From: a candidate division WOR-3 bacterium
Lineage (GTDB): Bacteria > Hydrothermota > Tepidihabitantia > SM23-42
DNA length: 64,000 nt
NCBI GenBank assembly: GCA_029858255.1
Contig: JAOUFJ010000010.1
Location: 1 to 64,000, forward strand
Direction: 5' to 3'
Shown here: positions 1 to 64,000 of the stretch, piece by piece
Numbering within the stretch: the stretch's first letter is position 1
Layout of the letters: each line of letters opens with the position of its first letter
Notes under the pieces: model-generated
Told to the model about the DNA's origin: nothing
Seen by the model: only the letters and a program-made list of their open reading frames with translations
Database searches by the model: none
Position numbers and translations under genes: made by a program

Positions 1-118
1 TACCATGGTCTGGGATCGTACTGACAACCAGGGCCGTGAAGTAGCTAATGGTATCTACTTCTACCGCGTCGAAGCGGCCGGTAATGTCGCGACCGGAAAA
101 CTCATCCTCGTACGGTAA
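1..118 (+). CDS. C-terminal end of a secreted protein with FlgD-like/T9SS-type sorting domain (partial)
   Basis: Only the last 38 codons are in the window, in the frame starting at base 2, ending at TAA 116-118. They read as a FlgD-Ig/T9SS type A C-terminal module: WDRTDNQGREVANGIYFYRV, then GKLILVR at the very end. The same pattern (W-G-x-D, VANGVYF, KLVIVR) closes the next gene at 349-2853, so both are probably exported by the same outer-membrane secretion route. What the missing N-terminal part does cannot be told. Confidence 0.85.
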   Translation, partial: TMVWDRTDNQGREVANGIYFYRVEAAGNVATGKLILVR

Positions 119-138
119 ACACTAACAATCGCTGTAAA

Positions 139-176
139 CCACCCCGCACCTAATAAGTGCGGGGTGGGCGTCTTAT
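139..176 (+). terminator. Hairpin terminator after the partial gene
   Basis: An 11-bp perfect stem (139-149 with 157-167, core CCCCGCAC/GTGCGGGG) closes a 7-base loop and is followed by a weak T-rich run. It lies 20 bases after the stop codon. The same stem core recurs after the next gene (2873-2899). Confidence 0.75.
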
Positions 177-182
177 TGATAC

Positions 183-210
183 TTGACACAGACCATTTAA
201 TGAGTATATC
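183..210 (+). promoter_or_regulatory. Candidate promoter for the 349-2853 gene
   Basis: TTGACA at 183-188 and a weak TATATC at 205-210 are separated by 16 bases, the spacer seen at most promoters in this window. The mRNA would have a leader of about 130 bases. Confidence 0.4.
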
Positions 211-248
211 TACATAGAGGTGTCCAGTAAACTCAGCATTAAAAACGG

Positions 249-257
249 AAGGAGGTG
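249..257 (+). promoter_or_regulatory. Orphan Shine-Dalgarno sequence in the leader
   Basis: AAGGAGGTG is an almost perfect anti-16S complement, yet no ATG, GTG or TTG with sensible spacing follows. The real start of the downstream gene is about 90 bases further on and has its own weaker GAGGGAG. It could be a ribosome standby site or the relic of a lost leader ORF. Confidence 0.35.
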
Positions 258-348
258 AAGGCTATAGCACAAACAGGGTGGATAGGAACAAATCATACTC
301 CATCCATGATCAAAAACATTCCAACAAACAAAAGAAGCGAGGGAGATT

Positions 349-2853
349 ATGAAGAAACATCTAATGATCGTAATACTAGGTTTGCTCTTTGTGCCACTGC
401 TTTATGCTGGCAAGAATCAAGCGGCAGATAGATCGACAGCCCCCACAGCAAGAAAGATTACCGGAACTGAACTACGTGTAAAACCGTCCTCCAGGGTAGA
501 TGGTCCGTACTATCGGCCGGCAACACGTCAATCAGGAATCCTCTTCGTTGAAGACCCCGCAGCGTTGGGGCCGCCAAGCCCTGATCAATATTGGTCAGCA
601 GTGCTTGATAGCATAGTAGGCAGCGGTAATTATGGATGGTTTGCCGTGGACACCCTTCAAACAGCAAATGGACCAAGTCTCGCAATAATGCAAGGTTACG
701 ATCTGGTAATTTGGAATACTTACGATACATGGAATAACGCTCTGGGGCCCGCGCTCACCGCGACTGATCAGACGAATATCTCGAATTACATTACTGGCGG
801 AGGCAAGGTCTGGCTCATTGGCCAGGATATCCTGTGGAGCGGTGTGTCTGTTGCCTGGATGACGGCGAACTTCGAACTCCAGAGTGCAATACAGGATTAC
901 AATGGTGCATCAGGAGCAATTCCCTATCCGGTGGCTGGTGTGGCTGAACTGAGTGGTCTCGGTTTCTCTTTCCTCGTTGACTGGGGAAGTGATGTCTTTG
1001 CCGATGCTCTTACACCAACTGCGAACGCACACCACGTTATTCAGGACGTCGCTTTTCCTTCTTACTATCCGTCCATAGTCAGCAATGATTACACGACTTC
1101 TTTCTGGACCGTGGATGGCCGGAACCCGACTCCGTGGGCTGAATGGCAAGATATTGTCTACATCATGCTGGACAATTTTGGTGTCCTCGGAGCGGAAGAG
1201 TACGTCTGGGATTTTGAGGATGGATGGCAGGGATGGACGCATACCAATGGTGGTACGTTTCCCGCAGCTTGGGGTGTTCAAGCTGCCGCGCTTCATGATT
1301 CACTGCCGGATGCCGGTGATTCCACGATGTGGATCGATTCTGATGCCGCCGGTTCTGGTGGCGGATTGATCGCGGATACGGCTATATCACCGGCCGTGGT
1401 ACCGCCCAATGGTTTGGAAAAGTACAAATGGGGTATCTTCCACTATGGTGGCGGTGGTTCGTACTTGGACGAGATGGATGTTGGGATCAAGTACTATGCG
1501 AGTAGTGCTTGGACTACGGTCCAGCTGGTACATTATGCCACCGGTACGGTCACGGGTCCGGGCTGGGATTCAGTAGATGTGTCAGCTTATGCCGGTGCGG
1601 ACAGTATTCAGGCGTGGTTTTATTTTACCGACTTAGGCACCTGGGGTTATTATGCGGCTTTTGACAATGTCGGCCTCTATCCAGCACCAGTGGAAGATGT
1701 TGGAGTAAACGCAATCATTGAGCCGGTCGGTACTTACTCCATTAACGATGTCGTTACACCGCAAGCGCAAGTAAGGAATTACGGCGATCTTGAAGAGAGT
1801 TTCCCCGTTACCTTCACAATGACTCGCAATGCTCTGCTGGTTTATGCAGACACAGTTATGATGACCCTCGCGAGTGGTGCTGTTGACACCGCTGTCTTCG
1901 AGGACTATACGTTTACTCAGGGTGGAGCCTATAGCATTGTCAGTTACTCGGAACTGGTCGGCGATCAAAATCCAGCTAATGATACAGTGTTTGCCACCGT
2001 CAGCGTTTTCGAATGGATAGTAGACTTCGAGTCTAACAATGGCGGTTTTGTTGCTGACCCTGCTTCCGGTGCTTGGCAATGGGGAGTTCCGACTTCTGGT
2101 CCGGGCGCCGCTCATTCCGGGACACAACTCTGGGCAACGGTACTTGCTGGCAACTATAGCAATAGTGCCAACTGGAGACTTACTTCGCAGGACGACTATA
2201 CTGCTACCATGAACAATCCACACATCCTCTTCTTCCACTGGTACGATATCGAAGACTATTATGATGGTGGTAATGTCAAATATTCTACTGATAATGGCAG
2301 TACCTGGCCGCTACTCCATCCAGTTGGTGGCTATGACGATGTTGCCTATTCCGGCAATAGTGGCATTCCCGCTGAGAGTTGCTTTACTGGCATGCAGGCA
2401 ACTTGGCAGGTAGAGGATATTATTATTCCGGTGAATGTAGGGCAGACTTTCAGACTTCGCTTCCACTTTGGGACTGATGCTTCTGTATACTATTCTGGTT
2501 GGTACATTGATGATCTTGCCGGTATCGGTCTTACCTATGTCGGCATTGCTGAGGGACCGGGAACGCAGAGCATCGCGAAATTCGGTTTTGCCCCCACGAT
2601 GCCCACGATTACCAACGAACGGCAACCGATATCCTACACAATAACTATGCCTGGCCATGTCTCCTTGAAGATCTATGACCGCATCGGCAGGCTGGTGCAG
2701 ACACTCGTTGACGAACATCAAACCGCCGGCGAGAAATCTTTGGTCTGGAACGGCACGGACATCAACAACCGGGCCGTCGCGAACGGTGTGTACTTCCTGC
2801 AACTAGAAGCCGAAAACGAAGTCGCCTTCCGGAAACTCGTTATCGTTCGATAG
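349..2853 (+). CDS. Large secreted protein with C-terminal sorting domain, function unknown
   Basis: An 834-residue protein with a clear signal peptide (MKKHLMIVILGLLFVPLLYA, cleavage near residue 20-26). Residues about 60-280 form an alpha/beta region (FVEDP, YDLVIWNTYD, GGGKVWLIGQDI) resembling the flavodoxin-like module often seen in immune-inhibitor-A/M6-type exoproteins. Two jelly-roll-like segments begin VWDFEDGWQGW (about 284) and WIVDFESNNGGF (about 557), with a CARDB-like Ig segment between (VGVNAIIEPVG, VRNYG). The last 75 residues are a FlgD-Ig/T9SS-type module ending RKLVIVR. No catalytic HExxH was found, so it looks like a surface or adhesion protein rather than an M6 peptidase. 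The ATG at 349 follows GAGGGAG at good spacing. Confidence 0.8.
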   Translation: MKKHLMIVILGLLFVPLLYAGKNQAADRSTAPTARKITGTELRVKPSSRVDGPYYRPATRQSGILFVEDPAALGPPSPDQYWSAVLDSIVGSGNYGWFAVDTLQTANGPSLAIMQGYDLVIWNTYDTWNNALGPALTATDQTNISNYITGGGKVWLIGQDILWSGVSVAWMTANFELQSAIQDYNGASGAIPYPVAGVAELSGLGFSFLVDWGSDVFADALTPTANAHHVIQDVAFPSYYPSIVSNDYTTSFWTVDGRNPTPWAEWQDIVYIMLDNFGVLGAEEYVWDFEDGWQGWTHTNGGTFPAAWGVQAAALHDSLPDAGDSTMWIDSDAAGSGGGLIADTAISPAVVPPNGLEKYKWGIFHYGGGGSYLDEMDVGIKYYASSAWTTVQLVHYATGTVTGPGWDSVDVSAYAGADSIQAWFYFTDLGTWGYYAAFDNVGLYPAPVEDVGVNAIIEPVGTYSINDVVTPQAQVRNYGDLEESFPVTFTMTRNALLVYADTVMMTLASGAVDTAVFEDYTFTQGGAYSIVSYSELVGDQNPANDTVFATVSVFEWIVDFESNNGGFVADPASGAWQWGVPTSGPGAAHSGTQLWATVLAGNYSNSANWRLTSQDDYTATMNNPHILFFHWYDIEDYYDGGNVKYSTDNGSTWPLLHPVGGYDDVAYSGNSGIPAESCFTGMQATWQVEDIIIPVNVGQTFRLRFHFGTDASVYYSGWYIDDLAGIGLTYVGIAEGPGTQSIAKFGFAPTMPTITNERQPISYTITMPGHVSLKIYDRIGRLVQTLVDEHQTAGEKSLVWNGTDINNRAVANGVYFLQLEAENEVAFRKLVIVR

Positions 2854-2872
2854 ACACCTTGCACTTCTTTAC

Positions 2873-2904
2873 CGCCCCGCACCCCAAAAGTGCGGGGCGT
2901 TTCT
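2873..2904 (+). terminator. Hairpin terminator between convergent genes
   Basis: A 10-bp perfect stem (2873-2882 with 2890-2899), 7-base loop, followed by TTTCTCT. It sits between the convergent secreted-protein gene and tonB, 20 bases from each, and may serve both strands. Its core CCCCGCAC/GTGCGGGG equals that of the terminator at 139. Confidence 0.75.
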
Positions 2905-2923
2905 CTAGAACTTGCATTTGGGC

Positions 2924-3541
2924 TCATCCCGAATCGACCAGCCTGAAGTTAAATGGAATCGAAACGTATACGCGCACGTACTTGTCTCGCTGTTTTGCCG
3001 GGGAGAACTTCCAGTTGCGCGCCGCTGCAAGCGCCGCTTCATCGAGCATCTGATTCCCGCTCGATTTCAGTATCTGAACATCCATTATACTACCATCAAT
3101 GTCGACCAAGGCCTTGACCACGGTCTGGCCCTCGATCCCTGCCCGGCGCGCCAGGTCAGGATACCGGGGTTTCGTCTGAACGACCGGCTGCGGTTTCACT
3201 TCAACCTTATAATAGGGCACGATCTCTATCTCGGGTCCTATGGGTCTTGTCCGGATAGGATTCTCGGTAAACTCGGTTTCAGCAATGGTCTCAACAACAT
3301 TCTCTTCATCCCCTATATTCTCGGCCGGGACCACAACCTTTGGGCGCTCTACGGGTGGCGGTTCTTCATACTTGTCAATGTATGAAGAAATATCTTCCAC
3401 CATCGTGATTATTTCATGTTTTAGTTCATAAGGAAGGGGCTGGGCATAAGGAACGAGTAGAAAGAGAACAATGAATATCACGAGGCTGGAGAGTAATCCG
3501 GCCCGCAGATAGATTCCGTACATCTTCTTATGATCCTTCAT
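2924..3541 (-). CDS. tonB: TonB-family energy transducer
   Basis: A 205-residue protein with the usual TonB architecture. There is a short cytoplasmic N-terminus and one membrane helix (about residues 13-32, SLVIFIVLFLLVPYA). A charged, proline-rich periplasmic spacer follows (EEPPPVERPKVVVP). The C-terminal TonB domain covers about 120-200: KPRYPDLARRAGIEGQTVVK, VQILKSSGNQMLDEAALAA and NWKFSPAKQRDKYVRVYVSI. It should couple the inner-membrane proton gradient to TonB-dependent receptors such as the one at 26716-29508; ExbB/ExbD are not in the window. The ATG is preceded by AAGGAGG with a 5-base spacing. Confidence 0.93.
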   Translation of the reverse strand: MKDHKKMYGIYLRAGLLSSLVIFIVLFLLVPYAQPLPYELKHEIITMVEDISSYIDKYEEPPPVERPKVVVPAENIGDEENVVETIAETEFTENPIRTRPIGPEIEIVPYYKVEVKPQPVVQTKPRYPDLARRAGIEGQTVVKALVDIDGSIMDVQILKSSGNQMLDEAALAAARNWKFSPAKQRDKYVRVYVSIPFNFRLVDSG

Positions 3542-3603
3542 GTTTCCTCCTTCTAATTAATATACAAACGGTATGGCAAAATATTCCACTATATGACGAA
3601 AGA

Positions 3604-3738
3604 CGTTAGGGACGTTATTTTCGTTAATCCCGTTAATATCGTTGCTTTCGCTAATGCCGCTAATTTCGTTAATCTGGTTAATCTCGTTAATTTCGTTGGG
3701 CTCGTTATTATCGTTAATACCGCTAATTTCGTTAGAAC
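3604..3738. repeat. 15-copy degenerate 9-bp tandem repeat
   Basis: Fifteen back-to-back 9-base units fit exactly in phase from 3604 to 3738, with consensus CGTTAATNT (variants CGCTAATTT, CGTTGCTTT, GGTTAATCT and others). Because 9 is a multiple of 3, the repeat leaves both strands open, giving artefactual peptides rich in Asn-Glu-Ile on the minus strand. It lies between divergently transcribed tonB and deoB. I treat it as non-coding. Confidence 0.9.
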
Positions 3739-3789
3739 TACATTTCGCATTGCGCATTTCGAATTTCGAAATTTAGACGAACGTTAGTT

Positions 3790-3930
3790 TCGTTGCTCAG
3801 ATTCTCAAGTTCTTATCTTCTCAACCTCTGAATTTTTCGTCCTCTCCGTTTCTCAATTTCCCATCCTCTTACCCTCTTATCTTCTCAGCTTCTGTCCTTC
3901 TCCGTTTTATCGGTTCTCGTGTCTGCGTTC
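3790..3930. other. Pyrimidine-rich low-complexity tract
   Basis: About 140 bases with very few purines on the plus strand, built of recurring TCTCAA, CTTCTC and CCTCTT words. It joins the 9-bp repeat to the deoB promoter. Together with the repeat it fills the 423-base gap 3542-3964, in which I see no gene. Confidence 0.6.
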
Positions 3931-3958
3931 TTTACAACTCTACAAAAAAATATATAAT
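3931..3958 (+). promoter_or_regulatory. Promoter of deoB, predicted leaderless
   Basis: TTTACA 3931-3936, 16-base spacer, TATAAT 3953-3958. The ATG of deoB starts 6 bases after the -10, so the first transcribed base should fall at or within a base or two of the start codon. No Shine-Dalgarno is present. Confidence 0.75.
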
Positions 3959-3964
3959 TCCTTA

Positions 3965-5128
3965 ATGAAAAGGGCGATCGTTCTGATCCTGGATGGAGTA
4001 GGTATTGGAGCGCTGCCAGACGCAGCACAGTATGGAGACGAAGGAAGTAATACGCTCGTAAATCTTGCGGAACAATGCAACGGGTTAGACCTTCCAGTGC
4101 TCGAAAGCCTCGGCCTGGGCAACATAACCGACATCATGGGCGTAAAACGCGTGTCCGAACCCCTTGCCTTTTTTGGTAAGATGGCCGAGCAATCTCCTGG
4201 CAAAGACTCGACATCAGGACACTGGGAGTTGTGCGGCGTGATCCTGGAAAAACCTTTTCCGACCTTTCCAAAAGGCTTTCCTGCAGACATAATAAGCGAG
4301 TTCGAGAAACAGATCGGACATGAAATCCTGGGCAACGTACCTGCGTCAGGCACGGAGATTATCAAACGCCTCGGAGAAAAGCACATTCGGGAAAAGAAGC
4401 CGATCGTGTATACATCGGCAGACAGCGTGTTCCAGGTCGCGTGCCACATCGATGTTTTCAACGTCGAGGAACTGTATTCATTCTGCAAAACGGCACGCGC
4501 CATGCTGCAGGGTGAATACGGAGTGGCTCGCGTAATTGCCCGTCCTTTTGCCGGTACCTTTCCTGAATTCTACCGCACCAAGGACCGGCGTGACTTTTCC
4601 ATGGCGCCGCCCGCGCCGACACTCCTTGACATTGTCCATGAAGATGGCACAAAAGTCACGGTCATCGGCAAGGTCGACGACCTTTTCAGCCACCGCGGTT
4701 TCGACGAATCCTTTCATTCGGTGAACAATCTGGAGTGTATCGACTTTGTCCTTGATTCAATGAAGGAAGAACACGATGCCTTGATCGTCGCGAATTTCGT
4801 CCAGTTTGATATGGATTGGGGGCACCGGAATGATGTTGAGGGTTTTGGAAAAGGATTGGTCGAAATGGACAAGGGCCTTGGCCGCATCATTAGACAAGCC
4901 CGCGACGAAGATATCATATTCATCACCGCTGATCACGGTAATGACCCCACCACTCCCTCGACTGACCATTCGCGCGAGCATGTGCCGATCCTTGCGTACC
5001 GTAACGGCTTTGCTGGACAGAACGTGGGAATACGCGAGACTTTTGCAGACCTTGCGAAGACAACCGCAAATTTTCTGGGCATCGGAGGCATAAAAAATGG
5101 CAAAGACTTCCTCGAAGACTGCCGTTAA
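3965..5128 (+). CDS. deoB: Phosphopentomutase
   Basis: A 387-residue protein, close to the usual DeoB length. It interconverts (deoxy)ribose 1-phosphate and 5-phosphate in nucleoside salvage. Alkaline-phosphatase-superfamily motifs are clear: LILDGVGIGALPDA with the metal-binding Asp at the N-terminus, GKDSTSGHWELCG with the phospho-acceptor Thr, and FITADHGNDPTTPSTDHSRE carrying the C-terminal metal ligands. It heads a four-gene operon; cdd overlaps its 3' end by 32 bases. Transcription appears to start at the ATG itself (see promoter 3931-3958). Confidence 0.97.
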   Translation: MKRAIVLILDGVGIGALPDAAQYGDEGSNTLVNLAEQCNGLDLPVLESLGLGNITDIMGVKRVSEPLAFFGKMAEQSPGKDSTSGHWELCGVILEKPFPTFPKGFPADIISEFEKQIGHEILGNVPASGTEIIKRLGEKHIREKKPIVYTSADSVFQVACHIDVFNVEELYSFCKTARAMLQGEYGVARVIARPFAGTFPEFYRTKDRRDFSMAPPAPTLLDIVHEDGTKVTVIGKVDDLFSHRGFDESFHSVNNLECIDFVLDSMKEEHDALIVANFVQFDMDWGHRNDVEGFGKGLVEMDKGLGRIIRQARDEDIIFITADHGNDPTTPSTDHSREHVPILAYRNGFAGQNVGIRETFADLAKTTANFLGIGGIKNGKDFLEDCR

Positions 5129-5519
5129 TAAGAAGATCTCAAAAGAATTACTGAGGCGTGTTAAAAAAACCCTAAAGCATGTTTACGCGCCGTACTCCGG
5201 TATTTCAGTCAGCGCCGCGCTCTACTGCTCGAGCGGAAACATATATACAGGATGCAATGTGGAAAACAGCTCCTACTCGCTTACGATGTGTGCAGAACGA
5301 GTAGCGCTGTTCAAGGCGGTATCAGAAGGAGAAAAGGATTTCTTACTGCTGTTACTCCATTCTCCGGATATCGATTCGATACTCCCATGCGGCGCCTGCC
5401 TTCAGGTGTACAGTGAACTTGCCTCCGAAATAGTCATCACCACGGTGAACGCGAAAGATGAGTTCCGCTTCTATCCCATAAAGACGCTTCTGGCACAACC
5501 GTTCCGGCTTAAAAAATGA
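5097..5519 (+). CDS. cdd: Cytidine deaminase
   Basis: A 140-residue homotetrameric-type cytidine deaminase that converts (deoxy)cytidine to (deoxy)uridine. The zinc site is visible: TMCAERVAL with the Cys ligand and catalytic Glu, then PCGACLQV with the two other Cys ligands. CNVENSSY and YAPYSGISVSAA are the usual ribose- and base-contact segments. The start overlaps deoB by 32 bases and has GGAGG about 10 bases upstream, inside deoB. With deoB it forms a pyrimidine nucleoside salvage pair. Confidence 0.96.
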   Translation: MAKTSSKTAVNKKISKELLRRVKKTLKHVYAPYSGISVSAALYCSSGNIYTGCNVENSSYSLTMCAERVALFKAVSEGEKDFLLLLLHSPDIDSILPCGACLQVYSELASEIVITTVNAKDEFRFYPIKTLLAQPFRLKK

Positions 5520-5532
5520 ATCTGAAGACAAT

Positions 5533-7317
5533 ATGAATTTTCACTTCGGAATAAACATCCAGAAACTATCATGGGACCAGTTTACCGATGTAGTGGACAT
5601 GATAGAAAGGTCCTGGGGGCGCATCGATTCCGCGGAAAAAGATCTCCTCGTCGGCAGCAGTAAAGAGAACAATATACTCTGCTGCCTGCTCGAATTAAAA
5701 AAGAAATATCCTGAAGCGCGTTTCGGATTTTCACAGCATACCGCCCTTGCCAAGGGACTCTCGAAGATTGCCGAGAAAGGTGAAATACTTATATCCGAAG
5801 AGATCGAAAAGATCGTCATCGATGATTTCAAAGTCACATGCCTGGGAATGCTCTCAATTCAGGGCATGGCAAATGAGATCCTCGTATGCAAATTGGAGGA
5901 ACCAAACAAGGAAATCATACCGCCAAAACAGAAACCACGGTGGCCACACATTTCGCGGCACAGTCAAGTGGAATCGCTCGAGTATCATCTGAGCGTGTCC
6001 AAAGCCCTGCTCGTCGTGTGTCCAACCGGCGGCGGCAAGACAGTTTTCTTCGACGAACTGGCAGACCAGTGGAAGGATAAGAAGATCTCTTACCGCACAA
6101 CATGTCCTTCCTATATGCGCGGGATCACTTTCCAGCCCGTAACCGAACTGGTCATTCAGATCCTGGGCATAAATGATATTGACAGCGCCGAAGAGAAACA
6201 AAAAAAGATAGAACAGACATTGAAAGAGCTGAATATAGCCGACATTGCGACATCATATCTAACCATTCTTGATTTTCTCTCTCTGACCGACGAGGAGTCG
6301 ATTCTTGAAAAAGTCGAGCTCAAAACGAGGGTCCAGGTATTGACCGATACGGTTGCCGACATAGTCAAGCGAATATCCTGGAATAAACCTGCTGTACTGA
6401 TCATCGAGGATGCGGAGAACATGGATGCCTCATCTACTGTATTCTTGCAGCATCTGATGACTAAACTCGCGGAAGAAGATGTCTGCTTCATTTTCAGCTC
6501 ATACCTTTCTCATATCAATCTATCAGGACTGCATGAATTTGAGCTCAGGGAAATTGAAAAGAGAGATTTAACAAAGCTGGTAGAAGAAACGATTGGTGAG
6601 AGTATGAGCCTGCCACCCACTACCCCGTTTCACGTCTTGCAGTACATCGGACTCTACAATGAAGAGAAACTCTCTTATCTGTACAAACAGTATCAGGGGG
6701 AAACGTCGATCGCTGGCTTTGCCCTTTCCTTCCATGACATAAAGACGATCATTAAGAGAAGATTCGAGAATCTCGGTGATAAAAAAGATTTCATCGCCAA
6801 CCTATCGATCGCCGGTATAAAGATACAACCTGATGAATTCCCGCTCGAAAGAGAGAATATGCATCTCTTTGATTATTTCACCAGAACCGGGTACCTCAAG
6901 AAACGCGTCAACTACTACGCTTTTGCCAATCCAACACTGCACGATGAGATTTACGAACTCGCCCAGCACAAGAGAAATATGCACATCCGCTTCGCCGATT
7001 ATTACTCAAGGCTTGGTAGACACGAAGAACATGCGGCTTTCCATTACAGTGAGGGCGAGAATTTCAAGAAAGCAATAGAATACCTTCTGCTTTCTGCACG
7101 CCAGGCGGTTCGTAAAGGGGGTTACGAGTCAGGTATTGAATACTACAACAAGGCGCTTGAGTTATGTCAGCGGAAAAAGGATGCTGCCGAACTCGAACTC
7201 GTAATCGCTCTCAACGAAGGTCTGGCCGATGTGTACCGTTCTCTCGGCGAGGAAGATAGGGCACTAAAATACTACAAAGTAGTGCTGGACAGCTACAAAG
7301 AAATTCTGAAAGAATGA
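5533..7317 (+). CDS. P-loop ATPase with cyclase-like N-terminal remnant and TPR tail
   Basis: A 594-residue protein. Residues about 1-122 resemble the end of a class III adenylate/guanylate cyclase domain (AEKGEILISEEIEKI, then FKVTCLGMLSIQGM) but lack the metal-binding Asp residues, so this part is probably non-catalytic. A STAND-like ATPase follows with Walker A CPTGGGKT (163-170) and Walker B VLIIEDAENMD near 290. The last 120 residues are TPR-like (EHAAFHYSEGENFKKAIEYL, ESGIEYYNKALEL). The cyclase-ATPase-TPR order is known from large signalling ATPases (COG3899 type). It lies 13 bases after cdd and its stop overlaps the start of lptD (ATGA). Ligand and output are unknown. Confidence 0.75.
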   Translation: MNFHFGINIQKLSWDQFTDVVDMIERSWGRIDSAEKDLLVGSSKENNILCCLLELKKKYPEARFGFSQHTALAKGLSKIAEKGEILISEEIEKIVIDDFKVTCLGMLSIQGMANEILVCKLEEPNKEIIPPKQKPRWPHISRHSQVESLEYHLSVSKALLVVCPTGGGKTVFFDELADQWKDKKISYRTTCPSYMRGITFQPVTELVIQILGINDIDSAEEKQKKIEQTLKELNIADIATSYLTILDFLSLTDEESILEKVELKTRVQVLTDTVADIVKRISWNKPAVLIIEDAENMDASSTVFLQHLMTKLAEEDVCFIFSSYLSHINLSGLHEFELREIEKRDLTKLVEETIGESMSLPPTTPFHVLQYIGLYNEEKLSYLYKQYQGETSIAGFALSFHDIKTIIKRRFENLGDKKDFIANLSIAGIKIQPDEFPLERENMHLFDYFTRTGYLKKRVNYYAFANPTLHDEIYELAQHKRNMHIRFADYYSRLGRHEEHAAFHYSEGENFKKAIEYLLLSARQAVRKGGYESGIEYYNKALELCQRKKDAAELELVIALNEGLADVYRSLGEEDRALKYYKVVLDSYKEILKE

Positions 7318-9326
7318 TCTGGTTCTTGTGCTTAGGGTTAATGCAAGACACTACTCTGAGCGACTCCATCGACATTGTCCGCTATCAGGCAACTACCATA
7401 ACGTATGACCTGGAACGATCAATCATAATCCTTAATGATTCATCTGTCATAACTTACAAAGATATCATGCTGACATCCGACAGCGCATACTACTACGTTG
7501 AAACAAATCACCTCGAGGCATTTGGCAGGTGCCATCTTAAGCAACTCGATGATTCCATACAGGGCAATTTCATTAGATACAACATCGAAAATCAGAAGGC
7601 ATTGATGACGAGCGGCAGGACTCAGATCGAAGAAGGTTTTATCGACGGGGAAGAAATCTATTGGATCGACGAGAAAACAGTCAACAGCTACAAAGGCACT
7701 TACACCACGTGCGATGATTCACCTCCTCATTATTATTTCTACTCGCCCAGGATGAAAGTGTACCTCGGTGACATGGTGATAGCGCGCCCGATCTTTCTAT
7801 ACATCCAGGATATTCCGGTCTTTGGTGCGCCATTTTGGTTTGTCCCTATATCCTCGAAAAGAAAATCGGGACTGCTGCCTTTTCGCATTGGCAACTCAGG
7901 CACGTTCGGTAAGTTTATCAGAGGGCTCGCCTATTACTTTGTAATATCCGATTACGCAGACATCACCCTGCAGCTCGATGCCTTGGAGAAAAAAGGAATA
8001 ATGCCACAAATCGAGGGTGTTTGGGATTACTCGCCTTTTTCCAAAGGCAAAATATTCGCATCCTACATTCGCGACACCGAGTCCGAAAAAGTCAGATACA
8101 ACATAGAAGCACGCAATGTGTCTGAACTTTTCCTACTGGGATCGAGCTTCAACTGCGATATCAAGTACGTGAGCGACAATAGTTACCGCCAGGACTATGC
8201 AGAAACGACCGCGATATGGCTGGAAAGGGAGATATCTTCGCAGGCAACGCTCACCCGCGTCATCTCCGGATTCAAGAACACCCTCACGCTCGAACGAAAA
8301 GAGGACTATACCGATACTACGGTCACTCTTAAACTACCTTATTATACTATGAGCGGTCCTTCATCAATGTTGTTTTCAACAATAAGTTACGCTCTTTCCG
8401 GACATGTCAGCAGGGATCGTCAGACCACCACTCAAGACACGATTGATGTATTGGGCGCTAATCTACATACTGCGCCGACGATCCAGCAGAATGTTCTTGG
8501 TATCGTCTCGCTCTCTCCAAGATTCGATCTGGATGTCGCTCTCTTCAACGAGGATACTTCAGGCAACAAATGGCCATCCCGGTTCGGTTATTCCTTTGCC
8601 ACAACTGCAAGTACGAACTTCTTCCGTGTCTTCGGTGTCGATATGCTGGGCGTACATGGACTACTTCACAAAATTCTGCCAAGTATTACATATGCCTACA
8701 CACCCGATTTTGATTTCGGCGCGTTTCCGAGGGTGACCGGTATTCCTTCATACGCACATACAAACAGTATTGGCTTCGGCGTGAATCAAGAAATTGAAGC
8801 GAAGGTAGGCGATGAATCAAAGAAACAAAACATACTGCGGCTTAATCTTAATGGCGGATATGATCTCAAAAGGGACTCGCTCTCGGACGTCAATTTTCTT
8901 CTCTCGGCACCGTATAACCCTCTGCCGTCTCCGGTCACAACTTTCAACACGCAGGTAGACGGCAATATCGATCCATACACGCGAGAGTATTCTTACACTA
9001 TCACGAATAATTTCGGCATGAAATTAGATTTTCTATCGCTGAATCTCGGGCAGAGTTACCGACGCGGAGGTAACTACCAGATATGGTTCAACGGTGATAT
9101 CAAACCGACCAGCAACTGGGCACTGACGTACTCGGCTCGCTACGATTGGCAAACGAAAAGTTTAGTCGACTACAGCTTCGGACTCGTACGCAATCTGCAC
9201 TGTTGGGAAGCAGTATTCAACTTCAATCAACTGGGTGATGACTGGCGATATGACTTCAAGATCAGGATTAAATCGATCCCTGAAGTATCAATAGGTAAGG
9301 GGTTACTCGGTTACGTCTTCGAGTAA
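7314..9326 (+). CDS. lptD: LPS-assembly protein LptD / OstA-like outer-membrane protein
   Basis: A 670-residue protein. An N-terminal OstA/LptA-like beta-jellyroll (about 20-130) has repeating IITYKDIMLTSDSAYYYVE and YNIENQKALMTSGRT elements. The LptD linker includes CDDSPPHYYFYSPRMKVYLGD and VFGAPFWFVPISSKRKSGLLP. A C-terminal beta-barrel with many aromatic strand ends follows. LptD places lipopolysaccharide or a related glycolipid in the outer leaflet, so this is evidence for a true outer membrane. The N-terminus is short (MIWFLCLGLMQ), a minimal signal peptide. The start overlaps the ATPase stop by 4 bases. The stop codon abuts that of a convergent ppiD-like gene. Confidence 0.9.
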   Translation: MIWFLCLGLMQDTTLSDSIDIVRYQATTITYDLERSIIILNDSSVITYKDIMLTSDSAYYYVETNHLEAFGRCHLKQLDDSIQGNFIRYNIENQKALMTSGRTQIEEGFIDGEEIYWIDEKTVNSYKGTYTTCDDSPPHYYFYSPRMKVYLGDMVIARPIFLYIQDIPVFGAPFWFVPISSKRKSGLLPFRIGNSGTFGKFIRGLAYYFVISDYADITLQLDALEKKGIMPQIEGVWDYSPFSKGKIFASYIRDTESEKVRYNIEARNVSELFLLGSSFNCDIKYVSDNSYRQDYAETTAIWLEREISSQATLTRVISGFKNTLTLERKEDYTDTTVTLKLPYYTMSGPSSMLFSTISYALSGHVSRDRQTTTQDTIDVLGANLHTAPTIQQNVLGIVSLSPRFDLDVALFNEDTSGNKWPSRFGYSFATTASTNFFRVFGVDMLGVHGLLHKILPSITYAYTPDFDFGAFPRVTGIPSYAHTNSIGFGVNQEIEAKVGDESKKQNILRLNLNGGYDLKRDSLSDVNFLLSAPYNPLPSPVTTFNTQVDGNIDPYTREYSYTITNNFGMKLDFLSLNLGQSYRRGGNYQIWFNGDIKPTSNWALTYSARYDWQTKSLVDYSFGLVRNLHCWEAVFNFNQLGDDWRYDFKIRIKSIPEVSIGKGLLGYVFE

Positions 9327-9337
9327 TCACTCGAAGA
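9316..9337. terminator. Hairpin spanning two abutting stop codons
   Basis: A 9-bp perfect inverted repeat (9316-9324 with 9329-9337) around a 4-base loop at 9325-9328. lptD stops at 9324-9326 and the convergent gene at 9327-9329, with no base between them. Each arm encodes the Phe-Glu C-terminus of one protein. It is a plausible bidirectional terminator, although no T run follows. Confidence 0.55.
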
Positions 9338-10676
9338 ACTTGTCTCGATAATCAACCAGTTCTTCCGGCGTGAAGATGCTCTGGCTAATCTGCTGGAGCA
9401 TCATCTGGCGCTTCCACTGCAGCACCCCGACCATTGACGAATCAAACTGGACTTCATTCTTTCGGTCACATCGTATTAGATAACCACTGTATCGATCGAT
9501 GACCGGTACAGAAATCTGTCCCTCCTCCAACGACGCCAATGCCCCGGCAAAGTGATCACCATACGTGCTTCGCAAGCCGAATAGGTTTTGGCTGGCGATG
9601 CCGGTGTGGAAGCGGACTATTGTATCTGACTGTGCGATCGATTCCATCGGTGTCCCGGAAACCATTTGTGTGTGCAGCCTGTTCAGATACTCAATCATGG
9701 CTTCCTCATAGGATTGACGTTCAGCCGCTGCTTTGACACGCGCGGATGCCTCTTCCAGAGAAGGTTGGTTTGCCGGTATCACCGAATCGAGGGCGAAAAC
9801 GTAATAGCCGCCCAGGCTGCTGAACGGGTGACTTATCTCACCCTCCTTCACATCATCAAGGAAATCGGCCAGTCCGTCGACGTTGCGCACAGGAAAATTC
9901 AATTCACCTCTATCAAGAGGGTAAGTCTTGAGAACGGTCAATCCAAAATCAACCGCGGCGGGATCGAAACCTATGTCCTTGGCAGCTTCTATGAAAGAAA
10001 GGATATTGTCCGCGATCTCGCCGATCGTTGTTTGTGAAGCCTGAACATTCGCTTTCACCACCTGTAAGTAACCAGGGCGAACACGCCTCATCACTTCAAA
10101 ACCGCGCGCTGCATCGACGATCCCAGACACTTCTCCGTCCTTCAGTCCTTTGTATACATCACGCATATAGGGTCTCATAACATTTTCATTTTCGAAGGTA
10201 TAATCGATGGTCGTGTCGTCGGAAACCTCTCGTGCTAATACCACAAAATCCTCGCCTTCTGCGACCATGGCGAGAAAATCCTCGAGACGCTGTCTGGCTT
10301 CCAGCGTATCGTAGGATGAAGGTTTGCGATCATAGAAAACATATTTGAGGATCTTGTATTCTGGAACGGCGAACTCATCGCGGTGCTTCATGTAATAGTC
10401 GCTGACTTCCTCATCGGTTACTTCAACGATGCCGCGCATACGGTTTATCTGCAGACTCAAGAAAGAGATATCATACATAGTACTGAACCCGGCAATGGAC
10501 ATGCTGTCGTCGAAAGGCGAGACCCATGCCATCGTCGATATGAGTGAACGGAGTTTCTCCTTCGGCAGGTTCTGCCGCAGCTGCATCTCGTACTGGTACA
10601 TCCACTGCAGACTCTGAGGTGATTGAATCAATTGATAGTATTTGTTCCAGTCGAATTCGCCATTTTCATCCTTCAT
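9327..10676 (-). CDS. ppiD: PpiD/SurA-type periplasmic peptidyl-prolyl isomerase, C-terminal part (frameshifted)
   Basis: 449 residues from the first ATG of this frame; the frame is open back to about base 10755. It begins with the SurA_N_3/PpiD chaperone region (ENGEFDWNKYYQLIQSPQSL). A parvulin-type domain follows (VTDEEVSDYYMKHRDEFAVPEYKILKYV, and ARQRLEDFLAMVAEGEDFVVLAREVSDD). A second, more degenerate parvulin-like half is at about 260-330 (VKEGEISHPFSSLGGYYVFALDSV). The codons just upstream of its ATG encode GINDEEIWAIIQNNPPPEIF, a hallmark PpiD segment, so the true protein begins in the other frame at 11029. One base appears to be missing near 10754-10756. It helps outer-membrane protein folding, which fits lptD next door. 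Confidence 0.85.
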   Translation of the reverse strand: MKDENGEFDWNKYYQLIQSPQSLQWMYQYEMQLRQNLPKEKLRSLISTMAWVSPFDDSMSIAGFSTMYDISFLSLQINRMRGIVEVTDEEVSDYYMKHRDEFAVPEYKILKYVFYDRKPSSYDTLEARQRLEDFLAMVAEGEDFVVLAREVSDDTTIDYTFENENVMRPYMRDVYKGLKDGEVSGIVDAARGFEVMRRVRPGYLQVVKANVQASQTTIGEIADNILSFIEAAKDIGFDPAAVDFGLTVLKTYPLDRGELNFPVRNVDGLADFLDDVKEGEISHPFSSLGGYYVFALDSVIPANQPSLEEASARVKAAAERQSYEEAMIEYLNRLHTQMVSGTPMESIAQSDTIVRFHTGIASQNLFGLRSTYGDHFAGALASLEEGQISVPVIDRYSGYLIRCDRKNEVQFDSSMVGVLQWKRQMMLQQISQSIFTPEELVDYRDKFFE

Positions 10677-10741
10677 TGTCTCTGCTTCAAAGATCTCCGG
10701 TGGTGGGTTATTCTGTATGATCGCCCAGATCTCCTCATCGT

Positions 10742-11029
10742 TTATGCCGATTCTTTCTTCTTGACAAGATCACTCCACACAATATCCTCAACGAGCTTCA
10801 TCCAGACCTCATCCGGTGTGATGTTCTTGTTCTCACTCTCTTTAAGCAACGTGAAACGCCTATAATCCTGGTATGACACTACCTGGTTTCCGATCTTGGC
10901 AATATCAATCTCTGGCCGGCTTCGAATACCGGTGATATCCAGCCCCCACTGGAAAAATATGAGGCCGGCGAATCCTGCCAGAGCAATAAATAGTACCAAA
11001 CGTGTTTTCTTGCGTAAAGTTTGCATCAT
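10742..11029 (-). CDS. ppiD: PpiD-type isomerase, N-terminal fragment (frameshifted)
   Basis: 95 residues: a short Lys-rich start (MMQTLRKKTR), one membrane anchor (LVLFIALAGFAGLIFFQWG), and the first PpiD chaperone segment (IAKIGNQVVSYQDYRRF, ITPDEVWMKLVEDIVWSDLV). The frame then stops after KKKESA. Shifting by -1 at the AAA codon (10754-10756) joins it smoothly to the frame of 9327-10676 and gives the expected DEEIW-x-NNPPPEIF. Most likely this is a single gene, 9327-11029, about 560 residues, broken by one lost A or a sequencing error. AGGAGG precedes the ATG. It lies 9 bases after larA and is probably co-transcribed with it. Confidence 0.85.
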   Translation of the reverse strand: MMQTLRKKTRLVLFIALAGFAGLIFFQWGLDITGIRSRPEIDIAKIGNQVVSYQDYRRFTLLKESENKNITPDEVWMKLVEDIVWSDLVKKKESA

Positions 11030-11038
11030 CTTAGCCTC

Positions 11039-12301
11039 CTATGTAGATGTAACTTTCGATCCGCTAAGCGAGGGAAGCACAGCCTGCCCGTTTGACACGA
11101 TCAATGTCTTAAAGCCATTGTGCTGCTCTTTTTTCACGGCATCGATACCCTGTTGTATACTATGAATGGGTGTGAAGCTGATTTCCTTCAATCTCGCCCC
11201 ATTCAGATCAGTACAGGCATAAACTCTATGCTGCTTCAGTATTTTGGCGGTCAGAAAAGCCCGGTGCCCGCCCACTTCGATTTTTTCCTCAGGATATTCC
11301 AAAAGTCCATCAATGTTGTTGTCGCGCATGAGCCGCAGGAACTCCTCATTGCCGAAACCTTCCTCACATTGACCGACGAGTATGATACTACCATTATCCT
11401 TAAGACCGAGCATTGTCAGGTTTATCGCCTTGTGTGTATGATAGAAATCTTTGTCGTTAGGATAACCGCCGGCCGACACGATCACGCAGTCTGCCGGTTC
11501 GGATATCATGATCCTTCGTTTCGTGACAAAATAATCGACGGCTTCGCTGAAGGCATGCGCGTGATGTCCACAGAAGATCTTTTCCGTTTCGCGATCCGGG
11601 TTCTCAACGACATTCAAGATGTAATCGACCCCCAGAAGGCCTGCGGCCTCATCCATTTCCCGGGCAATGATGTTACTTTCGATCTTACTCACGAACACTC
11701 CGTTGCGCACAAGTTTCTTGTGGTTGTTACGGATCGTTTCATATGACGCAACGCCGGGCAGAATCGATTTGCGGCCGCCCGAAAACCCGGCCAGATAATG
11801 AAACCCGATCCGTCCAGTGGTGATCACAAAATCGGCCTCGGCGACGCGCCGGTTTATCCCAACCTCAAGACCGGTCGAAGTCTTACCAACTACAATAACA
11901 TCACCGCGGCAGTCATGCTGCAGGAATGCAAAATCATCACATAATTTCCCGTACAACGCCGAATTCTCCTGCGCGATGTGCGGCCGGTGTGTCCCCAGGG
12001 CAACGACAAAAGAGATATTCTTCTCATCAATCCCCGCATCTACGAGTTCAGCTACCAGAAACCTCAAAATCTCGTCGTAATTCGTGATTTTCCTTGTTAT
12101 ATCAGACACAATTATAACAACATCTCCCGGCTTGTTGGTACGCAGAACCCTGTTCAAAGCACCGAGCCCGAGCGGGTTGGTAAAACTCTCCTTCAAGAGC
12201 ATCCCGAGCGGCCTCACCGCAGTGATCTTAGGCTCGGCTACGCCGATCAAACCGGGCGGAGGTTCGAAACTTATGGAACCATGTCCGTATTTCAAATCCA
12301 T
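11039..12301 (-). CDS. larA: LarA-family nickel-pincer racemase/epimerase (DUF2088)
   Basis: A 420-residue protein of usual LarA length. Signature elements are present: SDITRKITNYDEI, ALGTHRPHI, LQHDCRGD, then TTGRIGFHYLAGFSGGRKSILPG. The last carries the His and Lys positions that in LarA hold the nickel-pincer nucleotide. Lactate racemase is the founding activity, but the family covers many 2-hydroxyacid racemases, so the substrate is open. The cofactor-making genes larB, larC and larE are not in the window. It is divergent from serS and apparently transcribed from a leaderless promoter; the ppiD-like gene follows. Confidence 0.88.
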   Translation of the reverse strand: MDLKYGHGSISFEPPPGLIGVAEPKITAVRPLGMLLKESFTNPLGLGALNRVLRTNKPGDVVIIVSDITRKITNYDEILRFLVAELVDAGIDEKNISFVVALGTHRPHIAQENSALYGKLCDDFAFLQHDCRGDVIVVGKTSTGLEVGINRRVAEADFVITTGRIGFHYLAGFSGGRKSILPGVASYETIRNNHKKLVRNGVFVSKIESNIIAREMDEAAGLLGVDYILNVVENPDRETEKIFCGHHAHAFSEAVDYFVTKRRIMISEPADCVIVSAGGYPNDKDFYHTHKAINLTMLGLKDNGSIILVGQCEEGFGNEEFLRLMRDNNIDGLLEYPEEKIEVGGHRAFLTAKILKQHRVYACTDLNGARLKEISFTPIHSIQQGIDAVKKEQHNGFKTLIVSNGQAVLPSLSGSKVTST

Positions 12302-12306
12302 GGCAT

Positions 12307-12334
12307 ATTCTATCTAAATATGCGCTTGTGTCAA
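12307..12334 (-). promoter_or_regulatory. Promoter of larA, predicted leaderless
   Basis: On the minus strand TTGACA (12334-12329), 16-base spacer, TAGAAT (12312-12307), then 5 bases to the ATG at 12301. No Shine-Dalgarno. Confidence 0.75.
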
Positions 12335-12372
12335 CGCCAAGCGCCTACGGTATAACACGAACACATCTTTCA

Positions 12373-12400
12373 TTGACTTGCATGCAAAATGTGTTATAAT
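12373..12400 (+). promoter_or_regulatory. Promoter of serS, predicted leaderless
   Basis: TTGACT 12373-12378, 16-base spacer, TATAAT 12395-12400, then 6 bases to the ATG at 12407. This placement also argues against the upstream in-frame ATG at 12389, which lies before the expected transcription start. Confidence 0.8.
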
Positions 12401-12406
12401 ACTACA

Positions 12407-13675
12407 ATGATTGACCTCAGATTACTCAGAGACGACCCCGAAAAGATCCGCGCCGCACTGAAAAAAAGAAATTCCGACATCGATCTGGATAAGATCATAG
12501 ACATCGATATACAAAGACGGGCATGCATGACGGAGATCCAGGAAAAGAAAAGCAAGAGGAATATGCTATCCCAGGAGATCGCCAAGTTAAAACACCAAGG
12601 GGACGAACCGAAAAAGCTCATGGAACAGGCGCGAGCTCTTTCTGGCGAGATAAAGAAAAAAGAAGAAACACTGCGTGATATAGAGCAGGAGTTTGAATAC
12701 GCCGTGCAGTGGTTGCCAAACATTCCGAACGAAAAAGTACCGGTCGGTGCCGGTTCAGAAGCAAACAAATTCATCCGCGGACTTATTGAGGCGCCCGAGT
12801 CCGATTTCGAAGTCCTGCCACACTGGGATATCTGTGAAGCCCTGGACATTCTCGACCTCAAAAGGGCATCCAAGATATCCGGTTCGCGGTTCATTCTCTA
12901 CAAAGGGCAGGGTGCTTTGCTGGAACGTGCGCTCATAAATTTCTTTCTTGACCTCCATACCACAAAACACGGCTACACCGAAATATTCCCGCCAGTACTC
13001 AACCCTGCCGAATGCCTCTACGGTACTGGTCAGTTACCGAAACTGGAGTCGGACATGTATCGGTGCCGTGATGATGCTTTCTACCTAACACCAACCGCAG
13101 AGGTACCGCTCACGAACATGCACCGTGAAGAGATACTTCTCGAAAAGCAACTGCCTGTTCGCTACGTAGCATACACCCCATGTTTCCGCCGTGAAGCAGG
13201 ATCGTACGGCAAGGAAGTACGGGGCATCACCCGCGTGCATCAGTTCAATAAAGTAGAACTTGTGAAGTACGCCACACCCGACAATGGTTACGACGAATTT
13301 GAGAAAATGCTCGCGGATGCCGAAGCCGCGGTCAAAGCGCTTGAGCTGCCTTATCGCATAATGCTCCTCTGCACGGGTGACATGACTTTTGCTTCGGCCA
13401 TCACCTATGACATAGAAGTCTATGCACCGGGCATGAAAGAATGGCTTGAGGTATCATCTGTTTCCTGCTACGAGCAATACCAGTCCCGTCGGGCAAACAT
13501 TCGTTACCGGCGGTCAGCCAAGGGCGTGGATTTCGTATATACGATGAACGGCTCGGGATTAGCTACGCCGCGCACCTTCATCGCGATTGTCGAGAATTAC
13601 CAAACCGAGGATGGACGTATAAGAATACCGGATGTCCTGAAGAAATATATGGGGGCAGATAGCATCGGCAAGTAG
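12407..13675 (+). CDS. serS: Seryl-tRNA synthetase
   Basis: 422 residues, starting MIDLRLLRDDPEKIRAAL. The N-terminal antiparallel coiled-coil arm that grips tRNA-Ser spans about 25-105 (EIQEKKSKRNMLSQEIAKLK). The class II catalytic core follows, with motif 2 CFRREAGSYGKEVRGITRVH and motif 3 NGSGLATPRTFIAIVENYQ; LTPTAEVPLTN binds the serine. An upstream ATG at 12389 would add six residues but lies within the promoter, so I chose 12407. The small membrane protein gene starts 1 base after the stop. Confidence 0.97.
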   Translation: MIDLRLLRDDPEKIRAALKKRNSDIDLDKIIDIDIQRRACMTEIQEKKSKRNMLSQEIAKLKHQGDEPKKLMEQARALSGEIKKKEETLRDIEQEFEYAVQWLPNIPNEKVPVGAGSEANKFIRGLIEAPESDFEVLPHWDICEALDILDLKRASKISGSRFILYKGQGALLERALINFFLDLHTTKHGYTEIFPPVLNPAECLYGTGQLPKLESDMYRCRDDAFYLTPTAEVPLTNMHREEILLEKQLPVRYVAYTPCFRREAGSYGKEVRGITRVHQFNKVELVKYATPDNGYDEFEKMLADAEAAVKALELPYRIMLLCTGDMTFASAITYDIEVYAPGMKEWLEVSSVSCYEQYQSRRANIRYRRSAKGVDFVYTMNGSGLATPRTFIAIVENYQTEDGRIRIPDVLKKYMGADSIGK

Positions 13676-13676
13676 C

Positions 13677-14003
13677 ATGTTTGATTACCTGCAAAGCTGG
13701 TTGCGACAGATCGAAAATAACCACGGTGTCAATCCGGTAATATTTGCGATAATCTACTTCGCTGGTGTCATCCCATTCTGGTTATCCATATACAAAATAA
13801 TCAACGCCATGAAAAACAGAGATTACAGGAAGGCAGTCACATTCGGTCTTGTGCTCGGCGCCGTCATTATCGCCCCCTTTACTTATGTTGCGGTCTTCGG
13901 TCACAACCTGCCCGCGTGGTTCTGGATCGTCGCCGCGGCCATCATCTTGTACAGTGCCTATACCATTCTGAAACGCATCCGACAAACCCGGGCATTACCA
14001 TGA
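13677..14003 (+). CDS. Small three-helix membrane protein, unknown function
   Basis: 108 residues with three hydrophobic helices (about 20-42, 55-75, 80-98) and a basic tail (KRIRQTRALP). No family recognised. It is packed between serS and the ROK kinase gene: 1-base gap upstream, ATGA overlap downstream. It is probably translated with them, but neither neighbour suggests a role. Confidence 0.7.
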   Translation: MFDYLQSWLRQIENNHGVNPVIFAIIYFAGVIPFWLSIYKIINAMKNRDYRKAVTFGLVLGAVIIAPFTYVAVFGHNLPAWFWIVAAAIILYSAYTILKRIRQTRALP

Positions 14004-14938
14004 AGAACAAAGCCATCATCGGCATTGATATCGGCGGTACGAATATCAAAGCGGCCCTGGTCACCGGTCGCAAGATAGATCACCGGACCAGAGCTTCCAC
14101 CCGCGCCGAACTGGGTCCTGATATATCCATAGAACAGATAAAATCAGTTATCGAACCGGTCCGAAAAGCAGCAAAAGCAATCGGTATCGGCATCGCGGGC
14201 ATCATCGATTCGAAAAAAGGTCTGGTCAAATATTCGCCAAACCTCAAGGGATGGAAGAATGTGCCTCTCGCCCGGATCCTGCGGAACGCATTCGGCCTGC
14301 CGGTTTATGTTCTGAACGATGCGAATGCGATATGCCTGGGTGAATGGAAGCATGGAGCTGGTCGGGGACATGAGAATGTTTTTCTTTTTACGGTAGGAAC
14401 CGGCGTCGGCGGCGCAGCCATCTGTGAGGGAAAACTCCTTTTCGGAGCCCATGGATTCGCCGGCGAATTTGGCCATACGACGATCAACCTGGATGGTCCA
14501 AAATGTATTTGCGGACATCGCGGTCACGTGGAACGTTATGCAGGCGCCAAGTACATTGTGGCGCGTGCCCGGAGAAAGATAGCGAACAATAAGAGCTTAC
14601 TGGCAGGCTACGACACCCTGACCCCGGAAATCATAGCCCGCACGGCAAAGAAAGGCGATAAGGTTGCCCGCGAGGTGTTTGCTGAAGTAGGTCAGTATGT
14701 TGGCATCGGCGTCGCTAACATAATCGCCTTGTTTGATCCTGATATCATCATCCTCTCCGGCGGAATCGCGCGTGCCGGCAGCATTCTTTTTGAACCTGTA
14801 CGCAATACGGTCAGCAGAGCAACCTTGGGACCCGAACATCGCCGCTACAAGATCGTGCCGGCACAACTCGGCGACGATGCCGGAATACTCGGAGCTGCAC
14901 TCTTTGCCAAATTGACAGTGACCGGGTCGTCAGTATAA
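14000..14938 (+). CDS. ROK-family sugar kinase
   Basis: 312 residues. The ATP-binding motif IGIDIGGTNIKAALV is at the N-terminus; FTVGTGVGGAAICEGK is the second phosphate motif; VLNDANAICLGEW carries the catalytic Asp. The ROK zinc site usually reads CxCGxxGC; here it is CICGHRGHVE, with His in place of the last Cys, so zinc binding may be kept with a swapped ligand. Glucokinase (glucose to glucose 6-phosphate) is the most likely activity; N-acetylsugar kinase is the alternative. The start at 14000 overlaps the previous stop (ATGA); a longer reading from 13916 would overlap the membrane-protein gene and is less likely. Confidence 0.9.
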   Translation: MKNKAIIGIDIGGTNIKAALVTGRKIDHRTRASTRAELGPDISIEQIKSVIEPVRKAAKAIGIGIAGIIDSKKGLVKYSPNLKGWKNVPLARILRNAFGLPVYVLNDANAICLGEWKHGAGRGHENVFLFTVGTGVGGAAICEGKLLFGAHGFAGEFGHTTINLDGPKCICGHRGHVERYAGAKYIVARARRKIANNKSLLAGYDTLTPEIIARTAKKGDKVAREVFAEVGQYVGIGVANIIALFDPDIIILSGGIARAGSILFEPVRNTVSRATLGPEHRRYKIVPAQLGDDAGILGAALFAKLTVTGSSV

Positions 14939-14939
14939 T
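14912..14939 (+). promoter_or_regulatory. Promoter inside the ROK gene end, predicted leaderless
   Basis: TTGACA 14912-14917, 16-base spacer, TATAAT 14934-14939, then 5 bases to the ATG at 14945. It lies within the last codons of the kinase gene and would give the redox gene independent transcription. Confidence 0.75.
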
Positions 14940-14944
14940 AAGCA

Positions 14945-16621
14945 ATGCTTGATTTGATGGACGAAAGAACAAGAAAAGAGCTGAAACGCGTCCTCGGGAA
15001 ACTTCCCGAACGCGTTGACATTCTCTACTTCACCCAGGAAAATGCCTGTCCGGCATGCAAGGACCAGCAGCGATTACTCGAAGAGATCGCCAGCCATACC
15101 GACAAGATTCGATTGAAGGTCTTCGATTTCATACGCGATAGCGAGCAAGTCACACAATACCGCATAGACAAAATACCCGCGACCGCGATCATCGGTAAGA
15201 AGGACTATGGTATTCGATTTTATGGCCTGACTGCCGGTTACGAATTTCAATCATTGATCGAAGCAGTGATCATGGTGGCAACAGGAAAATCCGGGATCTC
15301 TCCAGAATTCGAAGAAACGATACGCCATATCGATAGTGCTGTACATATCGAAGTGATGACTACCCTTACGTGCCCGTACTGCCCGCGTGCAGTACATGCG
15401 GCCATGCAGCTCGCCATGGTCAACGATAACATCCGCGCCGACATGGTCGAAAGCGCTGAATTTCCCCAGCTCGCACAACGCTACGATGTTACAGGTACGC
15501 CCAAGACAATGATCAACGAAACTCACTCGTTTGTTGGTGCCCTGCCCGCAGACCGGGTATATCTTGAGGTCCTGAAAGCGGTCAACCCCGAGGAATACAA
15601 ACGTATTGAACAAACCATAAGGGAAACCCACGGTCAGCGCCATATACGCAAAGCACAAACCGAGCATGAGTACGACGTCATCATCGTTGGTGGCGGGACA
15701 GCAGCAATGTCAGCAGCGATATACGCGGCGCGCAAATCGCTGGATGTACTGCTCCTAGCAAAAGACCTTGGCGGTCAGATCAACTACACGGCTCTCGTCG
15801 AGAATTATCTCGGTCTGCCCAACATAGACGGCAAGGAGATGGTCGAACAATTCGTCATGCACATGGAACAATTCTCTATTGCCGAAGCCCTGGGCGCCGC
15901 TGCTGTGAAAGTGGAAAAAAAGGGCAATCGCTTCACCGTAATAACCGATGACAAGAAACAATACACGGCAAAATCAGTTATCTACTGTGCAGGTAAACAA
16001 TACCGCAAGTTGGGGATACCTGGTGAAGACCGTTTCATGGGGCGCGGTGTCGCTTTCTGCGCGACATGTGATGCGCCTCTGTACAAAGACAAAAAAGTCG
16101 CCGTCGTGGGCGGCGGAAATTCGGCGTTCACATCGGCACGGGATCTGTTGAATTTCGCTTCCGAAATACATTTGATCCACCGGCGTGATACATTCCCTGC
16201 CGATAGTGAACTGGTCAAGCAGGTCAGAGGTGCGAAAAATGTCACGGTCCAGACGAACACCGTTGTACGAGAGATCCTTGGCGAGACAAAACTCACCGGC
16301 GTCAGGCTGCAATCTACAAGCGGAGAGCAACATGAAGACCTGCAGGTCGACGGGGTCTTTTTGGAGATCGGTCTCATGCCCAATACGCAGCCAGTCAAAG
16401 AGCTGGTCAAGCTCAACGAATACGGAGAGATAGAGACAACTAGGGAGAACACGACATCGGTACCCGGCCTCTTCGCGGCCGGTGACGCAACCGACTTGCC
16501 CGAAAAGCAGATTATAATCGCGGCGGGTGAGGGCGCGAAGGCCGCGCTTACCGCCTACAACTATCTGATCGAGAAAAAACTCATTACACAAAAAGCCACG
16601 GCTGATGCCTGGCAGCGATAA
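14945..16621 (+). CDS. Fused protein disulfide oxidoreductase - thioredoxin reductase
   Basis: 558 residues. The N-terminal 220 residues are a double thioredoxin fold of the glutaredoxin-like/PDO type with two CxxC sites: CPAC (about 35-38) and CPYC (about 146-149), plus cis-Pro loops KIPAT and GTPKT. The C-terminal 310 residues are a low-Mr thioredoxin reductase: FAD motif VIIVGGGTAAMSAA, redox centre CATC, NAD(P)H motif VAVVGGGNSAFTSA, and LFAAGDATD. The layout recalls AhpF, but AhpF keeps only one active CxxC in its N-terminal domain. Here both are intact, as in archaeal PDO. It should pass electrons from NAD(P)H via FAD and CATC to CPYC/CPAC and on to disulfides or a peroxiredoxin. Confidence 0.92.
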   Translation: MLDLMDERTRKELKRVLGKLPERVDILYFTQENACPACKDQQRLLEEIASHTDKIRLKVFDFIRDSEQVTQYRIDKIPATAIIGKKDYGIRFYGLTAGYEFQSLIEAVIMVATGKSGISPEFEETIRHIDSAVHIEVMTTLTCPYCPRAVHAAMQLAMVNDNIRADMVESAEFPQLAQRYDVTGTPKTMINETHSFVGALPADRVYLEVLKAVNPEEYKRIEQTIRETHGQRHIRKAQTEHEYDVIIVGGGTAAMSAAIYAARKSLDVLLLAKDLGGQINYTALVENYLGLPNIDGKEMVEQFVMHMEQFSIAEALGAAAVKVEKKGNRFTVITDDKKQYTAKSVIYCAGKQYRKLGIPGEDRFMGRGVAFCATCDAPLYKDKKVAVVGGGNSAFTSARDLLNFASEIHLIHRRDTFPADSELVKQVRGAKNVTVQTNTVVREILGETKLTGVRLQSTSGEQHEDLQVDGVFLEIGLMPNTQPVKELVKLNEYGEIETTRENTTSVPGLFAAGDATDLPEKQIIIAAGEGAKAALTAYNYLIEKKLITQKATADAWQR

Positions 16622-16640
16622 GAAGCCTAGAGGATATCAT

Positions 16641-17777
16641 ATGTTCGGTAAATCGATTAAACTCTTTAGCCTGTTCGGCTTTGACGTCAAGATCGACATC
16701 AGCTGGTTAATCCTCGCCTTCCTTATTACCTGGTCGCTTGCCGATGGGCTGTTCCCGCATTATTTCAAGAATCTCACCACCACGACATACTGGTGGATGG
16801 GCGTTTTCGGCGCCCTGGGCCTTTTCTTTTCGATAGTGTTTCACGAAATCTCACACTCGCTCGTTGCCCGGCGCTTCGGCTTGCCGATTAAAGGAATAAC
16901 GCTTTTCGTATTTGGCGGTGTCGCACACATGGAGCAAGAACCACCAAGTGCCAAGGCAGAATTCCTTATGGCGATAGCCGGCCCTGGCTCGAGCGTGGTC
17001 CTCGGACTCCTGCTCTATATCGTGCGCACGGTAGGGAGGATCGGAGCCTGGCCCCTGCCGGTCAGCGGCGTCATCGGCTATCTCGCCTTCATCAACTGGA
17101 TTCTGGCCGGGTTCAACCTGATCCCCGCATTTCCACTCGATGGCGGGCGCGTGCTCAGATCGGCGCTCTGGAAATGGAAGGGTAATATCGGATGGGCAAC
17201 GCGCGTATCATCGCGTATCGGTACCGTTTTCGGCTTCCTGCTGATTGCCATGGGTGTGATACAGTTCTTTTCCGGAAACCTCATCGGCGGTATTTGGTGG
17301 TTCATGATCGGAATGTTTCTGCAGAACGCGGCACGAATGTCGTATCAGCAGTTAATGACTCGCCAGGCACTCGAGGGTGAAACAATCAGCAATCTGATGA
17401 TCCGCAACCCAGTGACCGTAACATCGACACTAAGCGTCAAAGAACTCGTCGAGGAATATATATACAGGTATCACTACAAGATGTTTCCAGTGGTCGATGG
17501 TGAGAAACTGGTCGGCTGCATAAATACCCGCCAGATCGGAAAGGTGCCGCGGGACCAGTGGGCTCAGAAAAATGTGGGAGATATCGCAACAACATGTTCG
17601 AACGATAACACCGTCGACCCGAAAACGGACATCGTCAAAGTCCTCTCTCTGATGAACCGTACTGGCAACAGCCGTCTCATGGTCGTTGAAGGTGACAAAC
17701 TCGTGGGGCTAATTGCGCTCAAAGACATCATGAATTTTCTGTCGATAAAACTCGATCTTGATCAATCCGGAGAATAA
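16641..17777 (+). CDS. Site-2-protease-like membrane metallopeptidase with CBS pair
   Basis: 378 residues from ATG 16641, which is preceded by AGAGGA; an upstream ATG at 16605 would overlap the redox gene. M50 peptidase features: FHEISHSL (HExxH, about residues 67-73) within a membrane helix, and the second metal motif NLIPAFPLDGGRVLRSALW (about 160-175). About six hydrophobic segments are seen. Residues about 250-370 hold two CBS domains (MIRNPVTVTSTLSVKELVEEY, MNRTGNSRLMVVEGDKLVGLI) that could sense a nucleotide. This is the Rip3/SpoIVFB-like CBS subgroup. The substrate is unknown. Confidence 0.9.
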   Translation: MFGKSIKLFSLFGFDVKIDISWLILAFLITWSLADGLFPHYFKNLTTTTYWWMGVFGALGLFFSIVFHEISHSLVARRFGLPIKGITLFVFGGVAHMEQEPPSAKAEFLMAIAGPGSSVVLGLLLYIVRTVGRIGAWPLPVSGVIGYLAFINWILAGFNLIPAFPLDGGRVLRSALWKWKGNIGWATRVSSRIGTVFGFLLIAMGVIQFFSGNLIGGIWWFMIGMFLQNAARMSYQQLMTRQALEGETISNLMIRNPVTVTSTLSVKELVEEYIYRYHYKMFPVVDGEKLVGCINTRQIGKVPRDQWAQKNVGDIATTCSNDNTVDPKTDIVKVLSLMNRTGNSRLMVVEGDKLVGLIALKDIMNFLSIKLDLDQSGE

Positions 17778-17836
17778 CGTATGAGCGATTACGGGCGTAT
17801 GTTGCTTAATATCTACAAATATACTTGTACTCTGTT

Positions 17837-17855
17837 ACCGGGTTCAGTTCCCGGT
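17837..17855. other. Hairpin between convergent genes
   Basis: A 6-bp stem ACCGGG/CCCGGT with a 7-base loop in the 88-base gap between the convergent protease and ZIP genes. It could be a weak bidirectional terminator, but no T run follows. Confidence 0.3.
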
Positions 17856-17865
17856 GATATACTCT

Positions 17866-18609
17866 CTAATCCAGAATAGTCAGCAGCGCCATTACAACGA
17901 TCCCCAGCAGGATTGCCGAGAACTGCCATATTGAATTTGACACCTTGACCTCCTGCTGAAGTTCTGGTATTAAATCCGGACCTGCAATGTAAATAAAACC
18001 TCCTGCGGTAATCGGTAGCAAAAATCGGGCAAAACTTTCAAATCGTTCACCGATCAGCAGCGTGATAACCGCGCCGATGACCGCCATCACGGAAGCCAAT
18101 AAATTAAAGAACAACGCTTTCCTCACGGACAGACCGCCGTGGATGAGAATGCTAAAATCGCCTATCTCCTGTGGTATTTCGTGAAGCACGATTGCCAGCG
18201 TGGTAGTAATCCCTATCGGAATACTGACCATGAAACTCGCCGCGATGAGCATACCGTCGATCAGGTTATGCCCCGCGTCTCCAACCAGGTTCATGCTCAC
18301 AACAGGTTTTATTCGTTTTTCCTCCGCCGCGCTGCCGACATGACGCCAGCGAATGAATTTCTCCAGAGCGAAGAACATCAGGAATCCGCTGATCACCAGA
18401 AGCGAAGTTGTAAGGTTCGCGCCGATCTTCTCGAAAGATTCAGGCAGCAGGTGGATGAAAACATCACCAAACAGGGCACCGACGGCAAAGGCAACGAGGA
18501 ATATCAGCATCTTCTGCAGCCGCTGCCGGTTAAGGGATAACGTGACTATGCCAACCAGGGAAAGAAGGCTGACCAGGATCACACTCCCGAGGGTTAAAAC
18601 GAGCACCAT
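17866..18609 (-). CDS. ZIP-family metal transporter
   Basis: 247 residues with about eight hydrophobic segments. The two ZIP metal-site helices are present: DAGHNLIDGMLIAASF (HNxxDG) and ALVIVLHEIPQEIGDFSIL-type (LHEIPQEIGDF). It should move zinc or another divalent cation into the cytoplasm. It starts 1 base after the CDF gene stop, so the two genes are probably one transcript. Confidence 0.93.
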   Translation of the reverse strand: MVLVLTLGSVILVSLLSLVGIVTLSLNRQRLQKMLIFLVAFAVGALFGDVFIHLLPESFEKIGANLTTSLLVISGFLMFFALEKFIRWRHVGSAAEEKRIKPVVSMNLVGDAGHNLIDGMLIAASFMVSIPIGITTTLAIVLHEIPQEIGDFSILIHGGLSVRKALFFNLLASVMAVIGAVITLLIGERFESFARFLLPITAGGFIYIAGPDLIPELQQEVKVSNSIWQFSAILLGIVVMALLTILD

Positions 18610-18610
18610 A

Positions 18611-19561
18611 CTAGTGATTATGTTCCGGGATCAACGGGCAGGTTGCGGAATCCCCTTCACAAAGGATCTGTACGGTCGATTCAATTATGTGGTATCTGCG
18701 AGCGAGATAACTGTTGATCTTCGATATTAGACGGTTCTGCGCTTCGGCACTTTGTTGTTTATCATCGAGCAAGATATGAGCAGAAAACACCAGCATGTCC
18801 GCCGTGATCGTCCACAGGTGCGCGTGTTCTAGTTGCTTGATCTCGGGAAATTTCTTTTTCAAGTCCTGTATGATTATATCGACGTTCAAGCCGGTGGGCG
18901 CCATCTCAAGCAGTATTTTTGCCGACTCCTTCAGAATACCCCAGGCCCAGAAAACGATCACTAGAGAAATCCCGATGCTTACGAGTGGATCGATTATGTT
19001 CCACTTTGTGTAATATATGATTATTGCCGCAACTACGATACCCACTGAAGAGGCGGCATCGGCGATCATATGATAGAACACACCTTTGATGTTTATGTTC
19101 CGCTTATGGCTGCCATGTAGTATGAATATGCTGACGATATTCACGACCAGACCGACGAGCGCAATGAGCAACATATCCAAGGCCAGGATATCCTCAGGGT
19201 TGATGATCCTTTCGATCGCTTCATATATTATAAGACCACCGACCGCGAGCAAGAAGAGCCCGTTTATGAACGCGGCGAGTATCTCCGCACGGTACAGACC
19301 AAAGGTGCGATGGTGACACGGGGGCCGTGCCGCAATGATGATCGCCACGAGACTAATCGTGATCGCAAAGGCGTGTGTGAACATGTGACCGGCATCGCTG
19401 ATCAAAGCTATGCTCCGTGACAGAATGCCGCCGACGATCTCGACCACCATGACCACAGCCGTGATCACCAGCGAGATGGTCAGCTTCTTCTTCTCCACGT
19501 CACGGAATTCGAATATCCGTTCAGAGAAAGAGTGTTTATGGTTGTGCTCGTGGGGTGCCAC
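18611..19561 (-). CDS. Cation diffusion facilitator (CzcD/ZitB-like)
   Basis: 316 residues with six membrane segments. His-rich start (APHEHNHKHS) and end (PEHNH). Transport-site motifs SDAGHMFTHAFA (TM2; HxxxD type) and MIADAASSVGIVV (TM5), followed by a C-terminal cytoplasmic ferredoxin-like domain (HLWTITADMLVFSAHILL). It exports zinc or similar ions. GTG is the start codon, 5 bases after a TAGAAT -10, so the message appears leaderless. It is paired with the ZIP gene, coupling export and import of one metal in one operon. Confidence 0.93.
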   Translation of the reverse strand: MAPHEHNHKHSFSERIFEFRDVEKKKLTISLVITAVVMVVEIVGGILSRSIALISDAGHMFTHAFAITISLVAIIIAARPPCHHRTFGLYRAEILAAFINGLFLLAVGGLIIYEAIERIINPEDILALDMLLIALVGLVVNIVSIFILHGSHKRNINIKGVFYHMIADAASSVGIVVAAIIIYYTKWNIIDPLVSIGISLVIVFWAWGILKESAKILLEMAPTGLNVDIIIQDLKKKFPEIKQLEHAHLWTITADMLVFSAHILLDDKQQSAEAQNRLISKINSYLARRYHIIESTVQILCEGDSATCPLIPEHNH

Positions 19562-19566
19562 AGACT

Positions 19567-19594
19567 ATTCTATTGAATTTCCGGAATCTTTCAA
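19567..19594 (-). promoter_or_regulatory. Promoter of the CDF-ZIP operon, predicted leaderless
   Basis: Minus strand TTGAAA (19594-19589), 16-base spacer, TAGAAT (19572-19567), then 5 bases to the GTG at 19561. Confidence 0.7.
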
Positions 19595-19607
19595 GACCGC
19601 AGTGCGG

Positions 19608-20285
19608 TCATACACGCATCTTGTAAAATCCCTCGCCGAATTTGTAACCGGCAAGGATGCCGTCATTTCTAACGCGATTGCGCACGCGCTTCTGCCAGTC
19701 CGGCAACTGACCCAGTTGACTTTTGTGCATCGAAATCGCCTTTATTTTTTTCTTGTAGGTCGTAGTAATATCGATGACATGATTGCTTTTCTCGGTGATT
19801 CCCAGCAGCAACTCCTTAGGACGGTGAGGTTTCAAACCGATCTCCAGTAAGAATGGATAGAAGTGCCAGTCTCGTGCGATCATGATGCCCTCGATAACGG
19901 CCTGGGCCGTTGCCCGGTGATCAGGATGAAAGTAACGGGACCACGGGTCATGGGTGACTATTGTGTAGGGTTTGAGTTTGCGGATGAGCGCGGCCAGTTC
20001 AAGTTTGAGTGTTTTGATGCTGGAAATCTCACCATCGGGATGACGTAGAAAGATGCTCCGATCAACACCGAGGTATCGTGCTGCTTTCCTCGCTTCCTTT
20101 TCTCTTTTCTCCGCGACAAGTAGCGGTGAAGCATTCCTGTTCCACGTGCCTTTTTCACCGCATGATACAATAACATTGTATACGCTGCCTTTTTTTGCCC
20201 AAAGCGCGATGCTACCGCCGCACGAAAGTTCCGGATCATCCGGGTGAGCCATGATGATCAGTCTATTTTTCGATGACTCTTCCAT
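19608..20285 (-). CDS. PIG-L/LmbE-family zinc deacetylase
   Basis: 225 residues from ATG 20285 (MEESSKNRLIIMAHPDDPEL), overlapping the glycosyltransferase gene by 23 bases; longer starts upstream would run deep into that gene. The zinc and catalytic motif AHPDDPELSCGG is at the N-terminus and HDPWSRYFHPDHRA supplies the third ligand. These enzymes remove N-acetyl from GlcNAc-containing substrates (MshB, BshB, PIG-L). As the last gene after a GT4 transferase resembling MshA/BshA, it may deacetylate the product of that transferase, as in mycothiol or bacillithiol synthesis. A surface-glycan role is the alternative. Confidence 0.9.
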   Translation of the reverse strand: MEESSKNRLIIMAHPDDPELSCGGSIALWAKKGSVYNVIVSCGEKGTWNRNASPLLVAEKREKEARKAARYLGVDRSIFLRHPDGEISSIKTLKLELAALIRKLKPYTIVTHDPWSRYFHPDHRATAQAVIEGIMIARDWHFYPFLLEIGLKPHRPKELLLGITEKSNHVIDITTTYKKKIKAISMHKSQLGQLPDWQKRVRNRVRNDGILAGYKFGEGFYKMRV

Positions 20286-21330
20286 ATAGCCTCTTGTATT
20301 TGCGGGCGATGTTGGACCAGTCATACGCCAGTGCCTTTTTCCTGCCATTACTCCCCATTCTTTGCCGCAGACCATGTTCCCGCGAAAGTGTCTCAATTGC
20401 TCTGGCGAGATTGCGCACGCCCATCTTGACCAAAATGCCGGCGTCACTGCCCACGGTCTCCTGCAAACCCGTATGGGAGAATCCTACTACCGGCCGCCCC
20501 GAGGCCATTGCCTCGAGCCCTACGAGACCGAATGATTCATAATGTGACGGAACAACGAGCATGGCAGTCTTGTTGTAGTATTCGGCAAGTCTGTCATGCT
20601 GTACCTGTCCCACAAATTCAACCGGCACACCATCAGCATAGGTTTCTATGCTCGTGAGATTGCCGGCACCTTTGGATGGTCCTCCGACCAGGGTCAGGCT
20701 AATTTCATTTCTCACCTGTCTCAAGGCGTCGATCAGAAAATGTATGCCCTTTATCGGATCGACCCTGCCCACAAACAGAATATTCTTGTGGCCGTTCCTG
20801 CTGGGTGTAAAACGCCGCGTATCAACGCCGTGCGGTATCGCGACCACCCTGACATCCGGGTAGAGCGCTCTGATCGCCAGGGATTCCTGTTCGGTGGGTG
20901 AGACAACTAGATCGCAAGCCCGCATAATCTCTTCTTCTATCTCAATTCTGGTCCGGTCCTGGCGGATTGTCTTAAGCACCTCCACCGTATGCATTGTGTG
21001 CAGCCAGGGAATTTTCAGGACGCGATGTATATGCAATCCGACGACACCCGACGACCAATAATGAGTATGCATAAGACCATATTGATGGATACCATGACGG
21101 TTGATTATCTCTTCGGCGAATCGATTTGTATCACGCTCTTCAACATGTATAACCTTCAGACGCGGCCCCATTTCTATCGTGCGCTCCCTGCCTCGAACGA
21201 AAATGTCGACGTCGGAAACTCGCGCGAGGCGCTCGTACAGACTGCGGATAACGATACTCATACCACCCGATTTACCCGAACCAACCGGTGCCATGGGTGA
21301 AGAGTGGTATGACACGACACAAATCCTCAT
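20263..21330 (-). CDS. GT4 glycosyltransferase (MshA/BshA-like)
   Basis: 355 residues, GT-B fold. The N-terminus VVSYHSSPMAPVGSGKSGGM resembles MshA, where the HTSP...GGMN segment contacts acceptor and donor. The C-terminal domain has NILFVGRVDPIKGIHFL, VPSHYESFGLVGLEAMA (ExxxxxxxE donor motif) and ASGRPVVG. It probably transfers a sugar, perhaps GlcNAc, from UDP-sugar to a small acceptor. It overlaps the acyltransferase gene upstream by 4 bases and the deacetylase downstream by 23, so translation is likely coupled along the operon. Confidence 0.9.
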   Translation of the reverse strand: MRICVVSYHSSPMAPVGSGKSGGMSIVIRSLYERLARVSDVDIFVRGRERTIEMGPRLKVIHVEERDTNRFAEEIINRHGIHQYGLMHTHYWSSGVVGLHIHRVLKIPWLHTMHTVEVLKTIRQDRTRIEIEEEIMRACDLVVSPTEQESLAIRALYPDVRVVAIPHGVDTRRFTPSRNGHKNILFVGRVDPIKGIHFLIDALRQVRNEISLTLVGGPSKGAGNLTSIETYADGVPVEFVGQVQHDRLAEYYNKTAMLVVPSHYESFGLVGLEAMASGRPVVGFSHTGLQETVGSDAGILVKMGVRNLARAIETLSREHGLRQRMGSNGRKKALAYDWSNIARKYKRLYGRVIEK

Positions 21331-22265
21331 CTCGTCACCCTCACCGTATAGCGCTCCTTTGCGCCAAAACGATATTTGTAATCTTCATCACCTCGCAGAA
21401 AATCATAATACTCGTAACCCTCGCTGATTGACGATTGAATATCGCGCGCGATAGTCATTATGCCGGGCGATATACGACGATATTCGGGATCGAATCCCAT
21501 ATTATAAAGAAAGACACGCCCCTTCAATACAAAAGCCAATATGGCACCAACCGGATTGCAGTCGAAAACCAACGCGCGGAATCGCAGCCAGCCGTTTCGG
21601 TCAAATCTCTCGGTTAATTCTTTGAAAAACGCCATAATACCAGGCGTCAGAAATTCTTCTTTGCTGTTATCCGATACAGTCATTAATCTGAACAAGATAT
21701 CAATATCTGCGCTTTTGACATCGCGAATGACCGTACCGTTTATTCTCCTCATCTTACGGCGCAGCTCATGGCGCGATTTACTGTCGAGTTCACGGAGATA
21801 ATCATCCCACGTTCGCGGTAATTCGAGCAGAGGGCAAAGATCTTTCTTCTCTACAGAAACTTCAGGCAGTTGATCCTTTAATCCAACGACCAATGCACTA
21901 TTGACTTCAAGGGGGAACAGGTCGAGCCCCAGTTCGTTTTGTCGCACGAATTCGGCGAGAGTCTCCGTGATCCTATTCTCGTGGCCAGGCAGACAGAGTA
22001 TATCATTCAGATCAGTAACCCTCTCATCACCAACCAATCTCACTACATCACGAGTAACCGTTGCGGCCAATATTCCGACAACAACACCGCCATCTCGAAA
22101 CACAATGATCTCGGGATCGAACCCTAAAAGATTGCTCGCTAATACAGAGAACCACTCATAGCTGGTAAAAGGCAATGGATTCTTTGCCTTCTTGAACAGC
22201 TCTTTCCAAACCTTTTCTATCGTCGAGAGCCGTTCAACTTTCAATTCGCAGGCGCGACCCGACAT
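21327..22265 (-). CDS. CelD/BioF2-type (Fem-like) acyltransferase
   Basis: 312 residues of the Acetyltransf_6 (CelD/BcsL) double-GNAT fold. The typical central segment is TWDDYLRELDSKSRHELRRKMRRI, and a GNAT core follows (FRALVFDCNPVGAILAFVLKGRVFLYNMGFDPEYRRISPG). Relatives transfer acyl or, in the Fem branch, aminoacyl groups. In this operon it could acylate or aminoacylate the amino-sugar made by the GT4 and PIG-L enzymes; this is inference. It overlaps the upstream GNAT gene by 32 bases. Confidence 0.8.
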   Translation of the reverse strand: MSGRACELKVERLSTIEKVWKELFKKAKNPLPFTSYEWFSVLASNLLGFDPEIIVFRDGGVVVGILAATVTRDVVRLVGDERVTDLNDILCLPGHENRITETLAEFVRQNELGLDLFPLEVNSALVVGLKDQLPEVSVEKKDLCPLLELPRTWDDYLRELDSKSRHELRRKMRRINGTVIRDVKSADIDILFRLMTVSDNSKEEFLTPGIMAFFKELTERFDRNGWLRFRALVFDCNPVGAILAFVLKGRVFLYNMGFDPEYRRISPGIMTIARDIQSSISEGYEYYDFLRGDEDYKYRFGAKERYTVRVTR

Positions 22266-22815
22266 ATCTATCCCCTGACTTGATTTCCCATGATTTCCAA
22301 CCCATCAAATTACGGTAATGCACTGTCTCATAGAGCTTAAAACCACAGCGTTCGATTCCTCTGTTCGAACTCAGATTGTCTTTGGTCGAAAAAATCATTG
22401 CTCGCCCATAGGATTCGTTCCTGAAATATTCTGTTGCCTTTGTTATCAGATGCGGATAGATCCCCTTGCCGCGAAAACCGGGACGTGTATAGGCGTCGTA
22501 GAGATATACTTCCTTCTGTTCCACGTCCAGCCAATCATCGATCTCACCCACCTGACATTCTTTTGTTGTCGCAAAGAGATAGGCAACAAGGATTCCTTGA
22601 TGATGGGCGACAAAAATCTTGTCACCGCGTGCGCTACGTGCCGCAACGGCCGAAGCATTCAGTATGTCTACCTCGGAAGGTCTGTCACAGATGGATACCT
22701 TGACCGTAACTGAAGGCCTAACAATGGAAATCTCGCCCTTTAAGTCAATTGCATACATACACAGTATTTCCCTCTTGTTGACCAGAGCGAGACCCCCAAA
22801 TCTTTTTATCTTCAA
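22234..22815 (-). CDS. GNAT-family N-acyltransferase
   Basis: 193 residues. The acetyl-CoA-binding P-loop is seen as TRPGFRGKGIYPHLI (R/Q-x-x-G-x-G/A), followed by FSTKDNLSSNRGIERCGF typical of the GNAT C-terminal half. The N-terminal 60 residues are less conserved. It is the second gene of the MBL-GNAT-CelD-GT4-PIG-L operon, overlapping the hydrolase stop by 4 bases. The substrate is unknown; MshD-type acetylation of a thiol precursor is one possibility. Confidence 0.8.
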   Translation of the reverse strand: MKIKRFGGLALVNKREILCMYAIDLKGEISIVRPSVTVKVSICDRPSEVDILNASAVAARSARGDKIFVAHHQGILVAYLFATTKECQVGEIDDWLDVEQKEVYLYDAYTRPGFRGKGIYPHLITKATEYFRNESYGRAMIFSTKDNLSSNRGIERCGFKLYETVHYRNLMGWKSWEIKSGDRYVGSRLRIES

Positions 22816-23351
22816 TATAACGACCTCTCTTTGCCGATCGTTGTCTTCGGACCATGCCCAGGATAGACCATTGTCTCGTCGGGCAGAACCATCAATTTCT
22901 CGCGTATGCTGCTGAGGATTGTTTTCTCATCACCCCCCGGGAATGATGTGTTACCCGGACCATTGGGAAATAAAGTATCACCTGAAATGAGCACATCTTT
23001 TATGAGAAAACAACAGCTCCCCGGCGTATGACCTGGAGTGTGAGTCACCCCTAACTTATCACGACCGAATTCGATAACCTGGCCGTCCTGGATCTCGTCA
23101 TCGAAGCCAGAAACCCAGTCCAGCTTATGGATCGCGGCCCGCGTGCCCAGGGCTTCTTTTACTTCCCGGAGCGCGGTTATGTGATCGAAGTGCCGGTGTG
23201 TTGCGAGGATGATCACAATCTCAAGTTCACGAACTGCATTCAATATTTTTTGCGCCTCATCACCCGGATCGACTATGATACCGGTCCCTTCCGATTTGAG
23301 AATGTAGCAGTTATTCTCTAGTCCACCGACAACAATTCTCTCTATTTCCAT
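22812..23351 (-). CDS. Metallo-beta-lactamase-fold hydrolase (glyoxalase II-like)
   Basis: 179 residues, about the length of single-domain MBL hydrolases. The dinuclear metal site is clear: THRHFDH (THxHxDH), HTPGHTPGS, SGDTLF and PGHGP. Such enzymes hydrolyse thioesters, act as persulfide dioxygenases, or cleave S-conjugates. Leading an operon with GT4 and PIG-L genes, a thiol-linked role is attractive but unproven. The ATG at 23351 has no Shine-Dalgarno; it lies inside the last codons of a 36-codon micro-ORF. Confidence 0.9.
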   Translation of the reverse strand: MEIERIVVGGLENNCYILKSEGTGIIVDPGDEAQKILNAVRELEIVIILATHRHFDHITALREVKEALGTRAAIHKLDWVSGFDDEIQDGQVIEFGRDKLGVTHTPGHTPGSCCFLIKDVLISGDTLFPNGPGNTSFPGGDEKTILSSIREKLMVLPDETMVYPGHGPKTTIGKERSLY

Positions 23352-23452
23352 ATGCTTTTCAAATATTCAGTGCGACCAGATGTGGATTTCTTCTCTCGAT
23401 GAATAGAAAAACCATATTTCCCATGCCAAAATCGGTTTAAAAATGCCTCCAT
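23342..23452 (-). CDS. 36-residue leaderless micro-ORF overlapping the MBL start
   Basis: Starts MEAFLNRFWHGKYGFSIH and ends with YLKSIWK; net positive and aromatic. Its ATG is 5 bases after a TATAAT with TTGACT upstream, the geometry of other leaderless starts here. Its TAG (23344-23342) falls just after the MBL ATG (23351-23349), a 10-base overlap. Because the MBL start has no Shine-Dalgarno, ribosomes finishing this peptide could restart there. No family recognised. Confidence 0.55.
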   Translation of the reverse strand: MEAFLNRFWHGKYGFSIHREKKSTSGRTEYLKSIWK

Positions 23453-23457
23453 GTATC

Positions 23458-23486
23458 ATTATAGCTCTCACTAAGCGCAAAGTCAA
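23458..23486 (-). promoter_or_regulatory. Promoter of the MBL-GNAT-GT-PIG-L operon
   Basis: Minus strand TTGACT (23486-23481), 17-base spacer, TATAAT (23463-23458), then 5 bases to the micro-ORF ATG at 23452. Confidence 0.7.
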
Positions 23487-23533
23487 CATAGATTTGGGTA
23501 TTGCGGATATCCAGCTTGCTACAACAAATGTTA

Positions 23534-24373
23534 CTAACCGGCGTCCGCAGAGACAATTGCGTAAACATTCCGTTCATATTCCACTCTTGAACCGCGGTAC
23601 ATCCGCAAGGACGGCGGACGGTGTAAGAATCCATGCTGCACGACCATCTTGAGCGCCGCGGTATTGATGCACGGTATGCCGACGGTCAGATCCTTGTTGA
23701 TGTGCTTCGTGCATATTTTAGCGATCAAATCTCCGGCGGCACTCTCGTTTTCCGCAACCATCGGACCGATATGCAGCATCTCATTAGCCCGTTCGCGAAT
23801 CACGGCATAGGCTGCAATACCCTCCCGGTGTACAGTATACGTGGTGTGCGGATGTCTTTTGATCAAATGCTCCAGAAACATGCTGCGGTCGATCCCGGTT
23901 TTTTCAAGGTCGAAGCGTAGTATTCCTTCAATATCTTCCGTACAACCTGCTTTTCGCTCCTCCATATGAGTCCGGTCTTTTGCTGCCGGGCGGACAAACC
24001 TCATCGAGAGATACTTGTCCTTGAAGCCAAGGATCCGGTAGGTCTGTACCGCTTTGAATACGCCATCGAGCTCAATCGTCTTAGCTCCTTTGCGGTCGAG
24101 ATGATCAATAACATCTTCCATCAGCTTCACACCGATACCCCTGCCCCGCATTTCTTTTTGCACGATCAAGTTACCCAGGAAAGATTGGTTACCATAACTG
24201 ACACTGGTAACAATTCCTGCCCGTCTACCATCCTGCCGTGCAACATAGCATCCCGCAGGATCGAGGAATAAAAATCGTTCAAAATCCTCCTCAAGATGAC
24301 CCCATCCTTCTATGTCGGTCAGTGATTTGGCGAATGCTATGTCGGACTGGCCCATCTGCTTTACCGTGATCAT
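23534..24373 (-). CDS. Two-domain GNAT acetyltransferase (YitH/Acetyltransf_18 type)
   Basis: 279 residues. The N-terminal GNAT domain has GNLIVQKEMRGRGIGVKLM (acetyl-CoA P-loop RGRGIG) and TYRILGFK. The C-terminal half (ILRFDLEKTGIDRSMFL, IAAYAVIRERANEMLHIGPM) matches the second domain of YitH-like proteins. The start at 24373 overlaps the M20 stop (ATGA) and has GGGGGAAG upstream; an ATG at 24430 lies inside the M20 gene and is unlikely. Substrate unknown. Co-transcribed with the peptidase. Confidence 0.85.
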   Translation of the reverse strand: MITVKQMGQSDIAFAKSLTDIEGWGHLEEDFERFLFLDPAGCYVARQDGRRAGIVTSVSYGNQSFLGNLIVQKEMRGRGIGVKLMEDVIDHLDRKGAKTIELDGVFKAVQTYRILGFKDKYLSMRFVRPAAKDRTHMEERKAGCTEDIEGILRFDLEKTGIDRSMFLEHLIKRHPHTTYTVHREGIAAYAVIRERANEMLHIGPMVAENESAAGDLIAKICTKHINKDLTVGIPCINTAALKMVVQHGFLHRPPSLRMYRGSRVEYERNVYAIVSADAG

Positions 24374-25566
24374 GATGTCTTCCCCCTTGATAACAAAATG
24401 AACGCGGTCAGCGCGTAAATCGACGCGCAATCAATCACACGTGCAACCTCGACGAACTCGTCTGGATGATGGGCCATCGCAAGCAACCCCGGACCATACG
24501 CATAAGCTGGAATACCATTCTGAAGATAGTAGCGTATCTCCAGCAATCCAGGGCACATATTGAATGCCGGCTTTTGACCGGCGACTTCGATGACACTGAG
24601 CGCCAGTGCATTCACCAGATCATTGTCTCGAGAAATTCCGGCAGATTTGCCTTCCTGCAGAATCTCCAGGTCAATATTCATACCGGCTTTCCGGAACCTA
24701 TTGAAGATGGCAAGTAAATTCCTCTTTTCCTCAACAAAATTCTCCTCGGGGTTGATCCTCCTCTCGAGCGAGAAAGTGCATGAACCGGGAACAACATTGA
24801 AATTAGTGCCACAATGGCAGATCCCTCCCAGCATCAGTATTGAATTCTCAGATTCCCCCGGTAAAATGCTATAACTCGTTTTTCTCTTTTCGACGGTGTT
24901 TTTGTGTTCGAGCAAAGCATTTGACAAACTGACCATCTGTTCGAATGCGTTGACTCCATCTTTTTGCAGAACCACATGCACGGGCTTGCCCTCGATCTTA
25001 ACCAACACACTGAGCGCACCGCGACAAGCATTCCAGATCGTGCCGCTCGTCGGTTCAGGCATGAGCATGCCGACACAATGTTTTTTGTTTATATAACCCT
25101 TCTCAAAAAGATACCCTGCGCCCGCCTTGCCGCCGGTCTCTTCATCCGGAACGATTACCAGACAGATCTGACCGTCCAGTCCAGCACCGAGAAGCTGCAG
25201 CGCGCGTACCGCATAGACCATCGCGGCAAGTCCGGCTTTCATATCTGCGGCGCCCCGACCGTGAAGTCTACCGGCCTGGACATAGGGCTTGAATTGTCTT
25301 GCATCGGTTCCCGGAACAACGTCGTAGTGAGCGTGAAAATACAATTTCCTCTTACCCTTTCCGTACGACGAAAGAAGACTATAACGCGGGTAGGCGCGGT
25401 CATCGAGGCCAGGTACCTTGACGATCTGCGAACTCATGCCGAATCGTTTCAGACGATTCGATATTAGATCAATACAGTCCGAGTAGCGTGCGCCCGGTGG
25501 ATTCTCGGTGGGGATCCTGATCAACTCCTTGGTGAACCCGAGTATCTCACTGCTCAGTGCACGCAT
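24370..25566 (-). CDS. M20-family metallopeptidase (ArgE/DapE-like)
   Basis: 398 residues from ATG 25566 (MRALSSEILGFTKELIRIPT), which fits the usual M20 start; an open stretch upstream to 25710 is basic and unlike the family. Metal and catalytic motifs: FHAHYDVVPGTD, GRGAADMKAGLAAM, PDEETGGKAGAGY (general base Glu), LMPEPTSGTIW, and a late MAHHPDEFVE. The dimerisation domain lies between about 190 and 300. It probably deacylates an N-acyl amino acid or dipeptide. Specificity cannot be told from sequence. Confidence 0.9.
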   Translation of the reverse strand: MRALSSEILGFTKELIRIPTENPPGARYSDCIDLISNRLKRFGMSSQIVKVPGLDDRAYPRYSLLSSYGKGKRKLYFHAHYDVVPGTDARQFKPYVQAGRLHGRGAADMKAGLAAMVYAVRALQLLGAGLDGQICLVIVPDEETGGKAGAGYLFEKGYINKKHCVGMLMPEPTSGTIWNACRGALSVLVKIEGKPVHVVLQKDGVNAFEQMVSLSNALLEHKNTVEKRKTSYSILPGESENSILMLGGICHCGTNFNVVPGSCTFSLERRINPEENFVEEKRNLLAIFNRFRKAGMNIDLEILQEGKSAGISRDNDLVNALALSVIEVAGQKPAFNMCPGLLEIRYYLQNGIPAYAYGPGLLAMAHHPDEFVEVARVIDCASIYALTAFILLSRGKTS

Positions 25567-25642
25567 TTGTCTCTTAAACAACAAATGCCGCGCGTCTTTT
25601 GCACTGCTCACCAGCAGATCTGTTTGATTATGCCGGGATTTT

Positions 25643-26458
25643 TTAGAGATTGCCTTTGAAGAGATACGTTTCACCCTTATGATTATAGGATGAAACCAAC
25701 TCCTTGTCAATCATCGAAGATATTAATCTGTTCACTTCGATCAAGGGCATGCTGAAGAATCGCGCGATCTTTTTTGCAGTCGTCCTGGTCATCGCGTAGA
25801 TGTATTTCTCGATCAGCTTCCGTGTAGCCTCGTCGCCGCTCAACGCGCGAGCACGTGCCTTTGTCTCTTCAGGCAACCATTGCTCGGTAGCCGACCACAG
25901 CGCAGAACGCCACCGGTATCTGTTGTATGCGATCTTCCCCGCGCAACATATCAACTGCTTGCGCTGCAATTCAACAAGCACCCGGGTAGACTTCTTCTTC
26001 GCAGCTGGGGAAACGATGCCAAGTTTCTCTCTGATCTCATGGGTCATTAACGGACCATGCTTTATGAGCAGATCCATTAATGATCCGGCCATGCTGCTCA
26101 GCATTCCCTGTTCGCACATGTTTCTGTAATCGGGGACCGGATATGCCCGAATAAAGCTCGGTAACAATTTCATTGATATCAATATGTTATGCCCACCCAG
26201 TACGCGGCCGTAGAAGGCCCATTTCCTGTCGATCAATACATGAACGAAATCCCATAACCTTTGATCCACCTCAAACTGGTTCTGCAGATCATCGGTATAT
26301 ATTGCCCTCTGCAGACTGGGTAATTGACCATTGGAGAGAGCAGATACCAAACCCAACCGATCAACGAACTCCCTGGCTTCGTCGACTCGAAATATCTTGA
26401 TATTCTTATCGAGCAACCATCTCTTTCTCTCAATTGTCTTCAAAGAAATCCTTCTCAT
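25643..26458 (-). CDS. Winged-helix protein related to the AlkZ/YcaQ (HTH_42) family
   Basis: 271 residues with several winged-helix-like segments (SLMDLLIKHGPLMTHEIREKLG, TTAKKIARFFSMPLIEVNRLI) and the LQRKQLICCAGKIAYNRYRW stretch seen in HTH_42 proteins. It is shorter than typical AlkZ glycosylases (about 400), and the QxQ catalytic motif is not visible, so a DNA-repair role is uncertain. Its ATG is 5 bases after TATAAT, so it is probably leaderless, and it may head a transcript with the M20 and GNAT genes. Confidence 0.6.
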   Translation of the reverse strand: MRRISLKTIERKRWLLDKNIKIFRVDEAREFVDRLGLVSALSNGQLPSLQRAIYTDDLQNQFEVDQRLWDFVHVLIDRKWAFYGRVLGGHNILISMKLLPSFIRAYPVPDYRNMCEQGMLSSMAGSLMDLLIKHGPLMTHEIREKLGIVSPAAKKKSTRVLVELQRKQLICCAGKIAYNRYRWRSALWSATEQWLPEETKARARALSGDEATRKLIEKYIYAMTRTTAKKIARFFSMPLIEVNRLISSMIDKELVSSYNHKGETYLFKGNL

Positions 26459-26463
26459 GATAT

Positions 26464-26491
26464 ATTATAACTCAAAAAATATGTTTAGAAA
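26464..26491 (-). promoter_or_regulatory. Promoter of the winged-helix gene, predicted leaderless
   Basis: Minus strand TATAAT (26469-26464), 5 bases to the ATG at 26458. The -35 region with a 16-base spacer is a poor TTTCTA. Confidence 0.5.
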
Positions 26492-26593
26492 TAACTAAGT
26501 GAATTGAAATACTGAGTACCCCCTGCAACTCGTTGACTCCTAACGCTCATAGTAATCTTTCCAATCACGTCTGTCTGCCAGTCCTATTCTATA

Positions 26594-26623
26594 AGCCCCC
26601 ATGGCGCATGCGCCATGGGGGCT
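26594..26623 (-). terminator. Perfect 30-bp palindrome, probable terminator of the receptor gene
   Basis: A 13-bp stem (AGCCCCCATGGCG with its complement) around CATG, fully palindromic over 26594-26623. It lies 93 bases past the stop of the TonB-dependent receptor and upstream of the winged-helix gene on the same strand. The T run is weak on both sides. Confidence 0.6.
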
Positions 26624-26715
26624 TTGCTCTCCCAGGTGTCGGTCTGTGGATCGCAGGCTTCAACTATACTCAAAGATGAGTATGGCGCAGTTGAATCTTG
26701 ATCTCATTCATCCAA

Positions 26716-29508
26716 TCAGAACATGAGTCCCACACCAAAGCGGGCACGGAACCCAGGGAGATAATTACGCGCGTCAAACCAGTAGTCGTTTTGACAGTCG
26801 ATGTATGCTTGTTTCGCTTCACGAGGGTTTATCAGACCATCATGATCGTAGTCGGATTGCGGTGAATAACGAGTACTCGCGATCGATGTGTAGCCGAACT
26901 GATCAAGCGATGGTTCTGGATCACCGTGATTTGTCGGATCTCCGGTTGTTTCGTGGACCTCGACTATCTGCTCACTGTTGAAGAGATTGAGCAACATACC
27001 TCTAACCACGAAATTCATGGGTCCAACCTTTAGCCGACGGCTGAAATTCCAGTCAACATTGATGTAGCCTGGTACGCGCGCCGAGTTTTCATCACCTAGA
27101 CGAGTCCCCCGCAGGTCGCGTGGCGTGTATGGTGTGCCGGAATGATACGAGAAAACGAATGAGTTGTTGAAATCCTGCAGCGGTATCAAGAAGAAATCAC
27201 CGGGCAATTCAAAATCGATGTTGGCATTTAGGATATTGCGTTCGTCAAAATCGAGCCAGTAGTCGATCACTGGTACGGGAATATTGTAGAAGTAGTGGTC
27301 TTGGTACCACTCGAAATTACTCGCGGCCGTGCCCTTGGCGAACTGCAGCGTGTAACTCACGCCAAGTGCCCACATGTTGGTCATGCGTTTTTGCAGATTG
27401 ATCTCGAAACCCTTTACATTGCCGTAGTCCACGTTCTGGTATTGATAGTAGGAGTAAGGAATTGCCACCACTTCGCGAACCTGATTCAGATCGTAAATAT
27501 CCTTGAAGTATGCAGTGAACCCGAACAGTATGTCTTCGGTGAATTGATTCTCGATACCGAGTTCGTACAGAATAGTCCTTTCGGGTTCGATAAGCACGTT
27601 GCCAAGAATCGCGTTGCCCCGGCTTATCAAGACCCTGACCACCTGCGTGTCGGTTGACGTGTACATATTAGCTAACGCCGGCAACTGGAAGTACTGCCCG
27701 TAATTGAAACGCAGTTTCATCCGGTCGGTTACCGGTAATGAAAATCCGAGCCGCGGTGAGATCTGAAACAATGGTTCCGAAGTAACAAGCTCATCATTCA
27801 GATAGTCTTCAGGATTCTGGAAGGTTGATGTTTTGGCATCGAAATAATCGAAGCGCAATCCGATGCGCGCCACCATTCCTTCGAAATCCATTTTGTCCTG
27901 GATGTATGCTGCAACCTTCCAGGGACTGCGGTCATAGTAATCCCAGAACGGATTTGCGACCCAGGGTAAAGTATTCTGGAAGAACTGCATCTCATAGCGC
28001 GTTACGTCAAAACCAGTCTTGAACTCATGGACCTTCCCCACGGCGTGACTGACATCCAATCGAGCCTGGATATCATCGTTGTTCCACAAGCTCCAGCTCC
28101 TAAAGTCACCAAAGGTATAGAATAACCCCTCAACTCCATAGGGATTGTGTCTGAGCGCCTCGACATCGCGATTGGTGTATTCAACGTGATACGGCATCAG
28201 ACTATCGATCAAGACATCCCGAACGAATATCGTGTCGCCGTTTATAACCTTGTAGCCGTCGCTTGAAACCTCGGATAACAGTGGAAACAACTGCTCAGCG
28301 TGGCAGCGATAATCTTCATACCACTGCCGGTTGTTTTCTTCTTCCCAAACGTAATCACGGTTTCCATAGAAACGGTTATAATGCGTCATGCCGACCTTCA
28401 GCGACGTGAGTGTCTTAGGAGTAAGCATGTAATTGAACGTCGACGAAAGCATCCATGTCTTGATCCGGTTTATCGGTTTCTGGTCGAAATACTTCAGATC
28501 GTACTGACCCGTACCAGTTGCGGTCGACCAGATCACCCACTGACGCCGTTCCATGAATCCGGTGAATGTCAACTTACCTTTTGCGCTGGGCAGGTGGTAT
28601 GAGAGCCTTGCCTGACCGCGGTAATCGATCCTCGGAGAGGATATTTTGAACAACCCTTCCAGATGCTGAGCGTCGGTCATCATCAACTCACCCGACATGA
28701 AATAGCGCACTCTCGGAGCAACAGGGACCGGTCCACCCAGCGAGAACTCATATTGGCTGAACCCGTAATTGATCTGATCCTGCCATCCCGAGAACATCTC
28801 ATCCGAAAGATAGCTTACGCTCCCTGCTATCTTCGAACCACCTTCACGTGTAACGATGTTCACGACACCGGAAAGTGCATCACCGTATTCAGCATCGAAG
28901 CCGCCACTCACCACGGATACTTCTTCCACGGCCGAGGGATTGATGACCGAAGATTGTAAATTGTTATTCGGCACCTTGGTCACGATACCATCAACGAAAT
29001 ATGATATCTCACCATCCCGGCCACCACGTACATGTGTCCCTCTCTTGCTTGTCACAACTCCAGCCTGCAGGGCGATTACCTGGTTTATCGTTGTTATGGG
29101 TAACCGTTCCATTTCCGTTGAAGTAACTGCGCGTCTTGTATGCACCGCGTCACGCACGATCGCTTCGCGCTCCGCAACGGCAGTTACACCTTTTACCTCT
29201 ATGACCGTCGGAGGCAGGCGGAAATTGAGTACTGTTGTCAATTCGGCATTGACCACGACGTTGGCAAAAGAAAGGGGATCAAAGCTGATATAGGACGAGG
29301 TGACTCGATACGTACCAGCAGGAACATAGAGAACAACGAAATCTCCGTTCTCGTCTGTAGCGGCACCCAGATCAGTGCCTTCGACCATTACATCGGACCC
29401 GATCAGGGGTGCTCCAGTTTCGGCATCAACGACCCGGCCGGTTATTCTGCCGTATTCAGCACCAAATAGCAGAATACCAACCAGCATCATGCCAATCATT
29501 TTCTTCAT
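26716..29508 (-). CDS. TonB-dependent receptor with carboxypeptidase-like N-domain and EF-hand loop
   Basis: 930 residues, signal peptide MKKMIGMMLVGILLFGAEYG. A CarboxypepD_reg-like domain (about 20-105: GRITGRVVDAETGAPLIGSDV) precedes the plug (ITTINQVIALQAGVV, THVRGGRDGEISYFVDGI, DAEYGDALSGVVNIVTREGG). The remaining 650 residues are the barrel, ending in ARFGVGLMF with a terminal Phe. Near the end, residues 886-897 form a canonical EF-hand loop, DYDHDGLINPRE. It is Oar/SusC-like; the ligand is unknown. GGAGGTG precedes the ATG by 5 bases. It follows two large regulators on the same strand. Confidence 0.92.
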   Translation of the reverse strand: MKKMIGMMLVGILLFGAEYGRITGRVVDAETGAPLIGSDVMVEGTDLGAATDENGDFVVLYVPAGTYRVTSSYISFDPLSFANVVVNAELTTVLNFRLPPTVIEVKGVTAVAEREAIVRDAVHTRRAVTSTEMERLPITTINQVIALQAGVVTSKRGTHVRGGRDGEISYFVDGIVTKVPNNNLQSSVINPSAVEEVSVVSGGFDAEYGDALSGVVNIVTREGGSKIAGSVSYLSDEMFSGWQDQINYGFSQYEFSLGGPVPVAPRVRYFMSGELMMTDAQHLEGLFKISSPRIDYRGQARLSYHLPSAKGKLTFTGFMERRQWVIWSTATGTGQYDLKYFDQKPINRIKTWMLSSTFNYMLTPKTLTSLKVGMTHYNRFYGNRDYVWEEENNRQWYEDYRCHAEQLFPLLSEVSSDGYKVINGDTIFVRDVLIDSLMPYHVEYTNRDVEALRHNPYGVEGLFYTFGDFRSWSLWNNDDIQARLDVSHAVGKVHEFKTGFDVTRYEMQFFQNTLPWVANPFWDYYDRSPWKVAAYIQDKMDFEGMVARIGLRFDYFDAKTSTFQNPEDYLNDELVTSEPLFQISPRLGFSLPVTDRMKLRFNYGQYFQLPALANMYTSTDTQVVRVLISRGNAILGNVLIEPERTILYELGIENQFTEDILFGFTAYFKDIYDLNQVREVVAIPYSYYQYQNVDYGNVKGFEINLQKRMTNMWALGVSYTLQFAKGTAASNFEWYQDHYFYNIPVPVIDYWLDFDERNILNANIDFELPGDFFLIPLQDFNNSFVFSYHSGTPYTPRDLRGTRLGDENSARVPGYINVDWNFSRRLKVGPMNFVVRGMLLNLFNSEQIVEVHETTGDPTNHGDPEPSLDQFGYTSIASTRYSPQSDYDHDGLINPREAKQAYIDCQNDYWFDARNYLPGFRARFGVGLMF

Positions 29509-29693
29509 GTTTCACCTCCGCGCATAATAGTATTGGGCTAACTCACAAAATACTCACACAATCTCTCAAATTTGATACACATGGTCTGTTGTCGTGGGAT
29601 CAGCGTGAACAATCGTCTGCCTGCAGCTCTTACAACCGCTCAGGCATTAGTGAACGAACGTTTGAGTTATTATTATCGGGGCTGGTTAGAAAA

Positions 29694-32600
29694 TCAGCGC
29701 AGACTGCTTTGATAGATCTCGGTTGCCTCGCGTGAAGGTACCGATACCCCAAGGTCGTCCAGTGTCTTCACCAGCTTCTTGTATTGCCTCTGTATCCCGT
29801 CTCTGTCGCCAATCGCCTGGAGGCACCGCATGATCGCGACGTGAATCGACTCATCCAAGTTATCCAACTCCAGAGCCCGTCCCAGGAATTTTTGACTCTC
29901 AGCATATGCCTTGTCCTCGTAGCATATCTGTCCGAGATTTCTCAAAATATCCAGCGCCATTTTTCTGTAGTATGCTCTGATCTCTTCGCACCATTGTGTG
30001 GCAATATCTTCAACAAAATCACCACGATAGAGATCCAGTGCCTTGTTGTACAATTGCCTGGCCTTCTGGCGGTTCTGATTCAGGGCGGCGGCGGCTTGAC
30101 TGACCAATCGCTCAAATTCCTGCACATCGGTGCTAATATATATCTTGGGGTTCAAAAAATACTGCTGATTCTCGAAAAGCACCAGCTTTTGCTTATCGAT
30201 CTCAGTCCGTAGCATTTCTTTCAGAGTATTCCGCATGGCGGAGACTTCCACATGCAGGCTGTGGGCAGCGCCACGCAAGTTTTTGTGCGGCCAGAAAGTA
30301 TCGATCATCTGGTCTTTCGTGTATTTCTTCCGGTGCCCAGCAACAAAGAGCACGAAAAGCTCTCTGGTGATTTTTGTCCGCCAGGAAGGCATAACTTCAC
30401 GACCGTTAGTGTCCCTTATGTCCAACTTGCCGAAGAGACGGCACTCAAGATCGTACAACCCGTTCTTAATATGCAGCCAGTTAACCAAATCTTTCGCCTG
30501 CTCGCTATCGGTTTGTTCCAGCATGCGCACGACGAAATCGGTCATGCAGTCATTCTCCAGGGCCAGTTTGAAAAGATCAATGCTGTGGCGTGCCTCAATC
30601 AACAAATAGGCATTGTAGCCCTTGCTGCGTGCAATCTCGAGGCATTTCTTAAAGGAAGACAAGGCCTGCTCGTGAGCGCCTTGCTTGTAGTAGCACTTGC
30701 TCAGTTCAAAATACGCCGTCATGAACAGGTAATTCTCCTCAACTGTGCGTGCTCTCTTCAAGGCATCTTTCAAAAACATCACCGCTTCGCTGTAATTCCC
30801 TTCTGCGGATTCCAGCGACCCACGCACCGTCAGATAGCCGACGAGCAAATTAGGAGCTTCATTAATGATATCAATGACTTCATCCATTTTCGAAAAAGCA
30901 GTGCGCGCCTGGCTGACTTCACCCAACCTCAAATGCGAATCGACGATATCCCCGATGATATAAGGATCAAGGATTCTCGAGAAGGTCCGGTACTTATCCA
31001 CCGCTTCGTTCAGCAATTCGATCGCCTTCCTGAAATTGGCATCTGCCCAGTGCAACTTCCCTCTCATATATACAAGGTATTTCGTTATCCATGGGTCATT
31101 GTATTTTTGCAGCAAATCCTCGGCGCGGACCAGGTAATCCCACGCCGCCGGGTAATCACCCAGGTCACACTTTATGGCAACAACCGTGCTGTATTTGTAT
31201 ATCAAATTCAAACCGGAGAGCAAATCGCCGAACCTCGAGAGTACTTCCATGAACAGTTTGTCGGCTTCTTTGAAATTCGACATTGTGTATTGGAGCAAGG
31301 CAATTCGTGTCAGCAGCGATTCTTCGAGTTCCCGGTCTTCAAACTTACGGAGAATTCTCAAGGCCTTGTCAAAACATTCGTGCGCTTTCTCGAACTGGCA
31401 CGCGTCCCGGTACATGCTGCCCAATTCCATCAGGACATTTGCCTTCAGCGGAGAGTCTTTGTGATCCACCAAAGCGTAAGCTTTGTTTGCGTAGTATATC
31501 CCTCTGCGGCGCCTACCCTGACTGTAGTAAATGAGCGCCTTCAATATCAGACCTTCGGCTGTACCACGATTGTCCTTTTTCTGTCTGAAAGTTTTCATGG
31601 CCGATTCGGTCAACCTAAGGGCCTGCGTCTTCTTATCCAGATTATCAAGCGCATCTGCTTTACGCAACAGCAGATATGGATACTTGTCGAGAATGGCCGC
31701 AGGGAAGATATCCACGAGCTGAATAAAACTCGAATAGTCGGCTCGCCTCATCCAGTGTTGATAATTTTTCTCAAGAATCTGCGCCGCCTTTGCATAGCGC
31801 TCGGCACCCACCAGATGCTTCACCGCTGCACCGTAGTCCTTTTGGGCAAAAAGATGCATGCCCGCCTTGTAGTGTAGTTGTTTTACTACTTTGCTGGTGA
31901 AATATTGGCTGAGCATTTTGCGCAGAAATTCATGGAAAATGGGATGGTATTGATAGTTATCTCCCACTTTTGAGATGAACATATTTTCTGCATCGAGAAA
32001 TCCTACGATCTTCTTCGAACTCCGTATGTTCAACAGATGATCACAGACTCTGGGATTAAGATAGTCAAGCACTGCTGTCTTGAGCAGAAATTCCTTGATA
32101 GCCCTGGGAGTCTGCTCGAAGACTTCACGCGCAAAATAGTTGAAAATATTCTCGTCCGATGCAGCGTAGCTATTGAGGGTGTCCTGGGCTGTATCCTCCC
32201 CGGCCGCGCGTATCCTCTGCAATATGAGTTGAAGAACAGTCACCCAGCCCTCCGAGAATTCAGCAATTCGTTTTACGTCGTCAGGCGCGATTCTTAACCC
32301 GTGGACCGCATTAAGTAGTGATTGTATTTCGTCAAAACTGAACCGCAAGTTCTCTTTCTCAATCTTAAACAATTCTTGTTTAGCCATAAGATACGCAAGG
32401 TTGATATTTGGCACTGCACGCGACGAGATGATGAAATGTAGATTCTTCGGCATGTGACGTAGAAAATAATCAATCGCGCTGCATATCTTGCGGTTATTCT
32501 GAAAATAGTGAAAATCATCGAGTATAATATAAAATTCTTTCTTTATGCTTTTAACGAACTGGTTGATGAATGTCCCGACCAAGATATCAACGTTACCCGT

Positions 32601-32915
32601 CTGCGGGATCAGTTCTTCAATGACCTTCCCGAAATGCATATCATGTTTCTTCACTCCGGCAACTAGATAGCTAAAAAATGTCGCCATGTTGCTGTCTGAA
32701 TCGTCAAGGTCATAATAAACAAACGGTATCGACAGCTCCTCGCAAAACTGAGCAAGCAATGTCGTCTTCCCGTAACCAGCATCGGCACATAGAAGAATGA
32801 GTTTCTTTTCAAGATTGTCACGGAGCAGGTTCAAAAGGCGTTCTCGGCGCAGGATTGTGCCCTTCACCCGGGGTGGTTCCAGTTTTGTCTGGATGATCAG
32901 ACTAGTTCTTTTCAT
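29694..32915 (-). CDS. Giant MalT-like STAND ATPase with C-terminal winged-helix/BTAD regulator (copy 2)
   Basis: 1073 residues. The N-terminal MalT-type P-loop domain has Walker A CADAGYGKTT (43-52) and Walker B YIILDDFHYF near 130; HFIISSR is the sensor 1-type strand. TPR-like repeats fill about 350-790 (FEKAHECFDKALRIL, HEQALSSFKKCLEIA). The C-terminus holds an OmpR-type winged helix (CRLFGKLDIRD, KYTKDQMIDTFWPHKN, AAHSLHVEVSAMRNTL) followed by a BTAD tetratricopeptide domain to the end. In classic SARP/AfsR regulators the DNA-binding part comes first; here it comes last. It lies 57 bases downstream of a paralog and upstream of the receptor gene, a likely target. Confidence 0.9.
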   Translation of the reverse strand: MKRTSLIIQTKLEPPRVKGTILRRERLLNLLRDNLEKKLILLCADAGYGKTTLLAQFCEELSIPFVYYDLDDSDSNMATFFSYLVAGVKKHDMHFGKVIEELIPQTGNVDILVGTFINQFVKSIKKEFYIILDDFHYFQNNRKICSAIDYFLRHMPKNLHFIISSRAVPNINLAYLMAKQELFKIEKENLRFSFDEIQSLLNAVHGLRIAPDDVKRIAEFSEGWVTVLQLILQRIRAAGEDTAQDTLNSYAASDENIFNYFAREVFEQTPRAIKEFLLKTAVLDYLNPRVCDHLLNIRSSKKIVGFLDAENMFISKVGDNYQYHPIFHEFLRKMLSQYFTSKVVKQLHYKAGMHLFAQKDYGAAVKHLVGAERYAKAAQILEKNYQHWMRRADYSSFIQLVDIFPAAILDKYPYLLLRKADALDNLDKKTQALRLTESAMKTFRQKKDNRGTAEGLILKALIYYSQGRRRRGIYYANKAYALVDHKDSPLKANVLMELGSMYRDACQFEKAHECFDKALRILRKFEDRELEESLLTRIALLQYTMSNFKEADKLFMEVLSRFGDLLSGLNLIYKYSTVVAIKCDLGDYPAAWDYLVRAEDLLQKYNDPWITKYLVYMRGKLHWADANFRKAIELLNEAVDKYRTFSRILDPYIIGDIVDSHLRLGEVSQARTAFSKMDEVIDIINEAPNLLVGYLTVRGSLESAEGNYSEAVMFLKDALKRARTVEENYLFMTAYFELSKCYYKQGAHEQALSSFKKCLEIARSKGYNAYLLIEARHSIDLFKLALENDCMTDFVVRMLEQTDSEQAKDLVNWLHIKNGLYDLECRLFGKLDIRDTNGREVMPSWRTKITRELFVLFVAGHRKKYTKDQMIDTFWPHKNLRGAAHSLHVEVSAMRNTLKEMLRTEIDKQKLVLFENQQYFLNPKIYISTDVQEFERLVSQAAAALNQNRQKARQLYNKALDLYRGDFVEDIATQWCEEIRAYYRKMALDILRNLGQICYEDKAYAESQKFLGRALELDNLDESIHVAIMRCLQAIGDRDGIQRQYKKLVKTLDDLGVSVPSREATEIYQSSLR

Positions 32916-32971
32916 GATTCGCCGTATTTAAGATAATAATACTCACCTGGAGCCAGAATGAAAGCCTCACG

Positions 32972-35900
32972 TTATTTCAAACTCTCCTGATATATCTTGG
33001 TTGCTTCTTGGGATGGTAGTGTTATATCCAGGTCCCTCAAAGTCTTCGTTAATATCTGGTATTGCCGCTGGACGCCTTCACTGTCTTTCAGGGCGGCAAG
33101 GCAGCGCATTACGCCGATATGTAGTGTTTCGTCATAGCGGTCAATACCCTGGGCGCGTCGGTATAGCAGCAATGCCTTTTCATGGTCCTGTTCATCGTAG
33201 CTCAAACGTGCTAATTTCTTCAGAACATTCAAGATCATCTCTCGGTAGTAGGATCTCATGCTTGAGCACCATTCCTCGGCAAGACCTTCACAGAAATCTC
33301 CACGGTAAATTTCGACGGCATGAGCGTATGACTGCATGCTTTTTTGTCGGTCAATTGCTTCCATCGCCATCGCCTCATGCACCAATTTCTCGAAAAGAGT
33401 AACATCTCGCTTGATGACAAAACGAGGAGCTAGCGTATAATGACTGTCTCGGTACATTATCGAACTGATCGACCTGGGTCTTGCTCCGAGCAACCTATCC
33501 AGCAATTTCCTGAGGGAAGATATCTCTACTTGCAGGCTTCGCACCGCCTGGTCGACTTTCTTTCGCGGCCAGCATATATCAGCGAGCATCTCTTTCGTGC
33601 ATCCTTTGGGATGATTTATGCTCAGTACAACAAAAATGGTTTTCGTACGATTCGTTCTCCAGCGAGGTGTGATCACGCTCCCACCAGCATCCCTCATCTC
33701 AAAAGGTCCGAAGTAGCGGCATTCGAAATCATAACTCCCTCTTTTTACATCGAAACGGCTCACGATATCTCGAGCTTTGTCAGTATCAATGAGTTGTATT
33801 AGATTCAGAAGAAAATCGGTCATAAATTCCTTTTCAAATGCCAGCTCGAAGAGCCTCATATCTGCACGCCCCTGCAATACCAGGTAGGTCTCGAATCCGT
33901 ACTGCTGGGCGATAACGAGACATTTCTCGAAATATTCAAGAGCCTGCGATAGATTCTTGCGTGCCAGGGACTGCTCGCTCAGCGCGTAGTAGATCGCCAT
34001 CACCTGAACTGGGTCATAGACTTTCTTACTCATTCGCAGTGCGCTCTCGAGCGACGCCTGAGCCTTGACGAATTCTCCCTGCGCGATCTCGACCCTCCCC
34101 TTCGCGATATTAAAAGCAATAACGTGCTGCGGAATTTCCTGGCTTTGTGCAAGAACCGATTCAGCAAAATCCAGCTGCTTGCGCGCGCTCCGGATATCAT
34201 TCATCTTCAGATGAGCGTCGACCAAATCCAGTGCCGCGTAAAGGTCACTGATCTTAACATCGCTCTCCCGGTTATAGTCGATGACTTCCCTGAAATGGTC
34301 AACTGCCTTCTCATAATCGCCTTGCAGAACGCTAACCCTTCCCTTCAATAGCATTAAATAACTATTCAAGTACCGTTCAGTATAATGCTGAGCGATACTT
34401 GCGGAGCGTTCGATGTAATGCAGCGCTCGTGCGACATTACCGTTGTCAATGGCGATGGACGCAATATTACGATGAGTGAAAGCCAATTCAAGAGGATATA
34501 TCTGATCATGAAATCTTGTCACGATTTTCATGAATATCCTCTCTGCCTCCTTAAACTCAGACATGTTGTAAAACAACATACCCAAACCCTGAAGGGCAAG
34601 CACTTCAAGTGAATCATCCTTCAAAATACGCGCCATCTCGAGCGCCTGCCTGAACACGTTTTGGGCTTTAGGAAACATACCCAATACCCGGTACGCAGTG
34701 CCAAGTTGCATAAGGATCATGGCCTTCTCGCGGGATCGTCTTTTGCCTGCCAGACTGTAAGCTTTCTTGGCGTAGTACAGAGACTTTGCCGTATGCATCA
34801 GACAATGACTAGCAAGGGCTTTCATGCTGTAGGCCTTTGCTATCCCTCTACGGTCGTTGCTTCTCCTCAAACGTTTCATCGCTTTGTCAACATCCTTCAA
34901 ACCCTTTTCAACCTTCATCAATTCAAAATACATGCCGGCTTTCTTAAGCCGTAGATATGGATACTTCTCGATACAAGATTCTGGAAGTTTTTCAGTGAGC
35001 TGCACGAAGTTTGTGCTTTCGCCTAATGAAGACCAGCAATCATGGTGTTTTTGGAGGATCTTAGCAGCCCGTGCGTACTGCCGTGAACTCACAAGATGAT
35101 GCACCGCCGATGAATAATCCTGCTGTCTCAGAAAATAGTCACTTGCCGCGATATGGAGTTTCTTGACCTCGGATCCTTTCCGACTATCACCCAACCGCTT
35201 GAGCAGAAATTCTTGAAACAAAGGATGATAGAGTACATTATCACCGGTACGAAGCACGAATATGTGTTCGGTCTCCAACCGACTGATTATCTGCTCAGAT
35301 CCCTGGATGCCGAGGATGCTGTCGCAAATATCATGATTCAAGTATTCCAGAATTGACGTCCGAATCAGAAAATCACGGACCGTCTTGGTTTGATTCTGAA
35401 AAACCTCCTGAGCAAAGTAATCAAACACATCCTCTCCCGAGGCGACGAATGTATTGAGTGTTTCCTTCACTTGAACTTCCGGTGTAGCACTTATCTTCTG
35501 CAGAATGAGCTGGATGACCGTGACCCATCCTTCCGAGAGTTCGGCGATCCGCATTATATCGTCATCGTTCATTTCAAGTTCATACAAATCATGCAACAGC
35601 GTCCGGGTCTCTTTGATATCGAACTGTAAGTGCTCTTTGTCGAGATGCAGTAGTTCTTGCTTTGCAAGATAATACGAGAGATATATCGGCGGTGTTGTCC
35701 TCGAGGAGATCACGAAATGTAGATTCGCCGGCAGGTGTCGCAGGATATAATTGATGATGTTGGCAATCTTGCGGTCCTTACGCAAACGGTGATAATCATC
35801 GAAAACGAAGAAAAACTCGTCTCGTACGTTCTCCACGAATTCGTTGATAAAAGTGCCGGCAACCGTGTCATTACCCCGCTTCTCAGAAAGAACGGCCTTT

Positions 35901-36196
35901 ACTCTTTGTCCGAAACGGGGTGCATGTCTCCTGACTCCAGCAATCAGGGTGTTGAAAAATGTTGAGACATCACTGTCCTGGCTATCCAGATCGTAGAATA
36001 CGCAGCGATCGTGTATTTCCTGGCAGAACTGTGCCAGGAGCGTGGTTTTTCCATAGCCTGCATCCGCGCAAATGAGGATCAATTTCTTATCGAGGTTTTG
36101 CCTGAGGATGTTGAGCAGCCGATCCCTGTGCAGTATCTTACCCTTTACTTGGGGAGTATCGAGCTTTGTTCTTACAATCAGCTCAGTATCTCTCAT
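32972..36196 (-). CDS. Giant MalT-like STAND ATPase with C-terminal winged-helix/BTAD regulator (copy 1)
   Basis: 1074 residues, the same architecture and almost the same length as its downstream neighbour. Walker A CADAGYGKTT, Walker B FFVFDDYHRL, sensor strand HFVISSR, TPR-like middle (FPKAQNVFRQALEMA, LSQALEYFEKCLVIA), winged helix (CRYFGPFEMRDAGG, CTKEMLADICWPRKKVD) and BTAD end. The two are clearly tandem duplicates but have diverged along the whole length, most in the TPR region, where a ligand would be sensed. A strong promoter ends 6 bases before its ATG, so the message is probably leaderless. Confidence 0.9.
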   Translation of the reverse strand: MRDTELIVRTKLDTPQVKGKILHRDRLLNILRQNLDKKLILICADAGYGKTTLLAQFCQEIHDRCVFYDLDSQDSDVSTFFNTLIAGVRRHAPRFGQRVKAVLSEKRGNDTVAGTFINEFVENVRDEFFFVFDDYHRLRKDRKIANIINYILRHLPANLHFVISSRTTPPIYLSYYLAKQELLHLDKEHLQFDIKETRTLLHDLYELEMNDDDIMRIAELSEGWVTVIQLILQKISATPEVQVKETLNTFVASGEDVFDYFAQEVFQNQTKTVRDFLIRTSILEYLNHDICDSILGIQGSEQIISRLETEHIFVLRTGDNVLYHPLFQEFLLKRLGDSRKGSEVKKLHIAASDYFLRQQDYSSAVHHLVSSRQYARAAKILQKHHDCWSSLGESTNFVQLTEKLPESCIEKYPYLRLKKAGMYFELMKVEKGLKDVDKAMKRLRRSNDRRGIAKAYSMKALASHCLMHTAKSLYYAKKAYSLAGKRRSREKAMILMQLGTAYRVLGMFPKAQNVFRQALEMARILKDDSLEVLALQGLGMLFYNMSEFKEAERIFMKIVTRFHDQIYPLELAFTHRNIASIAIDNGNVARALHYIERSASIAQHYTERYLNSYLMLLKGRVSVLQGDYEKAVDHFREVIDYNRESDVKISDLYAALDLVDAHLKMNDIRSARKQLDFAESVLAQSQEIPQHVIAFNIAKGRVEIAQGEFVKAQASLESALRMSKKVYDPVQVMAIYYALSEQSLARKNLSQALEYFEKCLVIAQQYGFETYLVLQGRADMRLFELAFEKEFMTDFLLNLIQLIDTDKARDIVSRFDVKRGSYDFECRYFGPFEMRDAGGSVITPRWRTNRTKTIFVVLSINHPKGCTKEMLADICWPRKKVDQAVRSLQVEISSLRKLLDRLLGARPRSISSIMYRDSHYTLAPRFVIKRDVTLFEKLVHEAMAMEAIDRQKSMQSYAHAVEIYRGDFCEGLAEEWCSSMRSYYREMILNVLKKLARLSYDEQDHEKALLLYRRAQGIDRYDETLHIGVMRCLAALKDSEGVQRQYQILTKTLRDLDITLPSQEATKIYQESLK

Positions 36197-36202
36197 AGCA
36201 TA

Positions 36203-36231
36203 ATTATATCATAACTCTCAAATTATGTCAA
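36203..36231 (-). promoter_or_regulatory. Promoter of the tandem regulators, predicted leaderless
   Basis: Minus strand TTGACA (36231-36226), 17-base spacer, TATAAT (36208-36203), then 6 bases to the ATG at 36196. Confidence 0.75.
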
Positions 36232-36319
36232 ACACTAAGAGATTCAAATCCGGCGAGAATAGTGGTGAGCACATCAAAACCCTGTGGCGGCGCATGCCGG
36301 CGTATTATGGCTATGCTAC

Positions 36320-37093
36320 TTACCTGATGAAAAATGCCTTGAAAGGGACACCGGTTACACCCGTACCCAACTCGGCTATCCGTTCGAGCTCATCGGGGAG
36401 GATGCGGACAATGGAAACATTGGGTACCGGCCGGTCGATCGAGTAAACGTGTACGCACGCTGGTTGGATCATTGAAATCCGGTCGAAATATTCATTCAAA
36501 TCCTCTTTCCCAACATTACCGGGTTTCCCATTCACAAGCACCGTCTGGATCACAACGCCAATCAGCGAATGTAGATTCGCAATGATATCGTCAAAACTCA
36601 CGTCCGGACATGGCCGGTTGATATTTTTAAAGACAAATTCGGTTCCTGCATCAAGTTTGAATACGGGCACATCGATATGAATGATACTCCTTTTGACTTC
36701 AGGAGGATTCAGCGCGGATGAGTTGGAAAGCAGCGCGATCTTCAATCCGGGTCGATATTTGTCACGCGTACGTGCTACCTCTTCCACCAATGATGCGAAT
36801 TCCGGATAAAGCGTCGGTTCACCATTTCCCGAGAATGTAAGGTAATCGAACTCCAGATGTGACATGAGTGCACTCTCCACTGCGCTGATGACATCGTCGA
36901 ACCGCGGCATATCCCTGACAAACGGTTCCACATCAAACGCATGTACCTTTGTCCAACCGTAATGGCAGTAGACGCAATTGAAACTGCATAACTTGTATCC
37001 CGTCGGCATTAAATTTATGCCGAGGCTTTTTCCCAGACGCCGTGAAGTGATCGGTCCGTACAGTATGCCATTCTGTAAAGGTAGCAGATTCAT
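36320..37093 (-). CDS. Radical SAM protein (COG0731-like)
   Basis: 257 residues. The iron-sulfur motif is CSFNCVYC (Cx3Cx2C, about residues 36-43), followed by TFSGNGEPTLYPEF (the GGE-like SAM-binding strand) and ALLSNSSAL. The N-terminus GILYGPITSRRLGKSLGINLMP is typical of COG0731 Fe-S oxidoreductases. The last 50 residues (VTGVPFKAFFIR) are short compared with Trm/wyosine relatives. The reaction is unknown. No strong Shine-Dalgarno or promoter is seen upstream. Confidence 0.85.
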   Translation of the reverse strand: MNLLPLQNGILYGPITSRRLGKSLGINLMPTGYKLCSFNCVYCHYGWTKVHAFDVEPFVRDMPRFDDVISAVESALMSHLEFDYLTFSGNGEPTLYPEFASLVEEVARTRDKYRPGLKIALLSNSSALNPPEVKRSIIHIDVPVFKLDAGTEFVFKNINRPCPDVSFDDIIANLHSLIGVVIQTVLVNGKPGNVGKEDLNEYFDRISMIQPACVHVYSIDRPVPNVSIVRILPDELERIAELGTGVTGVPFKAFFIR

Positions 37094-37164
37094 ACATCAT
37101 CCCGGACAACGATATTCGGGTTCATTCGAGTGTCTGCCATTGAACAGGTACTGTCATGAAAGGA

Positions 37165-39021
37165 TCACTCAAACTTGAAGCTGCTGTCCCTGAATATCTT
37201 CATGCAGGCATCTACAACCTGACCGTCATAAAGTACATCGCGGTATTTGTCAATTTCACCAAGAGTCTCATCAAGGCTCAGGGCAGGGCGGTAGGGACGG
37301 TGGGAAGCCATCGCCTCAACGACATCGGCAACTGCCAGGATCCTTGCCTGTAGTATTATGTCGCTCCCGTTGATGCCGTCGGGATAACCGGAGCCATCGA
37401 TACGTTCATGATGCTGCACGACGATACGATCGACCGGTTGTGCAAAATCGATCTCCTTCACGATATCATAGCCAATACTGGGGTGGGTTTTCACAAGGTC
37501 CATCTCGGTTTCGTTGAGCTTGGCAGGACGGTTTAGTATCTCTGCCGGCACATAGATCTTCCCAATATCGTGGATCAACGCCGCCATGAAGATACCATCG
37601 ACCTCCTCCTCGTCGAGTCCCATCTCGCGAGCGATCGCACACGCAAGCCGCGCCACACGCTGTTGATGACCTGCCGTGTAAGGATCACGAAGTTCGAGAA
37701 TCTTCGCCATCGTGAAAATTATGCTCGTCGAAGTTTTCTTCAAACGCTGAAAATTCAAATTTATCTCTTCATCCACTCTTTTCCGTTCGATTGCCGCTGC
37801 CACCTGTTCCGATACGAACTCGAGGATCTCCATATCCTTCCTTGTGTAAGCCGAGGGATCATTATAGTTATGCAAAACAAGTGCACCAACAACGGTATCC
37901 TTGGCCCTCAGGGGAACTCCCAGCCAAACCTTAACCGGCGTTTCGACAGCATCGATCTGACCGGCGCGTCTCATTTGTCCTATATCGCTCTCGGTGACCA
38001 GAAGCGGCCGGTTGTTGTCAATCACATAAGTAGTAAGTGTTCTGCCTGAGGGCAATGATTTGAAATCCTCTCTCTCGTCGACAAAATACGCAAGAGAGAT
38101 TTCCCTGCTTCCCTTGTTGCGCAAGGCAATATAAAAATTACGGGCGTCGATGATTGTACTCAGACTGCGCTGGATCAAATCGAAAAGCTCACGAAGGTCC
38201 CTGGCACTGTTTACTTCACGCGAAACTTTGTAGAGCACTGACTTGACCTGTTCATCTCTTTTCTGCGCCGTTATGTCATGAATGACCGTCACCACTTGAT
38301 CGACACTGTCGCCATCGAATATCGGTATCTTACGCACTTCGGAAATGAACTCCCGATTACCGACTTTCACTGTTTCCTCGGTAACCAACAACTCACCTTT
38401 CTCAAAGACCTCAGCATATTCTCTGTTCACCGTCTCGGGAAGGAAATTGAAAACATCACCGATCGTTCTGCCCACCGGTTCAAAATCGATTCCTAACTCT
38501 CTGGTTCGCGACCTCAAAGCTTCATTGACCATGACAAGACGAAGATCTTTGTCCACGACGTGGATTCCATCTCCAATTGAATTCAAGGTCGCACGATACT
38601 GAGATTCAGAAGTGTTGAAAGCCTGTTCGGCCGACAACCGCTTTGATATATCAAGCAAGGCCACGAAGTATCCTATCGATTCACCCCGTTCATCCTTTCT
38701 TATCAATGTAGACACGTTAACGGGGATTTCTTGCCCTTCCTTATTCTTTATCACACATTGATGATCATTCACGCGGCTTTTTTCCAGAGTGAGTTTTTGT
38801 ATCTGCTGGATCTTCTCCCGCTCGGTAAAGAGACCTATCAAGGTGCCGCCGATCAACTCTTCCTTTCGGTAATGCAGCATACCTTCGAGTGAGCTGCTGA
38901 CATCCAGTATCACACCAAGTGGATTCAGGTAGGCAACCGGAATGGGCAGGAACTGCCATATGTCATTTATGTACTGCTCCATGGTGAACAGGTCGTGCTC
39001 CGTGGCAGTGAATGCCCGCAT
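37165..39021 (-). CDS. PAS-PAS-GAF-HD-GYP signalling phosphodiesterase
   Basis: 618 residues from ATG 39021, 13 bases after the upstream stop; earlier ATGs would overlap that gene. Order: PAS (about 20-130: LPIPVAYLNPLGVILDVSSSL), PAS (about 145-260), GAF (about 275-410: LFDLIQRSLSTIIDARNFYI), HD-GYP (about 430-615). Catalytic motifs are complete: LIHDIGKIYVP, HHERIDGSGYP and ILAVADVVEAMASHRPYRP. HD-GYP proteins usually degrade cyclic di-GMP; no GGDEF synthase is in the window. Its neighbour upstream encodes a V4R-like sensor. A second PAS/GAF/HD-GYP protein lies at 47722-49377. Confidence 0.92.
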   Translation of the reverse strand: MRAFTATEHDLFTMEQYINDIWQFLPIPVAYLNPLGVILDVSSSLEGMLHYRKEELIGGTLIGLFTEREKIQQIQKLTLEKSRVNDHQCVIKNKEGQEIPVNVSTLIRKDERGESIGYFVALLDISKRLSAEQAFNTSESQYRATLNSIGDGIHVVDKDLRLVMVNEALRSRTRELGIDFEPVGRTIGDVFNFLPETVNREYAEVFEKGELLVTEETVKVGNREFISEVRKIPIFDGDSVDQVVTVIHDITAQKRDEQVKSVLYKVSREVNSARDLRELFDLIQRSLSTIIDARNFYIALRNKGSREISLAYFVDEREDFKSLPSGRTLTTYVIDNNRPLLVTESDIGQMRRAGQIDAVETPVKVWLGVPLRAKDTVVGALVLHNYNDPSAYTRKDMEILEFVSEQVAAAIERKRVDEEINLNFQRLKKTSTSIIFTMAKILELRDPYTAGHQQRVARLACAIAREMGLDEEEVDGIFMAALIHDIGKIYVPAEILNRPAKLNETEMDLVKTHPSIGYDIVKEIDFAQPVDRIVVQHHERIDGSGYPDGINGSDIILQARILAVADVVEAMASHRPYRPALSLDETLGEIDKYRDVLYDGQVVDACMKIFRDSSFKFE

Positions 39022-39034
39022 TTTCTTTCGGCTA

Positions 39035-39634
39035 CTATTTCTTCCAGTTGATCCGGTATTCATGAAGAGCATCACCTCTATGCACACATTTTGTTTCATA
39101 ACTCCCGAGCTGTTCATCTACAAAGCCGAACTGCAGTAATCTGCGGAAATACCCTTCGAAATAGGAACAAAGAATAGGATGAACGCGAAAATTATCCAGC
39201 TGAAAGGTCATATATCCCATATGTTCATTGATTTCACCAACTTTCATATCGCCAATACTGTAGTGCATGCGCCAGTAGCCCGGGATACTGTCAAGCGCAA
39301 CATCACGCAGGTCAGTGAATTTCATGAAAACCTTGACCATGAAAGAAAATTTCGGCGCCGTATCACCCATTTTTTTCATGTCGGATTCGTCCAGTCTGAA
39401 AACATCCCTCACGGCGCAAAGCGAAAGTACGCGCAAACTTATCGGGTACCAACCCATGTCCTTTATGTGACGGTACTCCAATGGATAACCCAGAATTCGG
39501 AATCTTTCCTCTACTCTGTGCAGACCTTCTCTGCCCTCCTGGCTCCGGATGCAAGCCGCGTCCGTGTTCAGGGCCGAACCCCGGACCTGCCCTTCGAGTT
39601 TGACGATTTCTTGAAACTCTTTTTTGGTTAGCAT
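39035..39634 (-). CDS. V4R/HNOB-like single-domain sensor (tentative)
   Basis: 199 residues with no catalytic motif. The C-terminal pattern YETKCVHRGDALHEYRINW fits the end of V4R or heme-NO-binding-like domains (usual form CxxxGdxxCxFxI), with His replacing the second Cys. FMVKVFMKFTDLRDVAL and SYFEGYFRRLL also suit that fold. Such domains bind small hydrophobic ligands or heme. It has no Shine-Dalgarno of its own; its ATG lies within the last codons of a 29-codon micro-ORF. The HD-GYP gene follows 13 bases downstream, suggesting a sensor-effector pair. Confidence 0.55.
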   Translation of the reverse strand: MLTKKEFQEIVKLEGQVRGSALNTDAACIRSQEGREGLHRVEERFRILGYPLEYRHIKDMGWYPISLRVLSLCAVRDVFRLDESDMKKMGDTAPKFSFMVKVFMKFTDLRDVALDSIPGYWRMHYSIGDMKVGEINEHMGYMTFQLDNFRVHPILCSYFEGYFRRLLQFGFVDEQLGSYETKCVHRGDALHEYRINWKK

Positions 39635-39717
39635 GTAGATTCTACATTCAATATCTCTATGATGATTGCATTCGGTACCCGCAAGGCAGTATTACAGGAC
39701 GGGACGGCAATTTGCAT
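39628..39717 (-). CDS. 29-residue micro-ORF overlapping the V4R-like gene start
   Basis: Reads MQIAVPSCNTALRVPNAIII, then an acidic stretch, and ends in Cys. GGAGGAGAGGTG lies just upstream of its ATG, and a full TTGACA-16-TATAAT promoter lies 52 bases upstream. Its TAA (39630-39628) comes just after the ATG of the next gene (39634-39632). The downstream gene lacks a ribosome site, so coupled re-initiation is likely. No family recognised. Confidence 0.55.
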   Translation of the reverse strand: MQIAVPSCNTALRVPNAIIIEILNVESTC

Positions 39718-39768
39718 GACACCTCTCCTCCGATATCCACCGGGTTTCAGCGAATCTTTTATTGTGCA

Positions 39769-39796
39769 ATTATAACTATAGCATGTGTGATGTCAA
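39769..39796 (-). promoter_or_regulatory. Promoter of the micro-ORF/V4R/HD-GYP operon
   Basis: Minus strand TTGACA (39796-39791), 16-base spacer, TATAAT (39774-39769). The leader to the micro-ORF is about 45 bases and contains GGAGG. It is back-to-back with the topA promoter. Confidence 0.75.
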
Positions 39797-39822
39797 GAAA
39801 GAGGTGGCAAATCTGACGGTTC

Positions 39823-39850
39823 TTGACGCGAAGTCGAAATGCTATATAAT
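39823..39850 (+). promoter_or_regulatory. Promoter of topA, predicted leaderless
   Basis: TTGACG 39823-39828, 16-base spacer, TATAAT 39845-39850, then 5 bases to the GTG at 39856. No Shine-Dalgarno. Confidence 0.75.
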
Positions 39851-39855
39851 AGTCC

Positions 39856-42012
39856 GTGGCGAAAAAGAGAGTTATTATCGTTGAATCACCCACTAAATCC
39901 AAGACGATCAAAGGATTTCTTGGTTCCCAATATGCATTGGTATCATCCAAGGGGCATATAAAGGACTTGCCTAAGTCAAAGTTAGGCGTCGATGTAGAGA
40001 ACAACTTCTCACCCCAGTACATCAAGATACGCGGTAAGGCCAAGATCATAAACGAGATCAAGAAGGTATGCAAGAATTCTGCGGAGATCTTCCTGGCCCC
40101 TGACCCAGACCGTGAAGGCGAAGCGATTGCACAACACCTCTATGAAATTCTGAATTCAAACGGTGCAAATGTCAAACGCGCGCTCTTCTATGAAATAACA
40201 CCAGAGCATGTCCGGCAAGCACTCGCGAACCCGACAACGATCAATCAAAACCTTGTCGATGCACATAAAGCACGGCGCATACTGGATCGTATCGTTGGCT
40301 ACTACACGAGTCCGATACTGTGGAAAATCATCAAGCGAGGATTATCGGCCGGGCGCGTGCAGAGTGTAGCGCTCCGATTAATATGCGAACGTGAAGAGGA
40401 GATCGAAAGTTTCATTCCAACCCCATACTGGACAGCCGATGCTCAGTTCGAAACACAGGATAAGGAGATTTTCAAAGCTGCCCTCTGGCGGATCGACGGT
40501 AAGCCCCGTAAGATAGAGAGCCAGGAAGAATTGAAGCGGCTGCAGGGTATATTCCAAAAAGGCACTGCATTCAACGTGACATCATTTAGAACAACCAATC
40601 CGACGAGAACGCCTCCAGCTCCTTTCATAACCTCGACTCTCGAGCAGGAAGCATCAAAGCGATTCAGCATGTCCGCGCGTAAGACGATGCACATCGCTCA
40701 AAGTCTCTACGAAGGCATCAGCTTACCCGAAGGCCGCATCGGTTTGATCACCTATATGAGAACTGACTCGACGCGCGTCAATGCCGACGCTCTCAATAAC
40801 CTGCGTGAATACATCGTCGGCAAATACGGAGAAGACTATCTGCACAAAGAAATACGAAAGTTCAAAGACCGCAAAGGAGCCCAGGCGGGACATGAAGCGA
40901 TAAGACCAACGAAAATACACCTTGATCCAGATGCGACAAAACAACACCTGACCCCGGACCAGTACAAAATATACAAACTGATATATATCCGCTACATGGC
41001 ATCTCAAATGGCCACTGCGCGCTATCACCAGAAAGAAGTGGTCCTCAGCAATGCCGGCGTCGACTTCCGTGCCGATGAACTGAGGAACATATTCCCTGGT
41101 TATCAGATACTGACCGGGGATGTTTCGGAACGAGGTGTGTTGCCAAAGGTCGCGGTCGGCGACAGGGTGACCTTGACCGAGATCGAATTCGAGGAAAAGA
41201 AGACCGAGCCCGCACCACGCTACACCGAGGCTTCCTTGATAAAGCGGCTCGAGGAGAATGGCATTGGCAGACCTTCAACCTACGCGCACATAATACAAAC
41301 ACTTTTCGAGCGCAGATATGTGCTAAAGCATGAAGGCCGGATCACCCCAACAGAACTTGGCCGGCAGGTATTCAAGATAATCATACCACGCTTCCCGAAC
41401 ATCTTCGCTGTTTCTTTCACCGCTAAGATGGAGAAGGAATTCGACCAGGTCGAAAACGGCATGAAAGCCTGGCAGAACGTGGTCCGTGAATTCTACGACC
41501 CATTCGTCGTAAAGTTGAACGATGCCCAGAAGGAAGCCGACAAGCTCAAAGAGGAAATCGTTGAGAAGACCGACAAGAAATGCCCGAAATGCGGACGCCC
41601 GATGATAATCAGATGGGGCAGGTACGGCAAGTTCCTCGCGTGCTCAGGATTTCCCGAATGCAAGCACTCGGAGAATCTCATCGAAGAAAAAAGCAACAAG
41701 AAGTGTCCTGAGTGTAACCGTGAATTGATCATGCGCCACGGAAGATTCGGCAAGTTTCTCGCCTGTTCGGGCTATCCAGAATGCCGCCACACTGAAAATG
41801 TTGCCCACGAGGTGCCATGCCGCAATTGCGGTGCCGAAATGATAATCATCTCCACTAAACGCGGCAAGATCTATAAGTGTAAGAGCTGCGATTTCACATC
41901 CTTTTATCCACCGGTCGATGAGAAATGTCCGTCCTGCGGCAAGGGTATGGTGTCGAAACGCGGCAAGAATTTTTGTCCGGATTGTCAAAAACCCGAGAAA
42001 AAGAAAAAATAA
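39856..42012 (+). CDS. topA: DNA topoisomerase I
   Basis: 718 residues, GTG start. The N-terminal Toprim domain has VIIVESPTKSKTI and DPDREGEAIA; the catalytic Tyr is in GLITYMRTDSTR (about residue 299); IGRPSTYAHII is the conserved gate segment. The C-terminus has Cys4 zinc ribbons: CPKCGRPM...CSGFPEC, CPECNREL...CSGYPEC, CRNCGAEM...CKSC, and a last CPSCGKGM...CPDC. The enzyme relaxes negative supercoils. The flavin reductase-like gene starts on the last base of its stop codon. Confidence 0.97.
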   Translation: MAKKRVIIVESPTKSKTIKGFLGSQYALVSSKGHIKDLPKSKLGVDVENNFSPQYIKIRGKAKIINEIKKVCKNSAEIFLAPDPDREGEAIAQHLYEILNSNGANVKRALFYEITPEHVRQALANPTTINQNLVDAHKARRILDRIVGYYTSPILWKIIKRGLSAGRVQSVALRLICEREEEIESFIPTPYWTADAQFETQDKEIFKAALWRIDGKPRKIESQEELKRLQGIFQKGTAFNVTSFRTTNPTRTPPAPFITSTLEQEASKRFSMSARKTMHIAQSLYEGISLPEGRIGLITYMRTDSTRVNADALNNLREYIVGKYGEDYLHKEIRKFKDRKGAQAGHEAIRPTKIHLDPDATKQHLTPDQYKIYKLIYIRYMASQMATARYHQKEVVLSNAGVDFRADELRNIFPGYQILTGDVSERGVLPKVAVGDRVTLTEIEFEEKKTEPAPRYTEASLIKRLEENGIGRPSTYAHIIQTLFERRYVLKHEGRITPTELGRQVFKIIIPRFPNIFAVSFTAKMEKEFDQVENGMKAWQNVVREFYDPFVVKLNDAQKEADKLKEEIVEKTDKKCPKCGRPMIIRWGRYGKFLACSGFPECKHSENLIEEKSNKKCPECNRELIMRHGRFGKFLACSGYPECRHTENVAHEVPCRNCGAEMIIISTKRGKIYKCKSCDFTSFYPPVDEKCPSCGKGMVSKRGKNFCPDCQKPEKKKK

Positions 42013-42557
42013 TGCTCACCACCACCACACTAGAGAAATTCTACTATATCTTTCCCCAGACAGTTGCCGTGATCGGCGTCGGGAAAAATTTGATGCCAGC
42101 TGCCTGGCATACTCCGATATCCGCAAAACCACCACTGTACGGCGTTCTCATATCGCCAAAGCGACATACGTTCGAGCTGCTACCCGGATGTAACGGTTTT
42201 ACGGTAAATTTCCTGATGCATGATCAGGCAAATCTCATTGCCGAACTCGGCAGCACATCTGGCCGCGACATCGAAAAAATAGGTCATTTCAAGATTGCGA
42301 CCAGAACTACGGAAAAGGTGGACAGCGTAATAATGTCGGCAAGCTACGGCGCGTACGAATGCGAAAAGTATGCACTCCACGAATACGGCGATCATTTTCT
42401 GCTTGTCGGGCAGATCCTGTCGATACACGTTAACAGAGACATGCTACGTGAGCAAGACCTGATCGACGAAAAGAAAGTCCGGCCAGTCCTGTATTTTGGC
42501 AAAGACCGCTACCTGACGATTGACCCAAACACCCTATCGATCCATAGAAAAGAATAA
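42012..42557 (+). CDS. Flavin reductase-like (FMN-binding split-barrel) protein
   Basis: 181 residues from ATG 42012, which shares a base with the topA stop (TAATG). FMN-binding split-barrel features: FPQTVAVIGVGKNLMPAAWHTPI near the N-terminus, VLISPKRHTFELL and FTVNFLMHD, then YGDHFLLVGQILSIHVN. Relatives are NAD(P)H flavin reductases or flavoredoxin-like electron carriers. Translation is coupled to topA, but no functional link is evident. Confidence 0.85.
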   Translation: MLTTTTLEKFYYIFPQTVAVIGVGKNLMPAAWHTPISAKPPLYGVLISPKRHTFELLPGCNGFTVNFLMHDQANLIAELGSTSGRDIEKIGHFKIATRTTEKVDSVIMSASYGAYECEKYALHEYGDHFLLVGQILSIHVNRDMLREQDLIDEKKVRPVLYFGKDRYLTIDPNTLSIHRKE

Positions 42558-42575
42558 CATTCAGGCTTTGATGTC

Positions 42576-42603
42576 TTTACATCTCTGGCATCTTTTGTAT
42601 TAT
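42576..42603 (+). promoter_or_regulatory. Promoter of nfo
   Basis: TTTACA 42576-42581, 16-base spacer, TATTAT 42598-42603. The predicted leader is only about 13 bases and has no strong Shine-Dalgarno. Confidence 0.55.
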
Positions 42604-42622
42604 TTCCGCAATCATTCTTAAG

Positions 42623-43459
42623 ATGAGATTCGGCTTCCATGTTTCGATAAGCGGCGGCTTCAGGAAGGTGATCGCCCGGGCTCGAGAACGCCGATGCGAA
42701 ACGATCCAGATCTTCTCGCGCAATCCACGAGGATGGAAATACCGGCCCCTGGATAATGACGATACCAGCGCGTTCATGCAGGAGGCTAAGGAGCACGACA
42801 TCCGACCGGTATTCGTTCATATGCCCTATCTCGTTAATCTCGCTTCGGCCGACAAAAGGCTATTCGAACGCTCGGTCGGCTCTCTTATCGACGGCCTCAA
42901 GAGATGTGCCCAGATAGGTGCCCCTTTTCTGATCCTGCATGTTGGTTCTGCACCCGACCCGGACAAGGGCCTGAAGCAGATGAGTAAAGGCATCGGCCGG
43001 GCACTGACAAGGGTATCGAATGACGTGAAGCTTCTGCTCGAGAATACGGCCGGCAGCGGGAATGAACTCGGCCATGACTTCAGGCAATTGCGAGAGATCA
43101 TCAATGGGGTCGGGCGCAGCAAAAGGATCGGTATTGTCCTCGATACTGCCCACGCCTTTGCTGCAGGTTATGACCTCCGCACCAGAGATTCGGTCGGTAA
43201 CACCATTTCCGAATTCGACCGGATCGTCGGTCTGAACCGGCTGTTCTTGATTCACCTAAACGATTCGAAGACCGACTGCGGTTCGCGTCGCGACCGGCAC
43301 TGGCACATCGCAAAGGGTAAAATCGGACGGGGCATGTCGCATATTCTGCAACACGAAGCTCTCCAACATCTGCCGTTCATCATGGAAACACCGCGCAAGG
43401 ATCTGAAGGAAGATCAGATGAACATGAAAATGGTAAGACGGTTGATAGGACGCCTTTGA
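42623..43459 (+). CDS. nfo: Deoxyribonuclease IV (AP endonuclease)
   Basis: 278 residues, the usual length. This TIM-barrel enzyme cuts DNA 5' to abasic sites. Trinuclear zinc ligands sit in FVHMPYLVNLAS, LLENTAGSGNELG, LDTAHAFAAGYD, HLNDSKTDCGSRRDRHWHI and FIMETPRK. The N-terminus MRFGFHVSISGGF is characteristic. Transcribed from its own promoter with a very short leader. Confidence 0.95.
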   Translation: MRFGFHVSISGGFRKVIARARERRCETIQIFSRNPRGWKYRPLDNDDTSAFMQEAKEHDIRPVFVHMPYLVNLASADKRLFERSVGSLIDGLKRCAQIGAPFLILHVGSAPDPDKGLKQMSKGIGRALTRVSNDVKLLLENTAGSGNELGHDFRQLREIINGVGRSKRIGIVLDTAHAFAAGYDLRTRDSVGNTISEFDRIVGLNRLFLIHLNDSKTDCGSRRDRHWHIAKGKIGRGMSHILQHEALQHLPFIMETPRKDLKEDQMNMKMVRRLIGRL

Positions 43460-43530
43460 ATGAGCCCGTATCCTGCCGGGGCTGGCCATGCCTGTTATCC
43501 TGAGTATCAGGGAAGCAGATTGATATCCTC

Positions 43531-43558
43531 TTGACCTCCGTGAAAATATGACTAATAT
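43531..43558 (+). promoter_or_regulatory. Promoter of the KOW-barrel-accA-PATAN operon
   Basis: TTGACC 43531-43536, 16-base spacer, TAATAT 43553-43558 (TATAGT at 43556 with a 19-base spacer is the alternative). Unlike the leaderless genes, the start codon comes 23 bases later behind AAAGGAGG. Confidence 0.55.
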
Positions 43559-43581
43559 AGTTTAATTAAAGGAGGCACAAA

Positions 43582-44709
43582 TTGGCACATGCATATACTC
43601 CGGGGCTCAAAGTTCTTGAGTACACAGTTTTGACCAAACAACGTCGCCTTCCATTACCAGGAGAAATTGTTGTTGAAAAGGGTTCTACTGTATCTGCCGA
43701 GCAGGTTGTCGCCCGTACAAAATTGCCGGGCAATGTACAGACCTTAAACGTAGCAGGCCTGCTGGGTGTCCTTCCTGCTGAAATCGACGATGTGATGTTG
43801 AAGAAACCAGGCGAAAGCTGCTGTAAAGACGAAGTCTGCGCTGAAAGCAAAGGCTTCTTCGGACTTTTCAAGTCTCATGTAAAGAGCCCGATCGAAGGCG
43901 AGATCGAAAGTATCTCCAAGATCACCGGACAGGTCATCCTGCGCGAACCGCCAATCCCGGTGGAAGTCATTGCCTACATCGACGGTGAAGTGACCGGCAT
44001 AATAAAGAAGGAAGGCGTTGAGATCAGAACCGCAGGTAGTTTCATCCAGGGAATTTTTGGTATCGGCGGCGAAACCATCGGCGAGATCGCAATGGCAGCC
44101 AGTGACCCTAACGAAGTGCTCACACCGAGCAGCCTCGATAAATCATTCAAGGATAAAGTTGTCATCGGTGGTTCCATTGCTGAATATGACGCCCTCGAAA
44201 AAGCACGTGAAGTCGGTGCGAAAGGCGTCGTGGTTGGTGGTATCGAAGATACAGACCTCAAGAGATTCATGGGATACGACATCGGTGTTGCGATCACCGG
44301 TTCGGAAAACGTTGGCATTACACTGATCGCCACTGAAGGCTTTGGCAAATTACGCATGGCCGATCGCACCTTTGAATTGCTGAAGTCACTTGTTGGCCGA
44401 AAAACTTCAATGAATGGAGCCACTCAGATAAGGGCTGGTGTTATGCGTCCGGAACTGATCGTGCCCTTCGCCAGGAAGGACGTGACCAAGAAAACGGCTG
44501 ACCTCTCAACTGGTACCGGACTCGAAAATGGCACGAAAGTAAGAATAATCAGAGAACCTTATTTTGGTTTGATCGGCAAGGTCGTGGGCTTGCCTGTGGC
44601 TTTGTCCAAGATCGACACCGAGGCAATAGTCCGGGTTCTGGATGTAGAACTAGATGATAAGAGGAAAGTCACGCTACCCAGGGCCAATGTTGAAATAATC
44701 GAGGAATAA
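43582..44709 (+). CDS. Unrecognised sandwich-barrel/KOW-domain protein
   Basis: 375 residues, TTG start 6 bases after AAAGGAGG (43568-43575). The N-terminal half carries barrel-sandwich-hybrid-like motifs: LPLPGEIVVEKGSTVSAEQV, HVKSPIEGEIESISKITGQV and AYIDGEVTGIIKKEGVEIRT. These recall RnfC/lipoyl or RNA-polymerase SBHM modules. A Cys cluster ESCCKDEVC lies near residue 80. A Rossmann-like stretch follows (KVVIGGSIAEYDALEKAREVG, KGVVVGG). The C-terminal 60 residues contain a KOW motif (NGTKVRIIREPYFGLIGKVV) as in NusG. I do not recognise the family. It heads an operon with a beta-barrel, accA and a PATAN protein, all overlapping or abutting. Confidence 0.7.
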   Translation: MAHAYTPGLKVLEYTVLTKQRRLPLPGEIVVEKGSTVSAEQVVARTKLPGNVQTLNVAGLLGVLPAEIDDVMLKKPGESCCKDEVCAESKGFFGLFKSHVKSPIEGEIESISKITGQVILREPPIPVEVIAYIDGEVTGIIKKEGVEIRTAGSFIQGIFGIGGETIGEIAMAASDPNEVLTPSSLDKSFKDKVVIGGSIAEYDALEKAREVGAKGVVVGGIEDTDLKRFMGYDIGVAITGSENVGITLIATEGFGKLRMADRTFELLKSLVGRKTSMNGATQIRAGVMRPELIVPFARKDVTKKTADLSTGTGLENGTKVRIIREPYFGLIGKVVGLPVALSKIDTEAIVRVLDVELDDKRKVTLPRANVEIIEE

Positions 44710-45543
44710 ATGAATACCTTTATGCTTATCATATTTGCGACAGCAGGGGTAAAATCGCTGTTGATGCCGGCATCACCGGTTGGCGTCACAACGAGTTTCG
44801 CCACCGCGAGCAGGGAAGAGGCGATTTTTTATAATCCTTCAAACTTCGAGGCGAGCGACAATTACACGGTTCAATGCTCATATAACCGGTTCTATCTCGG
44901 CATGCAGAGCGTCTCCCTATCCATGAGCAAGAAAATGAAGAAAGTGGATTTTGGTCTGGGCATCGTCAACTTTGATTATGGCGATATAGAATGGCGCCCA
45001 GACTATCCGACCGAAGACCCGCTTATCACGTATCGCGCGTATGATTTTTCTCTTATCCTCGCCGCGTCAGCGGAAGTCTCCACACAGGGACGAATCGGCA
45101 TAAACCTCAAGTACATAACGGAGAACATCTATATATATTCAGACTATGCGCTCGCCCTCGATATTGCCTTCTCATATCGGAACACCACGAGCGGCATAAC
45201 ATTCGGCGCGACCAATTTCGGAACAAAGATGATGATCAACAACGGCGAAGTCAACCTGCCGGCGTGCTTAAACGTGGGAGGTTTTCATCAAATACGCAAA
45301 CTGACGCTCAGCAGCGATCTGCGCTACCTGGTAAACGACTCTGCGTTAGAATTTGGAATTGGCGCGTCAATACCCGTACATCAACGCCTGACGCTCAGCG
45401 CCGCGGCGAACTACCGGGATGAAATCTATCCGGGATTCGGCGTGACGATCGACGTCGGCGCCCTGGAAGTAAAATACGGCGGCTCCTTCTACCCAAAGAA
45501 TTTAGGCATGGTCAATAATATTGCCCTCAAGATAGGTCTCTAG
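44710..45543 (+). CDS. Outer-membrane beta-barrel protein (PorV/UPF0164-like)
   Basis: 277 residues. Starts with a hydrophobic signal-like segment (MNTFMLIIFATAGVKSLLMP). The next part, SFATASREEAIFYNPSNFE, matches the PorV/FadL-like pattern of an N-terminal Asn-Pro plug. Alternating strands follow (YRAYDFSLILAASAEVS, IGINLKYITENIYIYSDYAL) to the end. In T9SS organisms PorV-like proteins help C-terminal-domain cargo cross or attach to the outer membrane, which would suit the sorting-domain proteins in this window; this is inference. It starts directly on the base after the KOW gene stop. Confidence 0.75.
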   Translation: MNTFMLIIFATAGVKSLLMPASPVGVTTSFATASREEAIFYNPSNFEASDNYTVQCSYNRFYLGMQSVSLSMSKKMKKVDFGLGIVNFDYGDIEWRPDYPTEDPLITYRAYDFSLILAASAEVSTQGRIGINLKYITENIYIYSDYALALDIAFSYRNTTSGITFGATNFGTKMMINNGEVNLPACLNVGGFHQIRKLTLSSDLRYLVNDSALEFGIGASIPVHQRLTLSAAANYRDEIYPGFGVTIDVGALEVKYGGSFYPKNLGMVNNIALKIGL

Positions 45544-46484
45544 TGAACGGAATCTGGCTTGAGTTCGAAAGACCGATTATCGAACTGGAAAAGAAAATTG
45601 AGGAACTACGCGGACTCAAAGGGGTCGACGACGAGATACAGCGGCTGAAGGCCCAGGCAGAAAAACTCAAGAAAACAATATATGCAAACCTGACGCGATG
45701 GCAAAGGGTGCAACTTGCCCGACATCCCCGCCGGCCATATCCGCTCGACATAATAAAACTAATCACCGATGTGTTCATCGAACTGCACGGAGACAGACGG
45801 TTCGCCGATGACCACGCGATAATCTCGGGCATCACCGAGATCGAACAGCACCACATTGCCATCATTGCCCACCAAAAGGGGCGCGACACTAAAGAAAAAA
45901 TCAAGCGCAATTTCGGTATGCCGCACCCCGAGGGTTATCGCAAAGCAATGCGCATCATGAGAATGGCCGCAAAATTCAGAATGCCGGTCGTGACCATGGT
46001 CGATACGCCGGGTGCATTTCCCGGCGTCGGGGCAGAAGAAAGAGGACAGGCCGAGGCTATCGCCTCGAATCTATTCGAGTGTGCCACGCTGCCCACACCA
46101 ATCCTCGTCATCATTCTTGGTGAAGGTGGGTCTGGCGGTGCACTGGCAATAGCGCTGGGTGACCGGATACTGATGATGGAAAATGCAATATACTCGGTAA
46201 TAACGCCCGAAGGCTGCGCGTCAATACTCTGGCGCGACGCGTCGAAGAACAAGGATGCGGCCGAAGCCCTCAAGATGACCGCTCAGGATATGAGAACGAT
46301 GAACATCATAGACTCAACGATCCCCGAGCCTATTGGTGGGGCACACATGGATTTCGAAACGACCGCAAAGAATATCCGAGCAGCCATAATAAAGAATCTG
46401 GATGAACTTGTCGCCGTTCCAATCTCTGAACTGATTCAGGCGCGCATCCAGAAATTCAGAAACATGGGAGTGTACAAAACCTAA
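45543..46484 (+). CDS. accA: Acetyl-CoA carboxylase carboxyltransferase subunit alpha
   Basis: 313 residues, GTG start sharing one base with the previous stop. Family motifs: LTRWQRVQLARHPRRPYPLD, LHGDRRFADDHAIISG, NFGMPHPEGYRKAMRIM, TMVDTPGAFPGVGAEERGQA, and GEGGSGGALAIALGDRI (oxyanion and CoA site). The enzyme moves carboxyl from biotin to acetyl-CoA in fatty-acid synthesis. accD, accB and accC are not in the window. Confidence 0.97.
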   Translation: MNGIWLEFERPIIELEKKIEELRGLKGVDDEIQRLKAQAEKLKKTIYANLTRWQRVQLARHPRRPYPLDIIKLITDVFIELHGDRRFADDHAIISGITEIEQHHIAIIAHQKGRDTKEKIKRNFGMPHPEGYRKAMRIMRMAAKFRMPVVTMVDTPGAFPGVGAEERGQAEAIASNLFECATLPTPILVIILGEGGSGGALAIALGDRILMMENAIYSVITPEGCASILWRDASKNKDAAEALKMTAQDMRTMNIIDSTIPEPIGGAHMDFETTAKNIRAAIIKNLDELVAVPISELIQARIQKFRNMGVYKT

Positions 46485-47131
46485 TGTCGCTGGCTGGCGA
46501 TCTACAAGATTTTGAAATAACGGACGTTTTCCAGCTGGTTCAGCTGGGTCAAAAAGATGGCGTCCTCAGGATACAGACCGCGGATAATCTTGGCGTCGTA
46601 TGTTTCAAAAACGGAAAAGTGGCTCATGCACAAACAAATTCAATACAGGGAGAACCTGCCATCGATGCGATCCTCGGCTGGAAAAAGGGGCGCTTCACGT
46701 TCAATCCTGGTGAAGAAATACCCCAGCATACTGTAGATCTGCCGATCCAGCAGGTCATTCTTGAAGCAGCACGACGTATCGATGAACTGACCAGGGTTCA
46801 GAAGCTGATCCCATCCTTTGATATGGCCATCGAGATTGTAGAAGTACCGCAGGAAGGGGTCGAGAAGATTCAGTTGAATCCACGCGAGTGGAAGGTGCTT
46901 TCCTTTGTTGATGGCACGTTGACGGTCAAGCAGATTGCCCGAAAGTCAAATATTTCTGAATTCGACACCGCAAAGATCTTCTACGGCATGATTTCATCAG
47001 GGCTGGTCAGAGCGGTGACACCGAAAACAGAGAAGACGGAGCGGAAAAAAGAACCCAGAAAACCGCAGCCTCAAAAGATTGAAGAAACTAAAGACGAAGG
47101 TTGGCTCTCAAAATTCTTCAAGAAAATCTGA
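46484..47131 (+). CDS. PATAN (DUF4388) domain protein with winged-helix-like tail
   Basis: 215 residues. The N-terminal 105 residues are a PATAN/DUF4388 domain (SLAGDLQDFEITDVFQLVQL, GVLRIQTADNLGVVCFKNGKVAHA, AIDAILGWKKGRFTF), a module of gliding and two-component regulators. The second part (LNPREWKVLSFVDGTLTVKQ, FDTAKIFYGMISSGLVR) resembles a winged helix. A Lys/Glu/Pro-rich linker ends in WLSKFFKKI, a possible amphipathic membrane-binding helix. The start overlaps the accA stop by one base. Role unknown. Confidence 0.8.
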   Translation: MSLAGDLQDFEITDVFQLVQLGQKDGVLRIQTADNLGVVCFKNGKVAHAQTNSIQGEPAIDAILGWKKGRFTFNPGEEIPQHTVDLPIQQVILEAARRIDELTRVQKLIPSFDMAIEIVEVPQEGVEKIQLNPREWKVLSFVDGTLTVKQIARKSNISEFDTAKIFYGMISSGLVRAVTPKTEKTERKKEPRKPQPQKIEETKDEGWLSKFFKKI

Positions 47132-47207
47132 TGTAGCAAAGCTTCCATTCATCTACGTAACGATCACCGCAGCGTTGGAACAAATCCCGCAAATCCAGTC
47201 TGTCAAA

Positions 47208-47504
47208 TTACAGGTGTTTGATCAAATCAAGGAATTTCTTGTAGGGAATGGCGGTCCAGGACTCAGCTGACGTTGCACCTCCGGACAGACTGATCATCGA
47301 TACCTTAGCCGCGGTCTCTTCATCCGGGGCTTCATAGATATCGAGAAAATCATACGGGCCCAGAAGCGCATAGTGGCCGAGAAACTTCACCTCGGGGCAG
47401 TCTTTCTTCACTCGCTCCATCCATTTGCGCCCGATCTCAGCTCGTTTCTTCAAATCCCTGGTCAATTCGGGAGATAATCTCGTCACCAGAATGTATGTTG
47501 CCAT
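47208..47504 (-). CDS. GYD-domain protein
   Basis: 98 residues of the GYD family (ferredoxin-like fold): MATYILVTRLSPE, VKFLGHYALLGPYDFLDIYE and DEETAAKVSM. Family function is unknown. AGGAGG precedes the ATG at good spacing and a full promoter lies upstream. It stands alone, convergent with the PATAN gene. Confidence 0.88.
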   Translation of the reverse strand: MATYILVTRLSPELTRDLKKRAEIGRKWMERVKKDCPEVKFLGHYALLGPYDFLDIYEAPDEETAAKVSMISLSGGATSAESWTAIPYKKFLDLIKHL

Positions 47505-47523
47505 ATCGCCTCCTGTTTGTACA

Positions 47524-47551
47524 ATTATAATTTAATCCATTAGCGTGTCAA
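47524..47551 (-). promoter_or_regulatory. Promoter of the GYD gene
   Basis: Minus strand TTGACA (47551-47546), 16-base spacer, TATAAT (47529-47524). The leader is short but contains AGGAGG, so this gene is of the leadered class. Confidence 0.8.
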
Positions 47552-47684
47552 GCCGACCAGTCAGCCCGCATATCTGTTATCTTCACTCCTGCTCCTGTGG
47601 CATCATCAGATGTTGATGGCTGCAATATACCACCGCCGGTACATTCCCACATCGCGGTCATATCATGTAGTATAGCATTTGTTC

Positions 47685-47712
47685 TTGACAATAATAGCAT
47701 AATCAGTATACT
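47685..47712 (+). promoter_or_regulatory. Promoter of the second HD-GYP gene, near-leaderless
   Basis: TTGACA 47685-47690, 16-base spacer, TATACT 47707-47712. The ATG at 47722 comes 9 bases later, so the leader is 0-3 bases. No Shine-Dalgarno. Confidence 0.7.
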
Positions 47713-47721
47713 TCTGCTTAA

Positions 47722-49377
47722 ATGAAGGCAAATGGTGAAATAAACGACAAACATACAACGCAACGCGAGGCTGAACGCTATCTTTCTGTAGTAAAAACAC
47801 TCCCGGATATTGTCTACCGTATCGACCCCGAAGGTATATTCCTTTTCATAAACGATTCGGTGCGTAGTCTCGGTTACCAACCCGAGGAGCTGGTTGGCGA
47901 GCATTTCAGCAAGATAGTGCATCCCGATGACGTTAAGTTATTCGCCCGCAACTTTGTGCTACCCGCATACAGCGGCAAGAAAACAGGCGATGAAGATGCA
48001 CCGAAGCTTTTCGACGAGAGACGAACCGGAGATCGAAAGACTACGGACCTCGAAATAAGGTTACTCCTTAAGAAGAAAGCGGACGGCATGGATGAACGTA
48101 TCGGCACCGTTATTGCCTTCGGTGATGTAAGCTCAACGGGCCATTATGATAAGGAAGTGGAGGATACGGGCAAGAAATTCCTCGGAACACTGGGTATCAT
48201 CAGGGATATAACCGAACGCAAGAAATCCGAAGAGCTGCTCAAGAAACTAAATCGGGCGCTGAAGGTGGTGACCGAATGCGACCAGGTCCTCGTCCGGGCA
48301 ACTGATGAAACAAAGTTGCTCTCTGATATATGTGAGATAATAGTCAATCTCGGTGGGTACAAATTCGCCTGGGTTGGCGTGGCACCAGATGGCAACACCG
48401 GTGTTGTCCGTCCAGTTGCCCATGCTGGCTACGAGCATGCATATCTCGATGTCTCAGAGATACATATTCCGGGTCAAGAAGACGAACCGGTGAGTCAAGC
48501 CATTCTCACCCGGAAGCCCCAGATAATAAAGCGATTAGATGCCCATCCAGCGCGCGCGCCGTGGCGCAGCGAGGCCACAGAACGCGGGTACAATGCAATG
48601 ATAGCCCTCCCGCTCAATGAAGACGGTAACATTTTCGGTACACTGAACATATATTCAGTCGAATCCGATGTTTTCGACGCGGAAGAAGTTAAACTTCTCA
48701 CCGAGCTTTCCGACGACCTTGCCTATGGTATCGCCTCTTTACACACGCGTGTCCAGGGAAGAAAAGCGGCCGAGGAAGTGCAGAACAGCTACAAGAAACT
48801 GCGCATGATATTCGAACAAACTGTGAACGCACTTGCTTCGGCAGTAGGCAAGCGAGACCCGTATACCACAGACCATCAACGTCGCGTAACGGCTCTGGCT
48901 TCGGCAATTGCGCAGGAAATGGGCCTTCACGAAGAGCAAGTGAATGGTATACGGCTGGCCGGCATGCTGCATGATATCGGCAAACTGGCCGTTCCGTCGG
49001 AAATCCTGAGCAAGCCGACGCGCCTCAGTGAGGCTGAATTCACAATCATCAAGACACACCCAAGGGTCGCCAGTGATATCCTCAAAGCGATAGAATTTCC
49101 CTGGCCGATATCAGATATTGTCCTGCAGCACCACGAACGGATCGATGGTTCTGGCTATCCCCAGGGATTACTTGAGAAAAATATTCTGCTCGAGACGCGT
49201 ATCCTCTCGGTCGCAGACGTGGTGGAGGCGATATCCTCCCACCGGCCTTACCGGCCTGCCTACAGCCTTGAATATACGCTCGAGGAAATATCAAGGAATA
49301 AGGGTATCACTTATGACGTCAATGCCGTGGATGCGTGTCTGAAGCTTTTTGCGGAAAAAGACTTCAGGTTCGAATAA
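47722..49377 (+). CDS. PAS-GAF-HD-GYP signalling phosphodiesterase
   Basis: 551 residues. PAS (about 20-160: VKTLPDIVYRIDPEGIFLF, GYQPEELVGEHFSKIVHPDD), GAF (about 175-335: LSDICEIIVNLGGYKFAWVG, FGTLNIYS), then HD-GYP (about 355-550) with MLHDIGKLAVP, HHERIDGSGYP and ILSVADVVEAISSHRPYRP. No membrane segment, so it is a cytoplasmic sensor. Probably a cyclic di-GMP phosphodiesterase. Its HD-GYP end is close to that of 37165-39021, a second copy of the same type. Confidence 0.92.
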   Translation: MKANGEINDKHTTQREAERYLSVVKTLPDIVYRIDPEGIFLFINDSVRSLGYQPEELVGEHFSKIVHPDDVKLFARNFVLPAYSGKKTGDEDAPKLFDERRTGDRKTTDLEIRLLLKKKADGMDERIGTVIAFGDVSSTGHYDKEVEDTGKKFLGTLGIIRDITERKKSEELLKKLNRALKVVTECDQVLVRATDETKLLSDICEIIVNLGGYKFAWVGVAPDGNTGVVRPVAHAGYEHAYLDVSEIHIPGQEDEPVSQAILTRKPQIIKRLDAHPARAPWRSEATERGYNAMIALPLNEDGNIFGTLNIYSVESDVFDAEEVKLLTELSDDLAYGIASLHTRVQGRKAAEEVQNSYKKLRMIFEQTVNALASAVGKRDPYTTDHQRRVTALASAIAQEMGLHEEQVNGIRLAGMLHDIGKLAVPSEILSKPTRLSEAEFTIIKTHPRVASDILKAIEFPWPISDIVLQHHERIDGSGYPQGLLEKNILLETRILSVADVVEAISSHRPYRPAYSLEYTLEEISRNKGITYDVNAVDACLKLFAEKDFRFE

Positions 49378-49389
49378 GTTCCCTGTTTT

Positions 49390-50619
49390 CTACTTCTGCT
49401 TCTTCTGTTGCTCTTCAGCCCGGATCAACCACTGCAACGCTTTTTCGCTATCACCCTTTTCACGATAGACATACGCCAGATTATTCATCACGTCGATATC
49501 ACCCGGGTCGAGTTTAAGAACACGGTTCTCATAGACATCGATCGCCTTTGAATACTCCTTTATTTCAGTGTAGCAGACACCAAGGTAAAACCAGGCGTAC
49601 TTGTCCTCCGGAGAGAGCCTTGTGAGCCTTTCAAGATACGGCACGGCTTCGCGGTACCGGCCAAGCCGAACACTCATCTCACCCGCAAAATACAGCGCGT
49701 CTAGATCGGTCGGCTGGTATTTCGCGCTCTGCAACATGTATGTCAGGGCAACCGTGTCCGCTTTCAGATTGTGATGAGCCATGCTGTAATAGTAGTAACT
49801 GCGTCCGAGATCAGCGGATGCCTTGGCAAATTGCTCAACATTCGTCCCCTGCACGGCAAGACCCTCGCGGAAGCCAAGCGTGTCAATTAGCACTCGGTCA
49901 AGTTCTGCCATCTCGCCATTTAACCAGAGGATCACGATCTTCTGCGCCAATAGACTGTCGATCTCGAGCAAGTTCTGGAATAGCATCCTGCCCAACCGTT
50001 GATAGCTGATCATGTAGTAATCTATCGCGGTCGTAAAATACGTAAGACAACCATCATAGTCACCATTGTCAAAGAGCGACTTTGCGATCAAGAAGTTGAC
50101 ATCCGGATTCTGGGGATCGAGGTCGAGCACCTTCAAATACTCATTATTGGCCTCATCAAATCGCTCCAGCTTGTATAATGAAGCCCCTCTGAGTACATAC
50201 ACATTAATATCATCGATTCCGAAAACCGTGTCATGACTCAAATACCTGAGGGCTTCATCAAACTCTCCCTTCTCGAACAATTCGCGTGCGTGAAAATAGA
50301 AGGCCTGGAAATAATACTTCCTGCCCTCGGTCTGCCTGTCGATCCAATCAAGGGTTTTCGCAGTATCGGCGGCAAACGCTCTCACGAACGCATCCGCTGA
50401 TGCGGCCCAGTTCCCCAGGCCCATTTCCGATCCACCCAGCAGCACGAGAAGTTCGACATAACCGGGTTCTATTTCCAGTCCTTCCAGACATGACTTCCTC
50501 GCCCGGCCGTAGTCTTTCTCATTGAAATAGGCGATACGCGCCGTATTCAAGAACTTGAAGACATCCGCGTGTAGCGCACACACCGTCAAGAGTGCCAAAA
50601 CCAGTAATGCTCTACGCAT
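49390..50619 (-). CDS. Exported TPR protein
   Basis: 409 residues from ATG 50619, which follows GGGAGGTG; signal peptide MRRALLVLALLTVCALHA. TPR repeats through most of the chain, e.g. GRARKSCLEGLEIEPGYVEL, FDEALRYLSHD, FDEANNEYLKVLDLDPQNPD, and a C-terminal pair YSKAIDVYENRVLKLDPGD and EKALQWLIRAEEQ. Probably a periplasmic or outer-membrane scaffold. It follows the beta-propeller gene by 41 bases and is likely co-transcribed. Confidence 0.85.
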   Translation of the reverse strand: MRRALLVLALLTVCALHADVFKFLNTARIAYFNEKDYGRARKSCLEGLEIEPGYVELLVLLGGSEMGLGNWAASADAFVRAFAADTAKTLDWIDRQTEGRKYYFQAFYFHARELFEKGEFDEALRYLSHDTVFGIDDINVYVLRGASLYKLERFDEANNEYLKVLDLDPQNPDVNFLIAKSLFDNGDYDGCLTYFTTAIDYYMISYQRLGRMLFQNLLEIDSLLAQKIVILWLNGEMAELDRVLIDTLGFREGLAVQGTNVEQFAKASADLGRSYYYYSMAHHNLKADTVALTYMLQSAKYQPTDLDALYFAGEMSVRLGRYREAVPYLERLTRLSPEDKYAWFYLGVCYTEIKEYSKAIDVYENRVLKLDPGDIDVMNNLAYVYREKGDSEKALQWLIRAEEQQKKQK

Positions 50620-50660
50620 GTCACCTCCCTGAACCCTGCGCTCCCACAAAGTCATCGGGT

Positions 50661-52166
50661 TCAGTCAAAGACCACGAATTTCAAGAGTTTGTCGGATTCT
50701 TCATTGCGAAGCCGGCAAAAATATGTTCCGGAAGACAATCCGCTGACGTCGATACTCATCGGGTTCTTGTTACAGTGCGATTTCAGATCGATCATTTTCT
50801 GCCCCAGCACTGAGTAGATCTCAATCCTCACAGTTTGTCCAAAGGGTATGCTGTGTTTTATTTCCAGCGCGCCGAAACGGCTCACGAGCTGTGTGAATCC
50901 ATCTACTAACTGAGAATTCTCCAACACAGAGACGTTACCATCACTGAACGCGTAGAACCAACCATGCCGCGTGCCGACGAGGATGTCAGTGAACTCATTA
51001 CCGTCGATGTCATCGATCCAATATGCCGATTCGACCGGGCTGCCGATCGAATACTGCCAGATCACCGACCCGGACAAACCATCCAGTGTATACAACATGC
51101 TGCTCGTGTAACCAGTACCGCCCACCACATCCCATATGCTATCGCCATTGATATCGGGTATCGCCACGCTCACGAAGATCTGGTCAACCGCCGGCGTCGA
51201 CCACAAGACATTTCCGCTCGCCGCGTCGAGACACCCAAAACTGTACATGGCAACGCCAGAAGGGAGTAATTCAGGGTGGCCGCTGTTGTCTACATCCGGC
51301 AACAGGCTTAGATCCCAGACCATCCCTCCTGTGCTCATCGTCCATATCGTGCCTCCATCGACTCCGGAGAGCGCGAGAACACTACCGCCGCTCGTGCCGC
51401 ATGCGACATCGGGTATCGTGTCATCATCTATGTCACCGACCGGCACCACGCACAAACCCGAAGACGCCAATGCCACCTGATGTATGAGATTACCATTCAT
51501 TCCATTCAGGAATATCACTTTGTACGCGGCCGGTACATAATTGCCGGTGGCGGCCGCAACGTCGGAAATATCGTCGCCGTTGATGTCGCCTATCGCGCGC
51601 ACCGCATAACATGCATACCCGACCGGGTACTCCCAGATCTTCGCACCTGTGGCGCCATTGAAAAGATAAACACGCTCCGCATCCGGGCCGCCGGCCGACG
51701 CAAGAACATCAGCGATCGTGTCGCCATTTATATCTTCCATCAATGCCACTTCGTAGATCCAACCTCCGTCACCGTATTCATGCGTGTCATACTGCCATAT
51801 GACACTACCGTCTGCACCAGAGATCGCAAATACCGAACGCGTGCCCCAGACTGTACCGAGCACGACGTCGGCGACCGAATCACCGTCAAGGTCCGGCACC
51901 GATATCAGACCGCGCTCCACGTAGCATGGGTCGGCCGCAAAACGCCAAATCACCGAGCCCGATATTCCGGAGAAACAAAAAAGTGTATCGTTTTCCGATA
52001 CTGTTATGACATCGTCATGATCATCTCCATCAACATCGGCAATCGTACGCGTGGCTCTGAAATGTGCATAGGTTCCTCCGGTAGTTGTGTAGTAAGACCA
52101 TACTACACTCTGCGCGGTAAGCAGTGAGACTAAACAAAATATTGCGCACAACAACTTTTTCTGCAT
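50661..52166 (-). CDS. Secreted FG-GAP/PQQ-like beta-propeller with sorting domain
   Basis: 501 residues from ATG 52166, behind AGGAGGT; signal peptide MQKKLLCAIFCLVSLLTAQS. Repeats of a DINGDxxxDV calcium-binding loop (DVDGDDHDD, DLDGDSVADV, DINGDTIADV, DIDDDTIPDV, DIDGNEFTDI) alternate with SGSVIW/GSVIWQY strands, giving a six- to seven-bladed propeller. A T9SS-type C-terminal module ends the protein (IEIYSVLGQKM, SSGTYFCRL, KFVVFD). An extracellular adhesin or scaffold is likely. Confidence 0.88.
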   Translation of the reverse strand: MQKKLLCAIFCLVSLLTAQSVVWSYYTTTGGTYAHFRATRTIADVDGDDHDDVITVSENDTLFCFSGISGSVIWRFAADPCYVERGLISVPDLDGDSVADVVLGTVWGTRSVFAISGADGSVIWQYDTHEYGDGGWIYEVALMEDINGDTIADVLASAGGPDAERVYLFNGATGAKIWEYPVGYACYAVRAIGDINGDDISDVAAATGNYVPAAYKVIFLNGMNGNLIHQVALASSGLCVVPVGDIDDDTIPDVACGTSGGSVLALSGVDGGTIWTMSTGGMVWDLSLLPDVDNSGHPELLPSGVAMYSFGCLDAASGNVLWSTPAVDQIFVSVAIPDINGDSIWDVVGGTGYTSSMLYTLDGLSGSVIWQYSIGSPVESAYWIDDIDGNEFTDILVGTRHGWFYAFSDGNVSVLENSQLVDGFTQLVSRFGALEIKHSIPFGQTVRIEIYSVLGQKMIDLKSHCNKNPMSIDVSGLSSGTYFCRLRNEESDKLLKFVVFD

Positions 52167-52212
52167 TCCGACCTCCTGATCGCTCACAACATCTTATTGA
52201 GTTTAGTGGTTC

Positions 52213-52240
52213 ATTATAGAACAATAAACTTGTCTGTCAA
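52213..52240 (-). promoter_or_regulatory. Promoter of the beta-propeller/TPR operon
   Basis: Minus strand TTGACA (52240-52235), 16-base spacer, TATAAT (52218-52213). About 40 bases of leader with AGGAGG, a leadered type. Confidence 0.8.
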
Positions 52241-52311
52241 TGACTCACCGAACATGACTTCACTAAAAGAGAATTCAGACCGGCGTACGGATTGGCCTCT
52301 TCTGCAACTTC

Positions 52312-52339
52312 TTGACAGCGACCGACGCCCGTATATTCT
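52312..52339 (+). promoter_or_regulatory. Promoter of the Pat-like GNAT gene, near-leaderless
   Basis: TTGACA 52312-52317, 16-base spacer, TATTCT 52334-52339, ATG at 52350 ten bases later. Leader about 3 bases, no Shine-Dalgarno. Confidence 0.55.
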
Positions 52340-52349
52340 CTTGCATAAT

Positions 52350-52880
52350 ATGACAGGCGAGCAATTAGTCATCCGACAGGCACTGATCCCAGACCTGAAG
52401 GCCATTACCGATATATATAATGAAGCAATTCTGAAAACGGTCGCCACCTTCGACACCGAGCCAAAGAGTCTCGCCGAGCAGGAAGCGTGGTTCCAAGCAC
52501 ACGGTGCAACCAATCCGATCCTCGTTGCTGAACTGAGCGGTGAAATCGTTGGCTGGGCAGCGTTGAGCAAGTGGTCGGACCGCTGTGCGTATTCAGATAC
52601 GGCCGAAATTTCGCTATACATCAGGGAGTCTCATCAGGGTAGAGGCATCGGCCGCGAGTTGCTGAAGAACATACTGGACAAAGGACGGCATGCCGGTCTG
52701 CACACGGTGATCGCGCGTATAGCAGAAGGCAATGAGGTCAGCGTTCACCTCCATGAATCATTAGGGTTCAGGCACGTTGGCATAATGAAAGAAGTCGGAA
52801 AAAAATTTGGCCGGCTACTGGACGTCTATCTCATGCAACTCATCTACGAAGAACGTCATGGGCTCACCCGGTACCAGTAA
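52350..52880 (+). CDS. GNAT acetyltransferase, phosphinothricin-acetyltransferase-like
   Basis: 176 residues from ATG 52350 (MTGEQLVIRQALIPDLKAIT). Pat/YwnH signature: IYNEAILKTVATFDTEPKSL, WAALSKWSDRCAY, ISLYIRESHQGRGIGRELL (acetyl-CoA loop) and HESLGFRHVGIMKEVGKKFG. Natural substrates of such enzymes include methionine sulfoximine. A longer reading from 52197 lies in the promoter of the opposite gene and is rejected. Its 3' end overlaps the convergent GNAT gene by 25 bases. Confidence 0.88.
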   Translation: MTGEQLVIRQALIPDLKAITDIYNEAILKTVATFDTEPKSLAEQEAWFQAHGATNPILVAELSGEIVGWAALSKWSDRCAYSDTAEISLYIRESHQGRGIGRELLKNILDKGRHAGLHTVIARIAEGNEVSVHLHESLGFRHVGIMKEVGKKFGRLLDVYLMQLIYEERHGLTRYQ

Positions 52881-53605
52881 CGGTAGATCTCCCTGAAACC
52901 AAGCTTGTGGTAGAGCGCGAGCGCGATACTGTTATCGACCATCACCTGCAGGTACGATCTTTCCGTTCCGGCGTTCCGTGCCCACGCGAGTATGCCTTCG
53001 GTTATCACTCTACCCAGCCCCCTGCCACGGAATCGGTCCTCAACGATTATGTCGAACAGGCCGACCGTCTTCTCTTCCCTGACCCCAGCACCGCAGGCAA
53101 CGATCGACCCGCCACTACATATCCGGGCAAAGCATCTGTCCAGCAGGCCTTTCTCCAGAATTGAACTCAGCGTATCTCTATACCTCACGTCCGCTCCGCT
53201 CATGCGGAAGAATGCATCAAGCCATGAATCGTCCACCCGTTCGCTGATTTCAACGCGGCCATCAGCAGTTGGGTTGACCAAATCCAGCATTAGTACCTGT
53301 ACCGAGGTTTCGGCTTCACGCGCATACCCTTTGTCCTTAAGCACCAGGTCAAGGTCAGGTGGACAGGCATCTTCAGTCATCTTGAAAATCGTACGCAGCC
53401 CCTTCTTCGCATAGACTTTTTCACAATACGATATCTTCGTACTCAAGTCGATGGTCGAAGCACAGACTGGATTGACCGAATTCGCCCTCCTGGTATAACC
53501 GTTTGCGAACCTGAGCACCCAACCGTCGTACAGCATCGTCTGCAGCGCAGGCCACGCGTTCATCGATATCTCTTCGAACTTCTTAATCAAAGTATTTTTG
53601 TTCAA
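52856..53605 (-). CDS. GNAT acetyltransferase with N-terminal extension (Rv0428c-like)
   Basis: 249 residues. The N-terminal part NAWPALQTMLYDGWVLRFAN and GYTRRANSVNP is the hallmark of the Rv0428c-like subgroup. The C-terminal GNAT core has DIIVEDRFRGRGLGRVITEG and NSIALALYHKLGF. The only in-frame start near the promoter is TTG 53605, 9 bases after a TATAAT, which would make a near-leaderless UUG start; the next ATG, 14 codons in, would cut into conserved sequence. Substrate unknown. Confidence 0.8.
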   Translation of the reverse strand: MNKNTLIKKFEEISMNAWPALQTMLYDGWVLRFANGYTRRANSVNPVCASTIDLSTKISYCEKVYAKKGLRTIFKMTEDACPPDLDLVLKDKGYAREAETSVQVLMLDLVNPTADGRVEISERVDDSWLDAFFRMSGADVRYRDTLSSILEKGLLDRCFARICSGGSIVACGAGVREEKTVGLFDIIVEDRFRGRGLGRVITEGILAWARNAGTERSYLQVMVDNSIALALYHKLGFREIYRYWYRVSP

Positions 53606-53614
53606 ATGTGTAGT

Positions 53615-53642
53615 ATTATACCAGAAGCCGGTTGATTGTCAA
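53615..53642 (-). promoter_or_regulatory. Promoter of the Rv0428c-like GNAT gene
   Basis: Minus strand TTGACA (53642-53637), 16-base spacer, TATAAT (53620-53615), 9 bases to TTG 53605. Confidence 0.7.
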
Positions 53643-53659
53643 TCGGGGCCAGGGACAGG

Positions 53660-53687
53660 TTGATTTGTGTGACGCGTTAACTATAAT
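53660..53687 (+). promoter_or_regulatory. Promoter of the uridine-kinase-like gene, near-leaderless
   Basis: TTGATT 53660-53665, 16-base spacer, TATAAT 53682-53687, 8 bases to GTG 53696. It is back-to-back with the GNAT promoter; only 17 bases separate the two -35 boxes. Confidence 0.65.
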
Positions 53688-53695
53688 ACATAATC

Positions 53696-54370
53696 GTGTT
53701 ACATAAACGCCTGGTAGACCTTATAGCACAAGCGATCGGCAGGCTGGAATCCGGACATCCGATACGCATCGCCATTGATGGCATCGATGCCGCCGGCAAG
53801 ACCACGCTTGCCGATGAAATCGCTGCCGCCCTGGAGCATGACAATAAACATGTGATCAGGGCATCGATCGATGGTTTTCACCGGCCGAAAAAGGACCGAT
53901 ACTTTCGCGGTGGACTCTCTCCGGAGGGTTACTACTACGATTCCTTTGACAATGAAGCAATCAGAGACTACCTCTTGCATCCGCTGGGGCCGGGCGGAAC
54001 TGGTGAGTACCGAACTACGGTCTTCGATTTCCGCAATGACTCTCCGCTCCTTTCGCCGTTGATGCGTGCACCGACCGAAGCGGTTCTTCTTTTCGACGGC
54101 GTTTTTCTCTTACGTCCTGAGCTCAATGACCACTGGGACGTACGCATTTTTTTACACATTGATTTTGATGTTTCTCTGCAGCGTGCCCTTTGCCGGGACC
54201 TCGCCCTTTTCGGCACGAAGGAAAGAATAACCGAACGCTATGAACAACGCTACGTCCGGGGTCAGAAGATATATCTCCACGACGTCGAACCGCAGAAAAT
54301 TGCCGATATCGTTATCGACAATAATGATCCACTAGATCCGATATTGATACGTAACTCAGTCAAACTCTGA
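53696..54370 (+). CDS. Uridine kinase-like P-loop kinase
   Basis: 224 residues, GTG start (reads MLHKRLVDLIAQAIGRLESG). Walker A is IDGIDAAGKTTLADEIA; SIDGFHRPKKDRYFRGG is the uridine-kinase-type substrate and Asp region; EAVLLFDGVFLLRPELNDHW and FLHIDFDVSLQRALCRD follow (Walker B and lid). It probably phosphorylates a nucleoside or a similar alcohol. No Shine-Dalgarno; the promoter ends 8 bases upstream. Confidence 0.85.
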   Translation: MLHKRLVDLIAQAIGRLESGHPIRIAIDGIDAAGKTTLADEIAAALEHDNKHVIRASIDGFHRPKKDRYFRGGLSPEGYYYDSFDNEAIRDYLLHPLGPGGTGEYRTTVFDFRNDSPLLSPLMRAPTEAVLLFDGVFLLRPELNDHWDVRIFLHIDFDVSLQRALCRDLALFGTKERITERYEQRYVRGQKIYLHDVEPQKIADIVIDNNDPLDPILIRNSVKL

Positions 54371-54433
54371 TTGCGTACACCTCCCACCGTTACTACCCTG
54401 GCCGTATGGCAAATGGCTCATTCTCCCGAACGC

Positions 54434-54463
54434 TTGACAGCTATGCCTTCTTCCATGTATAAT
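54434..54463 (+). promoter_or_regulatory. Candidate promoter of the 54530 gene
   Basis: TTGACA 54434-54439, 18-base spacer, TATAAT 54458-54463. Two other TATAAT boxes follow (54474, 54502) without matching -35 boxes. The gene has its own AAAGGAGG. Confidence 0.45.
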
Positions 54464-54529
54464 AGATGAAGAGTATAATCTATGAGTTGTATTGGCGATC
54501 GTATAATGCACAGCAAAGGAGGATAAACA

Positions 54530-55519
54530 ATGATGCTCCTCGTTCTCTGTATCTTCACCCAACTCGAAATCAACGCAGTGGTAGGCAGTGAAATCGATTC
54601 CTTGGAAGCAAAGAAGTATCATCTATTCCGCGATATCGCAGGGTTTGTTTCGGCACAATTCATTGAATCCGATGATACAATAACTGTACACATGAAAATA
54701 TGGCGTGACCAAACGGTCATTGATACAGCAGTGACCATTGACCGAAATGTTTTCAACACGCTGAACTCGTATATCCAAAATTGCAGGCTCATCATCGAAG
54801 ACGATAATTTCCGCCGCACCTTTGTTGAGGAATTCAAAGTCGACTGGCCGATAATTTCTCATAATGACATCCAGACAGCAGCCAAATCACTAAAAGGCAG
54901 CAGTTTCTTGACCACATCCTGTTGTATTACTGGAGGCTGCGCCCTGGGCGCTTATGCCGGTGCCTTGATCACTCGCAAAACGTGGACCGAGGTCGACACG
55001 ATCGGCATACCAGTCGGATGTTGGGCTGGCAATGGCGGGTGCACGTTTGTGCCGGTCGAGATCACACGTAAGTACTACCGGATCAATCCCCTGGTCTATG
55101 CGGGTAGTGCGGCAATCGGCTCGGGACTGGGTTACATGTGGGCAAAGCACCAATCAAAATCACACCAGGTAATCTTCGACGCGATCGGCCGGAACATCAT
55201 CGCCTTTGACAATGCCGGATTCCCGATCACCGAACAGGATATCAGTTACTCAAAGCGGACAGATAATGAAATGCTGTTTGGGTCACTGGGCCTAGTCGCT
55301 GGACTTGCAGGGTCGCTCGCTACCGCGGTCGGACTCATGGCACCCTGGGCTGATATGGAATCGGAAGAATCGTGGCACCAAACCGCGGTCAACGCGCCTA
55401 TAATTATCATCTGCAGCGTAGAATTTTATTTCATCACAGACTTCTTCTTGAAAAAAGGGAAGAAACTCGATCGCCAGGCAACGATCGAGAGACTCAAAGA
55501 CCGCCGTTTTTCTCAATAA
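54530..55519 (+). CDS. Exported or membrane protein of unknown function
   Basis: 329 residues. Starts with a short hydrophobic leader (MMLLVLCIFTQLEINAVVG). Two Gly/Ala-rich membrane-like hairpins are visible, about 125-150 (CCITGGCALGAYAGALI) and 240-265 (GSLGLVAGLAGSLATAVGLM), plus a late hydrophobic helix (APIIIICSVEFYFITDFFL) followed by a basic tail. Cys pairs (TSCCITGGC, GCWAGNGGC) suggest disulfides. No family recognised. AAAGGAGG precedes the ATG. Confidence 0.7.
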   Translation: MMLLVLCIFTQLEINAVVGSEIDSLEAKKYHLFRDIAGFVSAQFIESDDTITVHMKIWRDQTVIDTAVTIDRNVFNTLNSYIQNCRLIIEDDNFRRTFVEEFKVDWPIISHNDIQTAAKSLKGSSFLTTSCCITGGCALGAYAGALITRKTWTEVDTIGIPVGCWAGNGGCTFVPVEITRKYYRINPLVYAGSAAIGSGLGYMWAKHQSKSHQVIFDAIGRNIIAFDNAGFPITEQDISYSKRTDNEMLFGSLGLVAGLAGSLATAVGLMAPWADMESEESWHQTAVNAPIIIICSVEFYFITDFFLKKGKKLDRQATIERLKDRRFSQ

Positions 55520-55543
55520 CCCCATAGTAATGCACTTTATCCC

Positions 55544-55571
55544 TTGACAAATCGATTTTTTTCGTTATAAT
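55544..55571 (+). promoter_or_regulatory. Promoter P1 of the TetR-export operon
   Basis: TTGACA 55544-55549, 16-base spacer, TATAAT 55566-55571. An AAACGAACG element follows directly (55574-55582). Confidence 0.75.
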
Positions 55572-55573
55572 AT

Positions 55574-55618
55574 AAACGAACGATTGATTAAAACAAATGT
55601 GTGTATAAAACAATCGTT
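55574..55618 (+). promoter_or_regulatory. Candidate TetR operator O1
   Basis: AAACGAACG at 55574-55582, directly after the P1 -10, plus an inverted repeat AACGATTG (55579-55586) / CAATCGTT (55611-55618). The AAACGAACG word recurs at 55742-55750, directly after the second promoter. Confidence 0.5.
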
Positions 55619-55636
55619 TGCATGAAAGGAGGTTCT

Positions 55637-55783
55637 ATGAGTATATCGATCTCGTGCGCAGCGTCGATGAAGTACTGTGAGATATCCTGTGAGCGCTATT
55701 TGACAGAGGCCATTACCATGTGGTATACAAATGCTCGTTTAAAACGAACGTTCAATACCAAGGGAGGAAGGCATGACGACTGA
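55637..55783 (+). CDS. 48-residue Cys-containing micro-ORF overlapping the tetR start
   Basis: ATG 55637 sits 4 bases after AAAGGAGG (55625-55632). The peptide opens MSISISCAASMKYCEISCER, with three Cys, and has a basic tail. Its TGA (55781-55783) lies 8 bases inside the TetR gene, an 11-base overlap. It may be a leader peptide that tunes TetR translation or a small protein in its own right; no family recognised. Confidence 0.5.
   Translation: MSISISCAASMKYCEISCERYLTEAITMWYTNARLKRTFNTKGGRHDD
55700..55753 (+). promoter_or_regulatory. Candidate promoter P2 with operator O2 upstream of tetR
   Basis: TTGACA 55700-55705, 18-base spacer, TATACA 55724-55729. Downstream come two overlapping palindromes, CGTTT-A-AAACG (55736-55746) and GAACGTTC (55746-55753), which include the AAACGAACG word shared with O1. 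Confidence 0.5.
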
Positions 55784-56411
55784 ACATCATAAGATAGCAA
55801 AACAACGGATCTTCGAAGCAGCCCTGGCTCTTTTCGCGCGCAAAGGCTATGCCGCGGTCGGCGTCAGGGAAATTGCCAAGAAGGCTGACGTTAATATCTC
55901 AATGATCAACTACTACTTCGGAGAGAAAGCGGGAATCCTGAAAGCGATCATAAACGAGTGCTATGACCGTTATTTCAAAACGATAAAACCGGTCGGCGAC
56001 GAAGACCTTCCGATTGAGGAGCACATACGCAAAATAATCCACACCGCGGTCCAATTCTTCAAGGACAACACCGAACTCGTCATCGTCGCCTTTGATATCA
56101 TACCACTTGATATTCCGGAAGTGATGGAACTGAAGATCAAATGGGTCACAGGCATACGCGAAGGCATGGCCCACTTCCGTAAAAAACTGGACGTCGATGC
56201 ACAGGACATTCTTCAGGAAAGTGTTGGCCCGACCGCCATCATCGCGGTGATCCTCAATCACTTCCAGAGCAAGTATGCGGCCGAACAATATCCGCAGTTC
56301 AAAGAATACGCTGCGCAACTGAATGACGAATTCTACGAAAACTACGCCGATGCACTGGCTGATCTCTTTCTCTATGGCTACATGGGAAAGAAGAACAAGG
56401 AGGAAAAATGA
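55773..56411 (+). CDS. TetR-family transcriptional regulator
   Basis: 212 residues. N-terminal helix-turn-helix: RIFEAALALFARKGYAAVGV, REIAKKADVNISMINYYFGE, KAGILKAII. The C-terminal ligand domain (about 60-205) is helical and family-specific. GGGAGG precedes the ATG. It is first in an operon with a LolA-like protein, a beta-barrel and an MMPL transporter, and probably represses that operon from the AAACGAACG sites upstream until a lipid-like substrate binds. Confidence 0.92.
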   Translation: MTTEHHKIAKQRIFEAALALFARKGYAAVGVREIAKKADVNISMINYYFGEKAGILKAIINECYDRYFKTIKPVGDEDLPIEEHIRKIIHTAVQFFKDNTELVIVAFDIIPLDIPEVMELKIKWVTGIREGMAHFRKKLDVDAQDILQESVGPTAIIAVILNHFQSKYAAEQYPQFKEYAAQLNDEFYENYADALADLFLYGYMGKKNKEEK

Positions 56412-57199
56412 TACACCACAGAAAACACACTATCTTGATGATATTGCTGCACGTTTCCTTGGCAGCTATTTTGCCCTCTGGGCAACTTACTGCGCAAGAA
56501 GAAATGACTGCGGATGAAATTTTGAAGACTTTGACCGAAACAATGAACCCAGAGCAGTCACATGGGACAATGACCATGACCATCGTGACCAGCTCCGGGC
56601 AGGAACGAACCTTCAAGTATGAGACATTCTCCAAGGACAAGGGTGACAAAAGCCTCATGAAATATCTTGAACCCCAGCGGGTCAAGGGACAGACCATACT
56701 CATGCTGAACGACGCGAACGACATCTGGACATACTTTCCAAGGACCAAACGCGTACGCAAACTCGCCACGCATGCCAAGAAACAGAAGGTAGAAGGCAGC
56801 GATTTCTCTTACGAAGACATGGGCGCATCCGATGCGTTCATCGAAGAATACAATGCGCTGCGTTTGAACGATGAAAACAAAGAAGGCCGTTCTTGCTACA
56901 AAATTGAGCTGACGCGCAAAGCAGAGAGCAACGCCAGTTACTCGCGCGTCATGCTTTGGATAGATAAGGAAAATTTCATTCCTCTCGTGGTCGACTACTA
57001 TCACGAAGACGATCCCGAATTGCACGAGAAACAACTCGTGTGTCACGACGTAGAACTGATCGAAGACATCTACACGCCGATGGACTGCACAATGTTTAAC
57101 AAACTCGACAACACATACACCAAAATGCATATTGTCGACATCACTTACCAGGTCGATCTCGCGGACGATCTCTTCACTGAAATGGGGATGCAGCGATGA
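56408..57199 (+). CDS. Outer-membrane lipoprotein-sorting (LolA-like) protein
   Basis: 263 residues, start overlapping the tetR stop (ATGA). Signal peptide about residues 1-30 (ILMILLHVSLAAILPSGQLT). The LolA-like half-barrel of the COG2834/PF17131 type follows: MTADEILKTLTETMNPEQSH, GTMTMTIVTSSGQERTFKYE, ILMLNDANDIWTYFPRTKRV, RKLATHAKKQKVEGSDFSYE and the end VDLADDLFTEMGMQR. It probably carries a lipid or lipoprotein through the periplasm for the MMPL pump encoded two genes on. Confidence 0.9.
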   Translation: MIHHRKHTILMILLHVSLAAILPSGQLTAQEEMTADEILKTLTETMNPEQSHGTMTMTIVTSSGQERTFKYETFSKDKGDKSLMKYLEPQRVKGQTILMLNDANDIWTYFPRTKRVRKLATHAKKQKVEGSDFSYEDMGASDAFIEEYNALRLNDENKEGRSCYKIELTRKAESNASYSRVMLWIDKENFIPLVVDYYHEDDPELHEKQLVCHDVELIEDIYTPMDCTMFNKLDNTYTKMHIVDITYQVDLADDLFTEMGMQR

Positions 57200-58365
57200 C
57201 TAAGACAACAAAGTTGATCACAGCAGCGCTTCTGCTATACACCGTTGCATATGCTCAACCGGTTGACGTATACGGCTATTTCGAACCACAGTACAACGGA
57301 ATTTACTCTGGCGATTCATACTATCAATTCCAATCTAATAAGCTGCGCGTTGACCTCAAGAGCACCGCGATAGCAAACACCGAATTCGGAGCGGACGTGA
57401 TCTTCCTGCTGTACCACGGTAAGACCGACTGGGACATACTCGATTTCCTGCCGGCAGAACTGACATCGACGATACCGCCTCTACTGCGTCCCTTCTATTC
57501 CTTCAGATTTGAAGATACACTGTACCTCGACAATGTATACGCACGGTTCGCACTCAACCGGTTCGCGGTGACGGCCGGCAAGCAGCAGATCTCTTTGGGC
57601 ACTGGCTATTTTGCCAATCCTACGGACATCTTCAACACCAAGGATGCGCTCGACCCGACCTATGAGCAACCTGGACACAATGCCATACGCGTCGACCTCC
57701 AGGCACTGCCGCGTTTGAATCTAATGGCTCTTTACTCACCCGTAGAATCCGACTTCGAGTCCTCAGGCAAAATGTTACGCGCGAAACTGGGCATCGGACA
57801 CTTCGACATCTCGTTGCTGGGCTGTGAAACGCAGTACACGTCTACCGACTTCTACACGTTCGAACAGACACAGGAGCGACGTCATATCCTGGGTGGAGAC
57901 ATCGTCGGTGAACTGATCGGCATGGGGATCTGGGCAGAAGGTATCTACAACTTCTTTGAAGATACTGAAGATGGTTACGAATTCCTCATCGGCACGGATT
58001 ATACATTCGATTCCGGGCTGTACACCATGCTCGAATATCATCACAACTCGCTGGCAAAATCAGATCATGAAGACTACGATCTGAATGACTGGATGCGATT
58101 CTTCACCGGCGAAACGAAAACGATCACCAGTGATCAGGTCTACGCACTCCTGCAGTACCCGCTCACCGACATGCTCACAATAGGCAGTTCCGCGGTTTTG
58201 AGCGTTTCAGACATGAGCGCGGCGATCATCCCGATGCTACAATACAGCCTGTTTCAAAACATCGAGCTCACCCTCGTGGGTAATATCTACATAGGAGAAG
58301 AAGGTACGGCTTACAGCAGCTCGCTCGGCAACGGCGGTTTCGTCCGCGCAAGTGTATACTTTTAG
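57196..58365 (+). CDS. Outer-membrane beta-barrel protein of the export operon
   Basis: 389 residues, start overlapping the previous stop (ATGA). Signal peptide MTKTTKLITAALLLYTVAYA. The mature part is a predicted barrel from residue 22 (VDVYGYFEPQYNGIYSG) to the terminal FVRASVYF. FAVTAGKQQISLGTGYFANP and KDALDPTYEQPGHNAIRVDL are features seen in DUF1302-like and alginate-export-like barrels. It likely forms the outer-membrane step for the substrate handled by the LolA-like protein and the MMPL pump. Confidence 0.85.
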   Translation: MTKTTKLITAALLLYTVAYAQPVDVYGYFEPQYNGIYSGDSYYQFQSNKLRVDLKSTAIANTEFGADVIFLLYHGKTDWDILDFLPAELTSTIPPLLRPFYSFRFEDTLYLDNVYARFALNRFAVTAGKQQISLGTGYFANPTDIFNTKDALDPTYEQPGHNAIRVDLQALPRLNLMALYSPVESDFESSGKMLRAKLGIGHFDISLLGCETQYTSTDFYTFEQTQERRHILGGDIVGELIGMGIWAEGIYNFFEDTEDGYEFLIGTDYTFDSGLYTMLEYHHNSLAKSDHEDYDLNDWMRFFTGETKTITSDQVYALLQYPLTDMLTIGSSAVLSVSDMSAAIIPMLQYSLFQNIELTLVGNIYIGEEGTAYSSSLGNGGFVRASVYF

Positions 58366-58379
58366 TGGAGGAATGAAAA

Positions 58380-61082
58380 ATGAGAGAAAGATTACTTAGG
58401 AATTGGGCGCGTATCGCGGCTACCCACCCGTGGCGGGTGATCATAGCGGTACTCATAATCACCGTGCTTGCCGCCATCTCAACGTCCCGGATCAGAATGG
58501 ACATGCGTTGGTCAGACCTCTTGCCCATGAATGATCCCAAAGCAAGGGAATTCGATGAAATAATAACTGAATACAAGAGCGCATCGACCTTCCTCATCGT
58601 CGTACGCGGGGAAGAACAGCAGATAAAGAGATTCGCCGATGCGATCACGCCTGAAATAAAAGAATTGCCTCAATTCTTCAGTCGTGTCGACTACAAGCTC
58701 GATAAAGAGTTTCTTTCGAACCATGCACTGATGCTCGCGGAAACGAAAGATCTGAAAACCTCTGCGGACATGTTCAAAGATCTCGATCTGATTCCGCTCT
58801 TGACCAGCATAAACGACAATTTCGAAGAGGAGTACGTTGGCGATGAAGAAGCGCTGAGCACCAAGGAAAAGGAGAACGAAGCCGTAAGAACCCTTGATGG
58901 GTTCTATTCCTGGCTGAAGGCAATGGATACCTTCATTACGGACCCGGGCTCGGCGAACAGTACCCTGGCCGACTCGGCGGTCGAGCGCTTTCTCTACGGC
59001 GATCCCTACTTCATCTCCCAGGATAAGCGTGTCCTCCTCATGAACCTCAAAGCCAGTTTTACCGCAATGGATATCGACAAGGATATCGCCTCGACCGACA
59101 GCGTTCAGGCGATTCTGGACCGCACACTACCCGATTTCCCAGGTGTCAGAGCCGGCATCGCCGGTATGATACCGCTGCAGAAGGATGAAATGGAGCACAC
59201 GACCAAGGATATGCAGTTCAGTTCGATACTTGCCGTTGTCCTGGTCATGGTGCTTTTCATGCTGACCTTCAGGATCTGGAGCACGCCGATCCTCGCCGGG
59301 CTCAACCTGATGATCTCGATCCTGATCGCGGCCGGCGGGCTTGGACTCATACTTGGCAGGTTGAACCTTATGACCTCGATGTTCGCCGTGATCCTCATCG
59401 GTCTCGGAATTGATTACGCGATCCACATCATCTCTGTCTACGGAGAACGAAGGGTCATTGACAAAGATGCAGTCGATGCAATGCAAGAAACCCTGGTACG
59501 TTCCGGGCCCGGCATCATCACCGGAGCCCTGACCACGGCTGCAGCATTCTTTGCACTGACTATTTCGGTAACCCAGGGCATCAAAGAAATGGGCATAGTA
59601 CTTGGTATCGGTATCATCTGCGCCATGGTGACGACCATGGTTCTGCTGCCAGCCATCCTCGTCGCGCGTGAGAGGGTCCTGGCACGCGTCACAAAGAAAC
59701 CCCTGAAGCAACCCCACGTTGAATTCAAATTCCTTGGTGAGATAGGAAGGAAAATCGCAGCACACCCAATGATCTTTCTGATCCTTACGATCGTGATAAC
59801 AGTGTTCTTTTTCTACCAGGCGATCAACATAAAATTCGACTATAACATGCTCAATCTCGAACCGAAGGGATTACCCACAGTCGAGCTGCAGGATACGATC
59901 ATCGAAGCATTCGACCTCAGTCCGGACTTTGCCATGGTCACGACCGGTTCGATTGAAGAATCATACGAAATGTCTGAGAAGCTGAAGCAAATGCCGCTGG
60001 TCAGCATGGTCGAGAACATCACTGACTACATCCCGCCCCAGGACAAGCAGCAAGAACGCATACCCGAGGTCGAGAAGATACGGAAACTCGTCAGCCGCAC
60101 TACCAAACGCACACCGACATCGCAAGCCAACCTCGCCCGACTGATCGAACAACTGGAGAGACTGGATATGAACATCTATGAACTGTCACAGCTTGCATTC
60201 ATCGGCGGGCAGGACAAAGTGGACGCAAAAGCAAAGAGTATCATTGGTGATCCGGAGAAAGAGGATTCCGAGAGCTTTGTATTGAACCTGATCGAAAAGA
60301 TAGAGCAGGATCCGCAAGAAGCAGTCACCCAACTGAACAGATTTCAGGATCACTACCAACCTGTTCTGCGCAGCAAGATCTATAAGATGGCAAACCCTGC
60401 ATTGATCACACTTGATGATCTTCCCGAGCACATCAGGAACCAGTATATCAATGAAAATGGGGACAAGTACCTCGTCACGATCTATCCCAAGGAACAGGTT
60501 TGGAATTACGAAGCCCTCACCCGTTTCGACAAGCAGATGGAATCCGTCAGCCCGAAGATCACCGGCACGCCGCCGATATTCTTGCATCTCATCCGGCTTA
60601 TCGGCCGCGATGGTTTACTGGCGACCATACTGACCGTTATCATCGTCATCCTGCTGCTCTGGATCGACTTCAGAAGTCTGCGTTTCGCCTTGCTGGGTGT
60701 GATACCGCTCATTACGGGCGGCATCTGGATGTTGGGTATCATGAAGACCTTCGGCGTAATGCTCACCATGCTCAATGTGATGGCAATCCCTATGATCGTC
60801 GGCATTGGCATAGACGACGGAGTACACGTTCTGCACCGGTATATGTTCGAAGGGCTCAGAAAGACACCCGTTGTCCTGCGGAGCACAGGAAAGGCAGTCT
60901 TACTCACGTCCCTGACCACGATGGCTGGTTTTGGCTCGCTTATGACCGCGTCTTATCGCGGATGGGCCGGCTTCGGTGCCTTACTGGTAACCGGCGTCGG
61001 TGCATGTTTCCTGACAACCATTCTTTTCATCCCCTCTATTATCGGTTTGGTGACCAGAGGACAGAAAAATGACAAACACTGA
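58380..61082 (+). CDS. RND/MMPL-family exporter
   Basis: 900 residues with two repeats, each of one membrane helix, a large periplasmic domain, and five further helices. The proton-relay signatures are GLGIDYAIHI (about 340) and GIGIDDGVHVLHRY (about 806). First helix: RVIIAVLIITVLAAIS. Long periplasmic loops (about 40-275 and 475-735) contain coiled-coil-like Glu/Lys stretches. It belongs to COG1033-type predicted exporters (HpnN and MmpL relatives) that move lipids or other hydrophobic molecules. GGAGGAATG precedes the start. A 29-residue membrane microprotein gene lies downstream. Confidence 0.95.
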   Translation: MRERLLRNWARIAATHPWRVIIAVLIITVLAAISTSRIRMDMRWSDLLPMNDPKAREFDEIITEYKSASTFLIVVRGEEQQIKRFADAITPEIKELPQFFSRVDYKLDKEFLSNHALMLAETKDLKTSADMFKDLDLIPLLTSINDNFEEEYVGDEEALSTKEKENEAVRTLDGFYSWLKAMDTFITDPGSANSTLADSAVERFLYGDPYFISQDKRVLLMNLKASFTAMDIDKDIASTDSVQAILDRTLPDFPGVRAGIAGMIPLQKDEMEHTTKDMQFSSILAVVLVMVLFMLTFRIWSTPILAGLNLMISILIAAGGLGLILGRLNLMTSMFAVILIGLGIDYAIHIISVYGERRVIDKDAVDAMQETLVRSGPGIITGALTTAAAFFALTISVTQGIKEMGIVLGIGIICAMVTTMVLLPAILVARERVLARVTKKPLKQPHVEFKFLGEIGRKIAAHPMIFLILTIVITVFFFYQAINIKFDYNMLNLEPKGLPTVELQDTIIEAFDLSPDFAMVTTGSIEESYEMSEKLKQMPLVSMVENITDYIPPQDKQQERIPEVEKIRKLVSRTTKRTPTSQANLARLIEQLERLDMNIYELSQLAFIGGQDKVDAKAKSIIGDPEKEDSESFVLNLIEKIEQDPQEAVTQLNRFQDHYQPVLRSKIYKMANPALITLDDLPEHIRNQYINENGDKYLVTIYPKEQVWNYEALTRFDKQMESVSPKITGTPPIFLHLIRLIGRDGLLATILTVIIVILLLWIDFRSLRFALLGVIPLITGGIWMLGIMKTFGVMLTMLNVMAIPMIVGIGIDDGVHVLHRYMFEGLRKTPVVLRSTGKAVLLTSLTTMAGFGSLMTASYRGWAGFGALLVTGVGACFLTTILFIPSIIGLVTRGQKNDKH

Positions 61083-61099
61083 GGCCAGTTAAGTATCAA

Positions 61100-61167
61100 G
61101 GAGAGCCTGTCATGGGTTATCGCTCGCCTACCATCCACAGTTCAATACTAAAAATGGCAGGCTCTCC
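61100..61167. repeat. 14-bp inverted repeat with 40-base loop after the MMPL gene
   Basis: Arms 61100-61113 (GGAGAGCCTGTCAT) and 61154-61167 pair with one G-U-type mismatch. The left arm starts 18 bases after the MMPL stop. It could be an mRNA-stabilising or attenuating stem; no T run follows the right arm. Confidence 0.6.
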
Positions 61168-61217
61168 AACTTGCACAAGAAGAACTGGCAGCGAAATGAC
61201 GATGAATGGAGATCGAC

Positions 61218-61307
61218 ATGGATACAACAATTCTCGCCATCGTTACCGTGATCGCCGGTGCAATGATCGTAGCATTGCTTATTCGGTCATTTACCGGAGA
61301 AAAATGA
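61218..61307 (+). CDS. 29-residue single-span membrane microprotein
   Basis: The reading frame gives MDTTILAIVTVIAGAMIVAL followed by LIRSF and a short charged tail: one nearly uninterrupted membrane helix with Asp outside and Arg/Lys at the end. A GGAG motif is 6 bases before the ATG. Size and layout recall KdpF, CydX and AcrZ, small partners of membrane complexes. It follows the MMPL pump on the same strand, so a pump-associated role is a reasonable inference. Confidence 0.6.
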   Translation: MDTTILAIVTVIAGAMIVALLIRSFTGEK

Positions 61308-61410
61308 ACACAACGGGGCATTGAAGATGTTGAGGATCAGACCGAACACCCATCCCCCAAAACGACCTCCAGACAGAGTCAACATTACTGGCACAGAGGG
61401 ATCAACCTAC

Positions 61411-61438
61411 TTGACAGCCAGTCCGAATTGGTTACAAT
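61411..61438 (+). promoter_or_regulatory. Promoter of micro-ORF/FMN reductase, predicted leaderless
   Basis: TTGACA 61411-61416, 16-base spacer, TACAAT 61433-61438, 5 bases to the micro-ORF ATG at 61444. Confidence 0.7.
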
Positions 61439-61443
61439 GTTAT

Positions 61444-61566
61444 ATGTCATTTGTTAAACGGAATGCAGATATAAGACATATAAAAGGACAGCCCACGGAA
61501 CGTTCTTTAATCGGTGCACTACGCGCTCGTGCGGAAAAAACCGCACGTAAGGAGGAACGTGAATAA
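61444..61566 (+). CDS. 40-residue basic leaderless micro-ORF overlapping the FMN reductase start
   Basis: Opens MSFVKRNADIRHIKGQPTER and continues with an Arg/Lys/Glu-rich helix. It starts 5 bases after the -10 box and ends with TAA 61564-61566, inside the downstream gene (GTG 61559). The hairpin 61528-61547 and AAGGAGG of the downstream gene lie within it, so ribosomes translating it would open the hairpin. No family recognised. Confidence 0.55.
   Translation: MSFVKRNADIRHIKGQPTERSLIGALRARAEKTARKEERE
61528..61547 (+). promoter_or_regulatory. Hairpin just upstream of the FMN reductase ribosome site
   Basis: Stem CGTGCGG/CCGCACG (7 bp) around six A residues, ending 1-2 bases before AAGGAGG (61549-61555). 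It could limit access to that ribosome site unless the overlapping micro-ORF is translated. Confidence 0.5.
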
Positions 61567-62125
61567 AAGGGTGCTCGTGATAAACGGCTCGACCAGGGAG
61601 AACGGTAACACCGACGCCGTTCTCAGATCTTTTATGCAAGGTGTCAGTGAGGGCGGTCTCAACGTGCGTGAGGCTGTACTCCGCAACCTTACAGTAAACA
61701 ACTGTGTCGGGTGCTGCAAGTGTCAGAAAGAAAAGAAGTGCAACTTTCAGGACGACATGACCGAACTACGCGATATGGTCATAAAGTCAGACGTCCTTGT
61801 TTTCGCTTCACCGATTTACTGGTGCGAAATCACCGGTTTGATGAAAACATTCATTGACCGGTTATATTTCTTTCACCATAAAGAAAACAGCAACCTGGTT
61901 GCCGGCAAGAAGGCACTGATAATCACCACGCTCGGCGAAAAAGATGCAGCGTACGAATCTCAGGTTCTCGTCGATTTCTATAAACGATTCTTCCACTCCC
62001 TTCAAATTGAAATTCTCGACGTGCTGTCATTTCCTGATCTGATGGAAAAAGAAGCGAACGTAAAGAAACCCGAGTATTCGCAAACAGCCTACAAGGCCGG
62101 TAAGAAGCTCTCCGGAACTATTTGA
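61559..62125 (+). CDS. NADPH-dependent FMN reductase / Isf-like flavoprotein
   Basis: 188 residues from GTG 61559, 3 bases after AAGGAGGAAC; an ATG at 61514 upstream lacks a ribosome site. Flavodoxin-like fold: FMN loop VINGSTRENGNTDAVLRSF and SDVLVFASPIYWCEITGLMK. A compact Cys cluster (CVGCCKCQKEKKC...DDM) matches iron-sulfur flavoproteins and related reductases and may hold a [4Fe-4S] cluster. It probably carries electrons in low-potential metabolism or oxidative-stress defence. Confidence 0.9.
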   Translation: MNKRVLVINGSTRENGNTDAVLRSFMQGVSEGGLNVREAVLRNLTVNNCVGCCKCQKEKKCNFQDDMTELRDMVIKSDVLVFASPIYWCEITGLMKTFIDRLYFFHHKENSNLVAGKKALIITTLGEKDAAYESQVLVDFYKRFFHSLQIEILDVLSFPDLMEKEANVKKPEYSQTAYKAGKKLSGTI

Positions 62126-62176
62126 CCGCTGGTGAAAGAATTCCTGGTTATTTAGCTTATCTGTAAGGGAGGCCGA

Positions 62177-64000
62177 ATGCATTTTGTATTATTGTTTTTT
62201 GTTCTATCAAACGCAGAAAGATCAGTGGAGGTCAGATTCACCGAGACGGCTCCGCAAATCGATGGCATCATTGAAGACGTCTGGCAGCAGGCTGACAGCG
62301 CTTACGATTTTGTACAGCATATACCATACGAAAAGACCGCGCCGACAGAACGAACCGTCGTCTATGTTCTCCAGGATCATAACAACCTGTATTTTGCGTT
62401 CCGCTGCTATGCCGATAAACACGCGCCCGTAGCCTGTTTCACTACGGATGAGGATTATGTCCGGGTGAGCATCGATCCGTTCGGCAGCAAAACGACAGGT
62501 TATTATTTTCTGGTCTTCGCGAGCCAGCTTTTCTGGGATGGCTGGATATTCGATGACGGCCGGACCTATGATGATTCCTGGGAAGGTATTTGGTACCGCG
62601 ATGTGAAGGTCTATGATGACCGGCTCGATGTCGAGATCAGAATTCCCTTCAAATCCATCCGCTACAAAAAGGGACTATCAGAGTGGGGTATTCAATTCTT
62701 TCGTCACCAGGCGCATAACCGTGAAGACGATTACTGGACCGAAGTCTTGCAGGGCGAAGGCGACATGGTGTCCCGCTGGGGAACGCTCAAGAACATGGAC
62801 CCGCAGTCCACCGGATACTACTTCGAGCTCTATCCTGAAGCATATTTGCGTTTCGACAAAAGGTACTACGCTAACCCGAATGTTGGCGGAATAGATTCCA
62901 CAGATACTGAAATAAAACCGAGTCTCAGCCTGAATTTGAAATGGGATGTAACGCCTCAGACAACGATCAACGCCACTGCATATCCGGATTTTGCCCAGAT
63001 CGAATCCGACCCGTTCACGGTTAATCTGTCCAGGTATCCCACATACCTTGATGAACGCAGGCCATTCTTTCTTGAAGGAAGGGATATTTTCCGGATGTCT
63101 GATCTAGGCAGCGATGGTGGTCAATTTTTCTTTCCCCTTGAGATCTTCTACTCCCGAAGGATCGGCAAATCCCTGGACGGCGAAGTCGTGCCGATCCTCG
63201 GCGGGTTGAAGGTTACCAACAATTCGGAGAAATTCAACATTGGCATGTTGGGAGCTTACACCGGCGAATTCACGATCACGACGCCCGATGATACGCTCAT
63301 CGAACCCGATCGGTGGTTCGGCGTTATTCGGGCAAGACGCAGCATAATGGAAAATTCCGACGTTGGCGTGTTATTCAGCGGCAGCGCGGTCGACCGCGAC
63401 AACTATAATTATGCGGTGGGGATCGAAGGGGTCTACCGGAGCGGCGCGGATCAGGTCATCATTCAGGGTGCATTCAGCGACAGCACCACGAAACGGGGCT
63501 GGGCGCTCACCTCTGGATACCGCGGATTCATCGGCAATTTCTATACTAAATTCGCCGCCGAGGTAGTGCATGATTCATTCAATGTCAGTGATATTGGATT
63601 CGTACCCTGGGCAGGCAGAAAACGCGTATATCTTTTCAGCGGTCCAAGCAAAGTATACCAGGAAGGATTCTTACGCTGGCTCTACATTGCCCCGGGCGTT
63701 CATCTCCTTCAAGAGCCCGGAGATTCCAACTGGTCCAAACTGGCGGGACTGCAGATCAACCCGGCATTCCGTAACCGCTGGGGCATGGGCCTGGATATTT
63801 ACGCCGGTCGTTACTACGAGGCGGACACGAACTACCTGTACCGCAGCGTTGATTTCTCGACGTGGGGCCTCATCAAGGGCAATAACATCAACTTCGGATC
63901 GAGCTACAGTTACAGCTGGAATTACCGCCGCAACTATCTTGCGCATCAGATGACGAACTGGTTCTTCTTCGGTTACTCGATCATACCGCCGATGAGCATC
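62177..64000 (+). CDS. CBM9-like / DUF5916 outer-membrane protein (partial, runs off the window)
   Basis: The frame is open from ATG 62177 to the window end (608 codons seen). GGGAGG precedes the start; signal peptide MHFVLLFFVLSNAERSVEVR (short). A CBM9-like N-domain covers about 20-210 (APQIDGIIEDVWQQADSAYD, YVLQDHNNLYFAFRCYAD, RLDVEIRIPFKSIRYKKG). The DUF5916 barrel follows with ATAYPDFAQIESDPFTVNLS, YPTYLDERRPFFLEG and FYSRRIGKSLDGE. It is an outer-membrane protein widely found in Bacteroidota-like phyla; its ligand is unknown. Confidence 0.9.
   Translation, partial: MHFVLLFFVLSNAERSVEVRFTETAPQIDGIIEDVWQQADSAYDFVQHIPYEKTAPTERTVVYVLQDHNNLYFAFRCYADKHAPVACFTTDEDYVRVSIDPFGSKTTGYYFLVFASQLFWDGWIFDDGRTYDDSWEGIWYRDVKVYDDRLDVEIRIPFKSIRYKKGLSEWGIQFFRHQAHNREDDYWTEVLQGEGDMVSRWGTLKNMDPQSTGYYFELYPEAYLRFDKRYYANPNVGGIDSTDTEIKPSLSLNLKWDVTPQTTINATAYPDFAQIESDPFTVNLSRYPTYLDERRPFFLEGRDIFRMSDLGSDGGQFFFPLEIFYSRRIGKSLDGEVVPILGGLKVTNNSEKFNIGMLGAYTGEFTITTPDDTLIEPDRWFGVIRARRSIMENSDVGVLFSGSAVDRDNYNYAVGIEGVYRSGADQVIIQGAFSDSTTKRGWALTSGYRGFIGNFYTKFAAEVVHDSFNVSDIGFVPWAGRKRVYLFSGPSKVYQEGFLRWLYIAPGVHLLQEPGDSNWSKLAGLQINPAFRNRWGMGLDIYAGRYYEADTNYLYRSVDFSTWGLIKGNNINFGSSYSYSWNYRRNYLAHQMTNWFFFGYSIIPPMSI

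Follow-up and report, generated by a model that had tools for sequence, protein, structure and literature searches.

A conserved five-gene cassette of candidate division WOR-3 with a possible role in mycothiol-like synthesis of an amino-sugar conjugate

The window, a stretch of 64,000 nucleotides from a candidate division WOR-3 (Stahlbacteria) genome, carries five overlapping minus-strand genes at 19608-23351, which may encode a cytoplasmic pathway to a small amino-sugar conjugate that follows the scheme of mycothiol and bacillithiol formation, with a Fem-type enzyme at the cysteine-ligase step. We give this reading a probability of slightly below one half, and its parts differ in strength. 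The classes of the enzymes, the linkage and co-inheritance of their genes, and the descent of the GT4 are established. The predicted glycosylation and deacetylation steps are well supported by protein families and conserved residues; the position of the Fem-type enzyme is what we infer from its fold, its context, and the absence of the known ligases. A sequence-only reading of this DNA had described the order MBL hydrolase, GNAT, CelD/Fem, GT4, and PIG-L, all overlapping, and the five genes were indeed recovered on the minus strand in that order:

22812..23351, minus strand: MBL-fold hydrolase of the short glyoxalase-II-like type, 179 aa (PF00753, 8.4e-28)
22234..22815, minus strand: single-domain GNAT acetyltransferase, 193 aa (PF00583, 2.6e-8)
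21327..22265, minus strand: Fem/CelD-like double-GNAT transferase, 312 aa, proposed amino-acid transferase (PF13480, 2.2e-26)
20263..21330, minus strand: GT4 glycosyltransferase of the MshA/sucrose-phosphate-synthase clade, 355 aa (PF00534, 9.7e-31)
19608..about 20285, minus strand: PIG-L (LmbE-like) zinc N-deacetylase, 225 aa from the ATG (PF02585, 1.2e-28)

From MBL to PIG-L, the successive overlaps measure 4, about 32, 4, and about 20-23 nt, and the TTG start of the GNAT gene overlaps the MBL stop. No cassette part was found in 23352-23452, and the cassette ends at 23351. The listed PIG-L reading frame (GTG start, 279 aa) was over-long, and the ATG at about 20285 was taken as the start because conservation points there.

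In the proposed pathway, the GT4 would use UDP-GlcNAc to attach GlcNAc to a small anionic acceptor; this is probably inositol phosphate for the Chloroflexota-type copies, but may have changed in WOR-3. The PIG-L protein would then remove the acetyl group and expose the glucosamine amine, to which the Fem-type enzyme would join an amino acid, most likely cysteine from Cys-tRNA, in place of MshC or BshC. The GNAT could acetylate the conjugate in an MshD-like role, and the MBL protein could hydrolyse adducts of the thiol so formed, namely thioesters or persulfides.

The cassette order was identical in 15 further WOR-3 genomes. At these 15 loci, three of the four overlaps equal those of the window throughout and the fourth does so in 12, and as order and overlaps both recur, the arrangement is more than chance. 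A core of Fem, GT4, and PIG-L genes also occurs in Chloroflexota, in one Deltaproteobacterium, and in one Nitrospinaceae genome. The pairwise distances of these three proteins are correlated with r values of 0.93-0.95 over 34 loci, and the genes are thus co-inherited. PIG-L is the most conserved cassette gene (57-90% identity within WOR-3).

The GT4 shares its ancestry with MshA. Its best NCBIfam match was MshA (TIGR03449), over the full length, with 169 bits against a cut-off of 462.5; the GT4s of loci L070 and L075 reached 345 and 370 bits, likewise below it. A profile search of the PDB returned MshA first with 395 bits and BshA with 131. In the tree, cassette GT4s and MshA form one clade with a support of 97/93, in which the cassette proteins are separate lineages outside MshA proper. 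Sucrose-phosphate synthases (SPS) come next, and BshA and the other GT4s, including a Flammeovirgaceae protein taken as BshA, lie outside. The window GT4 scored 67 bits with the BshA model (TIGR03999, cut-off 273.7). The tree rejects both an exopolysaccharide-type and a BshA-type GT4, the former having been named beforehand as the outcome that would speak against a thiol-cofactor operon.

Most of the acceptor-phosphate site is kept in the GT4, and the acceptor-site residues Y91, H114, T115, and R128 are conserved. In SPS, the acceptor phosphate is bound by Arg105 and Arg178 (PMC7264703), which align with K78 and R154 of MshA. R154 was present in 41 of 41 cassette GT4s, and K78 in 22 of the 26 aligned rows other than the WOR-3 group; the K78 loop was missing from all 15 WOR-3 rows. 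Judging from this alignment, the acceptor may have changed in WOR-3 relative to the Chloroflexota-type copies. The neighbouring clade and the arginine equivalent to R154 are also what the cassette shares with sucrose-phosphate synthase (Tll1590), but a deacetylase and a Fem enzyme as neighbours are out of place in sucrose synthesis. Inositol-phosphate synthase (Ino1, PF01658) was detected in 24 of 25 carrier genomes and not in the window's own assembly; as it is near-universal in both phyla, in carriers and non-carriers alike, it was rejected as a carrier marker.

The PIG-L protein contains the motifs HPDD and HPDHR. Its best NCBIfam match was BshB1 (TIGR04001) with 98.6 bits (cut-off 182.5), ahead of BshB2 with 69.6 (195.25) and MshB (TIGR03445) with 42.7 (224.35), all below the respective cut-offs. 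The closest solved chains were diacetylchitobiose deacetylases, LnmX, and TT1542. Since no member tested reached any curated mycothiol or bacillithiol cut-off, the cassette does not belong to either pathway as defined. With the mycothiol system of Actinobacteria (MshA, MshB, MshC, MshD) it has in common a GT4 of the MshA clade with most acceptor-site residues, a PIG-L deacetylase, and an acetyltransferase. It differs in that the GT4 falls outside MshA and below its cut-off and, in WOR-3, lacks the K78 loop, that the deacetylase is BshB/Dac-like and not MshB-like, that the genes form a single overlapping operon, and that a Fem-type enzyme is added while no MshC was found in carriers. The chemical logic is also that of bacillithiol (BshA, BshB, BshC), and cassette PIG-L proteins score best with BshB1 or BshB2; here, however, a wide distance separates the GT4 from BshA in the tree, none of the 25 carriers has BshC, and the Fem-type enzyme is again additional.

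GPI synthesis likewise begins with a GT4 and a PIG-L protein, and PF13480/CelD proteins are frequent alongside exopolysaccharide genes. Both facts would suit a surface-glycan or glycolipid operon, in which a lipid-linked sugar or a phosphatidylinositol-like lipid is extended by the GT4, deacetylated by PIG-L in the manner of GPI anchors, and acylated by the Fem and GNAT proteins. We consider this unlikely, given that the GT4 stands apart from exopolysaccharide and other sampled GT4s and that no flippase, polymerase, sugar-phosphate transferase, or further glycosyltransferase recurred beside the cassette at 43 loci. Moreover, GT4, PIG-L, GNAT, and MBL are without a strongly hydrophobic stretch; only the Fem protein showed a hydropathy peak above 1.6 (19-residue window), in a region modelled as strands and not as a helix.

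The usual cysteine ligases had been called absent from this stretch of DNA. In the genome searches, no MshC above the cut-off (TIGR03447, 485.1) was present in six carriers, namely the window's own genome and those of L070, L071, L072, L075, and L087, and BshC (TIGR03998) was found in none of 25 carriers, several of which are single-contig genomes. As positive controls, the same searches found MshC in an Arthrobacter genome and BshC in a Flammeovirgaceae genome. Within the own genome, the MshC profile matched only the CysRS gene, with 255.7 bits. This one full-length CysRS has an intact reading frame of 494 aa, despite an in-frame TGA reported by the search, and a hidden MshC posing as a second CysRS was accordingly rejected. 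A genuine mycothiol or bacillithiol pathway whose ligase was lost to incomplete assembly could be imagined, as the carriers are mostly metagenome-assembled genomes. Yet the absence repeats across carriers, the single-contig ones included, the only CysRS-like gene of the own genome is of normal length, and the MshA and BshB scores are below cut-off, so that this explanation is largely refuted and highly improbable. A complete known thiol pathway elsewhere in the genome would also have spoken against the cassette's proposed role; apart from the missing MshC and BshC, E. coli GshA, GshB, and YbdK had no match in the 1.2 Mb covered, about half, of a closed sister genome of 2.37 Mb.

For the Fem protein, an AF2 model (pLDDT 95.3) showed the double-GNAT Fem fold. 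A sequence search against solved structures gave no match; the matches came from the fold search with Foldseek, led by Sbb17/Sba18 and FemX (E 4e-12 to Sbb17, TM 0.66-0.69 to Sbb17/Sba18 and FemX). These are aminoacyl-tRNA-dependent enzymes, and Sbb17/Sba18, the best fold match overall, was solved with an amino-sugar antibiotic precursor, although this fold is probably common to PF13480 proteins in general. The structure prediction suggested earlier thus yields the fold of aminoacyl-tRNA-dependent transferases, and an aminoacyl-tRNA is the candidate donor. Near the C terminus lies an aromatic-lysine pair, Y296-K297, which may correspond to Lys305 of FemX and Phe328-Lys329 of DhpH-C; K297 is invariant in 37 homologues, nearly all of which have Tyr or Phe just before it. 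In contrast, identity to the Fem-type transferases (FemX; Orf11 and Sbb17/Sba18 of streptothricin-related pathways) is 12-15%, and the protein's family is PF13480, with no clear membership in PF02388. The latter curated FemAB profile matched 13 of the 37 homologues weakly (best 2.6e-5) and not the window copy, and the ATE_C profile gave weak matches in some homologues.

A precedent on an amino sugar exists in a Fem-type enzyme that moves Gly from Gly-tRNA onto streptothrisamine (PMC12945691). The idea that the Fem-like protein stands in for a cysteine ligase is hence backed by its fold and this precedent, whereas cysteine, the tRNA donor, and a thiol product are our inference. An undescribed mycothiol-like thiol route in at least four phylum-level groups, with the Fem-type enzyme attaching cysteine from Cys-tRNA instead of an ATP-dependent ligase, is a tentative proposal that we regard as possible but less likely than not. 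The thiol-cofactor operon as first suggested is supported in part, by the GT4 of the MshA clade, the undetected ligases, and the fold of the Fem protein; its thiol product and a recycling of S-conjugates by the MBL protein are putative.

In a 2018 survey of complete genomes, the full mshA-D set was confined to Actinobacteria (PMC6282198). Our literature search, which left most subscription journals outside its coverage, found no description of this cassette. If the product is a thiol, groups such as Dehalococcoidia and WOR-3 would possess a cofactor pathway of their own that has escaped notice for want of the usual cysteine ligases, and a tRNA-dependent cysteine step would be a new link between translation charging and redox metabolism.

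The accessory genes bear on the nature of the conjugate. The MBL protein carries the metal-site motifs THRHFDH, HTPGH, SGDT, and YPGHG. It scored 92.9 bits with glyoxalase II (GloB, TIGR03413; cut-off 200.8), and its closest solved chains were hydroxyacylglutathione hydrolase, followed by persulfide dioxygenases. It is the first gene in every full WOR-3 copy and also adjoins the cassette in L070, L072, and L178; most Chloroflexota copies have no MBL gene beside them. The GNAT is kept in the full WOR-3 copies and in L071. The window GNAT (AF2 pLDDT 91) had no NCBIfam match, MshD (TIGR03448, cut-off 163.1) included; a fold search returned the general GNAT fold with MshD among non-specific matches, and the PDB profile search was weak, so that membership in MshD was rejected.

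A non-thiol conjugate, i.e., a glucosaminyl-polyol to which the Fem enzyme adds an acyl group or an amino acid other than cysteine, for example as a solute or signal, with MBL and GNAT trimming or capping it, is to us a possible but less likely alternative. The missing MBL in most Chloroflexota copies would agree with it, as would the glycine transferred by the characterised enzyme (PMC12945691), and the sequence does not dictate which amino acid is used. Against it stand the placement of the GT4 with MshA, the association of a glyoxalase-II/persulfide-dioxygenase-like MBL with the cassette in three phyla, and the neighbours in L072 and L177. DinB/transferase neighbours were not found at the other cassette loci searched, and the MshD-like and mycothiol-transferase-like neighbours occur in few Chloroflexota copies, with none seen in WOR-3. 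The tandem GNATs of L072 and L177, both Chloroflexota, have MshD as their best family with 96 and 100 bits (below the cut-off), and L072 additionally encodes two proteins with mycothiol transferase as best family, at 99 and 89 bits.

The five-gene order noted from the sequence alone, with MBL, GNAT, Fem/CelD-like, GT4 and PIG-L genes running into one another, was borne out, and the comparisons support its reading as a conserved cassette making a mycothiol-like glucosamine conjugate, in which a Fem-type enzyme occupies the place of the absent cysteine ligase. The cassette and its neighbours are arranged as follows.

23351-19608, minus strand: cassette in the order MBL, GNAT, Fem/CelD-like (PF13480), GT4, PIG-L, each gene overlapping the next
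23537-24430, minus strand: tandem GNAT protein (PF00583 and PF18014), just upstream of the cassette and kept in seven genomes of the genus
17866-19561, minus strand: two adjacent metal-transporter genes, a CDF (PF01545) and, by eye, a ZIP-like one, immediately following the cassette within the genus
14945-16621, plus strand: thioredoxin-reductase-like protein, its N-terminal half carrying CPAC and CPYC and resembling a thioredoxin/glutaredoxin domain pair

The tandem GNAT gave no MshD match. Both PIG-L and MBL belong to zinc-enzyme families. Five further genomes of the genus also have a gene of the thioredoxin-reductase-like kind, about as far away.

The window's own MAG (WOR-3/Stahlbacteria, judged from its relatives) comprises 2.72 Mb and is 96.6% complete. 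A Fem homologue was found in 24 of the 147 genomes of the phylum, this one counted, and the full five-gene order recurred in 15 further WOR-3 genomes, spanning four families by their family codes. The overlaps were constant in 15/15 WOR-3 copies for MBL/GNAT (-4), Fem/GT4 (-4) and GT4/PIG-L (-20, counted from the first aligned PIG-L residue; 23 nt from the ATG at about 20285), and GNAT/Fem was -32 in 12/15. Matches to the flanking CDF transporter, tandem GNAT, M20 peptidase and AlkZ-like genes came from same-genus genomes only. Three loci suggest occasional decay of the cassette: L048 is without the GNAT, L049 (2408-4706) has a broken Fem reading frame and a missing GT4, and in L050 (7133-9160) the Fem gene is reduced to a short remnant.

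For the window GT4, MshA was the best NCBIfam family, matched over its full length and well under the cut-off. Against solved structures, the cassette-GT4 profile ranked MshA first and sucrose-phosphate synthase (SPS) second. A tree of 66 sequences joined the cassette GT4s and MshA in one group (97/93), followed by the SPS-like sequences, while a Bacteroidota GT4 taken as BshA and every other GT4 fell outside; the enzyme, earlier likened to MshA and BshA alike, is hereby placed with MshA. Inside that group, the cassette GT4s were not clearly a single clade (45/34). In the MshA structure, residues K78, Y110, T134 and R154 contact the inositol phosphate. R154, Y110 and T134 are kept in 41/41 cassette GT4 rows, whereas K78 is kept in 0/15 WOR-3 rows, which lack this loop, and in 22/26 other rows; these 26 include L051, a divergent gene of the WOR-3 phylum. 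By alignment, K78 and R154 correspond to Arg105 and Arg178 of SPS (chain numbering offset by 3), which bind the phosphate of sucrose-6-phosphate (PMC7264703).

The HPDD and HPDHR motifs were present in every aligned PIG-L sequence. The window PIG-L scored highest with BshB1, second with BshB2 and weakly with MshB, and its closest solved chains were archaeal diacetylchitobiose deacetylases, then LnmX and Thermus TT1542. The MBL protein is short and glyoxalase-II-like; its solved relatives are hydroxyacylglutathione hydrolases, then persulfide dioxygenases, enzymes which act on thiol adducts. The cassette GNAT has the general GNAT fold, with MshD as one of many structural matches, and matched no NCBIfam family.

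The lack of the usual cysteine ligases, noted from the sequence, held in the carrier genomes searched as well. BshC was found in 0/25 genomes carrying the cassette, several of them single-contig (control genome positive), and MshC over the cut-off in 0/6, namely the own genome and five further carriers (Arthrobacter control positive); sub-cut-off MshC matches in carriers were CysRS-like, two of them in genome G152. Searching half of a closed sister genome with E. coli GshA, GshB and YbdK gave no match.

A sequence search of the Fem protein against the PDB found nothing useful. Its AF2 model was confident (pLDDT 95.3, pTM 0.91), with Sbb17, Sba18 and FemX as top structural matches. Sbb17 and Sba18, solved with streptothrisamine, are described as aminoacyl-tRNA-dependent peptide synthases. 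The predicted fold is consistent with the proposed amino-acid transfer. The comparison was made with the cassette Fem model, and such a match may be common to all PF13480 proteins. The Fem-like Orf11 transfers glycine from Gly-tRNA onto streptothrisamine, FemX uses Lys305, and DhpH-C uses Lys329 beside Phe328 (review, PMC12945691). In our alignment, K297 is invariant in 37 Fem homologues and preceded by Tyr or Phe in nearly all.

We put the probability that the cassette product is a thiol at about one half. Working in a mycothiol-like manner and belonging to the pathway are separate claims, and the cassette was assigned to neither mycothiol nor bacillithiol synthesis because no defining enzyme reached its cut-off. 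No description of such a cassette was found in the searchable literature.

Inositol-phosphate synthase (Ino1) was present in 24/25 carriers. Overall it occurs in 140/147 WOR-3 and 268/301 Chloroflexota genomes, and this near-ubiquity therefore shows availability, not linkage. It was not found in the window's own assembly, probably owing to an assembly gap. In six Chloroflexota genomes (G342, G405, G195, G176, G163, G204) Ino1 lies about 15-17 kb downstream of Fem on the same strand and contig, which could be plain synteny.

Outside WOR-3, loci were located by a PIG-L profile scan across named genomes: a Deltaproteobacterium (L070), a Nitrospinaceae MAG (L071), a Chloroflexi MAG (L072) and Dehalococcoidia (L075, L087). 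PIG-L adjoins GT4 in all five, and Fem is also there except in L087. Among Chloroflexota, 110/301 genomes hold a Fem homologue (E 1e-15), which is not a cassette count because lower-scoring homologues are solitary or in other gene settings. A Fem ORF was called in 35 of 36 Chloroflexota Fem loci, picked non-randomly from across the list, and GT4 directly adjoins Fem in 20 of these 35, mostly those with higher Fem scores. Pairwise distances of Fem, GT4 and PIG-L correlated at r 0.93-0.95 over 34 three-gene loci, shared species history included. L072 and L177 (both Chloroflexota) each carry a tandem GNAT that scores best, under the cut-off, with the MshD family, and in L072 two tandem DinB-superfamily proteins (1237-2563, minus strand; best NCBIfam mycothiol transferase, under the cut-off) adjoin the cassette; neither kind of neighbour was seen beside the WOR-3 copies. 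At L199 (9358-11493, minus strand), a solitary Chloroflexota Fem homologue adjoins a rhodanese-looking (sulfurtransferase) protein.
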